A stretch of DNA of 64,000 bases from Lantana camara (lineage: Eukaryota; Streptophyta; Magnoliopsida; Lamiales; Verbenaceae): NCBI GenBank assembly GCA_037501455.1, contig CM074858.1:35275001-35339000 (forward strand), written 5' to 3'. The position numbers were made by a program, and so were the translations under genes. Of the stretch, positions 1-64,000 are shown piece by piece. Position 1 is the stretch's first letter. The number at the start of each line of letters is the position of its first letter. The notes beneath the pieces are model-generated. The model was not told the origin of the DNA and searched no databases. It saw nothing but the letters and a program-made list of their open reading frames with translations.

Positions 1-1275
1 CAAGCAACAAAGCAAAATGAACAGCAGTAGTTCGAAAAACAGGGGAAGCAGTTTGATCATCAAGTTTGGAGCTCCATATCTCATAATTTCATCAATGGGG
101 CAAGAGATAAAATCCTCCTAATATCATATACTATCAGTTAGGAAAGAAATAGGTCAAGAAACAAGCTCATATGATCATGTATAAGCGAGAAAATCAGCTA
201 CACAAGCAAATGGGTCACAAGAGCAAAAATCCCTAAAAGTTCATACCAAACTCATCACCCAAACCCTAATCAAATCTGATCCAAATCATGACGTAAGTAG
301 ATGAAATCAAGCATAATAGAGTAGAGAAGACATAAATATTCATACCTTGAAGATTAGAAGAAGAAGGAAGGTGATTTGAGCTCAAAATCACAAGAATGGC
401 CAAGGGTTTTCTTTTCCTTTCTACTCTCTTCTCTCTCGATCAGTTCCAGTTGAAAAGGGGCAAGTTTAGATCGGTTTTTGCTGCTAAAAGGGAGAGAAAA
501 GGGTTAACGCAAGGTACATAATTCATGGTTTAAGGTATGGTTAGGTTAGAGGAGTGTTAAGGGTCCCACCATGAAGACTAGTCAACAAAAGGAGCTCTTC
601 TTGCACGAATTGTCCGTTACGGTTGGATTTCGAAGGTCTTAATGATTTCAAAAAGGTATGAGGCTGGTTCCATTTTCTGCGGATCGTCGATACGAAGGCA
701 ACGGAGGTGACGGAATTCGAATCCGAATTCCCGAGCTCAAGATATCACGTACGGAACCAAGGGTGCGCTAATTGCTCGTTAGCCCCCGACTTGGTTCCAC
801 AAATCAAGTTAAATTCGTTAACACGTCAAATGAATCCGAAAACATAAACCGAGCATATAGGCATGTTCATAACACACACATTCCCGACATACTAAATTTC
901 CATACCATTCCGATATCATTACATATAAGAACGAAGTACAAATAGAACACTCATGTGCGATAATGAAGTCATAACGTTATAAATTAATTACTAAAACTTA
1001 AGTTCCACTTTAAATAAATTAAAGCCAACTAATAACATGTTGAAATTAATTAACGAAATTGCCGAAATAGTTAAGGTAACATGAAACATTAATTAAGAAG
1101 TTAAACACTAAATATCAAATTGAAATAAAATGAATTAAATTAAAATAACAACACTCTATAGTTTAAAACAAATATAAACATTTATAAACAATTAATCATA
1201 TAAATAAATAATTAAATTGCACAATTTATAAACAAATACGCCACATTATTTTAACTGAAAAACTGGGGCATTACA
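1..1275 (-). repeat. 3' LTR of element A (partial)
   Basis: It is the copy of the first 1.27 kb of the 5' LTR at 7171-8445, with only scattered substitutions and small indels. It contains the predicted splice donor CAAG|GTATG (minus strand, at 345/346) and the conserved U3 block at 711-798. The LTR start reads TGTAATGCCCC here and TGTAACGCCC in the 5' copy, a C-to-T change at the CpG. Confidence 0.88.
711..798 (-). promoter_or_regulatory. Conserved U3 inverted-repeat block (element A, 3' LTR)
   Basis: On the minus strand GGAACCAAG and CTTGGTTCC form a perfect 9-bp inverted repeat around a GGGGGCTAACGAGC core and a TTAGCGCAC core. It is followed by ATCTTGAGCTCGGGAATTCG. The block recurs, better conserved than its surroundings, in families X, P and (partly) Y. 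It lies upstream of the presumed start site, so a promoter or enhancer role is plausible. Confidence 0.6.
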
Positions 1276-1310
1276 ATCTCTCCCCCTTAAAAGAAGCCGT
1301 CCTCAGATTC
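1276..1310 (-). promoter_or_regulatory. Polypurine tract and adjoining hairpin (element A)
   Basis: The minus strand reads TTAAGGGGGAGAGAT directly before the LTR start, as expected for the plus-strand primer of an LTR retrotransposon. Just before it GAATCTG-AGGA-CGGCTTC forms an imperfect hairpin. The same position holds a hairpin in every other family here. Confidence 0.75.
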
Positions 1311-1334
1311 ACAACACGCCTGAAAACAACCAAT

Positions 1335-1494
1335 GAGAGATTCCCCGTCTCTCACAAGCAACAAAGAGAGAGCCCCGTCTCTCGAGCAGCAATGAGAGAA
1401 CCCCGTCTCTCGCAAGCAAAGAGAGTACCCCGTCTCTCAAACAAAAATAAGAGAATCCCCGTCTCTTAGAAACAACGAGACCACCCCGTCTCTC
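1335..1494 (-). repeat. Six-unit CGGGG-loop hairpin array (element A)
   Basis: Six units about 28 nt apart: 1335-1353, 1366-1383, 1394-1411, 1421-1438, 1448-1468 and 1477-1494. On the minus strand each has a GAGAGA-like arm, a CGGGG loop and a complementary TCTCTC-like arm. The unit at 1448-1468 has changed both arms together (TAAGAG with CTCTTA). The spacers are degenerate CAAGCAA-like sequence. Confidence 0.8.
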
Positions 1495-4417
1495 AAACAA
1501 AAATAAGAGCAATGAGGTCTCCAATACTCCCAAGCAACTCACGCAAAACCAAATTTAAATTCACGTAAGGCACCCAAAGCAAGTAATAGATGTCGCCCAT
1601 ATTGATTCTCAATTACTCCAAGTAATTTAACACAGTACAAGATCAAAGCACTTAACAAAAAAAAAAAAAAAAATTATGTAGGTTAAATTTGCATGGATGT
1701 ATGTATCATGAATGCCATAAGTACCGTTCACCAAAGTTGCAAAATTCGAATTTGTGAGTTGTCGTTGTCCAAGGTATGATCTGTCCCGAATGTAGCTCAG
1801 TGCCCAGCTTGTCTTGAACCTCTTCAGGGTTCCCCGGTGAAACGATTGATGAATTCTTTAAGGAGTATATTCTTAGATCCTTTCTAACTTGTACTGCTAC
1901 CCAACTTCTTCAATCCTTATCCAAATCAGTGCTCAACATATCCCCGAGGATCACCACTCTGAGCAAACTTGATAATTCGATCCCGACCTTACGACATTTA
2001 TTCTTATAATTTCTCTCAACACAAGTCTTTTCCCACCTTCCGTTCCAATTGTCCGTTCATTCCCTTTTGACCCCCTCAATGTTATATTCGATAACTGGTC
2101 CCATATTTCCTTAACCGAAGATAGAAGGTTCTTGATGATTCTTGAAATTTAAGGCCAATCCACCAATTATCATCCTTTTCTATTTGGTCTCTACTTAAGT
2201 TTCCTTCTGGATTACCGTTGATATAACTAATAACTCGATAATATGGTCTTAGACCCCTTCATACTTTATTGATTAAATCTTGATCGACACCGTCCCCTCA
2301 TATAATAGCTTGATTCGGTTTTCCCTTGTTAATTCTAACTTAGAAGTTCATAGAAACTCTCTTATGATTCTATCACCTCCAGAGCAGAATTCCATAAGTA
2401 GCTTCTCTCTTAACAGCTTAACCAAAACCGCCGTCTTATTCATTCCTAATCACCACCCTCAGGACTCCCAGATTCTCCTTAATTTGCATCCTCGTCATTA
2501 CTCCTAACATATTCATTCGAGCACCAATCCCTACCTCCAATTCACCTCTCGGTCGTGCTCTCCCCCTTAAAATTTTTGCTCTTACCTGTCAAACTCCATG
2601 AATCCTTCTTTCAATTAAATTTTTGCTGAGCCACTTCTGCTTCTTTAATTCAGTCCTAAGGTTTAATTCAACCCTTCAATAATTACTTCCTTCTAATCCT
2701 CAACTTTTCTCTTTCTTGCTCTTCTTGAAATCTAGACCAATTTAATCCCCTCTTATATTTTCATCCCTTTAACTAAAGATAATCCCTTCAAGGATCGAAA
2801 AGGGCTTACATTATTTCCTAATCAATGCTCCTTTGTTGGAAATTTTAGTTGAATTCGTTACTTCGCCTCTGAGATTAAGGTTTCTCCAAAACTCTTCAAC
2901 TTATTTTCTTCGGTGTAGATTGTGCTAGCTAAGCTACATACCCGGAATTCCCAAGATATAACCCAACTATTCTTCTTGTCTTGATTCGAGTAAGCCTTGA
3001 TCAAAGAATCGCGTGATGAATCAAGGTGGAGCCATTCCCTATCAATTAAACACTAAGCCATGCATGTTGGATTAACATGCCAATGCACATAGTAAACAAT
3101 TAAAGATGCAACACTTTGGATTAATTATATTAATTAAACATAAACGTACATATAGATAAAGAAAGCAATTAATTTAAATCGATGCATGATGCTCATGCCA
3201 TGAATATGCAGAACCTGTCACCGAGGTGGTAAGCTTTTAGCTTGATGACGTGTTCCTCATTCCCATAATTGTAACTTTCTTTGGAGACATTGATAATACC
3301 TTAGCTTTCCGTGGTTTTTGAATCTCCCTAATCTTCTTGCATCCATTTGTATATCCCATGGCCCGAACGTGCTATTCTTGAACCCAAGGTCTTCTTTGTC
3401 AGTGTACTTCCAAGCATCGACCTCCAAAGGTCGTCCGAATCTTCATCTTGATGTCCTCTCCGGTTAAAGTTCCTTTAGCTTATCCTTTGTTTCCGATCTA
3501 CGCGCATAATTCACCCATGATAACGTTTTCCATTCTTGCTTGCTTCTTGATGTCTCCATGTTCGAAGGTTCCAAGAAGGCGACGCGATTTGTATTCCTCG
3601 ATGCTCATAAGTCTCTTTGCCTTGCGTCCATTTGTTGTCCCACGCCTATATTCGTATCAAGTGAGCTTCCATATTTGACTTCATAGTGAGCTTTATGATT
3701 AACGGCTCCCAATCCTTGCATCTGAGTTGAGTCGAATCCCTTTTTAACACATCTTGCATCCGATCCCTTGAAGCTTCCCAATTTGGTCTTCCAATCACCC
3801 AACCATTCCAAACTCGAAGCTTCAACGGTGAACCTTAGAGCATTTAATCTTGTATTAAATGTCTTCAAAAATCGGGGTGGTGAAGAGTTCCACACCCCTC
3901 TCGTTGTCTCACGCATTCCTCCAGTTAGAACTTGAGTCTTTGCAATTCTTGTATGTTGAGAACCTTCAAGGTTTGTAGGTAGGGCATGATTGATGAACCT
4001 TCCCGTGATCCAAGCTTCCTCCCATGATACGAGCCATGATAGGTAGTTCCATTATGCAAGCCGTGGAATTTGAACACTCGGCCTTCAAGTTACTTTGTCA
4101 ATTGTAGTTGGTGTGAATTGTAGTTTTGTTTGCATGATAGTAGCCTATATAAGAAAGATCAACTCAAATATGGATGCATGAAAATTAGCGTATGCTTATG
4201 GCACGTAGTTAAATGAATCAATCCACATAGAATGCAAAATGCAACATTTAAAGCAACTAAATGAGAGCGTAGATTGTATACATGTATTAAGCAATTTCCA
4301 ATAATTAGTATCAAATATTCATGCCAAATCGATGCAATGTACACATTAACAAGTTGTTCCTATGCCGCACGACCTAACTGACTCAAACACGAGTCAAGAA
4401 CACCGGTTTTGCAAACG

Positions 4418-4430
4418 GGCTCTGATACCA
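4418..4430 (-). promoter_or_regulatory. Primer-binding site of element A
   Basis: The minus strand reads TGGTATCAGAGCC, complementary to the 3' end of initiator tRNA-Met, 8 nt after the LTR end (GTGCTACA then TCCTTAAG). Confidence 0.88.
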
Positions 4431-4892
4431 CTTAAGGATGTAGCACCCCGCACGTGAGGCACCACATCCCCCGCACTATGGCTCAACACGAGTAAAGAAA
4501 CAGTAAATCCGCACCCATATCAAACCATAGCGAATGGGAGACAAACATAAAAGCCTTCCTAAGCCAGGCGGAGCTAGACCCTGAAATGATAACCATACAA
4601 CAAAATATAATGCATAGCAAAGCCAAAGTTCAATCATAGTAACCATAAGCAGAATTTGGGCTCTTCAGGCCTCTTTTAAATCATAGCAAATCCCAGTAAA
4701 GTCAATTCAATAATAATTTAATAAATATTCAAGTTCATGGTACTATAGGATCGGATCATACAAAATTCCAATACAGATGTGAGTGCAGAGACTCTCCTAA
4801 CCTAACTTGACCAACTCAAACTCAACAAAACTCCGCCTAGCTCGAAACTCCAAAGCCAACCTGCACACTAAAGTGTTGGGGAGGGAGAGGGT

Positions 4893-4909
4893 CAGTCTCT
4901 AGAAGACTG
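4893..4909 (-). ncRNA. CAGTC/GACTG hairpin before acceptor (element A)
   Basis: The minus strand reads CAGTCT-TCTAG-AGACTG within CTCACTCAG...GACCC context. It lies about 33 nt upstream of an acceptor-like TGCAG. The same hairpin with other loops occurs in P, X, Q, Y, C and E. Confidence 0.55.
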
Positions 4910-5337
4910 AGTGAGCAGGAGCGAAATATATATATATATATATATATAAAAATATGCACATGCAAGTCATAAATCCCGAGCAAAGGTTTTATTTGAAATT
5001 AGTTCCCACGGAGGGCAAGAAAATAGATAAAAAATGCTCGAACTTTACGACTAATTCATATTAAATTCAATACATTCATAAATCATACATATACATAAGG
5101 CTCGGCGAGTGAGCGTGCACAGTCTCCAACCAAACTCCGACCGTGTACGACAATTATCATTAATATGTTGATTAGGCGATCATGCAATATATCATAATAC
5201 ACACAGACCATAAATCATAACATAAACATATTCGTTTGTGCAATCCGTGTCCCGGCTTTCCCGCACGGTGCATAATCATATCAAAAACATATTCATAAGC
5301 ATAAGCATAAATCATAACCAACCTTCTTCCTCCGGGT

Positions 5338-5530
5338 GGTGGACGGGCTTGCAAGACCCGGCCACCTGACATATCAATGTGGCAATGAGGTTCACGAGGC
5401 CTCAAAGCCCGGTTAGCGTTTCCCCGTCAAGAACCTCCCTTGACGAAGTCCGTTTCGCCGTAAGTTGGAACTAGTATATGGGATCCCCGTCAGCCCTTGC
5501 TTCCTCGGTTAGCCACATATACTAAGTCCC
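5338..5530 (-). ncRNA. Predicted multi-hairpin RNA domain (element A)
   Basis: Sense order on the minus strand. HP1: GGGACTTAGTATATG (5530-5516) pairs with CATATACTAGTTCC (5480-5467) around GGGCTGACGGGGATCCC. HP2: CGTCAAG-GGAGGTT-CTTGACG at 5445-5425. HP3: GAGG-CCTCGTGAA-CCTC at 5403-5387. HP4: GGTGG and CGGG arms pair with CCCG and CCACC around TCTTGCAAG at 5366-5338. The order and loop motifs match P, X and C. Pairing was judged by eye. Confidence 0.6.
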
Positions 5531-5874
5531 AGGGCCCGTGCAATCATAATCATAAATGTGTCTCACCAAACATATCAATGCATACATAAGATACATACTA
5601 AGAAATCATACTTTACCGTGTAACTCGGCATATGCTATATACGTACCTCTCCGTGTCATCCTAATCCGTAGCTAGCATGAAGACACACGGTTTGGAGCAT
5701 AGCCTCATTACAAAACCATTTTTAAGCTTATATACGCTCATACGTAGAATTCAGAAGAATTTACTCGATAACTTCATTTGAAAACCATATATATATAATC
5801 ATAAGGTTTTGGCCAAAGCTTTTCACATAAGGGTTGTAGGGTTTGTTACATAGCTAAAACAAAACCACCCTCAC

Positions 5875-5935
5875 CTGAACCGTGACGAAACAAGGAACGA
5901 GTACCAAGTGCCTGAACGATCAAGATCTCTCCACC
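5875..5935 (-). other. Predicted non-coding leader exon 2 (element A LTR)
   Basis: On the minus strand an acceptor-like TTATCTCCAG precedes 5935 and a donor CAG|GTGAGGG follows 5875, giving a 61-nt exon. The same AG...GTGAGG bracket is found at the same LTR position in the other families. Exon length differs between families without keeping frame, so it is unlikely to be coding. Confidence 0.5.
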
Positions 5936-6503
5936 CTGGAGATAAACTGTACAAAGACAACATGACGTGTTTGTGAGACTCGTGACTCTAGATGAACCAA
6001 ACATGACGCACGGCAATGCTCAAGCATTATATGATTGCATACAAGATGATATCATGTCATGAAAATGTTCATGTGTATTATTAAGGCATTTAAATCGTAT
6101 AACCAAGTCATTCACTCATTCACTCATATCCATCAATTCATATCTCCAATCAAATTAATTCAAGAATTCAAATAGGAGCATAGTACATATTCAAGCTCTC
6201 CCAAAATAATACTACATACTTCATATTACATAAGATAGCATACTTCCAAGGTTTGACAACAAGAAGGAATCAATTGATATAGAAAATGAGTTACGCGATT
6301 CATAAACGACATATAAACACACATAAACGGCATTAAGCAAACGCATGCCTACAACTCATCCAAATGCCATGAAATTAAACCATAATGCTCTCAACATATA
6401 GCAAAACAAGTTCATAGTTCAACACCAAAGGAGATCAAGTCATTAAGGAGGTGAAATAAATCAAAAACCGAAAAGGAAGCAACAAGGACTGCGCAGGGGA
6501 AGG

Positions 6504-6625
6504 GACACGGGGGTGTCACCTTCCTTAGCTACACTGAGCCACGACCGTGGCTCATTACAGACCTGCCCAGAAGGTGTGACACGCCCGTGTCTCTCTCTCT
6601 AGTGTAAATGAGACACGGGGGTGTC
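6504..6625 (-). repeat. GC-rich palindrome cluster (element A LTR)
   Basis: Four short inverted repeats lie in AT-rich DNA: GACACGGGGGTGTC (6504-6517), GAGCCACG-A-CCGTGGCTC (6536-6553), GACACGCCCGTGTC (6578-6591) and GACACGGGGGTGTC (6612-6625). They occupy the predicted intron 1, the position where the other families have a different palindrome set. Confidence 0.75.
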
Positions 6626-7880
6626 ACGGTACAGAACAAAAACGTTCACAAGGCTTTACCGGTAAAACTGACTCTACAAAACCTCAGTCCAAAAACATAC
6701 CAAATCAAGTCCAAATGCTATGAAGCTTAATATACCACATATTTAACATGTAAGGAACATATTTCATTTAGAGTATAAAGGCTAAATCACACATTATGAG
6801 CATCTAAATCCTGCAGTAAAACTGGGTCGCCAAAATCGCACATATGAGCCCTATTGTTTAATCATGCCACGGTCAAGTACTTAGGGGTTGAATTTGGATC
6901 TGAAACCTTGGGGAATGCATGCTAACAATCTAAAAAACTAATATACATCATATATATGAAAAATGGTACAAATTAGAGCACATTAGGGTGACCAACAACC
7001 ACACAATTGCAACAGCAGCAAGTCTGTCATGGAGCATGCATAAAAACAGGCTAAGTCTTTCGGTTTTGAGGCTTAAAATGGATCCAAATACTTAAAAAAT
7101 GAATGTTAACATATAGATCAATGAGTGTACATAATATCCATGCAAATTCACACGAAAATAAGGTCATTTGATCAAGCAACAAAGCAAAATGAACGGCAGC
7201 AGTTCGAAAAACAGGGGAAGCAGTTTGATCATCAAGTTTGGAGCTCCATATCTCATAATTTCATCAAAGGGGCAAGAGATAAAATCCTCCTAATATCATA
7301 TACTATCAGTTAGGAAAGAAATAGGTCAATAAAAAAGCTCATATGATCATGTATAAGCAAGAAAATCAGCTACATAAGCAAATGGGTCACAAGAGCAAAA
7401 ATCCCTAAAAGTTCATACCAAACTCATCACCCAAACCCTAATCAAATCTGATCCAAATCATGACGTAAGTAGATGAAATCAAGCATAATAGAGTAGAGAA
7501 GACATAAATATTCATACCTTAAGATTAGAAGAAGAAGGAAGGTGATTTGAGCTCAAAATCACAAGAATGGCCAAGGGTTTTCTTCTCCTTTCTACTCTCT
7601 TCTCTCTCGATCAGTTCCAGCTGAAAAGGGGCAAGTTTGGATCGGTTTTTTCTGCTAAAAGGGAGACGAAGGGGTTAACTCAAGGTACATAAGTCATGGT
7701 TTAAGGTATGGTTAGGTTAGAGGAGTGTTAAGGGTCCCACCATGAAGACTAGTCAACAAAAGGAGCTCTTCTTGCACGAGTTGTCCGTTATGGTTGGATT
7801 TCAAAGGTCTTATGATTTCAAAAAGGTATGAGGCTGGTTCCATTGTCTCCGAATCGTCGATACGAAGGCAACGGAGGTGG

Positions 7881-7968
7881 CGGAATTCGAATCCGAATTC
7901 CCGAGCTCAAGATATCACGTACAGAACCAAGGGTGCGCTAATTGCTCGTTAGCCCCCGACTTGGTTCC
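7881..7968 (-). promoter_or_regulatory. Conserved U3 inverted-repeat block (element A, 5' LTR)
   Basis: Same block as at 711-798. One arm carries a substitution (gaaccaag preceded by ca on the plus strand), while the GGGGGCTAACGAGC core is unchanged. Confidence 0.6.
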
Positions 7969-8561
7969 ACAAATCAAGTTAAATTCGTTAACACGACAAA
8001 TGAATCCGAAAACATAAACCGAGCATATAGGAATGTTAATAACACACACATTCACGACATACTAAATTTCCATACCATTCCGATATCATTACATATAAGA
8101 ACGAAGTACAAATAGAACACTCATGCGCGATAATGAAGTCATAAGGTTATAAATTAATTACTAAAACTTAAGTTCCACTTTAAATAAATTAAAGCCAACT
8201 AATAACATGTTGAAATTAATTAACAAAATTGCCGAAATAGTTAAGGTAACATGAAACATTAATTAAGAAGTTAAACACTAAATATCAAGTTGAAATAAAA
8301 TGAATTAAATTAAAATAACAACAGTCTATAGTTTAAAACAAATATAAACATTTATAAACAATTAATCATATAAATAAATAATTAAATTGCGCAATTTATA
8401 AACAAATACGCCACATTATTTTAACTGAAAAACTTGGGCGTTACAGTTTTCATTTTTGATTTTTGCAAATATGTGTTATGCATGAATTATATGTATTATG
8501 AATGTGTTTGCGTGCTCATTTCATGTTTTAGAGTTCGTTTCATACGTCTTTAGAACCGTTG

Positions 8562-8621
8562 TAGCGCACCTTGTGTTCCGGAAGGCATAACTTGAGCTTG
8601 GGAATTCGGATTCGAATTCTG
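8562..8621 (+). promoter_or_regulatory. Partial U3 conserved block (family Y)
   Basis: It contains GTAGCGCACCTTGTGTTCC and then CTTGAGCTTGGGAATTCGG, the second half of the block seen in A, X and P. The GGGGGCTAACGAGC half is not recognisable. Confidence 0.45.
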
Positions 8622-8920
8622 GAAGAGATGTTGGACTCGTAACTTGTCCGAACCGTGGCCTTCGCGCGTAACTGCTACCATTTACGGTTTTCGTAATAAC
8701 TAACTCGTTTCTTAACCTTTTAACCTCAAATTTAAGCTTAAATGACACTAACTTAATCCCCTTTCATCCCTTAAACCCATCATTTCGTTCAACAAAGGAG
8801 AGGGGAGAGAAAGCAGTAGCAAACCGTGACTATGTGGAGAAAAGAGAGAAGAGAGCAGGCACTATTCATCAAGTCCGATTTCTTGCTCATTCGACCTTTA
8901 ATTCTCGTCAAATTCGAGAG

Positions 8921-8929
8921 GTAAGTAAG
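8921..8929 (+). promoter_or_regulatory. Predicted 5' splice site of leader exon 1 (family Y)
   Basis: GAGAG|GTAAGTAAG is an excellent match to the plant donor consensus. The other LTR families have AAG|GTATG, GAG|GTAATT, ATG|GTAAGC or AAG|GTAGA at the equivalent place. Confidence 0.5.
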
Positions 8930-9647
8930 TCCCATTTGGTTGATTTTCATGGAGATTCAAGCATCATATATTGATGAACATGAATAGCTAGGGAATTTAC
9001 ATTTTTGTTTGATTTCTTGCAATTCTTTGGACCATTTCTTGATTTATAGCTAATTATATGAACCTTAGACCTTCATTTATGTAATATGAACTTGAAGATA
9101 TGTGCTTGATTTACTTTTCGTGTGGATTTGTTGTGTTTTGTGGAGTTTTTAGCCGAGATTTAGTTGTCTTTTCCTTGCCCTTTTGTTGCCCTAACTTGTT
9201 GCTGTGGTTGCTAAGCTTGAAGATCAGAAAACAGGGGTTGGAGATGCCATTTCTGTGACCTGCAACACGCGGTTACCGAAATTTAGCCCAACTTCGAGAT
9301 GGAACAGTGAAAGACGTTGGAGGAGGTGGTGGTCGCGGCCACAAGCCTTTTCAGCCTGTTTTTGGTCGCGCCAGCGACCCTGTTTTGATGGAGTTTCGAC
9401 CTGCTGCTGTTAGTTGTTTTCGTTCCGTATTTTCTTTCATTTTGTTTGCGTTTTTCTTGTTCTTCTTGCTTCTTTCTCACCTTTTATGCATTGATAACAT
9501 GCTGTATGATGTGTTATATGTTTAATTCTGAATTTATTTCGTAAATTCGATGCTTTTATACAAGATATAAAATCTAATATGCTATATATGGTCACTTGAA
9601 TGCGTGGATGACTTCTTACCATAATTGTTTGCCTTGCATGTAATTTC

Positions 9648-9710
9648 CTCGTGAGACTGTACAAAGGACAATGTAATGTACAAAGGACAATGTAATGTAC
9701 TCGTGAGACT
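9648..9710. other. Rearranged junction with local repeats between Y and X
   Basis: The 11-mer ctcgtgagact occurs at 9648-9658 and 9700-9710. A gtacaaaggacaatgtaat unit is tandemly repeated between them. The X 5' LTR has each sequence once, near 49209-49240. The left half of X's 3' LTR (equivalent to 47959-49205) is missing here. The pattern fits end-joining with templated insertion. Confidence 0.55.
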
Positions 9711-9979
9711 CAAGACTCCAAACGAACCATATATGACGCACGACAATGTATTGAACGTGATATGAGATGCATAAGAAATATAATTCATGTCATGAGGACA
9801 TATAATCAAGTAACTCATTTAAAACATTCAATAGGGGTGGTTTCATATTCATTCATTTCCATAACTTTCATAACTCATAGCAATTCAAGTCATGAATTTC
9901 ATATAATAATTTTACAATTAGAGGATAAACAAACAACGACATTCGAATCAATTACAAATAGACCAAATAATATATAATG

Positions 9980-10383
9980 TATATCATATTATTTAAAATA
10001 TTCAAAATCAAAACAATTAAAATTTATATCAATTAATTCAATATATAAATACATAACAAATAATACAATATATATATATATATATACACAACATGCATTA
10101 CACACTTTATATTTGTATAATATATATACGTACAACACAACACTATGCATGCACTAATATATATATACCATATATATAAATACACTAGCATTCACAAAAT
10201 ATAAATACATGCATTAAAATTATACTTCATTCTGATAATTCATGCATGCATTCTACATTATCTATATTACATACACAACTACATGCATGTATTATTAATA
10301 CATATACAAGTACCTAAGCTACATGCATTATGTATATATAATATATGCTGATTACATGCACACACACACTACTTATTATATAC

Positions 10384-10416
<33 letters not shown>

Positions 10417-10430
10417 CATGATATTCAGTA
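9980..10430. repeat. AT-rich low-complexity tract in X 3' LTR
   Basis: Runs of (AT)n, for example around 10071-10085 and 10377-10420, are mixed with acatgcatgcatt-like motifs. The 5' LTR has the equivalent tract at 49580-49870 with different repeat lengths, as expected from slippage. Confidence 0.75.
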
Positions 10431-10535
10431 AATTAGGACAATATACTAAAACATATATGAGCAAGGTTGCAAGATCAACACTTCCTGAAACATCACCAAA
10501 TAAAGGTCATGGCCACGACTACAATTCAGTTCAAA

Positions 10536-10680
10536 ACAGGTCGCAGCCGCTACCACACTCCCCAGCAACAACACAGGCAGCAACAAGTTGAAACTAGGGA
10601 AAAATAGGGTTGTGGGCGCGACACAAAACAGCCTTCCCGCTGTTGCGCCCGCGACTGCGTGTTGCAGTCGCAGAGTAGGG
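10536..10680 (-). repeat. Decayed GC palindromes (X 3' LTR)
   Basis: Remnants such as ggtcgcagccgctacc, tgcgcccgcgactgc and the imperfect pair around gactgcgtgttgcagtc. Several differences from the 5' LTR copy are C-to-T or G-to-A changes at CpG, consistent with methylation-driven decay. Confidence 0.6.
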
Positions 10681-11472
10681 CTTTCAACCCCTGTTTTCCT
10701 GCATTACACGCATCAGCAGCAACAACACAAATCAAGGGAACAAGGACAACAATTAAGGCAACAAATGGGACATGAAAACTCAGCTCAATCGTCCCCAAAA
10801 CATCACACACGCACACACGCAAGGACAAGGAAGCAAATCCGTCACATATTTCCCAAAAACTCACAGCAGCCGCGAAGGATCAAGAAGCAGTGATTTCACA
10901 CGAATTCCAAGCTTAGAAATGAAATAAATAAGCTACCTAGATCATGTATCTAGCTAAAAACTAAGAGATAGATCAAGGATTTGCAAGAACTCATAAAAAA
11001 TGCATTTAACCTAACTATTCATTCATGCCCTCTAATCTCCATGAATACAAGCTTAAAATTAGGGATACATGGTTTAAATTGATCATAAATGAATGTATAC
11101 AACAATTTTATAATTACCTCTTGAATTGGTTGAAGATTGGAAGAGATTTAAGCTCAAAATCCCTAAGGTTTGCAAAGTGGCGAGAATGAGACTGAAAAAA
11201 TGAAGTTTGGATGAGCTTTTTTCCCTTATATCAAGTATGGTTCCAATGGGAGTGGGTAGGGGCTGATAATGGGTTTAGTTAGGTTTCCAAAAAGTCTAAC
11301 CATGGTTAATTTGGTTAAGTATGATGAGAGTTATGATTTAAATGGTAAAGTGTGGCATTTTTACGCCCGATACATTTTTCGGTTGAATTTTGGGGGGTTC
11401 AAATAGGCTTAGAAAAATATGAATCTAAGTTCCTTAGACTCGGATCGTCGATACGAGTCGAACGAAGTTGAC

Positions 11473-11558
11473 AGAACTCGATTCCGAGTTCCTGAGCTCA
11501 AGATATCACATACGGAACGAGGGGTGTGCTAATTGCCCATTAACCCCCGGTTTGGTTC
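11473..11558 (-). promoter_or_regulatory. Conserved U3 block (X 3' LTR)
   Basis: The minus strand has GGAACCAAAC, a CGGGGGTTAATGGGC core, TTAGCACACCCC and CGTTCC. It keeps the layout of the element A block with changed bases, and ends in ATCTTGAGCTCAGG. Confidence 0.55.
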
Positions 11559-11939
11559 CACGACTCAAAATAAATTCGTTACCACACCCAACGAGATCGA
11601 AAACATGAAACGAGCCTATAAACATGTTCATAACACATAAATCTACCACATACTAAATTTTCACCAAATTTCGAAATCAAATTAAGTAGGAACGGCACAC
11701 GATCAAAACATATAAGTGCATAACATGCAAGAATTGGTTTAAATTTCATAATTCAAATATAAAGTTAATTTTCCATTTTAAAAATTCATTAAGTATAACG
11801 AAATAAATAAACATAATTACAATGACTAGTTAAAAATTATAATTTAAATAAACAATTAATTTCATAATTAAATAATTTAGATGCGTAATTACGTAAACAC
11901 ATACGTCATACTATACGACTGAGAAGCCGGGGCATTACA

Positions 11940-11974
11940 ATCTCTCCCCCTTAAAAGAATCCGTCCTCGGATTC
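11940..11974 (-). promoter_or_regulatory. PPT and perfect PPT-proximal hairpin (X)
   Basis: The minus strand reads GAATCCG-AGGA-CGGATTC (11974-11957), a perfect 7-bp stem, then TTTTAAGGGGGAGAGAT abutting the LTR start. Confidence 0.78.
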
Positions 11975-11998
11975 ACTGTTCACCCGAAAACAATTAAT

Positions 11999-12102
11999 GA
12001 GAGCACCCCGTCTTTCACAAGCAACAATCAGAGAACCCCGTCTCTCGAACAACAATGAGAGAACCCCATCTCTCGAGCAACAATGAGAGAACCCAGTCTC
12101 TC
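11999..12102 (-). repeat. Four-unit CGGGG-loop hairpin array (X)
   Basis: Units at 11999-12016, 12030-12046, 12057-12074 and 12084-12102. On the minus strand the loops read CGGGG, CGGGG, TGGGG and CTGGG. The last two loops are mutated, while the GAGAGA/TCTCTC arms remain. Confidence 0.72.
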
Positions 12103-14615
12103 GAACAACAATACAAAAAGGGTCCCAAAACACTAAAGCAATTACTTCAAAAAGTAAACGCCAAGAACAAGATATCAAGACACCAATTACGATAATTACT
12201 AACCACTTAGGTCTCGCAAGGCAGGTAATAAATATCGATTACAACCATATCAAGGAACAACGAAAATAGCCACTTTGCAAATCATATAGCAGTAAGAAAT
12301 TAATTAAATTTAAATTGTATGTATGCATATGCCATGAATGTTTGATGTACCGTTCACCATGGTAAGGAGATTTGGAGTTGATAGCTTCATTGCGCAACGC
12401 ATGGTCTGACTCAAAAGCTGGTTCAGTTCTTAATTTATCTTTAATGTCTTTAAAGTATGTTTGGTTGAGAAGGAGAAAGACCCTTTGTTGATTCCATTCT
12501 CGATCTCTATTCTAACCCTTACCCCCGATTATCTTTTTTAGTTCTTGGTTGTACGTTTAACATTAATCTAATAGACTCGCCTTTCCAAAACGAGACGTAT
12601 CAAAAGTTTCCAAAATTTAAGTCGGTATTCTTTAGAGTTTAAGTCTTCTTCTTCTATTTGGCGAAGTTCTTAGAGTCCAAATCCTCTATCTCTGCAATTA
12701 ACCGAATCTACCTCCTTAAAGGTAACTACTATTGGTGACCATTAAAATTTGATTCCAATTTTAGGATAGTCATCCCCACGGTTTACTTCTTCACGAATTC
12801 TTCTAAAACAAGTTGAGACCATCGGTGCCCAAAGTTTAAATCAATCATTTTGGAAATCCTTTCACCTCTTTGATTTAGATTGTCCCTTCATCCTCTTCCA
12901 GCCTTGAAGCGCGTATTCAGTTCCGGCCCAATCACTTCTATAAGCGAAGATAAATCCTCATTGATAACTCTTGAGGTTTGTTCGAATTCCTCTAATAATC
13001 ACCCCCTTTTGATTCTTTTCTTCTCAAACCCCTCCGATACTTAGTTGAATTAACTTCCACGGACACCATCATGAAACATGATAATCTGATCCAACTTCCT
13101 TTTCCCGAAATTGACATAGAAGTCCAGCAAAAGCTCCCTTACAATTCCATTTTCTTCAAAAATCTGAATCCCATACTATAAATACCCCTTAGCAATCTTC
13201 AACCCAAATTACCCACTCCTATCGTTTCAATTCCCAAGTGTTCCTTGAATCCATATCCTCATCTCTCCAAGTACCTATCTCTTCGATATTATTCTCGAAG
13301 CTTCATCCAAAACGGTTTTGAATTGCATCAAGTGATATGTCTCTCATTTCATCCCTTACCACTTTTGTAGAATTCTCGTTACTTGTTTAATTCTTACCTT
13401 TCACCGTTTCTCCAAAAAGTGACCTATTCAAGCACAACCGTGATTTCAATTTATTTCCCAATCGAGCTATCCCCCTTAAAGGTTTTATCCTCAATTCCTT
13501 AATCTTAGCTTTCCCTTCATTCACTTTGAAATAACCTACTTCCTATAATCATCCTCCAGCTCTATTTTTCCGAGCTTCGGTATTCCTCTTTCCTTTTTGA
13601 TTCACAATGTGCAACCTCATTATTTTCTTCATCTTGATTTGAACATGACTCGATTGGTATGACGCTTAGTAAGTGAGGTGGAAGAGCTTCCTATCGAGTA
13701 AACACTAAAATGCATATCGGGTTAAGACGCCAATGAACTTGATACAATTACAAACTATTAAATATGTAACACATTGGGCAATTATATCAATAAGAAATGC
13801 ACATATAAATTAGGGAATTTTAATAATTTGAAGCGACGTATAATGCACGTGCCATGAATGTAATACACCTGGCAACATAGTGGTAAGTTTTAGCTTGATA
13901 ACTGGTTCTTCATTTCCCTAATTGCACTTGCCTCGACTTGTCGTTCATTTCTTGTTTTACCATGGTCTTCAAAATCTTCAAAGTTTTCTTCATAGTTTTC
14001 TTGTATCGACTTGTATGTCTCCATAGTCCCAGATTGTGATTCCTTGAACCCAAATTCTTCTATGACCCTGGGATCGACGCTAACTTCTTTCCAAGTATCG
14101 GACTGCATATATAGTTCGCATCTTTACCATTGTTGTCACTTTCATCCAATTTCTTTCAATTACTCTCGCGAGTTTAAGCTAGTTGAAGAACTCGTTTTCC
14201 AATGGTTCACACTTGATCGCTCGACTTCCTTCAAAAGCTCTTTGCCTTTCTTGATCATTTCTATATTTCACAATTCGACCTTGCCACACAATAAATCAGC
14301 TTGGATTGGGAAATTAACTCAAATCCGTTGAAAGATGGAACTTCTAGCCTCTTTATCTTCCATAAGTTTGTATTCACCGTGTGGATTGATTTTCTTACTT
14401 CCTTCAGATTCGATCCCTACCTTCCATTCCTAGCGAAGAGATCTCCCTGACTGACTTTAAGCTTAAGAGTTGGCAATTCACGACTTTCAATCTGAATAAA
14501 CCGCCTCCCTTATGGTTTCTGTCTTGACTTTTCCACAATTTCTCCAATCACTTCATTGTCTTGATGGACCCGATTTCTCATCCATACCAAGTCTTCATCC
14601 ATAATTTAGTTATCA

Positions 14616-14669
14616 CCTCTATCCTGAACTCCCATCCTATATCCTTGTTGTAAGAATGACTAATTGCCC
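14616..14669 (-). repeat. Left copy of a 64-bp direct repeat flanking the P-Q insertions
   Basis: Bases 14616-14669 continue, across P, at 36658-36667, and match 47505-47568 with about 3 mismatches. Q therefore sits between two copies of 64 bp of X interior, instead of only a 5-bp target duplication. Confidence 0.7.
14665..14669 (+). repeat. Left target-site duplication of P (tgccc)
   Basis: Direct flank of the TGTAACG start of P. The probable partner is tgtcc at 36653-36657, one mismatch, retained at the truncated right end. The uninterrupted X copy at 47554-47558 also reads tgtcc. Confidence 0.6.
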
Positions 14670-14814
14670 TGTAACGCCCCAGTTTTTAGGTAGTATGGCA
14701 TGAAGTACGTGTTTACCAAATTGCACGAAATAATTAATTATACGTGTTTTATATATTTAATTTGTATTTTAATTGTATTAAATGTTAATTATTTTATTTA
14801 ATGTTGTTAATATT

Positions 14815-14871
<57 letters not shown>

Positions 14872-15199
14872 GTACGTGTGCATGAATATAATTATGCATG
14901 CATTTATATTCATAAACTAATTATGCATGCATGTATTCCTTATATATATATGCGTATACATGCATTAATATTATAATATATTATATACGTATGTAAATGT
15001 TACATTATGTGTTAATATATTTTGAATTTTATTGTTGCATTGTCCATGAGTGATATACGTGCTTCGTTTCTATTTGAATTGATACCGGAATTTCGTGCAA
15101 ATTTAATATGTTGCACTTATACGTGTCTTGTATATGAATATTTGTTCGTTTCGCATTTTCGGATTCATTTGCTTGTGTTTCGGATTTAATTTGAATTTT

Positions 15200-15290
15200 G
15201 GAATCCAAGTCGGGGGCTAACGAGCACTTAGCGCACCCTTGGTTCCGTATTTAATATCTTGAGCTCAGGAACTCGGATTTGAGTTCTGTC
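15200..15290 (+). promoter_or_regulatory. Conserved U3 block (P LTR1)
   Basis: GGAATCCAAG and CTTGGTTCC arms flank CGGGGGCTAACGAGC and TTAGCGCACC, followed by ATCTTGAGCTCAGGAACTCG. Same layout as in A and X. Confidence 0.58.
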
Positions 15291-15704
15291 AACTTCGCTG
15301 AACTCATAACGAAAATATGAGATATCAATTATGGAACATTGAGAAAACTTCATGTAATGTCACGTATGACTGCCTTACACGGTTGAGCTCTTTTGGGACT
15401 GATTTACATGTTGAATTTGTGGTGTTTTGCTGCACATTTGATTGCCTAACTTACATGAACTTGTTGGGATTAAGGGAGATCAGTTATGCCCTGTTTTCGT
15501 GATTTTTACCCTGTTTTTGGCCTGGATTTCCTGTTGTCAATCTGCTGCGCTAACTCTTGTTGTTGCCGTCTGTTTTGTGTGTTGTTGTGGAGTAGTTTCC
15601 TTGCATATTCGTGATCTTAATATATCTGAACTTGTGGGTTAGAGATGGATATGTTGCTTCTCTGTTTTTCTGCAGTGTTGCTGCGTCTTTTGCTGTTATG
15701 AACA

Positions 15705-15861
15705 GGGTCGCGCCCGCGACCCTAAAATGCATGAAATTCAGTCGCGCACGCGACTGATTTTGGGGATGCTCTCGTATTCTTGATTTTGGCAAAAAATTCA
15801 AATTTTATTAGGGTAACGGCCGCTACCATTTCATGAAGAAAATGGGTCGCGGCCGCGACCC
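15705..15861 (+). repeat. GC-rich palindrome cluster (P LTR1)
   Basis: Four 16-18-bp palindromes: GGGTCGCGCCCGCGACCC (15705-15722), CAGTCGCGCACGCGACTG (15739-15756), GGTAACGGCCGCTACC (15812-15827) and GGGTCGCGGCCGCGACCC (15844-15861). The surrounding DNA is AT-rich. LTR2 and LTR3 hold versions with CpG-to-TpG or CpA changes. Confidence 0.8.
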
Positions 15862-16541
15862 ATGCTCTTTCTGGAAAAATATCCGTTTCAGTTGCATGCA
15901 TGGCTTTTTAATTTGCTTCCTATTTCCTTCTTGCATGGCTTGGGCTGATTGTATATATACATATGTAATTGTTTGCATGAATAGGTAATGATTTCAATTT
16001 GTTTTAAATACTAAATGCATGCATGAATTGTAATTTAGTTGTTTTAGTACATGCATGCATGAATTGTAATTTGTCATCCTAAAATATGCATGCATGACTA
16101 TTCATGCACTACGTGCGTTACTGTATATATATATTAATATTAAGTGCATGTTTAATGTATATATATATTTAAATATTGTTTAATTTCTTTAAATTTTAGA
16201 ATTTAATTATTATTTTAATTTGTGTTATATAATTTTCGAATATGACTTGAATGTTTCTATTTGCCTAATTCTCTAATTGTACAAATGTTATACTACATGT
16301 TATGATCGTATTTGAAATTCGTGGAGCAATTTGATTTAAATATGAATGTAATGAACTTGAATGAACTTTAACGAATGTGAATGATCCTTGAAATGAACGT
16401 TTATATGTCTTTAAGACATTAATAGTGCACATGAACATGTTCGTTACATAACATACTATTTTATGCATTCATACCATGATCATTTCATTGCCGAGCGTCT
16501 TAATTGGGCATTTTGAGTCTCACCTCACCTCTCTTGCACAG

Positions 16542-16607
16542 ATTTTGAGTCCGTTGGAGAGAACGCCAGTCTGTGAGGCTCGTGTGTTCTCCTTGTTGCC
16601 ATTTAAG
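16542..16607 (+). other. Predicted leader exon 2 (P LTR1)
   Basis: A 66-nt segment bracketed by CTCTTGCACAG before it and AAG|GTGGGTTTC after it. The same sites and length occur at 26506-26571 and 35952-36017. Confidence 0.5.
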
Positions 16608-16800
16608 GTGGGTTTCTCTTCTATGTAGATAGATGACCCGATATATCTCCCTATGTGAAAAGTTTTAAGCCAAGGTAACACGATATATATATATTGAGTC
16701 TTTTCTCGAGTAAATGATTGCAAACGTAAAGCCCTTATTTCATGAATCCTACCTAATGTTTTGGCGAGAATGAATGAATGTTCACAATGAATGGGGCCCA

Positions 16801-16989
16801 GGGACTTGGTGTGAGTGGTGACTCGAGGAGGCAAGGGCTGACGACGATCCCTCACACTAGTCCCACCAATGAACGGCGTAACCGGACCTCGTTAGGAGTT
16901 AGCGAGGAATGGACGCTGAGTGCCATCTGGGGAGTCATGTTCCCCTTTTGTTCAATGAATGGGTGGATGGGCCTTGCAAACCCGCCACC
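16801..16989 (+). ncRNA. Predicted multi-hairpin RNA domain (P LTR1)
   Basis: HP1: GGGACTTGGTGTGAG (16801-16815) with CTCACACTAGTCCC (16851-16864), enclosing GGGCTGACGACGATCCC. HP2: CCTCGTTA-GGAGT-TAGCGAGG (16887-16907). HP3: GGGGA-GTCATG-TTCCCC (16929-16945). HP4: GGTGG and GGG arms with CCC and CCACC around CCTTGCAAA (16962-16989). Stems differ from A, X and C, but loops and order agree. Confidence 0.62.
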
Positions 16990-17296
16990 AACCCGGAGGA
17001 AGAAGGTGTAAATGTTATTGAATGGGTACGAAAGAATGATATGCATGAAAAGAAAGAATGAATGAATGTTAATGAATGGTATTGAATTACACGAGGTGTT
17101 GGTTGGAGATAATACACGCCCACTCGCCGGGCCACTAGTGACCTTGACCCAATGTTAATGAATCGTTATAATCCCTTTTGATGATTTCTATTCACCCACT
17201 TGGGAAACTCTTTAAAAACCTCACTTGGGATTATAGCTTGCATGTGAATGTTTAATTACCGTTGTATATTATATTTATGCCCTGGTTTATACCCAC

Positions 17297-17313
17297 CAGT
17301 CCCTTTTGGACTG
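17297..17313 (+). ncRNA. CAGTC/GACTG hairpin (P LTR1)
   Basis: CAGTCC-CTTTT-GGACTG, ending 18 nt before the acceptor-like TGGCTTTCAG (to 17331). Same position as in the other families. Confidence 0.55.
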
Positions 17314-17749
17314 AACCCGTTTGGCTTTCAGTTGTGTTGTTGAGGTGTCAAGGGAGCTAGGCGGGAATTCGAGTCATAGGTTTTACATTCGCTTTTACCT
17401 CTTGTATTTTTGGTCTTACACTTACATATTGAACGTTGGATCATGGGATATAAATAATAATGGAGCATACTTGTTGTTTTGAGCTTTGATGACATTTGAG
17501 GGCGTATATGACTTAAAATTTGAAATTGTGATGCTCATTGCATATCTACACGATGTATGTCCGTTTATTGCTTCCGCTTTAATGTTTTACGATGTTTTAT
17601 GGTTCAAGGGTTAGTCCCGCCTAGCATAGAGGGTGTGTATGTCCTCGTTCGCCGTGATTTGGCTCGGGTATGGATCGTCCATTTCATATTCGGGTCGGGT
17701 CTCGGTGCGGGGGATGTGACACCTTGCACTCGGGTGTTACATCCTTAAG

Positions 17750-17762
17750 TGGTATCAGAGCC
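17750..17762 (+). promoter_or_regulatory. Primer-binding site, P interior 1
   Basis: TGGTATCAGAGCC, 8 nt after LTR1, complementary to initiator tRNA-Met. Confidence 0.88.
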
Positions 17763-17978
17763 TCGGGTTGCAAAACTCGGGTTCTCGTGTCGTGTGGGTC
17801 AGTCTAGGTCGTTCGGCATAGGAACTACGTGATAATGTGCGCATTGCATCGATCTTGAACATGAAATTGTCTTTCTTTTAATCTTGTCAAAGTACCTGTT
17901 GCATTTTATATTGGATCCATGCCTTTCGTGTTGAATATGTGTCATATGCATGTACTAATCGCATGCATATACCTTTGA

Positions 17979-18053
17979 AATGAGTTATGATTTATAGGTT
18001 GAGAAGATAATGTCAAACCACGGCAAAGTTCTACAACAACGACGATTTATTGT
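17979..18053 (+). other. Conserved post-PBS block (P interior 1)
   Basis: GAGTTATGATTTATAGGTTG is followed by ATGTCAAACCACGG and TTCTACAACAACGAC. Related blocks occur at 27298-27371 (P), 58977-59052 (C) and 47634-47702 (X, minus). The ATG is absent in X, so a coding role is unlikely. A packaging or splice-acceptor role is possible. Confidence 0.45.
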
Positions 18054-20669
18054 AAGTTCTTTCTTAAGCATGGAAGATAGGAAGGATGCACTGGGGAAGA
18101 ATATAGAGAATTCGAGACGTGTAGGCTTCTTGGATGGAGCTAAAGTTCAGGGGATTGGAACCGGAATGGGAGGTTCGACTTTGGAAATGCAGCGGTAGAG
18201 ATATACTTGGTGAAATAGGGGTTGATCGAGGAATGGTGGTGACTTAGAAGATCGATATATGTGGTTCTACTACATAGGTTGCCTTAACGAGATTCAACGG
18301 GATCATTCAACTTAAGGAAGGGAGTGAATGAACCTTGAGGGTACTTTAACTCAGGGTTCGGATTATGGAAGAGACAGCGAGGATTGTGAAGATTCAAACT
18401 AAAACACATCCGGTGGAAATTAAGCATCTTGAGTCCTCAAATAGGGATCTCTAAATAAACCTAATGGCTAGAATCGAACTTGTAGAAGTCAAAATCTAGA
18501 AGAGTTTAAATTTAAGGGCTATGGATTTTGACTAAGATGGAAAACGAGTCTGGAAAGGAGTAGAGAGAGAGGCAAGTAACTGGGTAAATACCAATTTAGG
18601 GAAGGTGGCGATATTGAGGATGGGATTTGAGTTCGTTTTTCCAAATCCAAGCTGAATTGTCGTGTGGTGAGGTTGAAATGAGAAATGGAGCAACAAATGG
18701 GAACGATGCAGAAAGGCGAAGACTAGTTGAAGGATAATTCTCAGGGAGGAATTCAAATACTAACTCAATGGATGTAGAAGAAATTAGAGATTGCGAAAAT
18801 CAATTCCGGATGGTGGAAGGTACAAGTTGATGCACAAGAATTCTTGGAAATCTTGAAGACCGTGGGAAAGGTAAGGAATAATCAGCAAGTCAAAGTAATC
18901 TCGGGATTGGAGGAATGAGGAAAAGCTACCGAGCTAACAACTTATCACATTGGTGACAGGTTCCAAAACATTCATAGCACGTGCATCACACTTCGCATCA
19001 ATTATTTATTTTTCTGGCCTTATGTTTATCCGTGCATTTCTATTTGATTTCGTTGCTCTAATGTGCTGCATAATTGCTTGTTGTAAACATGACACATGCA
19101 TTGACATCTTTACCCGACAAGCATTTTAGTGTTTACTTGGTAGGTAGTTCTTTCACTTCACTCAGCAAATATCTTTTCGACTGGCCACATCTGAATGATG
19201 AGGAAAAGCAATAACCGGATGGCACATGACAAGAAAGAGGACTTCGGAAAATAAAGAACTTCAGGTAAGGGGTAGGTCGGTGGAAAGTAACTCTGAAGGA
19301 AAGTGAGGTTAGATTTGGCTTCGGGGTGTTCGGATCGAATAAGAATAGAGAAGGAGGATTTGATTATCAAGAGGATTGCAGGAAAGTTGGAAGGCAAAAA
19401 ACTCTGGATTACTATGACAGTTAAAACCCTGCCTGATAAAAATTTTCCGTTAAGAATTTTAATACAAGAAAGATTGTGGGAGTTCTGCATGTAAGAGTAA
19501 CAATTTTATGGGGAGAGCACAACTGAGAGATAAATTGGAGGTTGGAAGTGGTGCTTGAATGAATATGTTAGTAGCAATAACGGGGATGCAAATTAAGGAT
19601 GATCTGGAAGTCCTAATGGTGGTGACTAGAAAAGAATAAGATGGCTGTAATGGTTAAGTTGTTAAGATAGAAGCTACGTTGCTAAATTCGGGTGGAGATT
19701 TTACGGGATATAAAGGAAATGGTTCATTGAACATTTCTACGTATGGAATTCCGATCTGGAGGTGATGGAATTATAAGAAGTGTCAATCAAGATTAATTCA
19801 ATGAAGTACAAAGGGGTCCAAGACAATATTATTGAGTTCTTGGTTATATCAATGGTAATCCAGGAGGAAACTTAAGAAGGGACCAGATAGAAACGGATAA
19901 TAATTGGAGGATTGATATCAAACTTCAAGAATCGTCAAGAACCTTCTGTCTTCGATTTAAGAAATATGGGACTAATTATCGAATATAACCTTCAGGGGGT
20001 CAAAGGGAATGAACGGATCATAGGAACGGAGGATGGGAAATGATTTGTGTTGAGAGAGACATAAGAATAAACATCTTAAGGTCGGGATGGAATCATCAAG
20101 GTTGCCCAGAGTGGTTATCCTCGGGGAGATGTTAGACTTCGATATGGTAAAGGTAATAACTATGGACCTGAGTTCGGGACACACGATTTAAGGGTATTCG
20201 GGGAGGTCAAGCTCGATCAATTAAAAAGAATTGGTTGGTCGAACGAAGATTATGGGAAATGGTGAAGACTGGAAACAGTACAAGTCAGAAGGGATCCAAG
20301 AGTATAATCCTTAAAGGATTCATCAATTACTTCACCGGGGTACCCTGAAGAGGTTAAATACAAGTTGAGCACTAAGTTTATCTTCAGGACAGATCATACA
20401 CTAGACAACGACAACTCACAATTCTAAATTTCGCAACTACAGTGAACGGTACTTATAGCATCCATGATACATGCATCCATGCAAATTTAACTTAAATAAT
20501 TTTTATATTATGAGGTTTGATTTCTTATCATGTTAAATTACTTGGAGTAGTTGATAACCAACGTGGACGATGTCTTTTACTTGCTTTGGGGTGTCTTACA
20601 TGATTTTAATTATGGTTTCGCGTGTGTGGCTTGGGAGTATTGGAGACTTCGTTGCTCTTATTTTTGTTC

Positions 20670-20800
20670 GAGAGACGGGGTGCTCTCTTTGCTTGCGAGA
20701 GACGGGATTCTCTCATTGTTGTTGGAGAGACGGGGTTCTCTCATTGCTGCTCGAGAGACGGGGCTCCCTCCTTGTTGTTTGTGAGGAACGCGGTTCCTTC
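20670..20800 (+). repeat. Five-unit CGGGG-loop hairpin array (P interior 1)
   Basis: Units at 20670-20687, 20697-20714, 20725-20742, 20753-20770 and 20783-20800. The last, GAGGAAC-GCG-GTTCCTTC, has changed both arms but still pairs. One of the three frames gives a pseudo-repetitive RDGVLSLL peptide, which is a by-product of the DNA repeat. Confidence 0.8.
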
Positions 20801-20823
20801 ATTAATTGTTTCAAGCAGATAGT

Positions 20824-20858
20824 GAATCCGAGGACGGATTCTTTTAAGGGGGAGAGGT
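20824..20858 (+). promoter_or_regulatory. PPT-proximal hairpin and PPT (P interior 1)
   Basis: GAATCCG-AGGA-CGGATTC (20824-20841), then TTTTAAGGGGGAGAGG directly before LTR2. Confidence 0.8.
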
Positions 20859-21002
20859 TGTAACGCCCCAGTTTTTAGGTAGTATAACATGATGCACGTG
20901 TTTACCAAATTGCGCGAAATAATTAATTATACGTGTTTTATATACTTAATTTATATTTTAATTATATTAAATGTTAATTATTTTATTTAATGTTGTTAAT
21001 AT

Positions 21003-21004
<2 letters not shown>

Positions 21005-21055
<51 letters not shown>
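21005..21055. repeat. TA microsatellite in P LTR2
   Basis: Long (TA)n run. The equivalents at about 14815-14867 (LTR1) and 30447-30490 (LTR3) differ in length and are interrupted. Confidence 0.9.
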
Positions 21056-21059
<4 letters not shown>

Positions 21060-21434
21060 GTACGTGTGCATGAATATAATTATGCATACATTTATATTCA
21101 TAAACTAATTATGCATGCATGTATTCCTTATATATATATACGTATGCATGCATTAATATTATAGTATATAACTTATATATATATACGTATGCATGCATTA
21201 ATATTATAATATATTATATACGTATGTAAATGTTACATTATGTGTTAATATATTTTGAATTTTATTGTTGCATTATCCATGAGTGATATTTACGTGCTTT
21301 GTTTCTATTTGAATTGATACCAGAATTTCGTGCAAATTTAATATGTTGCACTTATACGTGTCTTGCATATGAATATTTGTTCGTTTCGCATTTTCGGATT
21401 CATTTGCTTGTGTTTCGGATTTAATTTGAATTTT

Positions 21435-21522
21435 GGAATCCAAGTCGGGGGCTAACGAGCACTTAGCGCACCCTTGGTTCCGTATTTAATATCTTGAGCT
21501 CGGGAACTCGGATTCGAGTTCC
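21435..21522 (+). promoter_or_regulatory. Conserved U3 block (P LTR2)
   Basis: Same block as at 15200-15290, ending in CGGGAACTCGGATTCGAG. Confidence 0.58.
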
Positions 21523-22499
21523 ATCAACTTCACTGAACTCGTAACGAAAATCTGAGTTTAGTAAACTTAGCCTTATATTTTCCTAACGTCATTTGAACCT
21601 CCGAAATTCAACCGAAAAACGAAACGGCGACGAAACTGACCTTGTTGCACTAAAACGGCCATAACTCATTCATTTGTTGACCAAATTAACCATGGTTTGA
21701 TGATATGGAACCCTAACTCAACCACCTAACCTGATGTACCATGCCCTAACCGAACCAACCCTCACACAATTCACAAATCTCAGCCAAAGTTACTGCTTTC
21801 CAGTGCAATCCCGTAACCTTGCTTTCCTTGGAGATTTTGGAGCTCAAATCTCATCCTATCTTCATCCAATCAACATGGTAAGCTTAGGGTTGTAATATAT
21901 GTTCATTCCTGATCATTTTCATCCTTTCATCCCCAAATTTGATCATGGTTTCATGCATTTTCGGCAGATCTCGCAATATAGTCGGTTTTGAGCATTTATG
22001 TCGATCTTCTTCGATTCTTGATGGATTTGAGTGATTCCAAGCCTGAAAATGATTATTTTGATATCTTCTTCTCATTTATGATTATTAATTGCATGGTAGT
22101 TGAAGTATTTATGAGATATCAATTATGGAACATTGAGAAAACTTCATGTAATTTCATGTATGACTGCCTTACACGGTTGAGCTCTTTTGGGACTGATTTA
22201 CATGTTGAATTTGTGCTGTTTTGCTGCACATTTGATAGCCTAACTTACATGAACTTGTTGGGATTAAGGGAGATCAGTTATGCCCTGTTTTCGTGACTTT
22301 TTACCCTGTTTTTGGCCTGGATTTCCTGCTGTCAATCTGCTGCGCTAACTCTTGTTGTTGCTGTCAGTTCTGTGTGTTGTTGTGGAGTAGTTTCCTTGCA
22401 TATTCGTGATCTTAATATATCTGAACTTGTGGGTTAGAGATGGATATGTTGCTGCTCTGTTTTTCTGCAGTGTTGCTGCGTCTTTTGCTGTTATGAACA

Positions 22500-22652
22500 G
22501 GGTCGTGCCCGCGACCCTAAAATGCATGAAATTCAGTCGCGCCCACGACTGATTTTGGGGCTGCTCTCGTATTCTTAATTTTGGCAGAAAATTCAGATTT
22601 TATTAGGGTAGCGGCCGCTACCATTTCATGAAGAAAATGGGTCGCGGCCGTG
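22500..22652 (+). repeat. GC palindrome cluster, decayed (P LTR2)
   Basis: Four units as in LTR1, with GGGTCGTGCCCGCGACCC, CAGTCGCGCCCACGACTG, an intact GGTAGCGGCCGCTACC and a broken last unit. The C-to-T and G-to-A changes fall in CpGs. Confidence 0.72.
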
Positions 22653-22684
22653 ATTCCTGTTCTTTCTAGAAAAATTTCCGTTTC

Positions 22685-22689
22685 AGTTG
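22685..22689 (+). repeat. Target-site duplication AGTTG, left of E1
   Basis: Matches AGTTG at 25845-25849. The undisrupted site is AGTTGCATGC at 15890-15899 in LTR1. Confidence 0.92.
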
Positions 22690-23087
22690 TGTAGCGCCTC
22701 CCCAACACTACAACCCCGCAACGCAATACTCCCTGAGTGGAGGTTAGACCCAACACCCAGGAAATACTATGGCGAACGGTCAGGATAATATGAATGGAGT
22801 ATGTGACACAGTGCAGCGGAAGATAAAGAGATTCAACTTTACCAATGAACGGGGAGGATAACGTACAATGAGCAAGGATTATCATTATTGATCAAAGTAG
22901 TTTGCAGAAGAGTACAACAGGTTGAGATGCAAGGACAAAGTATGAGATGGTTTGTTTCTGCAGAGATTAGGCTCAAGACAATGTACTCTTAGAATCGGAT
23001 CCAACCTACGGTTGTAGTGCTTCAAGATACCTCTAGTTGTCGTTCATTGATTCCTGAAATCATGCATTTTAAAAATAGGCGAGAGGG

Positions 23088-23104
23088 TTAGTCAAAGTGA
23101 CTAA
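23088..23104 (-). ncRNA. TTAGTCA/TGACTAA hairpin (E1)
   Basis: The stem TTAGTCA-AAG-TGACTAA is the family E version of the CAGTC/GACTG hairpin: both arms have changed together. It precedes the acceptor-like TGATTTCAG (to 23054, minus strand). Confidence 0.5.
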
Positions 23105-23138
23105 GTGAAGGGGGTATGAGGGTTTATAGATATATGTA

Positions 23139-23169
<31 letters not shown>

Positions 23170-23360
23170 GATCAAGAAGATCTTGATCTATAATATTAAC
23201 AATAGGATATAGCAAATAGGAAACGGTTCATAATAATTGTAAAACAGGGATGGGGTAGTTTGGAATCTTTATAGAAATATGAACCGTTTGTAACAAGAAC
23301 ATTAATGCCCGCAAGCTAGGCCTCTTCACCCATAACTCCTTAAATAATTGGTAAAATAGT

Positions 23361-23387
23361 ATCGGGCTGATCAGGCTCCGATACTTC
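23361..23387 (-). ncRNA. Inverted repeat in E1 (possible hairpin-domain counterpart)
   Basis: AGTATCGG and CCGATACT arms around gctgatcaggct, a perfect 8-bp stem located between predicted exons 2 and 3, where the other families have HP1-HP4. Confidence 0.45.
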
Positions 23388-23875
23388 AATAAAATCAAGA
23401 ATATTAACTCCGCTACTCCTTGATGTCAATAGGGAATCAAACCCTAGAGACCACGAACTAGATTCGGGAGGCAGCTATCTCTCCCTCATCCCTTGGCGTG
23501 GAGTAACTAACCTCCAGTTAAACCACTACCAAGAGGTGGTGGCAGTCCGCAGCACCAACAATACCCTCGGCCCGATACCTTCCGGGTAATTGCTCGCTAC
23601 GGATACAGCCGGGGCCCATAACAGGAATCGAGAACAATATTTTTCTTGCATAACCCGGAATCAATGTTTTGATAAAATGGACTTGAAATGTATAATGTTC
23701 TAGAAAAACGTTGATTCCGGCAAGAAAGTATTTTTCCCTTAAAAGGGATAATGTAGTAAAGTAATATATATATATTTATGGCAGAAAATCAATATGATGG
23801 GTAGGCTTGAAAATAGTTTTTATATAGATACGTATGTATAGGCATGATTCCAGTTGAAAACATTTTAACCCTCAC

Positions 23876-23917
23876 CTATACCGGTAGTCAGATATTGTAA
23901 CGTGGATTCCAGTGCGC
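23876..23917 (-). other. Predicted leader exon 2 (E1)
   Basis: 42 nt, bracketed on the minus strand by TTACTTTCAG before and TATAG|GTGAGGG after. It is the shortest of the exon-2 candidates. The copy in E2 is at 33320-33361. Confidence 0.5.
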
Positions 23918-24950
23918 CTGAAAGTAATAACTACTATAGGCTTAGAACTAGGTTCCTAATTTTAATCAAATAAGCACATAAAACACATAATGTTCATGCA
24001 TAAAAGGATTACATCAAGTAAACACATAAACTATATCATGTTAGAGAATTCCCGGTAAACTCTAATTTTAACCATTTAAGGGAAATTAAGTAATTAATCA
24101 GGTTTCATCAATTCTTTAACCACTTAAATATTTATTAATCATATTATAATCTTAATTATAACATTAGAAATGAAATTTAGAATTTAATTTGACAATGTAG
24201 GTTATATTTCGAAAATAATCCATAATTTACCGATTTTTGGAAAATTCGGATGAAATCTTTATTTAAAAATTCCAAAACTAATTTTATAATTATTTTAATA
24301 ATATTTTCGAAATTATCAGCTTATGGGTTGACAAAAAAGTCAAAGTTACTATTGAAAACATTTACTATTCAATTTCTTGTGAATTAAACACTTCATAACA
24401 CAAAATCGAACACACATACTCACACACTATCACAAGTGCACTTAAAATTATTCAAGAACATCATGAACATGTTCTTGAGCCTATTTGAATATTCAAAGAA
24501 GGTATGTAACACACTTGATCATATTCATATTTATAACATAGAATTTGAAGCATAATATAGCAAAATATATTAATTCTCTATGAAAAATAATTCTAAATAA
24601 ATTATTCTTGACATGAATTTAATTAAACAAGATCATAATTATTTAAACACATATTCATATCATATCATATCATAACTCATGCATTTAATTAAATAAAATG
24701 CATATATGTTATCACATTTTTCCTAAACTAGCATAAATAGCATATATTTCATAAAATAATTTCCTAAAGTATAATTTAATTAATCCTAGGCATGCTACTA
24801 TTATTTTTATACTAAGAACATTATATAAAGCATGAAATAATAAAAGAAAAACATACCTTAGAGAGAGAGAGGGAGAATGGCGTGAGAAATGGAGAAAAGA
24901 GAGTGATTTTGTGTGTTGATTTGTGAGGTATAAATGAGGCTTGAGGGGGG

Positions 24951-24959
24951 TATTTATAG
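24951..24959 (-). promoter_or_regulatory. TATA box of solo LTR E1
   Basis: The minus strand reads CCTATAAATACCCCCC, a good plant TATA context, about 95 bp upstream of the predicted donor at 24856. This gives an exon 1 of about 65-70 nt. E2 has the same at 34397-34405. Confidence 0.62.
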
Positions 24960-25844
24960 GTAGTCATGAGGGGTTTCTAAGCAATAAATGAGAGTTTATG
25001 GGAGATGTGGTTGCTTATGATTTCAACAAATGCTTGGTAATAAATTAGGAGATGTGGTTAAATTACATGTTAAACAAATGCTAGGTAATTAACTAAGTAA
25101 TGTGGAGAAATTACATTCATTTAATTAAATCTTCTAGAAGCTCATGTGATCATGAATGATGTCATCTTGAATAAAAATAAATGTAAAAATAATATAAAAT
25201 TTATTCAAGAGTCGAGAGGTAAAAGATTGAAGTAGTGAATTAATGAAAGAATGGGTGAAAAATGAGCTTTGTTTTGATTATAAATGTTCAAATATTTAGA
25301 GCTTTCGTTTATAAATTATGAATATTAAAGATGATGAAAATCATAGGAAAATTATATAAACGAAGCTATGATAAAGTTTAGAGTTTGGAAAAATCATTAT
25401 AATGTAGAGGAAAATTCAAGGATCGTTTCAAGTATAATTTCGACTATTGAATAAGAGCTAATTTGTTCAAAATAAAATGATGATTTTTAGAAAGGAAAAT
25501 ATTTATAAAATATGCTATGGTGAGACCGAGTTTTTGGTAAATGTATGAAAATTCATAAAATAATTTAAGGGTCGTTTTGGTTATAATTTTGAATATCAAA
25601 AAGTAGATGAGTAGGGATTTATTGATGATCGAATCATAAGCTAGGGTTTTTGCCGGTTTTTAATACTACGGGAGTTAGGATGGGAATTATGGTTTACGGA
25701 GAGTATCACGATCCTCGAAATAATGTGAGGATTCTTTTGATTAAAATATTGGGTAATGAAAGTATTTCGGGAAATGTAGGAATATTTTTGAGCTATAGGG
25801 GTATTTTCGTAATTTCCAACTTGCCCCTGTTTCGGGCTGTTACA

Positions 25845-25849
25845 AGTTG
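25845..25849 (+). repeat. Target-site duplication AGTTG, right of E1
   Basis: Right copy of the duplication paired with 22685-22689. Confidence 0.92.
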
Positions 25850-26505
25850 CATGCATGGCTTTTTAATTTGCTTCCTATTTCCTTCTTGCATGGCTTGGGC
25901 TGATTGTATATATTCATATGTAATTGTTTGCATGAATAGGTAATGATTTCAATTTGTTTTAAATACTAAATGCGTGCATGAATTGTAATTTAGTTGTTTG
26001 TGTACATGCATACATGAATTGCAATTTGTCATCCTAAAATATGCATGCATGTCTATTCATGCACTACGTGCATTACTGTATATATATATTAATATTAAGT
26101 GCATGTTTAATGTATATATATATTTAAATATTGTCTAATTTATTTGAATTTTAGAATTTAATTATTATTTTAATTTGTGTTATATAGTTTCCGAATATGA
26201 CTTGAATGTTTCTATCTGCCTAATTCTCTAATTGTATTGATGTTATACTACGTGTTATGATCGTATTTGAAATTCGTTGAGCAATTTGATTTAAATATGA
26301 ATGTAATGAACTTGAATGAACTTTAACGAATGTGAATGATCCTTGAAATGAATGAAATGAACGTTTATATGTCTTTAAGACATTAATAGTGCACATGAAC
26401 ATGTTCGTTACATAACATACTCTTTTATGCATTCATATCATGATTATTTCATTGCCGAGCGTCTTAATTGGGCATTTTGAGTCTCACCTCACCTCTCTTG
26501 CACAG

Positions 26506-26571
26506 ATTTTGAGTCCGTTGGAGAGAAGGCCAGTCTGTGAGGCTCGTGTGTTCTCCTTGTTGCCGTTTAAG
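26506..26571 (+). other. Predicted leader exon 2 (P LTR2)
   Basis: 66 nt between CTCTTGCACAG and AAG|GTGGGTTTC, as in LTR1. Confidence 0.5.
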
Positions 26572-27067
26572 GTGGGTTTCTCTTCTATGTAGATAGACGA
26601 CCCGATATATCTCCCTATGTGAAAAGGTTTAAGCCAAAGTAACACGATATATATATATTGAGTCTTTTCTCGAGTAAATGATTGCAAACGTAAAGCCCTT
26701 ATTTCATGAATCCTACCTAATGTTTTGGCGAGAATGAATGAATGTTCACAATGAATGGGGCCCAGGGACTTGGTGTGAGTGGTGACCCGAGGAGGCAAGG
26801 GCTGACGGCGATCCCTCACACTAGTCCTACCAATGAACGGCGTAACCGGACCTCATTGCATATCTACACGATGTATGTCCGTTTATTGCTTCCGCTTTAA
26901 TGTTTTACGATGTTTTATGGTTCAAGGGTTAGTCCCGCCTAGCATAGAGGGTGTGTATGTCCTCGTTCGCCGTGATTTGGCTCGGGTATGGATAGTCCAT
27001 TTCATATTCGGGTCGGGTCTCGGTGCGGGGGATGTGACACCTTGCACTCGGGTGTTACATCCTTAAG

Positions 27068-27080
27068 TGGTATCAGAGCC
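27068..27080 (+). promoter_or_regulatory. Primer-binding site, P interior 2
   Basis: TGGTATCAGAGCC, 8 nt after LTR2. Confidence 0.88.
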
Positions 27081-30054
27081 TCGGGTTGCAAAACTCGGGT
27101 TCTCGTGTCGTGTTGGTCAGTCTAGGTCGTTCGGCATAGGAACTACGTGATAATGTGCGCATTGCATCGATCTTGAACATGAAATTGTCTTTCTTTTAAT
27201 CTTGTCAAATTACCTGTTGCATTTTATATTGGATCCATGCCTTTCGTGTTGAATATGTGTCATATGCATGTACTAATCGCATGCATATACCTTTGAAATG
27301 AGTTATGATTTATAGGTTGAGAAGATAATGTCAAACCACGGCAAAGTTCTACAACAACGACTATTTATTGTAAGTTCTTTCTTAAGCATGGAAGATAGGA
27401 AGGATGCACTGGGGAAGAATATAGAGAATTCGAGACGTGTAGGCTTCTTGGATGGAGCTAAAGTTCAGGGGATTGGAACCGGAATGGGAGGTTCGACTTT
27501 GGAAATGCAGCGGTAGAGATATACTTGGTGAAATAGGGGTTGATCGAGGAATGGTGGTGACTTAGAAGATCGATATATGTGGTTCTACTACATAGGTTGC
27601 CTTAACGAGATTCAACGGGATCATTCAACTTAAGGAAGGGAGTGAATGAACCTTGAGGGTACTTTAACTCAGGGTTCAGATTATGGAAGAGACAGCGAGG
27701 ATTGTGAAGATTCAAACTAAAACATATCCAGTGGAAATTAAGCATCTTGAGTCGTCAAATAGGGATCTCTAAATAAACCTAATGGCTAGAATCGAACTTG
27801 TAGAAGTCAAAATCTAGAAGAGTTTAAATTTAGGGGCTATGGATTTTGACTAAGATGGAAAACGAGTCTGGAAAGGAGTAGAGAGAGAGGCAAGTAACTG
27901 GGTAAATACCAATTTAGGGAAGGTGGCGATATTGAGGATGGGATTTGAGTTCGTTTTTCCAAATCCAAGCTGAATTGTCGTGTGGTGAGGTTGAAATGAG
28001 AAATGGAGCAACAAATGGGAACGATGCAGAAAGGCGAAGACTAGTTGAAGGATAATTCTCAGGGAGGAATTCAAATACTAACTCAATGGATGTAGAAGAA
28101 ATTAGAGATTGCGAAAATCAATTCCGGATGGTGGAAGGTACAAGTTGATACACAAGAATTCTTGGAAATCTTGAAGACCGTGGGAAAGGCAAGGAATAAT
28201 CAGCAAGTCAAAGTAATCTCGGGATTGGAGGAATGAGGAAAAGCTACCGAGCTAACAACTTATCACATTGGTGACAGGTTCCAAAACATTCATAGCACGT
28301 GCATCACACTTCGCATCAATTATTTATTTTTCTGGCCTTATGTTTATCCGTGCATTTCTATTTGATTTCGTTGCTCTAATGTGCTGCATAATTGCTTGTT
28401 GTAAACGTGACACATGCATTGACATCTTTACCCAACAACATTTTAGTGTTTATTTTGTAGGTAGTTCTTTCACTTCACTCAGCAAGTATCTTTTCGACTG
28501 GCCACATCTGAATGATGAGGAAAAGCAATAACCGGATGGCACATGATAAGAAAGAAGACTTCGGAAAATAAAGAACTTCAGGTAAGGGGTAGGTCGGTGG
28601 AAAGTAACTCCGAAGGAAAGTGAGGTTAGATTTGGCTTCGGGGTGTTCGGATCGAATAAGAATAGAGAAGGAGGATTTGATTATCAAGAGGATTGCAGGA
28701 AAGTTGGAAGGCAAAAACCTCTGGATTACTATGACAGTTAAAACCCTGCCTGATAAAAATTTTCCATCAAGAATTTTAATACAAGAAAGATTGTGGGAGT
28801 TCTGCATGTAAGAGTAAGAATTTTAAGGGGGAGAGCACAACTGAGAGATAAATTGGAGGTTGGAAGTGGTGCTTGAATGAATATGTTAGTAGCAATAACG
28901 GGGATGCAAATTAAGGAGGATCTGGAAGTCCTAATGGTGGTGACTAGAAAAGAATAAGATGGCTGTAATGGTTAAGTTGTTAAGAGAGAAGCTACGTTGC
29001 TAAATTCGGGTGGAGATTTTACGGGATATAAAGGAAATGGTTCATTGAACATTTCTACGTATGGAATTCCGATCTGGAGGTGATGGAATTATAAGAGAGT
29101 TTCTGTGAACTCCTAAGTCAGAATTAACAAAAGAAAACCGAATCAAGTTATCATATAATGGGATGGTGTCAATCAAGATTAATTCAATGAAGTACAAAGC
29201 GGTCCAAGACAATATTATTGAGTTCTTGGTTATATCAATGGTAATCCAAGAGGAAACTTAAGAAGGGACCAGATAGAAACGGATAATAATTGGAGGATTG
29301 ATATCAAACTTCAAGAATCGTCAAGAACCTTCTGTCTTCGATTTAAGAAATATGGGACTAATTATCGAATATAACCTTCAGGGGGTCAAAGGGAATGAAC
29401 GGATCATAGGAAAGGAGGATGGGAAATGATTTGTGTTGAGAGAGACATAAGAATAAACATCTTATGGTCGGGATGGAATCATCAAGGTTGCCCAGAGTGG
29501 TTATCCTGGGGGAGATGTTAGACTTCGATATGGTAAAGGTAATAACTATGGACCTGAGTTCGGGACACACGATTTAAGGGTATTCGGGGAGGTTAAGCTC
29601 GATCAATTAAAAAGAATTGGTTGGTCGAACGAAGATTATGGGAAATGGTGAAGACTGGAAACAGTACAAGTCAGAAGGGATCCAAGAGTATAATCCTTAA
29701 AGGATTCATCAATTACTTCACCGGGGTACCCTGAAGAGGTTAAAGACAAGTTGAGCGCTAAGTTTATCTTCAGGACAGATCATACACTGGACAACGACAA
29801 CTCACAATTCTAAATTTCGCAACTACGGTGAACGGTACTTATAGCATCCATGATACATGCATCCATGCAAATTTAACTTAAATAATTTTTATATTATGTG
29901 CTTTGATTTCTTATCATGTTAAATTACTTGGAGTAATTGATAACCAACGTGGACGATGTCTGTTACTTGCTTTGGGGTGTCTTACATGATTTTAATTTTG
30001 GTTTCGCGTGTGTGGCTTGGGAGTATTGGAGACTTCGTTGCTCTTATTTTGTTT

Positions 30055-30240
30055 GAGAGATGGGGTGCTCTCGTTCTTTGTAAGAGACGGGGATGCTCTT
30101 ATTTTTGTTCGAGAGACGGGGTGCTCTCTTTGCTTGCGAGAGACGGGATTCTCTCATTGTTGTTGGAGAGACGGGGTTCTCTCATTGCTGCTCGAGAGAC
30201 GGGGCTCCCTCCTTGTTGTTTGTGAGTAACGGGGTTCCTT
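30055..30240 (+). repeat. Seven-unit CGGGG-loop hairpin array (P interior 2)
   Basis: Units near 30055, 30081, 30111, 30138, 30166, 30194 and 30223. The unit at 30081-30101 pairs TAAGAG with CTCTTA instead of GAGAGA with TCTCTC. Two more units than interior 1 show that the array changes length after duplication. Confidence 0.8.
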
Positions 30241-30264
30241 CATTAATTGTTTCAAGCAGATAGT

Positions 30265-30299
30265 GAATCCGAGGACGGATTCTTTTAAGGGGGAGAGGT
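30265..30299 (+). promoter_or_regulatory. PPT-proximal hairpin and PPT (P interior 2)
   Basis: GAATCCG-AGGA-CGGATTC at 30265-30282, then TTTTAAGGGGGAGAGG before LTR3. Confidence 0.8.
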
Positions 30300-30457
30300 T
30301 GTAACGCCCCAGTTTTTAGGTAGTATAGCATGAAGTACGTGTTTACCAAATTGCGCGAAATAATTAATTATACGTGTTTTATATACTTAATTTATATTTT
30401 AATTATATTAAATGTTAATTATTTTATTTAATGTTGTTAATATTAAATATATATATA

Positions 30458-30495
<38 letters not shown>

Positions 30496-30870
30496 GTACG
30501 TGTGCATGAATATAATTATGCATATATTTATATTCATAAACTAATTATGCATGCATGTATTCCTTATATATATATACGTATGCATGCATTAATATTATAG
30601 TATATAACTTATATATATATACGTATGCATGCATTAATATTATAATATATTATATACGTATGTAAATGTTACATTATGTGTTAATATATTTTGAATTTTA
30701 TTGTTGAATTATCCTTGAGTGACATTTACGTGCTTCGTTTCTATTTCAATTGATACCGAAATTTCGTGCAAATTTAATATGTTGCACTTATACGTGTCTT
30801 GCATATGAATATTTGTTCGTTTCGCATTTTCGGATTCATTTGCTTGTGTTTCGGATTTAATTTGAATTTT

Positions 30871-30959
30871 GGAATCCAAGTCGGGGGCTAACGAGCACTT
30901 AGCGCACCCTTGGTTCCGTATTTAATATCTTGAGCTCGGGAACTCGGATTCGAGTTCCA
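30871..30959 (+). promoter_or_regulatory. Conserved U3 block (P LTR3)
   Basis: Same sequence and layout as at 21435-21522. Confidence 0.58.
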
Positions 30960-31936
30960 TCAACTTCGCTGAACTCGTAACGAAAATCTGAGTTTAGTAA
31001 ACTTAGCCTTATATTTTCCTAACGTCATTTGAACCTCCGAAATTCAACCGAAAAACGAAACGGCTACGAAACTGACCTTGTTGCACTAAAATGCCCATAA
31101 CTTATTCATTTGTTGACCAAATTAACCATGGTTTGATGATATGGAACCCTAACTCAACCACCTAACCTGCTGTACCATGCCCTAACCGAACCAACCCTCA
31201 CACAATTCACAAATCTCAGCCAAAGTTACTGCTTTCCAGTGCAATCCCGTAACCTTGCTTTCCTTGGAGATTTTGGAGCTCAAATCTCATCCTATTTTCA
31301 TCCAATCAACAAGGTAAGCTTAGGGTTGTAATATATGTTCATTCCTGATCATTTTCATCCTTTCATCCCCAAATTTGATCATGGTTTCATGCATTTTCGG
31401 CTGATCTTACAATATAGTCGGTTTTGAGCATTTATGTCGATCTTCTTCGATTCTTGATGGATTTGAGTGATTCCAAGCCTGAAAATGATTGTTTTGATAT
31501 CTTCTTCTCATTTATGATCATTAATTGCATGGTAGTTGAAGTATTTATGAGATATCAATTATGGAACATTGAGAAAACTTCATGTAATTTCACGTATGAC
31601 TGCCTTACAAGGTTGAGCTCTTTTGGGACTGATTTACATGTTGAATTTGTGGTGTTTTGCTGCACATTTGATAGCCTAACTTACATAAACTTGTTGGGAT
31701 TAAGGGAGATCAGTTATGCCCTGTTTTCGTGACTTTTTACCCTGTTTTTGGCCTGGATTTCCTGCTGTCAATCTGCTGCGCTAACTCTTGTTGTTGCTGT
31801 CAGTTTTGTGTGTTGTTGTGGAGTAGTTTCCTTGCATATTCGTGATCTTAATATATCTGAACTTGTGGGTTAGAGATGGATATGTTGCTGCTCTGTTTTT
31901 CTGCAGTGTTGCTGCGTTTTTTGCTGTTATGAACAG

Positions 31937-32093
31937 GGTCGTGCCCGCGACCCTAAAATGCATGAAATTCAGTCGCCCCCGCGACTGATTTTGGGGCTGC
32001 TCTCGTATTCTTGATTTTGGCAGAAAATTCAGATTTTATTAGGGTAGCGGCCGCTACCATTTCATGAAGAAAAAGGGTCGCGGCCGCGACTCC
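31937..32093 (+). repeat. GC palindrome cluster (P LTR3)
   Basis: Four units as in LTR1; GGTAGCGGCCGCTACC is intact, others carry CpG-site changes. Confidence 0.72.
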
Positions 32094-32125
32094 TGCTCTT
32101 TCTGGAAAAATTTTCGTTTCAGTTG

Positions 32126-32566
32126 TGTAGCGCCTCCCCAACACTACAACCCCGCACCGCAATACTCCCTGAGTGGAGGTTAGACCCAACACCCAGGAAA
32201 TACTACGGCGAACGGTCAGGATAATATGAATAGAGTATGTGACACAGTGCAGCGGAAGATAAAGAGATTCAACTTTACCGATGAACGGGGAGGATAACGT
32301 ACAATGAGCAAGGATTATCATTATTGATCAAAGTAGTTTGCAGAAGAGTACAACAGGTTGACATGCAAGGACAAAGTATGAGATGGTTTGTTTCTGCAGA
32401 GAGTAGGCTCAAGACAATGTACTCTTAGATTAGGATCCAACCTACGGTTGTAGTGCTTCAAGATACCTCTAGTTGTCATGCATTGATTCCTGAAATCATG
32501 CATTTTAAAAATAGGCGAGAGGGTTAGTCAAAGTGACTAAGTGAAGGGGGTATGAGGGTTTATAGA

Positions 32567-32613
<47 letters not shown>

Positions 32614-35290
32614 GATCAAGAAGATCTTGATCTATAATATTAACAATAGGATATAGCAAATAGGAAACGGTTCATAATAATTGTAAAACAGGGATGGGGT
32701 AGTTTGGAATCTTTATAGAAATATGAACCATTTGTAACAAGAACATTAATGCCCGCAAGCTAGGCCTTTCCACCCATAACTCCTTAAATAATTGGTAAAA
32801 TAGTATCGGGCTGATCAGGCTCCGATACTTCAATAAAATCAAGAATATTAACTCCGCTACTCCTTGATGTCAATAGGGAATCAAACCATAGAGACCACGA
32901 ACTAGATTCGGGAGGCAGCTATCTCTCCCTCATCCCTTGGCGTGGAGTAACTAACCTCCAGTTAAACCACTACCAAGAGGTGGTGGCAGTCCGCAGCACC
33001 AACAATACCCTCGGCCCGATACCTTCCGGGTCATTGCTCGCTACGGATACAGCTGGGGCCCATAACAGGAATCGAGAACAATATTTTGCTTGCATAACCC
33101 TGAATCAATGTTTTGATAAAATGGACTTGAAATGTATAATGTTCTAGAAAAACGTTGATTCCGGCGAGAAAGTATTTTTCCCTTAAAAGGGATAATGTAG
33201 TAAAGTAATATATATATATATATGGCAGAAAATCAATATGATGGGTAGGCTTGAAAATAGTTTTTATATAGATACGTATGTATAGGCATGATTCCAGTTG
33301 AAAACATTTTAACCCTCACCTATACCGGTAGTCAGATATTGTAATGTGGATTCCAGTGCGCCTGAAAGTAATAACTACTATAGGCTTAGAACTAGGTTCC
33401 TAATTTTAATCAAATAAGCACATAAAACACATAATGTTCATGTATAAAAGGATTACATCAAGTAAACACATAAACTATATCATGTTAGAGAATTCCCGGT
33501 AAACTCTAATTTTAACCATTTAAGGGAAATTAAGTAATTAATCAGGTTTCATCGATTCTTTAACCACTTAAATATTTATTAATCACATTATAATCTTAAT
33601 TATAACATTAGAAACGAAATTTAGAATTTAATTTGACAATGTAGGTTATATTTCGAAAATAATCCATAATTTACCGATTTTTGGAAAATTCGGATAAAAT
33701 CTTTATTTAAAAATTCCAAAACTAATTTTATAATTATTTTAATAATATTTTGGAAATTATCAGCTTATGGGTTGACCAAAAAGTCAAAGTTACTATTGAA
33801 AACATTTACTATTCAATTTCTTGTGAATTAAACACTTTATAACACAAAATCGAACACACGTACTCACACACTATCACAAGTGCACTTAAAATTATTCAAG
33901 AACAACATGAACATGTTCTTGAGCCTATTTGAATATTCAAAGAAGGTATATAACACACTTGATCATATTCATATTTATAACATAGAATTTGAAGCATAAT
34001 ATAGCAAAATATATTAATTCTCTATGAAAAATAATTCTAAATAAATTATTCTTGACATGAATTTAATTAAACAAGATCATAATTATTTAAACACATATTC
34101 ATATCATATCATATCATAACTCAGGCATTTAATTAAATAAAATGCATATATGTTATCACATTTTTCCTAAACTAGCATAAATAGCATATATTTCATAAAA
34201 TAAATTCCTAAAGTATAATTTAATTAATCCTAGGCATGCTACTATTATTTTTATACTAAGAACATTATATAAAGCATGAAATAATAAAAGAAAAACATAC
34301 CTTAGAGAGAGAGAGAGGGAGAATGGCGTGAGAAATGGAGAGAAGATAGTGATTTTGTGTGTTGATTTGTGAGGTATAAATGAGGCTTGAGGGGGGTATT
34401 TATAGGTAGTCATGAGGGGTTTCTAAGCAATAAATGAGAGTTTATGGGAGATGTGGTTGCTTATGATTTCAACAAATGCTTGGTAATAAATTAGGAGATG
34501 TGGTTAAATTACATGTTAAACAAATGCTAGGTAATTAACTAAGTAATGTGGGGAAATTACATTCATTTAATTAAATCTTCTAGAAGCTCATGTGGTCATG
34601 AATGATGTCATCTTGAATAAAAATAAATGTAAAAATAATATAAAATTTATTCAAGAGTCGAGAGGTAAAAGATTGAAGTAGTGAATTAATGAAAGAATGG
34701 GTGACAAATGAGCTTTGTTTTGATTATAAATGTTGAAATATTTAGAGCTTTTGTTTATAAATTATGAATATTAAAGATGACGAAAATCATAGGAAAATTA
34801 TATAAACGAAGCTATGATAAAGTTTAGAGTTTGGAAAAATCATTATAATGTAGAGGAAAATTCAAGGATCGTTTCAAGTATAATTTCGACTATTGAATAA
34901 GAGCTAATTTGTTCAAAATAAAATGATGATTTTTAGAAAGGAAAATATTTATAAAATATGCTATGGTGAGATCGAGTTTTTGGTAAATGTATGAAAATTC
35001 ATAAAATAATTTAAGTGTCGTTTTGGTTATAATTTTGAATATCAAAAAGTAGATGAGTAGGGATTTATTGATGATCGAATCATAAGCTAGGGTTTTTGCC
35101 GGTTTTTGATACTACGGGAGTTAGGATGGGAATTATGGTTTACGGAGAGTATCACGATCCTCGAAATAATGTGAGGATTCTTTTGATTAAAATATTGGGT
35201 AATGAAAGTATTTCGGGAAATGTAGGACTATTTTTGAGCTATAGGGGTATTTTCGTAATTTCTAACTTGCCCCTGTTTCGGGCTGTTACA
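32126..35290 (-). mobile_element. Solo LTR E2, nested in P LTR3
   Basis: 3,165 bp, AGTTG duplications at 32121-32125 and 35291-35295, the same site as E1. Differences from E1 are scattered substitutions and TA-repeat length. E2 and E1 descend from one insertion copied with the surrounding LTR. It carries the TATA box (34397-34405), exon-2 candidate (33320-33361) and TTAGTCA hairpin (32524-32540). Confidence 0.92.
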
Positions 35291-35951
35291 AGTTGCATGC
35301 ATGGCTTTTTAATTTGCTTCTGATTTCCTTCTTGCATGGCTTGGGCTGATTGTATATATTCATATGTAATTGTTGGCATGAATAGGTAATGATTTCAATT
35401 TGTTTTAAATACTAAATGCGTGCATGAATTGTAATTTAGTTGTTTGTGTACATGCATGCATGAATTGCAATTTGTCATCCTAAAATATGCATGCATGTCT
35501 ATTCATGCACTACGTGCATTACTGTATATATATATTAATATTAAGTGCATGTTTAATGTATATATATATTTAAATATTATCTAATTTATTTAAATTTTAG
35601 AATTTAATTATTATTTTAATTTGTGTTATATAGTTTCCGAATATGACTTGAATGTTTCTATTTGCCTAATTCTCTAATTGTATTGATGTTATACTACGTG
35701 TTATGATCGTATTTGAAATTCGTGGAGCAATTTGATTTAAATATGAATGTAATGAACTTGAATGAACTTTAACGAATGTGAGTGATCCTTGAAATGAATG
35801 AAATGAACGTTTATATGTCTTTAAGACATTAATAGTGCACATGAACATGTTTGTTACATAACATACTCTTTCATGCATTCATATCATGATCATTTCATTG
35901 TCGACCGTCTTAATTGGGCATTTTGAGTCTCACCTCACCTTTCATGCACAG

Positions 35952-36017
35952 ATTTTGAGTCCGTTGGAGACAAGGCCAGTCTGTGAGGCTCGTGTGTTCT
36001 CCTTGTTGCCATTTAAG
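35952..36017 (+). other. Predicted leader exon 2 (P LTR3)
   Basis: 66 nt between a weaker acceptor (TTCATGCACAG, where LTR1 has CTCTTGCACAG) and AAG|GTGGGTTTC. Confidence 0.45.
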
Positions 36018-36208
36018 GTGGGTTTCTCTTCTATGTAGATAGACGACCCGATATATCTCCCTATGTGAAAAGTTTTAAGCCAAAGTAATACGATATATAT
36101 ATATTGAATCTTTTCTCGAGTAAATGATTGCAAACGTAAAGACCTTATTTCATGAATCCTACCTAATGTTTTGGCGAGAATGAATGAATGTTCACAATGA
36201 ATGGGGCC

Positions 36209-36397
36209 CAGGGACTTGGTGTGAGTGGTGACCCGAGGAGGCAAGGGCTGACGGCGATCCCTCACACTAGTCCCACCAATGAACGGCGTAACCGGACCTC
36301 GTTAGGAGTTAGTGAGGAATGGACGCTGAGTGTCATCTGGGGAGTCATGTTCCCCTTTTGGTCAATGAATGGGTGGATGGGCCTTGCAAACCCGCCA
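36209..36397 (+). ncRNA. Predicted multi-hairpin RNA domain (P LTR3)
   Basis: Copy of 16801-16989. HP2 here pairs CCTCGTTA with TTAGTGAGG, using a G-T type pair where LTR1 has a different pair. HP1, HP3 and HP4 arms are unchanged. Confidence 0.6.
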
Positions 36398-37057
36398 CCA
36401 ACCCGGAGGAAGAAGGTGTAAATGTTATTAAATGCGCACGAAAGAATGATATGCATGAAAAGAAAGAAAGAATGAATGTTAATGAATGGTAATGAATTAC
36501 ACGAGGTGTTGGTTGGAGATAATGCACGCCCACTCGTCGGGCCACTAGTGACCTTGACCTAATGTTAATGAATCGTTATAATCCCTTTTGATGATTTCTA
36601 TTCACCCACATGGGAAACTCTTTAAAAACCTCACTTGGGATTATCGCTTGCATGTCCGAATCTCTCTTTAGCACCCCCACACGTGGAGATGCCACACGCC
36701 CGCACTACAGGTCGATCCACACACGTAATGAATAATATGTACATGAATCAACTTGTAGCGAACGGGTGACAATAAAATAAATGACAGGCTAGGCGGGACT
36801 AACTCGCAAATCAAATACCACATTGCATAGTAATTAAGCGGAAGCATGCTATATTATCGATCATTTACCAAGTAGTTCATATTTTGCTTTTACATATCAA
36901 TACATTATCATATCCTAAAATACATAACAAATAACGTTAACAACAATTCCTTTGAAACACTAAATATAATGCACCGTGCTCGACTCGAATGCAAGGACTA
37001 GACTCGGCTCGATTCCCGCCTAGCGTGTACCTGCAAGAACTTGAAATGTGGAGGCTT

Positions 37058-37073
37058 CAGTCTGTGAAGACTG
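37058..37073 (-). ncRNA. CAGTC/GACTG hairpin (Q 3' LTR)
   Basis: Sense CAGTCT-TCAC-AGACTG in CTCACTCAG context, 27 nt before acceptor TTCTTGCAG (to 37031). Copy at 45320-45335 in the 5' LTR. Confidence 0.55.
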
Positions 37074-37281
37074 AGTGAGGGGTTTCCATAAATATTAACG
37101 CAACTAACAGGCAAGTTATAACCTCGGGTAAGGTTTCATAACTAATGATATTATAAGTTCAAGAATAACATAGAACTCGCCCGAGATTACAACTATCAAT
37201 ATTAAACACGTTAATAATAAATATGCAATCATACAATTCAATTACAATGCACACGTAACAGTTTCATGAACTCAATTCCAT

Positions 37282-37375
37282 AAACTACTTCACTCCAAGA
37301 ACTCCATCACTCTGATCAACTCCATCACTCCATTTACTCCATCACTCCAATAAACTACATCACTCCAATAACGGG
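37282..37375 (-). repeat. Minisatellite in Q LTR
   Basis: Degenerate tandem units of about 15-16 bp built on aactccatcactcc. The 5' LTR has the same array at about 45552-45640 with one unit changed. Confidence 0.7.
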
Positions 37376-37416
37376 AAAGTTGCGAGCCTTCACCATTCAT
37401 GGTAACACGGTAATCA

Positions 37417-37550
37417 CGGTCTAATCACGATGCACGCATTGCTTTGCCTGATCATGACATTAATCAAGCTACACGTATTGCTTTGCATTAGCCTGACTTG
37501 CTTTAAATCATTTAAATGATTCAATCACGGTAGGTGCATTGCTTTGCACG
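37417..37550 (-). repeat. Three-unit repeat with TGCAAAGCAATGC hairpins (Q 3' LTR)
   Basis: Three degenerate units of 50-60 bp. Each has, on the minus strand, a GTCATG/GTCAGG start and a GCAAAGCAAT core. GTGCA-AAGCAA-TGCAC pairs in one unit. Copy at about 45690-45825. It occupies the place of HP1-HP4 in other families. Confidence 0.6.
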
Positions 37551-37601
37551 ACCATGACTTGCTTGCCAAACACATGAAAGTTTAGCCAAAAGATAAATAT
37601 A

Positions 37602-37606
37602 TGTAT
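37602..37606 (+). repeat. Left target-site duplication of the copia element (TGTAT)
   Basis: Paired with TGTAT at 42490-42494. The empty site is intact in Q's 5' LTR at about 45869-45873 (ATATATGTATACC). Confidence 0.95.
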
Positions 37607-37790
37607 TGTTGACTTATATAATTTAGGAAAGGATTTCTTACCCTTCTTACGAGATTGTTTTTCTCCCTTGATTCAGGATCTCTGTATTATTTATGCTTCC
37701 GCCTTTGTATTCCTGTTTCATAAGAATCAATACTATCAATACAACTACAACCTTTTGTTCTATCTCTATGCTTTTCTATACTTTACAACA
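37607..37790 (+). repeat. 5' LTR of the copia element
   Basis: 184 bp, TG...CA. Differs from the 3' LTR at two nearby sites (acaactac against tcaattac, 37740-37745). A TATTATTTATGC segment near 37682 may serve as promoter or poly(A) signal. Confidence 0.95.
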
Positions 37791-37803
37791 TGGTATCAGA
37801 GCC
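37791..37803 (+). promoter_or_regulatory. Primer-binding site of the copia element
   Basis: TGGTATCAGAGCC begins directly at the LTR end, complementary to initiator tRNA-Met. Confidence 0.95.
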
Positions 37804-37851
37804 ACACGATCGTAAGGATCTGTGATTGGCGTCATCATCTACCGTTCGACA

Positions 37852-38922
37852 ATGGGCAACGAGCCAGAGGTCTCGTCGCCGGCGTTGTCTGAGGCAGCTA
37901 CTATTCTGTCCCAGCAGATTGCGCAACTTCTACAACAACAAAAACCACAGCCATCACAACCAAATTCTGATGGTCCAGTAACCATAGACATAAAATTAAA
38001 CAATAACAATTATGTCTTATGGGCAAGGATGCTCGAGATCGCGATTGGTGCGCGAGGGCGTCTCAACCACTTAACCGGCCGTCCGGCACCATCGGCGGAG
38101 ACAGATGCTGCATATCCAACCTGGAAACAAAGGGATTTGCAGGTTTTTAGTTGGATTACACAGGCCATTGAACCCAGCCTGGTAACCCAGTTCATTCATT
38201 ACCCAACTTCAAAAGATTTATGGACCGGATTATCAATGACTTACCAGTCCGGCGAGGATAGCTTACAGATCTTCGATCTAATGACCAAAGCTGACCGAAT
38301 TCGACAAGACCAGACCTCACTCGAAGAATACTTCAGTATTAGCAAAAGCATCTGGGCCGAAATCGACCGGCGGAGACCCAATCCCATGGAATCCCCAAAC
38401 GACATCACCAAATTCAACAAAATACAAGATGAACACCGCCTATTCAAGTTTCTCTCTGGCCTGAACGCGGAGTTTGATGCGATTACAAGAGATATTCTGA
38501 AAGAAGTCGATTTACCCTCAGTTGATGCCGCGTACGCCATCGTTCGCCGGGAAGCCGCCAGGAAAACCATCTTAGGCCCGTCGGCAGCCTCCAACGAGGC
38601 AAACCCATCATCGGGTATCGGAACAGGCCTGATCGTACAGGGACAAGGGACGAGAATCAGATCCGGCGCACGCAAACCCACACGCCGTGCTGACCCGCCG
38701 CGCCAGGCTCCGCCACTCTCTTCCCACAGCAAATCCGACCTCGAATGCGAGCATTACGGGAAACCGGGTCACGTGAAGGCAGGGTGTTTCGAATTAATCG
38801 GTTACCCGGAGTGGTGGGTGCCTCGCGAGAAGAAAGGAGGTGGTGATCGGAGGCAGAGTCGGGCGTCGCGGCGGCCGCCACTGGTGCCGACGCCGACGCC
38901 GATATCGGTGATACAGGAGTAG
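37852..38922 (+). pseudogene. gag: copia gag (capsid/nucleocapsid), 356 codons, damaged zinc knuckle
   Basis: Gag forms the virus-like particle that packages element RNA. The ATG at 37852 (MGNEPEV) is chosen; an upstream ATG at 37822 in the same frame gives ten unlikely extra residues. The capsid part contains LNNNNYVLWARMLEIAIGAR and QVFSWITQAIEPSL, typical of plant copia Gag. The zinc knuckle near codon 296 reads CEHYGKPGHVKAGC: the second cysteine is tyrosine, breaking the CX2CX4HX4C pattern. The frame ends at TAG 38920-38922 and pol lies in another frame. In related elements gag and pol form one ORF, so a frame-changing mutation near 38840-38920 is inferred. Confidence 0.9.
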
Positions 38923-40028
38923 TGGCGGCAGGGATAGCTCAGCGGGCGAGTCTGAGCGGCAGACGAAATGAGGGAGGCAGAAACCATTCTCAAGGTATAG
39001 GGCACAAGAGGGGGAAATCCCTTCTTTGCCCCTCTTATAAAGACATTAATTCTATTAAAATGGATATGGGAGGAATTAATGGTATAAATAACTCAGACAA
39101 TGCTAAAACCCCTTACTGGATATTTGATTGTGGTGCAATTGATACTGTTACGTATGATTCATCTGATATAATTGCACCTCAGACCCCGCAGTGAAAGAAA
39201 ATTCAAACTGCTAGTGGTGAAGTTGTGTCGGTAAAAAGGGGAGGATTGATTGAGTTTTCACCCACATTAAAACTTTCAAACTGTTTGCTTGTTCCGTCCC
39301 TGTCTCATAAACTACTCTCAATCAGTCATGTTACCCGAGAATTAAATTGCACTGTTGTGATGTATCCCTCATTCTGTGTTCTGCAGGATATCCATTCGAG
39401 GAAGATAATTGGGCGTGGCACTGAACGAGGGGGTCTTTATTACGTTGATGAAGTTGTCTCTGGGGGACGGACATTAACGGCTCAGGGTTTGGATGATAAA
39501 AAGAGTTGGCTATGGAATCGGCGTCTAGGGCACCCGTCTGATGGATATCTGAAGAAGTTGTTTCCTAATTTTTCAAGTGAACATTTATCTTGTGATACTT
39601 GTGTTTTAGCAAAAAGTCACAGACATTCTTTTCCATTAAATAATACAAGAGTTGATATCCCGTTTTCTTTAATTCACTCTGATGTTTGGGGACCAGCCCC
39701 AGTTCTTGGTGGTGGAGAATTTCAATACTTCGTGACTTTTATTGATGATTGCACCCGTATGTGCTGGATCTATTTTTTGAAGCACAAGTCTGATGTACTT
39801 GATAAATTTTCTCACTTTTACAACATGATTCGCACTCAATTTAAGGCGCAGGTTCAGATACTCCGTTCTGATAATGGAGGAGAATTCGTTAACCACAAGT
39901 TCCATGCCTTCTTCTCGGAAAATGGGCTCGTTCATCAAACCACCTGCCCGTATACACCTCAACAAAATGGAGTGGTGGAACGAAAAAACCGGTTTCTTTT
40001 GGAAATTACTCGGGCATTAATGATTTAG
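38922..40028 (+). pseudogene. pol: copia pol, N-terminal part: protease, GAG-pre-integrase, integrase
   Basis: Frame shared with the RT part. Protease would mature the polyprotein; its active site reads FDCGAIDTVT where the family has DSGA-like sequence, so serine is replaced by cysteine. A TGA at 39192-39194 interrupts it just after. GAG-pre-integrase follows (WLWNRRLGHPS, then CDTC). The zinc-binding region has asparagine in place of the first histidine. The integrase core keeps D in HSDVWGP, D in RSDNGGEF and, 36 residues on, E in NGVVERKNR, the D,D(35)E arrangement. A TAG at 40026-40028 ends this part. Integration by its own protein is unlikely. Confidence 0.92.
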
Positions 40029-42311
40029 TCTCGTGTGCCCTCCTCCTTCTGGCCAGAAGCCTTGGCCACAGCTGCTTACTTAGCCAACCGACTACCCACA
40101 AAGATACTTAAGTTTCGCACACCTATCCAGTGCTTAAGTGAACTCACTCAAGTCCCACCTGAAATGGCTCTTACACCTCGGATATTTGGGTGCTCGGTCT
40201 TTGTACATATTCCCACTGCTCACCTGTCCAAACTTGATCCGTGCGCAGAGAAATGTGTGTTTGTGGGATATGGGATTCACCAAAAGGGGTACCGATGCTT
40301 TAACCCCAAATCTCGTCGAATGTTCATCACGATGGACTGTGACTTTGTGGAAACAGAATATTATTATAGCCAGCTTAGTGGACAGGGGGAGAGTGAACAG
40401 AACAAGGATCCACTAAACTGGCTGTGTGCAACTCCGTTATCTTCTGGTAATGATCCGTTCCCTCTCAGTGCTGATATGAGTGCCACGCCCCCATCCACAT
40501 TACCTTCCTCGAGTGATATCCCTGAGATTAGTACTAAAGTTTTTGATTCTGCAAATTCTATATCTGTTATCCCTAACAGTGTAGGTGAGACGGAAACGGA
40601 TAGGTATATTCTCCCTCCTCGGAGTACCCGAGGGGTACGACCCAGACAGTATAGTCCTGAACATCAGGGGAGGTTACAGAGATATCCAGTGGCTAACCTT
40701 GTCAGGGGGAGTCTAACAAAATCCGCAAAAGCCTTCTCAGCTGCTATTTACACTGAAAGGGTCCCAAGAAATATGGAGGAAGCAATGGGGATTCCTGAGT
40801 GGAGACAGGCAATGGATGATGAAATGAATGCACTCAGGAAGAATAAAACGTGGGATAAATGCCCACGACTGCCTGGTAAGAAGTTAGTGGGATGCAGATG
40901 GGTGTATACAATCAAACGAAAAGCTGACGGATCCGTGGAACGATATAAGGCCCGCCTAGTGGCCAAATGGTACACCCAAACTTATGGGGTTGACTATGCA
41001 GAAACTTTCTCCCCGGTAGCAAAAATTGACTCGATCAGGGTCCTGTTCTCCGTTGCTGTAAATCAAAATTGGCCGCTCTATCAGTTTGATGTGAAGAATG
41101 CGTTCCTTCACGGTGACCTCGTTGAAGAAGTGTACATGGAAGCTCCTCCTGGTTTCTCACATGAGTTTGGAACCAACGAAGTGTGCAGACTTAGAAAGGC
41201 ATTGTATGGACTCAAGCAATCTCCTAGGGCGTGGTTTGGGAGATTTACCGCTGCAATGAAACGGTATGGGTACAAGCAGAGCAACTCTGACCATACCCTG
41301 TTCCTGAAACGAAGGGATGGGAAGATTACTTGTTTGATCATGTACGTGGATGATATGATCATTACCGGGGATGATACCGAGGAAATGAGAGATCTTCGGG
41401 AAAACCTGTTTGGAGAATTCGAGATGAAGGACTTAGGGAACTTGAAGTATTTTTTGGGGATTGAAGTCATGCGATCGAATCAAGGGATATATCTTTCACA
41501 GAGGAAGTATGTCCAGGACCTACTAGCAGAAGCAGGTATGCTGGATTGCAAGCCAAGTGATACACCCATGGTTAGCAATCATGGATTGAAGATTGTTGAC
41601 GGAGCTGAGTCAGCTGACCGAACGAGGTATCAACACCTCGTAGGAAAACTCATATACCTCTCACATACCAGACCTGACGTCGCGTATGTCGTGGGAGTAG
41701 TAAGTCAGTTTATGCACAACCCTCAGAAAGAGCATATGGAAGCAGCACTGTGGATATTGAGATACTTAAAGGGTTCTCCGGACACAGGGATTTTGTTCAA
41801 AAGGAATGGTCACCTACAAATAGAAGCCTACACAGATGCAGATTGGGCAGGCAGTCCACTTGACAGGAGGTCAACCTCTGGCTACTTTACGTTAGTTGGG
41901 GGAAATTTAGTTACATGGAGGAGCAAGAAACAGAAGGTGGTAGCCCTCTCTAGTGCCGAGGCAGAGTTCAGGGGTATTGCAAAAGGAGTTTCTGAAATAC
42001 TTTGGTTAAGAAAATTGATGGCTGAACTCGGGTTCCCTCCAGATAAAGCGTGTCCCCTCATCTGTGATAACAAGGCAGCCATTCAGATATCCGAAAATCC
42101 AGTACAGCATGACAGAACGAAGCATGTAGAGATTGATCGCCACTTTATCAAGGAAAAGCTAGAAAGTGGAGTCATATCTCTCCCGTTTGTGCGATCTGAA
42201 AACCAATTGGCTGACATTCTCACGAAGGCTGTTATGGGGAAAGCATTCCATGGTATCTTGAGCAAGCTAGGTGTCGGGTATCCCTCGACCTACCTTGAGG
42301 GGGAGTGTTGA
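40029..42311 (+). pseudogene. pol: copia pol, C-terminal part: reverse transcriptase and RNase H
   Basis: Continuous open frame of about 760 codons after the TAG at 40026, without a normal start codon. The RT domain begins near WDKCPRLPGKKLVGCRWVY (40851 on) and contains QFDVKNAFLHGDL, LYGLKQSPRAWF and the catalytic YVDD (41343-41354). RNase H has YTDADWAGSPLDRRSTSGY and ALSSAEAEF, then ICDNKAAIQI. KWYTQTYGVDY has tryptophan where relatives usually have glycine. The stop at 42309-42311 lies inside the 3' LTR, so the PPT is within the coding end. Catalytic residues look intact, but expression depends on passing the upstream breaks. Confidence 0.95.
42297..42305 (+). promoter_or_regulatory. Polypurine tract of the copia element
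   Basis: GAGGGGGAG directly before the 3' LTR TGTTGAC. It overlaps the last codons of pol. Confidence 0.92.
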
Positions 42312-42489
42312 CTTATATAATTTAGGAAAGGATTTCTTACCCTTCTTACGAGATTGTTTTTCTCCCTTGATTCAGGATCTCTGTATTATTTATGCTTCCG
42401 CCTTTGTATTCCTGTTTCATAAGAATCAATACTATCAATTCAATTACAACCTTTTGTTCTATCTCTATGCTTTTCTATACTTTACAACA
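42306..42489 (+). repeat. 3' LTR of the copia element
   Basis: 184 bp, second copy of 37607-37790, two substitutions by eye. Confidence 0.95.
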
Positions 42490-42494
42490 TGTAT
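42490..42494 (+). repeat. Right target-site duplication of the copia element (TGTAT)
   Basis: Right copy of the 5-bp duplication; Q LTR sequence (ACCTTTTAGC) resumes after it. Confidence 0.95.
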
Positions 42495-42559
42495 ACCTTT
42501 TAGCAAAAATTACACATATGGGTTAAACGGGTTTTATGTAATTAGCAATTAAACCTCAC

Positions 42560-42625
42560 CTTTACCGACAAAATACAAGTAGGACAAGGCCTACGGAGCT
42601 CGCTCCTCGTCCCGGGGATGCTGGT
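42560..42625 (-). other. Predicted leader exon 2 (Q 3' LTR)
   Basis: 66 nt on the minus strand between TATCTTGCACAG and GTAAAG|GTGAGGTTT. The copy in the 5' LTR (45939-46004) has TAACG|GTGAGG. Confidence 0.5.
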
Positions 42626-43039
42626 CTGTGCAAGATAGACATGTGTACGTGAGACACGACCCGTATGAACCATTTAAGACGCACGACAAAGTCATAATCA
42701 ATAGGTTATGCAATAACAATTAAGGAATGTTAATTAGGAGCATAATCACCACTAAACCAAGTTTATAACTTATATAAGCCACATACGGGAGCCAAAGAAG
42801 TGAAAGGAATGCAATATGAGACGTTTTGGTGAAGTTTGGCAAAAATGGACAATTTTAGGAAATTAATATGTTGAGGGAAAACTGGAATATCTTTAATTCT
42901 AGAAGTGGGAATTGAGTTTTGTTTATTGTATATGAAACTAGACACATAGAAATTTCCAACGCTATATGGAACGTTTTCTAATTGAAAGCGAGGTGAAAAT
43001 GGCGTAGGTCCGAAGTTGGACAAAATGCAGTTTCTGGAG

Positions 43040-43198
43040 GGGTCGCGGGCGAGACCAAAAACCTTCACAAAATGGTCGCGGCCGCGACCAAGCATTTTTC
43101 ATGAATTTTCATGCAATTTTTCAAAAAGTCGAAACTTGGCCAAAAATGGGTAGCGGCCGCGACTGATTTTACACGTAAAACAGGTCGCGGGCGCGACC
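43040..43198 (-). repeat. GC palindrome cluster (Q 3' LTR)
   Basis: GGTCGCGGGCGAGACC (43040-43055), TGGTCGCGGCCGCGACCA (43073-43090), GGTAGCGGCCGCGACT (43149-43164), GGTCGCGGGCGCGACC (43183-43198). Same cores as in P and X although the flanks differ. Copy at 46419-46577. Confidence 0.8.
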
Positions 43199-44344
43199 AA
43201 GTACGCAGCAGCATCAAAACAGGGGAAAACAGGGGACTTTCGTGTAAAAAATCCCCAAAACACCAACAAATGCATGATCACTCCAAAGAAAATGTTAAAG
43301 TTTGTCAAATATACACTATACTTCCCTTATTCAACCATCCAACCAAGAATTACACACTCAAGCATCCAAATTCATCATTAAAACCCCATATATTAACTTG
43401 TGCTCCAAGCTCATAAACTTCACAATATATGCATCAAATTCAAGCTATACTCATGTATTCATATCTCCAACAACTCAAACACAATTCATTCACTCTAAAT
43501 CGTAACCCTAGTTCATCACTTCAATTCAAGAATTCCTCTATCACTCATGTATACCTTGAAAGAAAGGATGAAATTATGGAGATGATGATGATTCTTGCTT
43601 CAAAGTATGAGATTTTATGGAAAATAATTTGAATTTGATGAAATCCTTCTTCTTCTTCATCTTGTGGTGTTTGATCGTGGAAATGGAAGACAAGAAAGAA
43701 AATGTTTGTATGTCTTGTATGAAATGAAATGGAAGGAAGAGATGCTTCTACGTTATTCATTTAATCAAAGAGATGATTAGCCATTAATTGCTATTAAGTC
43801 CTTAAGTTTAGTAAGTCATGCAATTAGCTTCTACATTAATGAAATGATGCCAATTAAGTCCAAAGAAATTTCATGCAATTTAGTCCTTTAATTTAAAGAA
43901 ATGATAACTTAAGGCCTGATAACCAAATAAATCATGTTCGCCAAATTATTTCACGTAACAAGTCTCAAGTTGACAAGTATTTCAATTAAACATGTAGAAA
44001 TATAATTCATATAATTGTGATGAAATGTAAGAATTTAATAAACGAAAGAATTAAATAAATCCTAACTCTCAGAAAAATCACACGTGTCGTGGGTACCTGA
44101 AACGATGGAAAATTGGGGCGTTACAATTCTCTCCCGCTTAAGAGAATCCGTCCTCGGATTCACCCTTCCGTGTTCATCCCACGCGGGTTGGCCATTCCCC
44201 GTTAGGGATTAGTCCGAAAGAGATCTTCCGTTGTAAGATTCCTTCACTGCTATCAAGTCACGACCCTCAACTTCCCGGAACCTAAACACTCGAAAGAAAA
44301 TCTAACCTTCCACTAGAACAAGTTGGCAAGTAGCAGGTAATAGT

Positions 44345-44361
44345 GAGAGTGCCCCGTCTCT
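44345..44361 (-). repeat. Single CGGGG-loop hairpin (Q)
   Basis: Minus strand AGAGA-CGGGGCAC-TCTC. One unit only, compared with 4-7 in other elements. Confidence 0.6.
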
Positions 44362-44908
44362 TGAGCAACAAAGTAAAACTAACTAACAAGGAATCAAATG
44401 TAACAATAATGAGGTATGTGATGCACGTGATATGTATGATTAAGTGTACCGTTCACCGAAGATTGAAGTTCTTTCGTTGTGGTAGTTCGGTTGACCGCTT
44501 TCTCCTTTGAATTATCTCCTTGGTCGTCTCTCCCCCTTAAGAAAGAAAATGAAAATTTTCTTTCTTAAGCCTTTTGAACTCTTGGTCGGGTGTCCAATTG
44601 CTCAAAACTTTCCTCAATTCGGCAAAACTAGAGTGATGGTTGCTAACAAGAAACACTAAATTATGTATGCCGGTTAAATGTTAATGCACGTGTCACACTT
44701 AGAAGCTATTTAGAATGCAAAATGTCACAATTAATGTCAACAGAGTTCAAGTAGACACATTGAACATGTAAATTTCAAGTCACATAAGGTCGCTTAGTGA
44801 GCAATTATTAACAAGAATGAATGAAATGCCCAAGTTACCAAATAATTTCCTATGCCGTTCGACCTAGACTTGACACAACACGACACTAAAACCTCGGTTT
44901 TGCAACCG

Positions 44909-44921
44909 GGCTCTGATACCA
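44909..44921 (-). promoter_or_regulatory. Primer-binding site of Q
   Basis: Minus strand TGGTATCAGAGCC, 7 nt after the LTR end. Confidence 0.86.
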
Positions 44922-44928
44922 CCTAAGA

Positions 44929-47504
44929 TATAGCACCCCCACACGTGGAGATGCCACACCCCCGGACTACAGGTCGATCCACACACGCAATGGATAGTAC
45001 GTACATGAATCAACCTGTAGCGAATGGATGACAATAAAATAAATGACAGACTAGGCGGGACTAACTCGCAAATCAAATACCACATTGCATAGTAATTAAG
45101 CGGAACCATGCTATATTATCAATCATTTATCAAGTAGTTCATATTTTTCTTTTACATATCAATACATTATCATCTCCTAAAATACATAACAAATAATGTT
45201 AACAACAATTCCTTTGAAACACTAAATAAAATGCACCGTGCTCGACTCGAATGCAAGAACTAGACACGACTCGATTCCCGCCTAGCGTGTACCTGCAAGA
45301 ACCTAAAATGTGGAGGCGTCAGTCTGTGAAGACTGAGTGAGGGGTTTCCATAAATATTAATGCAACTAACAGGCAAGTTATAACCTCGGGTAAGGTTTTA
45401 TAACTAATGATATTATAAGTTCAAGAATAACATAGAACTCGCCCGAGATTACCACTATCAATATTAAACACTTTAATAATAAATATGCAATCATGCAATT
45501 CAATTACAATGCACACGTAACAGTTTCATGAACTCAATTCCACAAACTACTTCACTCCAAGAACTCCATCACTCCAATAAACTCCATCACTCCATTTACT
45601 CCATCACTCCAATAAGCTACATCACTCCAATAACGGGAAGGTTGCGAGCCTTCACCATTCATGGTAACACGGTAATCACGATCTAATCAAGATGCACGCA
45701 TTGCTTTGCATGATCATGATATTAATCAAGCTACACGCATTGCTTTGCTTGAGCCTGACTTGCTTGCAATCATTTAAATGATTCAATCACGGTATGCGTA
45801 TTTCTTTGCACGACCATGACTTGCTTGCCAAACACATGAAAGTTTAGAAATGATTATAGATAAATATATGTATACCTTTTAGCCAAAATTACACATAAGG
45901 GTTAAACGGGTTTTATGTAATTAGCAATTAAACCTCACCGTTACCGAGAAAATACAAGTAGGACACGGCGTACGGAGCTCGCTCCTCGTCTCGGGGATGC
46001 TATTCTGTGCAAGATAGACATTTGTACGTGAGACACGACCCGTAAGAACAATTTAAGACGCACGACTAAGTCATAATCAGTAGGTCATGCAATAACAATT
46101 AAGGAATATTAATTAGGAGCATAATCATCACTAAACCAAGTTTATAACTTATATAAGTCACATACGGGAGCCAAAGAAGTGAAAGGAATGCAATATGAGA
46201 CATTTTGGTGAAGTTTGGCAAAAATGGACAATTTTAGGAAATTAATATGTTGAGGGAAAACTGGAATATCTTTAATTCTAGAAGTGGGAATTGAGTTTTG
46301 TTTATTGTATATGAAACTAGACACATAGAAATTTCCAACGCTATATGGAACGTTTTCTAATTGAAAGCGAGGTGAAAATGGCGTAGGTCCGAAGTTGGAC
46401 AAAATGCAGTTTCTGGAGGGGTCGCGGGCGAGACCAAAAACCTTCACAAAATGGTCGCGGCCGCGACCAAGCATTTTTCATGAATTTTCATGCAATTTTT
46501 CAAAAAGTCAAAACTTGGCCAAAAATGGGTAGCGGCCGCGACTGATTTTACACGTAAAACAGGTCGCGGGCGCGACCAAGTACGCAGCAGCATCAAAACA
46601 GGGGAAAACAGGGGATTTTCATGCCAAAACTCCCCAAAACACCAACAAATGCATGATCACTCCAAAGAAAATGTTAAAGTATGTCAAATATACACTATAC
46701 TTCCCTTATTCAACCATCCAACCAAGAATTACACACTGAAGCATCCAAATTCATCATTAAAACCCCATATATCAACTTGTGCTCCAAGCTGATAAACTTC
46801 ACAATATATGCATCAAATTCAAGCTATACTCATGTATTCATATCTCCAACAACTCAAACACAATTCATTCACTCTAAATCATAACCCTAGTTCATCACTT
46901 CAATACAAGAATTCCAATATTACCCAAGTATACCTTGAAAGAAAGGATGAAATTATGGTGATGATGATCATTCTTGCTTCAAAGTATGAAATTTTCTGGA
47001 AAATAACTTGAATTTGATGAAATCCTTCTTCTTCTTCTTCTTGTGGTGTTTGATAGTGGAAATAGAAGACAAGAAAGCAAATGTTTGTACGTCTTGTATG
47101 AAATGAAATGGAAGGAAGAGATGCTTCTACGTTATTCATTTAATCAAAGAGATGATTAGCCATTAATTGCTATTAAGTCCTTAAGTTTAGTAAGTCATGC
47201 AATTAGCTTCTACATTAATGAAATGATGCCAATTAAGTCCAAAGAAATTTTATGCAATTTAGTCCTTTAATTTAAAGAAATGATCACTTAAGGCCTGATA
47301 AGCAAATAAATCATGTTCGCCAAATTATTTCACGTAACAAGTCTCAAGTTGACAAGTATTTCAATTAAATAGGTAGAAATATAATTCATATAATTGTGAT
47401 GAAATGTAAGAATTTAATAAACGAAAGAATTAAATAAATCCTAACTCTCCCAAAAATCACACGTGTCGTGCGTACCTGAACCGATGGAAAATTGGGGCGT
47501 TACA
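44929..47504 (-). repeat. 5' LTR of Q
   Basis: 2,576 bp. It gives the undisrupted copia target and holds exon-2 candidate 45939-46004, CAGTC hairpin 45320-45335 and GC palindromes 46419-46577. An exon-1 donor CAAG|GTATAC lies near 46931 on the minus strand. Confidence 0.88.
45939..46004 (-). other. Predicted leader exon 2 (Q 5' LTR)
   Basis: 66 nt, acceptor TATCTTGCACAG, donor ACG|GTGAGGTTT. One base next to the donor differs from the 3' LTR copy. Confidence 0.48.
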
Positions 47505-47958
47505 CCTCTATCCTGAACTCCCATCCTCTATCCTTGTTGTAAGAATGACCAATTGTCCGAATCTCTCTAATCTCCAGAATCCTCTTTAAGTCTCCCTCAC
47601 CTGAAAGAAGAGCTCGTGACGAGTTGTCGTGATCGTGAGAATTGGCCGTGGTTTGATTTTGTAAGAGTATCCTACAATCACAACTCATCTAAAATATAGA
47701 TGCATGCTGGTCAGTAAGTGTATATGACATATAGTTAACACCAAAAGCAAGTATTTAATGAAAATGCAACAAATAAGTCAACAAAATTTAAGTTAAACGC
47801 ATTTAATCATGTATTTCCATATCAAATTTGAATAACAATGCTCATGATCAATGCAGTGCACACGTTGACAAGTTATTCCTATGTCGTACGACCTAAACTG
47901 ACTCAATCACGAGACGCGAACCCCGGTTTTGAAACCTGGCTCTGATACCACTTAAGAA
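47505..47958 (-). other. Internal region of X, PBS-proximal block
   Basis: Begins with the right copy of the 64-bp repeat (47505-47568). It contains the conserved post-PBS block (minus strand, 47702-47634: TTGTGATTGTAGG then TCAAACCACGGCC) and the PBS TGGTATCAGAGCC (47950-47938). No coding sequence. Confidence 0.78.
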
Positions 47959-48371
47959 TGTAGCACCCCGAACGAAAGGCACCACATCCCCGCCATAGAG
48001 ACCTGACCCACATATGAAATGGGAAGTCCATACACGTGCCAAGTCAAGGCGAACGGGGACCACTCACTCGCTAAGCTAGGCGGGAACTAACTTCAAAACC
48101 AAATAAGCAATGCAAGAGAATAAAATGCATGTGCGAAAGCAAAACATATAATCAATTATAAATACAATTAGCAATTGAAGGGTTCAACTAGCAAAGATTC
48201 CTAGTCCCGAAATCATAAAAATATAAACATAACGGTTCATACATAAATCTATAACTTATACAATTTACAATATACATGGAGTGACCCAACTCGACCACAC
48301 GAAAAAACCGACTCAAGATCCCACCTAGCACTCCAACACCTGCCAGAGAAAACTAAAAACAAAGTCGGGTT

Positions 48372-48388
48372 CAGTCTATAGGAGACTG
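48372..48388 (-). ncRNA. CAGTC/GACTG hairpin (X 5' LTR)
   Basis: Sense CAGTCT-CCTAT-AGACTG, upstream of acceptor-like TCTCTGGCAG. Confidence 0.55.
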
Positions 48389-48744
48389 GTGGGTATAAAA
48401 CAGGGTTCAATATAATAAATAGTGCAGAATTAAACACCCTCACATGCAAGTCATAATCCCGTGCGAGGTTTTGAAACATTTTCCCAAGTGGGTAAAAACA
48501 AGAAAACAACGCTCGGGATTACAACAATCATTCTTATTTATTCATACAATCATGCGGTCAATAGGTGAGCCCGGCGAGAGGGCGAATTCTCCAACCTCCA
48601 CCTCGTGTGTGCATTTATTCATTTATTAGTTCATTAGTGACCACACAATCATTCATTCAGTCACAATCATTCATTCATTCAATCGTTCATTCATTCAATC
48701 ATTCATGCGATCATTCACTACACTTACACCTTTTTCCTCCGGGC

Positions 48745-48936
48745 GATTGACGGGTTAGCAAGACCCGGCCACCTCATTCATTGACCAAAGGGGGTTCACG
48801 AGTTCCCCAAAGGCACTGAGCTCCCTTTCCTTGCTAATCTCCTATCGAGTTCCGGACTATGTGATTTTTTGTGGGACTAATGTACGGAGATCCCCGTCAG
48901 CCCGAGCTTCCCTGGACAGCCACGTACACTAGCCCC
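48745..48936 (-). ncRNA. Predicted multi-hairpin RNA domain (X 5' LTR)
   Basis: Sense HP1: GGGGCTAGTGTACG (48936-48923) with CGTACATTAGTCCC (48886-48873), fully paired if two G-U pairs are allowed, around GGGCTGACGGGGATC. HP2 is weak here. HP3: GGGGA-ACTCGTGA-ACCCC near 48808-48791. HP4: CGGGT-CTTGCT-AACCCG with partly paired outer arms (48773-48745). Confidence 0.6.
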
Positions 48937-49123
48937 GGGCCCCCATTCATTGTGTTCACTGATCTCGCCAAATCATTACGTAGGGTTCATAAAAGAAAGG
49001 CTTACATTTGAAATCATTTACTCATTTAAAACGAATCGATATACGTATAATATAAATTTTGGCCTAAAACTTTGCACATTGGATGTATATAGGGTCGTTT
49101 TCGCTAATAGAAGAGAAACCCAC

Positions 49124-49198
49124 CTGTACACCTCTTACCGAACGATACCAAGAAGAAAAGGAGACTCAGAAGTGTCCTATAAACCCGGCATCTCCACC
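49124..49198 (-). other. Predicted leader exon 2 (X 5' LTR)
   Basis: 75 nt between TTTTCTCCAG and GTACAG|GTGGGTTTC on the minus strand. Confidence 0.5.
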
Positions 49199-49579
49199 CT
49201 GGAGAAAACTGTACAAAGGACAATATAATGTACTCGTGAGACTCAACACTCCAAATGAACCATATATGACGCACGCAATGCATTGAACATGATATGAGAT
49301 GCATAAGAAATATAATTCATGTCTTGAGGTCATATAATCAAGTAACTCATTCGAAACGTTCAATAGGGGTGGTTTCATATCCATTCGTTTCCATAACTTT
49401 CATATTTCATATAAATTCAAGTCATAAATTTCATATAACACTTTTACAATTAAAGGATAAACAAATAAAGGCATTCGAATCAATTACAGAGGTACCAAAT
49501 TAATTTCAAATAGACCAAACAATATATAATGTATATCATATTATTTAAAATATTGAAAATCAAAACAATTAAAACTTAT

Positions 49580-49620
49580 ATCAATTAATTCAATATATAA
49601 ATACATAACAAATAATATAT

Positions 49621-49655
<35 letters not shown>

Positions 49656-49870
49656 TAGCATTCACAAAATATAAATACATGCATTAAAATCATACTTCAT
49701 TCTAATAATTCATGCATGCATTCTACAATATATATATTACGTACACAACTACATGCATGCATTATTAATACATATACACGTACCTAAGCTACATGCATTC
49801 TATATATATAATATATACAGATTACATACACACATACACTACTTATTACACACACACATATATATACATG
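49580..49870. repeat. AT-rich low-complexity tract in X 5' LTR
   Basis: (TA)n at 49623-49651 and acatgcatgcatt motifs; counterpart of 9980-10430. Confidence 0.78.
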
Positions 49871-50130
49871 GTATTCAGTAAATTTGGACAATATACTAAA
49901 CATATATGAGCAAGGTTGCAAGATTAAAACAAAGAAAGAAGTAAATTATGTAGCAGCAGAAAACACTTCCCGAAACAGCACCAAATAAAGGTCACGACCA
50001 CGACTACAATTCAGTTCAAAACAGGTCGCGGCCGCTACCACACTCCCCAGCAACAACACAGGCAGCAACAAGTCGAAACTAGGGAAAAATAGTGTCGCGG
50101 GCGCGACCCAAAATGGCCTTCCCGCGGTCG

Positions 50131-50333
50131 AAGGGGAGAGCCCCGTTCCTGGTAAGTAATGAGAAATTCTATAAAAAATTGGAAATCTCGCTGGCTATTC
50201 CATTTCTGAGATTTAGAGTTCCGAAGCTTGGTAGAGGCTTTGACGCCGAAGCAGAGGTAGAATGGAATGGAATGACATCGAGTGAACAGAATATTTGTCT
50301 CGGATTCCGTGGAGCTTAGGCATCAATATGATG
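50131..50333. other. 203-bp foreign insert in a GC palindrome of X 5' LTR
   Basis: The insert is absent from the 3' LTR, where the sequence around 10634-10660 is continuous. It replaces about 8 bp (cgcccgcg) of a palindrome and has no target duplication. It is less AT-rich than the LTR. The plus-strand frame stays open through it to a stop at 50317 (PFLRFRVPKLGRGFDAEAE). I do not recognise the source; an organellar or genic filler at a repaired break is possible. Confidence 0.6.
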
Positions 50334-51133
50334 ACTGCGTGTTGCAATCGCAGAGCAGGGCTTCCAGCCCCTGTTTTCCTCCATTACACGCATTAGCAGC
50401 AGCACAAAGCAAGGCAACAAGGACAGCAATTAAGGCAACAAATGGGACATGAAAACTCAGCTCAATCGTCCCCAAAACATCACACATACACACGCAAGGA
50501 TAAGGAAGCAAATCTATCACATATTTCCCAAAAACTCACAGCAGCCGCGAAGGATCAAGAAGCAGCGATTTCACACAAATTCCAAGCATAGAAATGAAAT
50601 AAATAAGCTACCTATATCATGTATATTGCTGAAAATAAAAACATGGATCAAGGATTTGCAAGCACTCATCAAAAATGCATTTAACCTAACTATTCATTCG
50701 TGCCCTCTAATCTCCATGAATACAAGGTCAAAATTAGGGATACATGGTTCAAAAAGATCATAAATGAATATATATAATTACCTCTTGAATTAGTTGAAGA
50801 TTGGAAGAGATTTGAGCTCAAAATCTCTAAGGTTCGCGAAGTGGCGAGAATGGGACTGGAAAACTGGAGTTTGGATGAGTTTTTCTCCCTTTTATAAGGT
50901 GTGGTTCGAATGGGAGTGGGTAGGGGCTGATAATGGGTTTACTTAGGTTTCCAAAAAGTCTAACCATGGTTAATTTGGTTAAGTATGATGAGAGTTATGT
51001 TTTAAATGGTAAAGTGTGGTAGTTTTGCGGCCGATACTTTTTTCGGTTGAATTTCGGGGGTTCAAATATGCTTAAAAATATATGAGGCTATGTTCCACAG
51101 ACTCAAATCATCGATACGAGTCCGACAAAGTTG

Positions 51134-51222
51134 ACGGAACTAGATTCCGAGTTCCCGAGCTCAAGATATCACATACGGAACCAAGGGTGCGCTAATTGCC
51201 CGTTAACCCCCGATTTGGTTCC
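51134..51222 (-). promoter_or_regulatory. Conserved U3 block (X 5' LTR)
   Basis: Minus strand GGAACCAAAT and CTTGGTTCC arms, GGGGGTTAACGGGC core. The arms are better matched than in the 3' LTR. Confidence 0.6.
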
Positions 51223-51602
51223 ACAACTCAAAATAAATTCGCTACCACACCAAACGAGATCGAAAACATGAAACGAGCATGTAGATATGTTCATAACACA
51301 TAAATCTACCACATACTAAATTTTCACAAAATTTCGAAATCAAATTAAGTAGGAACGGCACACGATCAAAACATATAAGTGCATAACATTCAAGAATTCA
51401 TTTAAATTTCATAAGTCAAATATAAAGTTAATTTTCCATTTTAAACATTCATTAAGTATAACGAAATAAATAAGCATAATTACAATGATTAGTTAGAAAT
51501 TATAATTAAAATAAATAATTAATTTCATAATTAAATAATTTAGATGCGCAATTACGTAAACACATACGTTATACTATACGACTGAAAAGTCGGGGCGTTA
51601 CA

Positions 51603-52856
51603 AAAGAAACCACTTATAGTGTCAAAAGAATGCAAGAAAGGTACCACTTAAAACGTTCAAATTCATATCACGTAAAATTCATATCAAATGAATCCATAAA
51701 ATTAATATTAAGACATTTAACATATAATTCAACATATTCGCATAGGATATAAGTCATAAACAATTAGAGAGAAGACATTAAAGAGCACGAAATAAAATAC
51801 GAAAATTATGCATGCGAGATTGAATTATTCAAATTCATAACATATATATACTTAATAAAAAAAAAATCCATAATTAAAAATCATAATATAACATATATTA
51901 TATTATATATACAACAAATAATATAATGTATATTTATCAAACACTCACGTAGACACACACATGCACAAATACAATTACCTATATATATATACATGCACAC
52001 ACGTACATAACACACATCACACTTATAATCTACACTTATATATACATATCATATAAAACACATACTAACTATGCATTACAATATACAAACTTATATATAT
52101 ATATGTATATATACACACACATGCATGCAATTCAAAACAAACACACATTCACGTACACAATCATGCATACCATATATATGTTTAATATATAATAATACAT
52201 TACAACATATATCCACCATATATTATTCATGCACTATTTAATATATAACAAAATAGGATAATTAAATATGCATGCACAAACTCACGCACAAGCACATGCA
52301 TTTAATACATATGAACGATGCACGTTTATGACACTCATGAGCAATACATAAACAAATTCATTACATTCCATAAAATAAAACAAAATTTAAATTCATATTT
52401 AATTAATTAAAACAATGTGTGCATTTAATATAATGAAACAAAAAAGACAATACTTACATATATATTAAAATCAATGCACGAAATACATTTATACATTTAA
52501 TAATAATTGTACAAATTAAATTAATTTAAAGTCACAAGCACGTATTTAATATACTTTAAATTTAATGTGCACAATTTAAATTGAATTTTAACACTAATAA
52601 AATTAAAATATAAATAGTTAGCATTTAATATATAAAATTAAATATATAAAACATGTATAAACAATTAATTCGCGTAATTTGGGAAACACAAGGATTTAAC
52701 ATAAATTCGATATTAATTAACTTAAGATATGATTAATTAACAATTTTAACATTTAAAATATAAAATTAAATATATAAAACACTTATGAACAACTAGTTTG
52801 CGCAAATTGGTACACACATACGTCATATTAAAATATGGAAAAGTTGGGACGTTACA
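51603..52856 (-). mobile_element. LTR fragment Z, interrupted by X
   Basis: LTR start TGTAACGTCCC at 52856 (minus strand). It runs left for 1.25 kb to the X insertion. Very AT-rich, with acatata and acacac tracts at 51840-52640. No U3 block is recognisable. The rest of Z was not found to the left of X, so it was deleted. No ORF is supported. Confidence 0.6.
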
Positions 52857-53342
52857 GTTTTCATTCCACTTTTTCTTTCGTTTTGTTTACATTTTTCTTG
52901 AACTTCTTACTTCTTTGTCACCTTTTATGCATTGGTAACATGTTGTATTATTTGTTATATGTTTAATTGTGAATTTATTTCGTGAATTCGATGCTTTTAT
53001 ACGAGATATATGATCTAATCTGCTATATATGCTCACTTGAATGCGTGCATGACTTCTTACCATAATTGTTTGAATTACATGCAATTTCCTTTCTCTTTTT
53101 ATGAAGTGTATGTGTTGTTAGCATATTATATGACGTGTTATGTGTGTCGTATGAAATCTATGAATATGTTTAACGTGAAATATGTGAGTTATGATGCAAT
53201 ATGATTTAATATGGCTTCACGTGACCTAAATGCTACTTTGTTGCATTCTTTACGCATCATTTGCATTCATATGCATATGCCGAGCGTCTAAGTGGTCCAT
53301 ATTGAGTCTAAGATTATCTTTTGTTCTTTGTTTTGTCTTTAG

Positions 53343-53414
53343 GTTCGTTCCGCGGGTGACGAGGTGGTCTCTCAGGCATTCATTTGCCCTTTTTTGTTCC
53401 GTTACTTCGACAAG
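53343..53414 (+). other. Predicted leader exon 2 (family Y)
   Basis: 72 nt between TTGTCTTTAG and ACAAG|GTGAGGTTTTC. Confidence 0.5.
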
Positions 53415-53816
53415 GTGAGGTTTTCTTTCTTTTAGTTACTATGACCTACAACCCTTCATGTGTTTTAAGCCCACATGCGACTTAAGTATATATATATATA
53501 TATGTATGTATTTAGATACGTGTTTGGTATATATTTTGTGGGAATTGGCCCTTCTGTTATGGAACACTATTGAAAACACTTTTATATATGTGTAAGTTAT
53601 ATTTTCGTTCGTTTGTTTTGAAACGGGTTGGTGTGTGTGTTTTTTGAAATAGCGAGTTATAACTTTGACTGATAAGTCTGAATTTTGAAAATTATGAATT
53701 ATAAATTATGTAAGTTGGAGATAGGCCCCAGAGATTTGTTTAAAGGAGCCCCGGGAAGGTGTCGGGTTATCGGGTCACTCCCAAGTACGGTCTCCACACT
53801 TAGGATCACCCCAGAA

Positions 53817-53875
53817 CCCACTAGAAGGTTAGTGGGGGATGAAGTCCTTGGGCGTGAGCATCATGAAACTCACGA
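53817..53875 (+). ncRNA. Predicted hairpins HP2 and HP3 (family Y)
   Basis: HP2: CCCACTA-GAAGG-TTAGTGGG (53817-53836). HP3: GGGCGTGAG-CATCATGAAA-CTCACG plus CCC, keeping TCATG in the loop. The stems differ completely from C and P. Confidence 0.5.
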
Positions 53876-54245
53876 CCCTGACTGTATGAACGATGGTTAG
53901 GGGAGTATACACTCTTCCATCAACCGGAGAAATGGTAGGTGTGTTTGACTTTATTTTGTTTGAATTTTGATTTGAATATGAATGGAGTTAGGTTGGTCAG
54001 AGACTCATACTCACTGAGTTGTGTGATTATGATTACGAACTTGATTCGTGAAATAGGAGTGGACTTCTAATTATTAAAATTTGTTGATTTTGGCCTTCGG
54101 CATTAAACCCCTTTTCTATATACCTAGTATCACGTGTTAAAATGTTTCAGCTTGCAAAAATCACGCCCCGGTTCATGACTTTTCTTACTTTGAATATGCT
54201 ATGCTCTTATGTATATGTACGCGTGTGTGTGTTAGCCCCCCTCAC

Positions 54246-54260
54246 CAGTCGTTAGGACTG
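54246..54260 (+). ncRNA. CAGTC/GACTG hairpin (family Y)
   Basis: CAGTC-GTTAG-GACTG inside CTCAC...ACCCCTC context, about 50 nt before an acceptor-like GTTTTCAG. Confidence 0.52.
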
Positions 54261-54712
54261 ACCCCTCTTCGTTGTTTCTTTTTCCCCCTTGTTTCTTTGT
54301 GAGTTTTCAGGTACTCTGTGGAGGTTCGGGCTAGGCGGCGATTGTTTTGAAGTCTTTGTGTCAATGGTCGAGTCTCATGCATTTCTTTACTTTATTTTGT
54401 ATTTTCGAGCCTTTGAATTCTTGTATAAGTTATGATTTGAATTTGAGTATGCTTGTATAAGTTATTTGGCACGGGGTAGGCATAATATGAATATCCTGTT
54501 TTATTTGTTGAGCATGTATGAATCCTGGTGCTTCCGCGTTTGCTTTTGTTATCTTTGCTCACTCTGTATTACGGTGTAGACCGCCTAGCGTAGGTGTGAT
54601 TTTATTTGTCACCCGTTCGCTATAGCTTGGTGCGTGTGCGGAGTTCACATTTCGTTACACGTGTTGGGCTATGGTGTGGGGGATGTGGTGCTCTTCGCTC
54701 CGGGGTGCTACA

Positions 54713-54946
54713 TCCTCAAGTGGTATCAGAGCTCTTGGTTGCAAAACCGGAGCTCTTGAGTCGTGTCGGGTTTGTCTAGGTCGTTTGGCTTAGGATTACG
54801 TGTTTCTTTGCATTCACTACATCATTTGTGTGAATTATTTGTTATTATTTGTGTTAATTGTGCACATGAACATGCACTAAAACCTCCACATGCATCGATA
54901 TTTTCGCAATTGTTTCTTTTATTTCAGGATATTGTTACAAATTAGA
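54713..54946 (+). other. Start of family Y interior, with PBS
   Basis: PBS-like TGGTATCAGAGC at 54721-54732 and about 200 bp of interior similar in layout to P and C. It ends abruptly near gttaca at 54946. Confidence 0.65.
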
Positions 54947-55658
54947 ATTAGGTTCCTAATTTGCGAATATTGGACAATTGAGTCCAAGTACATTTAATTA
55001 AATTCTATGGAGCGCATACTTAAAATAATATACAAATTGGCACGAAAGGCATGCGAATAGCAGATAAGTCACAAAAATACAGAATTAAAATCTCTCGTGA
55101 CGTTATATCTGGATTGCCGAGAGGATGGGGTGTCACACATACCCTAGATCTTAATCGAGAGATGGGACGGTAGGAGGATCGTACCTCACAACTGTCATTG
55201 ACTGAAAGGTTCTTTCGAATATATATTTTTTGTTCGGGTAAGGGTCACACACATGTTGCTAGACTATGGTTGTGTGATCTGTGAACTAATAAAGCATATT
55301 AGTCTCACTGCTAACTGAAAATGAACCTAGTAGGTCACACACAATTGCCAGATTCAAAGGGTATTGAAGGAAAGATCAAATAGTTGATCAGAAGCCCAAA
55401 CACGTGTGGCACGTGAGCTCGAGTTGGGCGTGTGGTCCAATTGAGAAATTGGACCATGTGTAGATTAATTGCAGAATTAATTATAAAGCCCAATCATAAT
55501 TAATTAGGAGAATTAATTATAAAATTCCTAATATATAATTAATTAAGAGAATTAATTACGAAGATAAATAAAATTAATTAGAGAATTAATTTTATCCCGT
55601 TAGAATTAATTTAGAATTAATTCTAAAGCCCTTCATGGAATTAGTTGAGAGAATTAAT
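54947..55658. other. Unclassified fragment with agaattaatt repeats
   Basis: No ORF of note and no match to the other families in the window. About 55470-55658 is built from degenerate gagaattaatta units. The sequence gtcacacaca...gttgtgtgatc suggests an LTR or UTR piece of another element, which I cannot name. Element C is inserted at its right end (flank ttaat). Confidence 0.45.
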
Positions 55659-56654
55659 TGTAACGCCCCGTTTTCAATTTATGCATTATGTGATAATTTA
55701 TCTACATTTCATAATATTATATGTATTATACTTCTATGCATTTATGTGAATTATCCTTAACGTGAAATTTACATGAAATAATTGATAATATGCTTAATTG
55801 ATATTATGTGACATTATATTACTAATTGTTTCCATGAAATTATTGTTAACGTGAGAATTTATGTGAATTAATTGCCGAACATGTTTTATTTGATTAATTG
55901 ACTTTACTTGATCATTTCCTAATCATATGGACTTAATTGCATGAACCATTCTTGGACTTAAGTATTCATTTCATCCAATCACATCCTTCATTGCATGACT
56001 TATAAAGCTTAGGGACCTAAGTGTAAGAAGTACCTTGTCATCTCATTTAGTGGAAGAATCATATAAATATCTTATGTATATCATATTCCCCACATTTCAT
56101 TTGATCACATTTCGTCAAAGTTCACACACTCACACCTACTAAACACCGATCCAAACACCAAGGGAGGAGGAAGGAGGATTTCACCATATTTCAAACATTA
56201 ATTCATGGAGAGAATTGCACAAGTTTAAACATCATCATCTTCATCACCTTCATCCTTTCTTTCTTCATAAATAAGGTAGATTGAGAAGTACATGATTTCT
56301 TGATTGAAGTAGGGTTTGTTGATTTGAATGTAAATCCTTGTTTATTTATGATTAGATTTACCTTGTTTATTTATGATTAGAAGCATGAGTGGGATCATTA
56401 GACTTCAAAGCTTGCATGAATTCATGAATAATATGAGAGTTGGATAACATAAAATCATATGGGTTTGAATGATGAATTTTGGATGATCTAAGCATGTTTC
56501 CTTGGATTAAATGTTAACTTAATGATGTCTCCAAGTTATATGCATGATATATAATTGTTTTGGAGTGTTTTGGTTGAGTTTTGTAGTGGTTTTGCTCCCC
56601 TTTCTTTCCTCCACCAGCAAACCCCTGTTTTGCCCCTTTTTCCAGCTCTGGAAG

Positions 56655-56745
56655 GGTACCCGGGCAGGTACTTTTGTCCCGTAGAGCTTCTGGACAGCTC
56701 TACCCGATCGGGGAACTTTTCCCTTGAATTTTACCCGGCCGGGTA
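56655..56745 (+). repeat. GC palindrome cluster (C 5' LTR)
   Basis: GGGTACCCGGGCAGGTAC, TACCCGATCGGGGA and TACCCGGCCGGGTA. Same location as the GTCGCGGCCGCGAC set of P, Q and X but with a different core. Confidence 0.72.
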
Positions 56746-57464
56746 CTCCCTCATCCGAACTCCAAATGACCTTATTTTTGAACATTTGGAAAGATCTTGA
56801 AGTCTAGAACAACCTCCAATTGGAATCACCTCAATATCTTTTATAGTTTGTGAGATATTATCAATTCTTTTTGGTGTCGCTGCTTTACCGAGAAACTGCA
56901 TTCACCCAAATTCAAGCTTACACCATTTTCTCATTGCTTTGAACTAGAAAACGAGCCATATATGCTCGGAAATCCCTATGTGTCTAGTTTCATTTACAAT
57001 AAGCAAAACTTTATTCCAACTTCTACATCTCAAGATATTTCAATTTTCCTACAGCGTGTGGATTTCCGGAAATTGCCTATTTTTGTCTTACTTCACCAAA
57101 ACCTTCTTTATTGCATTCCTTTCACTCTCTTGGCTCCCATATGTGACTTATATGATAACTATACTTGATTAATTGATAAGTATGCTCCTACTTGACACTT
57201 CTTGGTACTTAATTGCTCAAACGTTATTGTGTGACTTCGTGCCTTATATGAATTGAACTTGAAATAATGAAATAATATGAATACATGATTTCCAATTAGT
57301 AATTTCAACTCTTAGGTGTTAATTGGTGTTTATACATGCCTAGTGTTAATGGATTGCTTGGTTTTATTTATTTACATGAGCATTGCCGTGCGTCCTACTT
57401 GGTCTCATATTGAGTCATGTCTCACGGGTTCCCACATTCCCTTTCTTGTCCAGTTTTTCTCCAG

Positions 57465-57527
57465 GGCGGAGATCATGGATCGTGTGGGCATTGTCTTGTA
57501 GCCTTATCTTGTCCCGTCGCTCGTCAG
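57465..57527 (+). other. Predicted leader exon 2 (C 5' LTR)
   Basis: 63 nt between TTTTTCTCCAG and CGTCAG|GTGAGGTTT. The copy is at 63888-63950. Confidence 0.5.
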
Positions 57528-57706
57528 GTGAGGTTTAATTCTAGATACTTAGAACCCTTACAACCCTATTTGTGTTTTCGGCCAAAAGGTATATATAATT
57601 ATAGTTTTCAAATCTTATTGATTTACAACGGATTTCTTGATTTTAACGGATTGATTGATTGATTGATTGATTGTTTTGGCGAGTAAGCATGTTCACATTG
57701 GGGCTC

Positions 57707-57891
57707 GAGGGTAGTGTATTAAGCCAATGGAGGATGCAAGGGCTGACGGGTAACTCTTGCACTATCCTCACAAACTGTGGGATCACCTCTGAATCCACCA
57801 GGAGGTTTGGTGGAGGAAGAAATCCCGTGCGTGGGAGTCATGTTCCCAACGCACACCATGATTGGATGGCGGGGCCTTGCAATCCGCCATC
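57707..57891 (+). ncRNA. Predicted multi-hairpin RNA domain (C 5' LTR)
   Basis: HP1: GAGGGTAGTG (57707-57716) with CACTATCCTC (57760-57769), around GGGCTGACGGG. HP2: CCACCA-GGAGGTT-TGGTGG (57795-57813). HP3: GTGCGTGGGA with TCCCAACGCAC around GTCATGT (57827-57854), a long stem. HP4: GATGGCGG with CCGCCATC around CCTTGCAAT (57865-57891). This is the clearest example in the window. Confidence 0.65.
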
Positions 57892-58187
57892 ACCCGGATG
57901 AAGAAGGATGGACTGAAATTGCTAATTGTGCATGGAATTATTTGTGTGATCACCTAATTCATTAATTAAATTGAATGATTGTACACTTTTGGTGAAAGGT
58001 TGGAGTTTTGGCCTCACTCGCCGGGCCACGTACTGAATTGATCGTGATTGAATTATTAAACTGATTAGTTGTAATCTCGGGCGAGTCCTACTTTTCTATT
58101 GAACTTATATTGCTTTCTTTTATAAAATCTTACCCGAGATTATAGCTTGCATGGTAATTGCGCTAATATTTATTTATACCCCTCACT

Positions 58188-58204
58188 CAGTCCGTGTTGG
58201 ACTG
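58188..58204 (+). ncRNA. CAGTC/GACTG hairpin (C 5' LTR)
   Basis: CAGTCC-GTGTT-GGACTG within CCTCACTCAG...ACCCCTC, 25 nt before TTTTGCAG. Confidence 0.57.
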
Positions 58205-58614
58205 ACCCCTCAACTTTTCAGTTTTGCAGGATCGTGCTAGGCGGGAATTCGAGTCTAGCTTATCTTTTATTCGGGTCGAGCACTTCACCTCATATTTTGG
58301 TTCATGTATTGATACTTCTTATATTTGGTATTATGCCTTAGTCATGTTGGATACGATATTGTATTGATATGTAAATGTGGGTATCTATTAGTAAATATGT
58401 AAACATGGTACCTATAAGTATTGAATGTTGTGCTTCCGCTTTTATTGCTCCGAATTGTTTATTGGTATTAATTGAGGGTACCCGCCTAGCTTTTGAGTTT
58501 TTTGTCACCCGTTCGCTATAGTTTTGGGTCATGTACGGATCAGCCGTTTCGTATGTGGACTGAGCTATAGTGCGGGGGTGTGGCATCTCGGTGTTCCGGG
58601 TGCTACATCTTAAG

Positions 58615-58627
58615 TGGTATCAGAGCC
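58615..58627 (+). promoter_or_regulatory. Primer-binding site of element C
   Basis: TGGTATCAGAGCC, 7 nt after the LTR end. Confidence 0.88.
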
Positions 58628-61600
58628 CGGTTGCAAAACCGCGGTTCTAGTGTCTTGTCGTGTCGCGTCTAAGTCGAACGGTATAGGATTAATTGATAAT
58701 TTGCGAGTCTTGCATCTTGTTTGGAACTACTTGAACTTATTTGAATTGATTTGAACTTACCTGAACATCCTTGAGCTACTTGGTGACTTGTGCATGGCAT
58801 TGATTTATATTACTACTTGATGATTAATTGAATTTCTATGGCTTTGAATTTATATGTTTAATGTGTTTTACTCTAACTTAGTTGGATTAATTGTCGCATT
58901 TTGCATCGAATATGTGTTTAATTGCTAATTAGGTGGCATGAGCATGTATTAACCCCATGCATTTATATTTGAGACAAGTTGTGATTATAGGCTATATATA
59001 AAGATGATGTTAAACCACGACTAATTTCTACGACAACTACAATCTACCGCAAGCCCCTTTCTTTTGCTTTGAAGTTGGAAAGAATACTTAGCGATTTTTG
59101 AAAAGTTAGTTAACCGGGGACAAGAGATTCATATAATTCGATAGAGAGAGAAGGAAGTCTTGAGGGTATCAATGATTCGGGGTTCAGATTTGTAAGCAAG
59201 AGAGGGTCTTTCGCTTGCTGGAACTAAAATCAAAGTGTGAGAAGATGGTAACTCAAATGATTCGGGTCGAGGTTAAATTTGGGAATTAAGCTTGAGATGA
59301 ATCGAGACACTTCGGATTTTGGGAAGAAGGTTTGGATTGATCGAGAAGGATTTAAGGAATCGACCAATCTTGGGTTCATTGAAATAAAAAGTAGGAGAAT
59401 AGAACATGGAAATAGTCAATGTAGCTCTACAAGGAATTAAGATAATTTGGATTTCGGGTTAAAAAGAAGGCGGATAGGAAGAAGTAAAGAGGATCGATCA
59501 ATATAGTGGGTTCAAGTTTACTGAAAGCCAAGATACTCAAGATTTTATCTTGGGTAAGATTGAGTTTATTTTCGGATCCAAGATGAATTGCCATGCGGTG
59601 GGATTAAATTGGTATACATGGAACAACAAATGGAAACAGTAAAGTAAGACAAGGAACTTTTGGAGGTAATTATATGCTCAAGGTGTAGGCAAGTAAGAAG
59701 ACAAGTCATATAACCGATTCAAATTCACAAAGAGAGGATTTAGAGCGTTTCAATCAAGGTGGTGATTAGATGAAACCGGGGCCACAATTGGAGCTTAGCC
59801 TTCAAGAGAAGTTGGGATACTAATTTTATAAGTGGAAAAGGATTTGAATGCAAGAATTATAATCTCGAATTATAAGGTTATACAAGTGATACAAGGAAAC
59901 TTCGGTCGAGGAGATAATTGTAGTGAAGATTCGGGCAATACTTAGAGATCGATACTTGGAAAAGAAGAGATCGATACATGGAAAAGAATCGGGTTCAAGA
60001 AATTTCAATCCCGTGCGATGGCAATGTATGGGTTGAGGATAGAGACTTTTGAAGAATTGGAAGACCGTGGGTAACAAGAAATGATCAACAAATGCAAGGC
60101 GAGCTTGTAATTCAACAAACATGGAAGGAGTGCCAAGCTAAATGATGTAACTACGGTGACAGGTTCAAAGCATTCATGGCACGTGTATCATACGTTGTTT
60201 AAATTATTTAAATTCCTTTATTTATATGTGCATCTTTATTTGAGCTTAATTGTTTGATGTGTTGCATCTTAATTATTTATAAGTGTAATAAGTGCATCGA
60301 CATCTTAACCCAACATGCATTTTAAGTGTTTTCTTGATAGAAAATCTCTCTACCTCATCTATCAAGCATTACTTCAACTGAGACACAACTGAAGTATGAT
60401 ACGGAAAGAATTGGGTTGCAAAGTGAGGAACAAAAAGGAGAAAGAACAATTGAAAGGCCGGGAAAAATAGTTAGGAGTTGGATCGAAGAAGTTGTCACTT
60501 CAAAAATAAACATGAGATGAAATGTCAGAACAAGTGGCGAGATTTGAAATCGTTGATATCAAGGAAGTTGAGTCGACCGGGGAAATGACTTCAAATTGGT
60601 GGGTGTGCTCAAATGGATTACATTTATTAGAAGCAACAAAAATGTAAGGGTTACAAATAATGGGGTTACTTGAAAGCAACAACAAGGGATGAATTAGGAG
60701 ATTGAGATGCTTGATGACCTCCAAGGTCAGGATGAGGATATTTAGAAAATAATTTTGGAAAGGGTGAGAGCTTCAAGAAATGGAATGGATATTCAAGAAA
60801 TGAGGAAGGATTCAGTGCTCGTTGGATTTTCAATTGAGATAGAGAAATATTTCGGGAATGAGATCGAGAGTTAGAGGTACTTCAAGATAATCAAAAAGAA
60901 GAGAAGCTTGGATTTGAGAAAGGGTAGAACTAGTTCCAGAAGTTAGACGGAAAATATTCTTGTTTTCTTAAGGGGGAGAGCCGGTCGGGGAACAACTTAA
61001 AGTCGATGTTTGGATCTCACTTGGGAGAGTTGAAACTTCAAGGAAAATGGTTCTTTCGGAAAATCTCTATCGGAACTAGGTGAATGAAGTCTTCAATATC
61101 TCAAGTCTCGTGCGCCTAAAGTTCTCAAATGGAGATCCCTAAAAGTCTCATAAGGAGGCATATCTTGAGCCGAGTTGAAATTGAAACAAATTTGATGAGA
61201 AATGGGAGAGATCGTGATTTTTATAAGTTGATTAAGTTTGCTTTGATCAAAGGTAAGAATCTTTCAAGGAAAGCGACTGTCATTCAAGATTTGCACGAAG
61301 TGACCTAAGAGATGCGACACTATTACCATGGTACAAGATAAAAATAACTCGACGGGAACATTCTCTATCGCAAAGGATCATATGAGAATTACTTGAACCG
61401 GGAATATTATGAAGGATAAAAGTTAGACCTCGAGTTATCAAATAATTAGTCCGGGCATTGGAGGAGGTCAACTATAATTTGTGAGAAGAATAAGTAGGTC
61501 GGATTGCTATCAAGTACATATTTAAGAATTGAATCTTTGAACTGTGGTGATAGAAAGGATAGAAAATTGGATCGCGGGATGAAGATTGAGTAATTATTGA

Positions 61601-61898
61601 AGTATATACATGCGTTAGGCATTTCACGGTTGACATTTTGGTTAGAAGGGATCCCGATCAAAGAATCAAGTATTAAATTAAGTCACTGCCATTGAAGTTT
61701 CCTAAGACCATGGTGAACGGTACACCTAAACATGCATATCACGTGCAATATACATTTTACTATCACCACGTATGGTTCTTTGTATTTTTAAATTACTTTT
61801 CTATGACTAGTTGGTATATTTGGCTTCTTCTACTTGTTCATTACATGACGTTCTGTATGAATGTTTAATTAAGTGTTCTTTGGGATCCTTGCTTGTAT

Positions 61899-62003
61899 GA
61901 GAGTCGGGGTACTCTCCTTGCTTGTGTGAGAGTCGGGGTACTCTCCTTGCTTGTTTGAGAGACGGGGTTCTCTCTTTGCTTTTTTGAGAGACGGGGCTCT
62001 CTC
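61899..62003 (+). repeat. Four-unit CGGGG-loop hairpin array (C)
   Basis: Units 61899-61916, 61928-61945, 61957-61974 and 61986-62003. The first two pair GAGAGT with ACTCTC, the last two GAGAGA with TCTCTC: a base-pair swap with an unchanged CGGGG loop, in neighbouring copies. Confidence 0.82.
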
Positions 62004-62036
62004 ACCGCTTGCTTTAAAGATTTAGAACTCGAGTAT

Positions 62037-62073
62037 GGACCTGGGGACCAGGTCCTCTTAAGGGGAAGAGAGT
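62037..62073 (+). promoter_or_regulatory. PPT-proximal hairpin and PPT (C)
   Basis: GGACCTGG-GGA-CCAGGTCC (62037-62055) replaces the GAATCCG hairpin of other families with unrelated but perfectly paired arms. CTTAAGGGGAAGAGAG follows, up to the LTR. Confidence 0.78.
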
Positions 62074-64000
62074 TGTAACGGCCCGTTTTCAATTTATGCA
62101 TTATGTGATAATTTATCTACATTTCATAATATTATATGTACTATATTTCTATGCATTTATGTGAATTATCCTTAACGTGAAATTTACATGAAATAATTGA
62201 TGATGTGCTTAATTGATATTATGTGACATTATATTACAAATTGTTTTCATGAAATTATTGTTAACGTGAGAATTTATGTGAATTAATTGCCGAACATGTT
62301 TTATTTGATTAATTGACTTTACTTTATCATTTCCTAATCATATGGACTTAATTGCATGAACCAGTCTTGGACTTAAGTATTCATTTCTTCCTATCACATC
62401 CTTCATTGCATGACTTATAAAGCTTAGGGACCTAAGTGTAAGAAGTGCCTGGTCATCTCATTTAGTGGAAGAATCATGTAAATATCTTATGTATATCATA
62501 TTCCCCACATTTCATTTCCTCACATTTCATCAAAGTTCACACACTCACACCTACTAAACACCGATCCAAACACCAAGGGAGGATGAAGGAGGATTTCACC
62601 ATATTTCAAGCTTTAATTCAAGGAGAGAATTGCACAAGTTGAAACATCATCATCTTCATCACCTTCATCCTTTCTTTCTTCATAAATAAGGTAGATTGAG
62701 AAGTACATGATTTCTTGATTGAAGTAGGGTTTGTCGATTTGAATGTAAATCCTTGTTTATTTATGATTAGAAGCATGAGTGGGATCATTAGACTTCAAAG
62801 CTTGCATGAATCCATGAATAATATGAGAGTTGGATAGCATGAAATTATATAGGTTTGAGTGATGAATTTTGGATGATCTAAGCATGTTTCCTTGGATTAA
62901 ATGTTAACTTAATGATGTCTCCAAGTTATATGCACGATATATAATTGTTTTGGAGTGCTTTGGTTGAGTTTTGTACTGGTTTTGCTCCCCTTTCTTCCCT
63001 CCACGAGCAAGCCCCTGTTTTGCCCCTTTTTCCAGCTCTGGAAAGGTACCCGGGCGGGTAATTTTTATGCATAAAAAAGTACCCGGGCGGGTACTTTTGT
63101 CCCGTAGAGCTTCTGGACAGCTCTACCCGGTCGGGGAACTTTTCCCTTGAATTTTACTCGGCCGGGTACTCCCTCATCCGAACTCTAAATGACCTGATTT
63201 TTGAACCGTTAGGAAGCTCTTGAAGTCTAGAACAACCTCCAATTCGAATCACCTCAATATATTTTCTATTTTGTGAGATATTATCAATTCATTTTCGTAT
63301 CGCTGCTTTACCGACAAACTGCATTCACCCAACTTGAAGCTTACACCATTTTGTCATCGCTTTGAACTAGAAAACGAGCCATATATGCTCGGAGAGCCAT
63401 ATGTGTCTAGTTTCATTTTCAATAACAAAAACTTTATTCCAACTTCTATATCTCAAGATATTCCAGTTTTCCTACAGCGTGTGCATTTCCGGAAATTGCC
63501 CATTTTTGTCTTACTTCACCAAAACCTCCTTTATTGCATTCCTTTCACTCTCTTGGCTCCCATATGTGACTTATATGATAAATACACTTGATTAATTGAA
63601 AATTATGCTCCTACTTGACACTTCTTGGTACTTAATTGCTCAAACATTATTGTGTGACTTCATACCTTATATGAATTGGACTTTAAGTAATTGAATAATA
63701 TGAATACATGATTTCTTGTTAGTAATTTCAACTCTTAGGTGTTAATTGGTGTTTATACATGCCTAGTGTTAATGGATTGCTTGGTTTTATTTATTTACAT
63801 GAGCATTGCCGTGCGTCCTACTTGGTCTCATATTGAGTCATGTCTCACGGGTTCCCACATTCCCTTTCTTGTCCGGTTTTTCTCCAGCGCGGAGATCATG
63901 GATCGTGTGGGCATTGTCTTGTAGCCTTATCTTGTCCCGTCTCTCGTCAGGTGAGGTTTAATTCTAGATACTTAGAACCCTTACAACCCTATTTGTTTTT
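62074..64000 (+). repeat. 3' LTR of element C (partial)
   Basis: Matches 55659-57585. The start reads TGTAACGGCCC. Donor ATAAG|GTAGA at 62690/62691, exon-2 candidate at 63888-63950, then the window ends. Confidence 0.88.
63044..63160 (+). repeat. GC palindrome cluster with extra copy (C 3' LTR)
   Basis: GGTACCCGGGCGGGTA occurs twice (about 63046 and 63079), separated by an AT-rich spacer that itself contains ttttatgcataaaa. The 5' LTR has one copy. Confidence 0.72.

Follow-up and report, generated by a model that had tools for sequence, protein, structure and literature searches.

Covarying hairpins in the LTRs of non-coding plant retrotransposon families, a candidate packaging and dimerisation signal

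Dimerisation initiation sites of retroviruses, such as HIV-1 SL1 and the HIV-2 palindrome GGUACC, lie behind the primer-binding site (PBS), and the RNA structure of LARDs, non-coding LTR elements of plants, concerns the internal domain. For the yeast element Ty1, the accessible part of one study describes a TIPIRT domain whose hairpins are proposed to kiss and thereby to start dimerisation and packaging (PMC5454406). In the BARE1/BARE2 pair, as far as the accessible account goes, a Gag-less plant element keeps conserved dimerisation and packaging signals and is packaged by its partner (PMC3735527). LARDs such as Sukkula and the TRIM Cassandra are non-coding LTR elements for which a conserved RNA structure is stated (PMC7215508), and retrozymes are non-coding plant elements with a functional RNA, a hammerhead ribozyme (PMC4918200), both again according to the accessible portions of these papers. 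In a literature search that included PMC9784723, with subscription papers mostly outside its scope, no accessible text was recognised as describing the fold reported here, and PMC12218528 gave no match to retrotransposon terms.

The locus analysed here is a 64-kb window of the Lantana camara genome that holds nested LTR elements, whose LTRs begin with TGTAACG or similar and end with GGTGYTACA, followed by TGGTATCAGAGC (self-comparison and motif scans). An earlier note had claimed four hairpins, HP1 to HP4, in the same order in families C, P, A and X, and reading and folding of these stretches on both strands confirmed them. In C, on the plus strand, HP1 lies at 57707..57769 (loop with GCAAGGGCTGACGGG), HP2 at 57793..57815 (loop GGAGGTT), HP3 at 57827..57854 (loop GTCATGT) and HP4 at 57865..57891 (loop palindrome TTGCAA); pattern matches and alignment identified a conserved purine-rich stretch, ACCCGGATGAAGAAGG, immediately 3′ of HP4 (57892..57907, plus). 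The first P copy (P1; 16801..16989, plus) scored 232 bits with model R1, P1 being among the training sequences of that model; the second (26760..26857, plus) ends after HP1, and the third (P3, plus) has the whole chain at 36211..36399, a shift of 2 nt from the earlier placement at 36209-36397. The P family forms a tandem array, LTR-internal-LTR-internal-LTR, at 14670-36655, the middle LTR of which is short of about 0.64 kb, HP2-HP4 included. The A chain (5338..5530, minus) has the HP4 loop palindrome CTTGCAAG. The window copy of X (48745..48936, minus) is decayed in HP2 and HP4; at X loci HP2 is mostly CTCGCTA/TAGCGAG and fully paired. A more diverged family, Z, also carries the full chain (53725..53936, plus), with the HP4 loop palindrome GTATAC. 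Z is probably the family that had been reported under the name Y with HP2 and HP3; both hairpins are present, together with the other two. For the family called Y here (LTR from 47504 to about 44930, minus), the chain model returned no match up to an E value of 10.

Since the LTRs of C and P span 55659-58607 and 14670-17741 (both plus), the chain lies inside the LTR; it had been placed in an LTR leader, and it is not part of the internal leader. A search of the genome (1.27 Gb, 378 contigs) located the matching 3′ LTR copy of C at window position 64130, just past the window end, and the chain is present in both LTRs of C. Purine tracts resembling TTAAGGGGGAGAG precede the 3′ LTRs of A, P and Y, with a variant in C. 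The elements have long LTRs with a PBS and purine tract, and neither the window ORFs nor the fetched internal frames show gag or pol coding capacity, as in LARDs. All four window ORFs of at least 150 aa fall within a copia insertion. Pfam gave no family above cut-off in seven sense frames of at least 110 aa, which came from four of the five internal regions fetched, the fifth being without frames and the window's own internal regions lying outside the scan; one zinc knuckle, in locus L075, stayed below the Pfam cut-off. From the resemblance of LTR ends and purine tract we tentatively take the lineage to be Tekay/Del (Ty3/gypsy), pol not having been found in these elements. The copia element (37607-42491) has 186-bp LTRs and gag-pol frames at 37822-42311 and is inserted in a Y-family LTR; with its pol frame as query, the named best matches came mostly from Asteraceae, at about 60-66% identity.

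First-look candidate counts in the genome were 2424, 2584 and 3260, unconfirmed and possibly overlapping, with 40 scored in each. The chain and U5 statistics given below describe best-scoring copies from one genome, not a random sample, and the A and P families are represented by their window copies only. A PBS-like pattern follows the chain in 17 of 68 oriented loci (2 of 8 in C, 10 of 30 in Z and 5 of 30 in X); two of the 17, L013 and L051, are without LTR-end context. The remaining loci of the 68 are consistent with 3′ or solo LTRs. Pattern scans of viral contigs and of public genome contigs gave no matches to the chain. An 18-base LTR-end/PBS string gave two matches in genome contigs, both bacterial, which were taken as chance.

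Set beside the described systems, as far as their accessible accounts go, the chain resembles Ty1 as a structured 5′ domain of LTR-retrotransposon RNA with putative kissing hairpins. Ty1, however, belongs to yeast and supplies its own Gag, and the loops proposed to kiss in it are an unlike, mutually complementary pair, whereas the plant chain often presents one self-complementary loop; the likeness is one of description. Retroviral dimerisation sites share with the chain a 6-nt palindrome in an apical loop that differs between lineages, but they are found behind the PBS, whereas the plant chain is in the LTR, before it. BARE1/BARE2 is of copia type with coding parts and is likewise similar by description. 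The LARD structure belongs to the internal domain, unlike the chain. Cassandra, in the accessible text, owes its structure to 5S RNA within the LTRs, whereas Rfam gave no 5S match in the window, and retrozymes differ by their hammerhead, no Rfam ribozyme having reached gathering score in the window. The Rfam search that the earlier note had proposed, run here on the window with Rfam 15, gave nothing that reached gathering score; at a relaxed threshold three matches each appeared near C and Z, all of them outside HP1-HP4 and falling far short of that score. For want of an Rfam match at gathering score, the hammerhead and 5S ideas were abandoned.

Since the families are homologous, and an alignment of their DNA may mislead, DNA-level palindromes or shared ancestry alone might mimic a structure. 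In an arm-swap test, fixed, untrimmed arms beside the conserved loops were combined in all 120 re-pairings of the five families, and the pairing of each family with its own arms ranked 1 of 120 for HP1, 2 for HP2 and 1 for HP3. The claim that arms differ between families and yet stay paired therefore holds for these three hairpins and is not borne out for HP4, for which the swap was uninformative (48 of 120) and the arms alone have no significant between-family covariation. At 360 control positions taken from these LTRs without leaving out the chain, the mean gap was 0.1 kcal/mol (SD 3.8) and a rank of 2 or better occurred 13 times against 6 expected; HP3 accounted for two of the three largest gaps and the U5 stem for the third. 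Antisense ranks were nearly as good as sense ranks, which would suit ancestry alone but is unavoidable for Watson-Crick pairs. The antisense comparison that had been suggested as a check was thus nearly even for arm swaps, while the excess of G-U pairs was confined to one strand: with hand-delimited arms and strand-neutral scoring, the imperfect pairs in the five families comprised 17 G-U, 3 A-C and 17 other mismatches; the earlier observation, that imperfect pairs are G-U on the sense strand, had concerned HP1. G-U cells likewise outnumbered A-C cells on the sense strand by 143 to 23 in the chain set and by 446 to 20 in the U5 set. Z was recovered blind, at an E value of 1.9e-9, by a covariance model built without it, the match scoring 37.7 bits with pairs modelled and 25.8 bits without. 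Arm swaps measured against control positions, shuffles, slid alignments and the one-strand G-U excess all speak against palindromes or ancestry alone, an explanation that we regard as scarcely credible. That the chain is a structured sense-strand RNA is near certain.

Thirty Z-type genome copies, the best-scoring ones of this family, were aligned (alignment A6), and 96.4% of 1497 cells were paired, compared with at most 49.9% in slid versions. Shuffled alignments paired in 96.0% of cells as well, because the columns and stems are so conserved. Double-change cells numbered 12 vs 6.5 in shuffles (3/500), pairs with a double change 6 vs 3.7 (33/500), and the covariation score was 0.111 vs 0.102 (1/500). 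An extra helix around HP2, AGGAT/ATCCT, was 98.0% paired in the Z copies; by reading, its counterparts are GGGAT/ATCCC in C and CGGCGT/ACGCTG in P. Taken together, the cross-family covariation, the 46-copy U5 set described below, the G-U/A-C asymmetry and, more weakly, the 30-copy Z set support the RNA-level selection that the earlier note had proposed, which would act on the sense strand.

The chain starts 0.9-1.1 kb 5′ of the PBS (group medians 910, 1018 and 1033 nt; longest 1351 nt, in L051), and alignment revealed further conserved blocks in the 3′ thirds of the LTRs. These blocks and a covarying U5 stem indicate a longer folded region, of which the chain makes up the 5′ portion and which has the U5 stem at its end. 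In C, GCTAGGCGGG (58236..58245, plus) is complementary to CCCGCCTAGC (58481..58490, plus), 245 nt apart, and A, by reading, changes both sides of this long-range helix; in a CAGTC...GACTG hairpin the closing pair alternates. The U5 stem and LTR-terminal hairpin, 5′ of the PBS, are at 58504..58608 in C and 17642..17746 in P (both plus), and at 4435..4538 in A and 44926..45033 in Y (both minus). The PBS of C, TGGTATCAGAGC (58615..58626, plus), presumably pairs with initiator tRNA-Met. In the Y region 45293-45938 (minus) the U5 fold is kept and no HP1-HP4 chain is seen; since Y keeps the stem without a chain match, not every family needs the chain.

Covariation is stronger in the U5 stem than in the chain. 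Across seven window copies of the U5 stem and terminal hairpin, 97.1% of 276 cells were paired, with 26 double-change cells (0/500 shuffles), and pair types were not above shuffles (216/500). For a larger alignment (A7), 68 loci were scanned, of which 15 were missed; with identical sequences dropped, 49 were listed. Seven of these were left out, namely L001 (identical to window C), L013, L023, L027, L036 and L046 (odd length), and L062 (misplaced), and the 42 loci kept were joined by window C, P1, A and Y to give 46 copies. In these, 96.1% of 1472 cells were paired, with 89 double-change cells vs 25.6 shuffled (0/500), 11 vs 6.7 pairs with a double change (5/500) and 49 vs 46 pair types (32/500). 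The best-supported stems lie directly 5′ of the PBS, and Y keeps them without a chain match, as would be expected if the U5 stem and LTR-terminal hairpin served reverse transcription by positioning the tRNA primer and aiding strand transfer, with the chain as the upstream part of the same initiation domain. Such a role would leave unexplained why the chain lies about 1 kb upstream of the PBS and why the HP4 loops are variable yet self-complementary, and we consider it unlikely.

Another arrangement of the same LTR region would make the chain intronic. A leader intron might run from a conserved AG/GTGRGK donor 5′ of HP1 to a CAG/G acceptor 5′ of the U5 stem, the hairpins controlling splicing or marking unspliced RNA. 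Splice-like donors picked by eye, AGGTGAGG or AGGTGGGT, were found in five of six LTRs, with CGGTGAGG in Y, and [CG]AG/G acceptors, also picked by eye, in all six, giving spans of 646-1014 nt; among genome loci, AGGTGAGG is present in 8/8 of C and 16/30 of Z and AGGTGGGT in 19/30 of X. As these sites flank the chain, a spliced RNA would lose it. Retroviral packaging signals lie behind the splice donor, so an intron would be compatible with packaging. The putative intron spans, however, are T-poorer than both flanks in five of six LTRs (in Y the value is between those of the flanks), from which typical plant introns differ; P1 and X are without a CTRAY branch-like word, and the P acceptor TTGAG is weak. 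Composition argues against an intron, which we regard as improbable, and splicing is retained only as a lead.

The apical loops bear more directly on dimerisation. Within the 30 Z-type loci the HP4 stem is nearly invariant (97.0% paired) and the loop variable, and the apex is a perfect 6-nt palindrome in 18 copies, of five kinds. By alignment columns these are GTATAC (6), GGTACC (5), GGATCC (2), TGTACA (2) and CGATCG (1); L013 (GTATAC) and L032 (GTGTACAC), gap-shifted in the alignment and palindromic by direct reading, complete the 18. Eight copies have a non-palindromic, GGAACA-like loop, for which no complementary partner of more than 4 nt was found within the chain. The other four loops are GGGTCC, GGTATC and those of L021 and L028, three of them self-complementary with G-U, by reading. 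Treated as self-pairs, the Z loops were paired in 76.2% of 84 cells vs 53.0% in shuffles (0/500), with a covariation score of 0.431 vs 0.138 (SD 0.042; 0/500); double-change pairs (395/500) and pair types (62/500) did not exceed shuffles. Letters that adjoin in the loop are unable to pair in cis. Since related copies inflate self-pair counts, more weight falls on the number of palindrome kinds, five in Z plus the TTGCAA in the HP4 loops of C, P and A. At HP3, 29/30 Z loci and 28/30 X loci have TCATGA in the loop, but all eight C loci have TCATGT, which is not a 6-nt palindrome. In X, the HP4 loop is TCTTGCTAA in 26 of 29 loci read, and 28 of the 29 are non-palindromic, with one palindromic. 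The palindromic Z loops of five kinds suggest a kissing-loop dimerisation site, a reading that the X family and the eight Z copies do not fit. At 24 of the 29 X loci read (from L041-L070), the 9-nt HP4 loop is complementary over 9 nt to the 3′ arm of HP2, with shuffle fractions of 0.005-0.045 and two values of 0.085; for this one family, Ty1-like kissing of two unlike sites is a lead. A cis contact between the HP1 and HP4 loops (GCAAG/CTTGC in C, P and A) was set aside, as it is not kept in X and Z.

Long hairpins in transcribed repeats are typical small-RNA sources, and the presence of several here might point to a host-directed role of the RNA, as small-RNA precursors, decoys, translation signals or the template of a small protein. 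Stop-free frames cover the chain for 77 codons in P1 and P3 and 76 in C, and for 72 codons, most of the chain, in Z; the frames lie at 16778-17008 in P1 and at about 57671-57898 in C. In A, by contrast, the frame over the chain is partial, X has none of at least 60 codons, and no open frame was found conserved across families; the P1 frame had no relatives among about 5.8 billion proteins in a protein search. Small-RNA precursors, for their part, would not need conserved loops. Roles of this kind appear very unlikely.

The observations that carry the argument are that sense-strand helices are kept by compensatory change, that the chain is present in both C LTRs, and that the internal frames scanned are without a Pfam domain above cut-off. 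For a folded, partly self-complementary LTR RNA near the PBS, packaging and dimerisation would seem to fit best. We propose, with the chances about equal for and against, that the chain opens a conserved folded sense RNA, roughly 0.9-1.1 kb long, which in several diverged non-coding LTR-retrotransposon families occupies the 3′ third of the LTR as far as the PBS and would act as a packaging and dimerisation signal; its location in the genomic transcript and this role are, by our estimate, about evenly balanced between right and wrong. The folded LTR region would be carried in the genomic transcript, and the RNA of the non-coding elements would be taken into particles of a coding partner. Kissing of the HP3 and HP4 loops would join two RNA molecules, the partner's Gag would bind the remaining hairpins together with the conserved loops and the purine-rich stretch, and the U5 stem adjoining the PBS would set up priming. 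Elements without coding capacity need a partner's proteins, and cis signals are therefore what selection can keep.

A bolder extension, possible although doubtful, is a fast-evolving dimerisation code, in which maybe thousands of non-coding elements share one LTR packaging fold and paired changes move the HP4 kissing loop from one palindrome to another. Dimers would then form mainly within a subfamily, and subfamilies would compete for the particles of the same partner. How the Gag of a partner recognises non-coding LTR elements is, to our knowledge, largely open in plants. The fold would add a structured RNA, no Rfam family having reached gathering score in the window. Backed by covariation and with loops that can change, it offers a concrete RNA to probe, to mutate and to use as a search model, and it could help to trace which coding partners serve which non-coding families.
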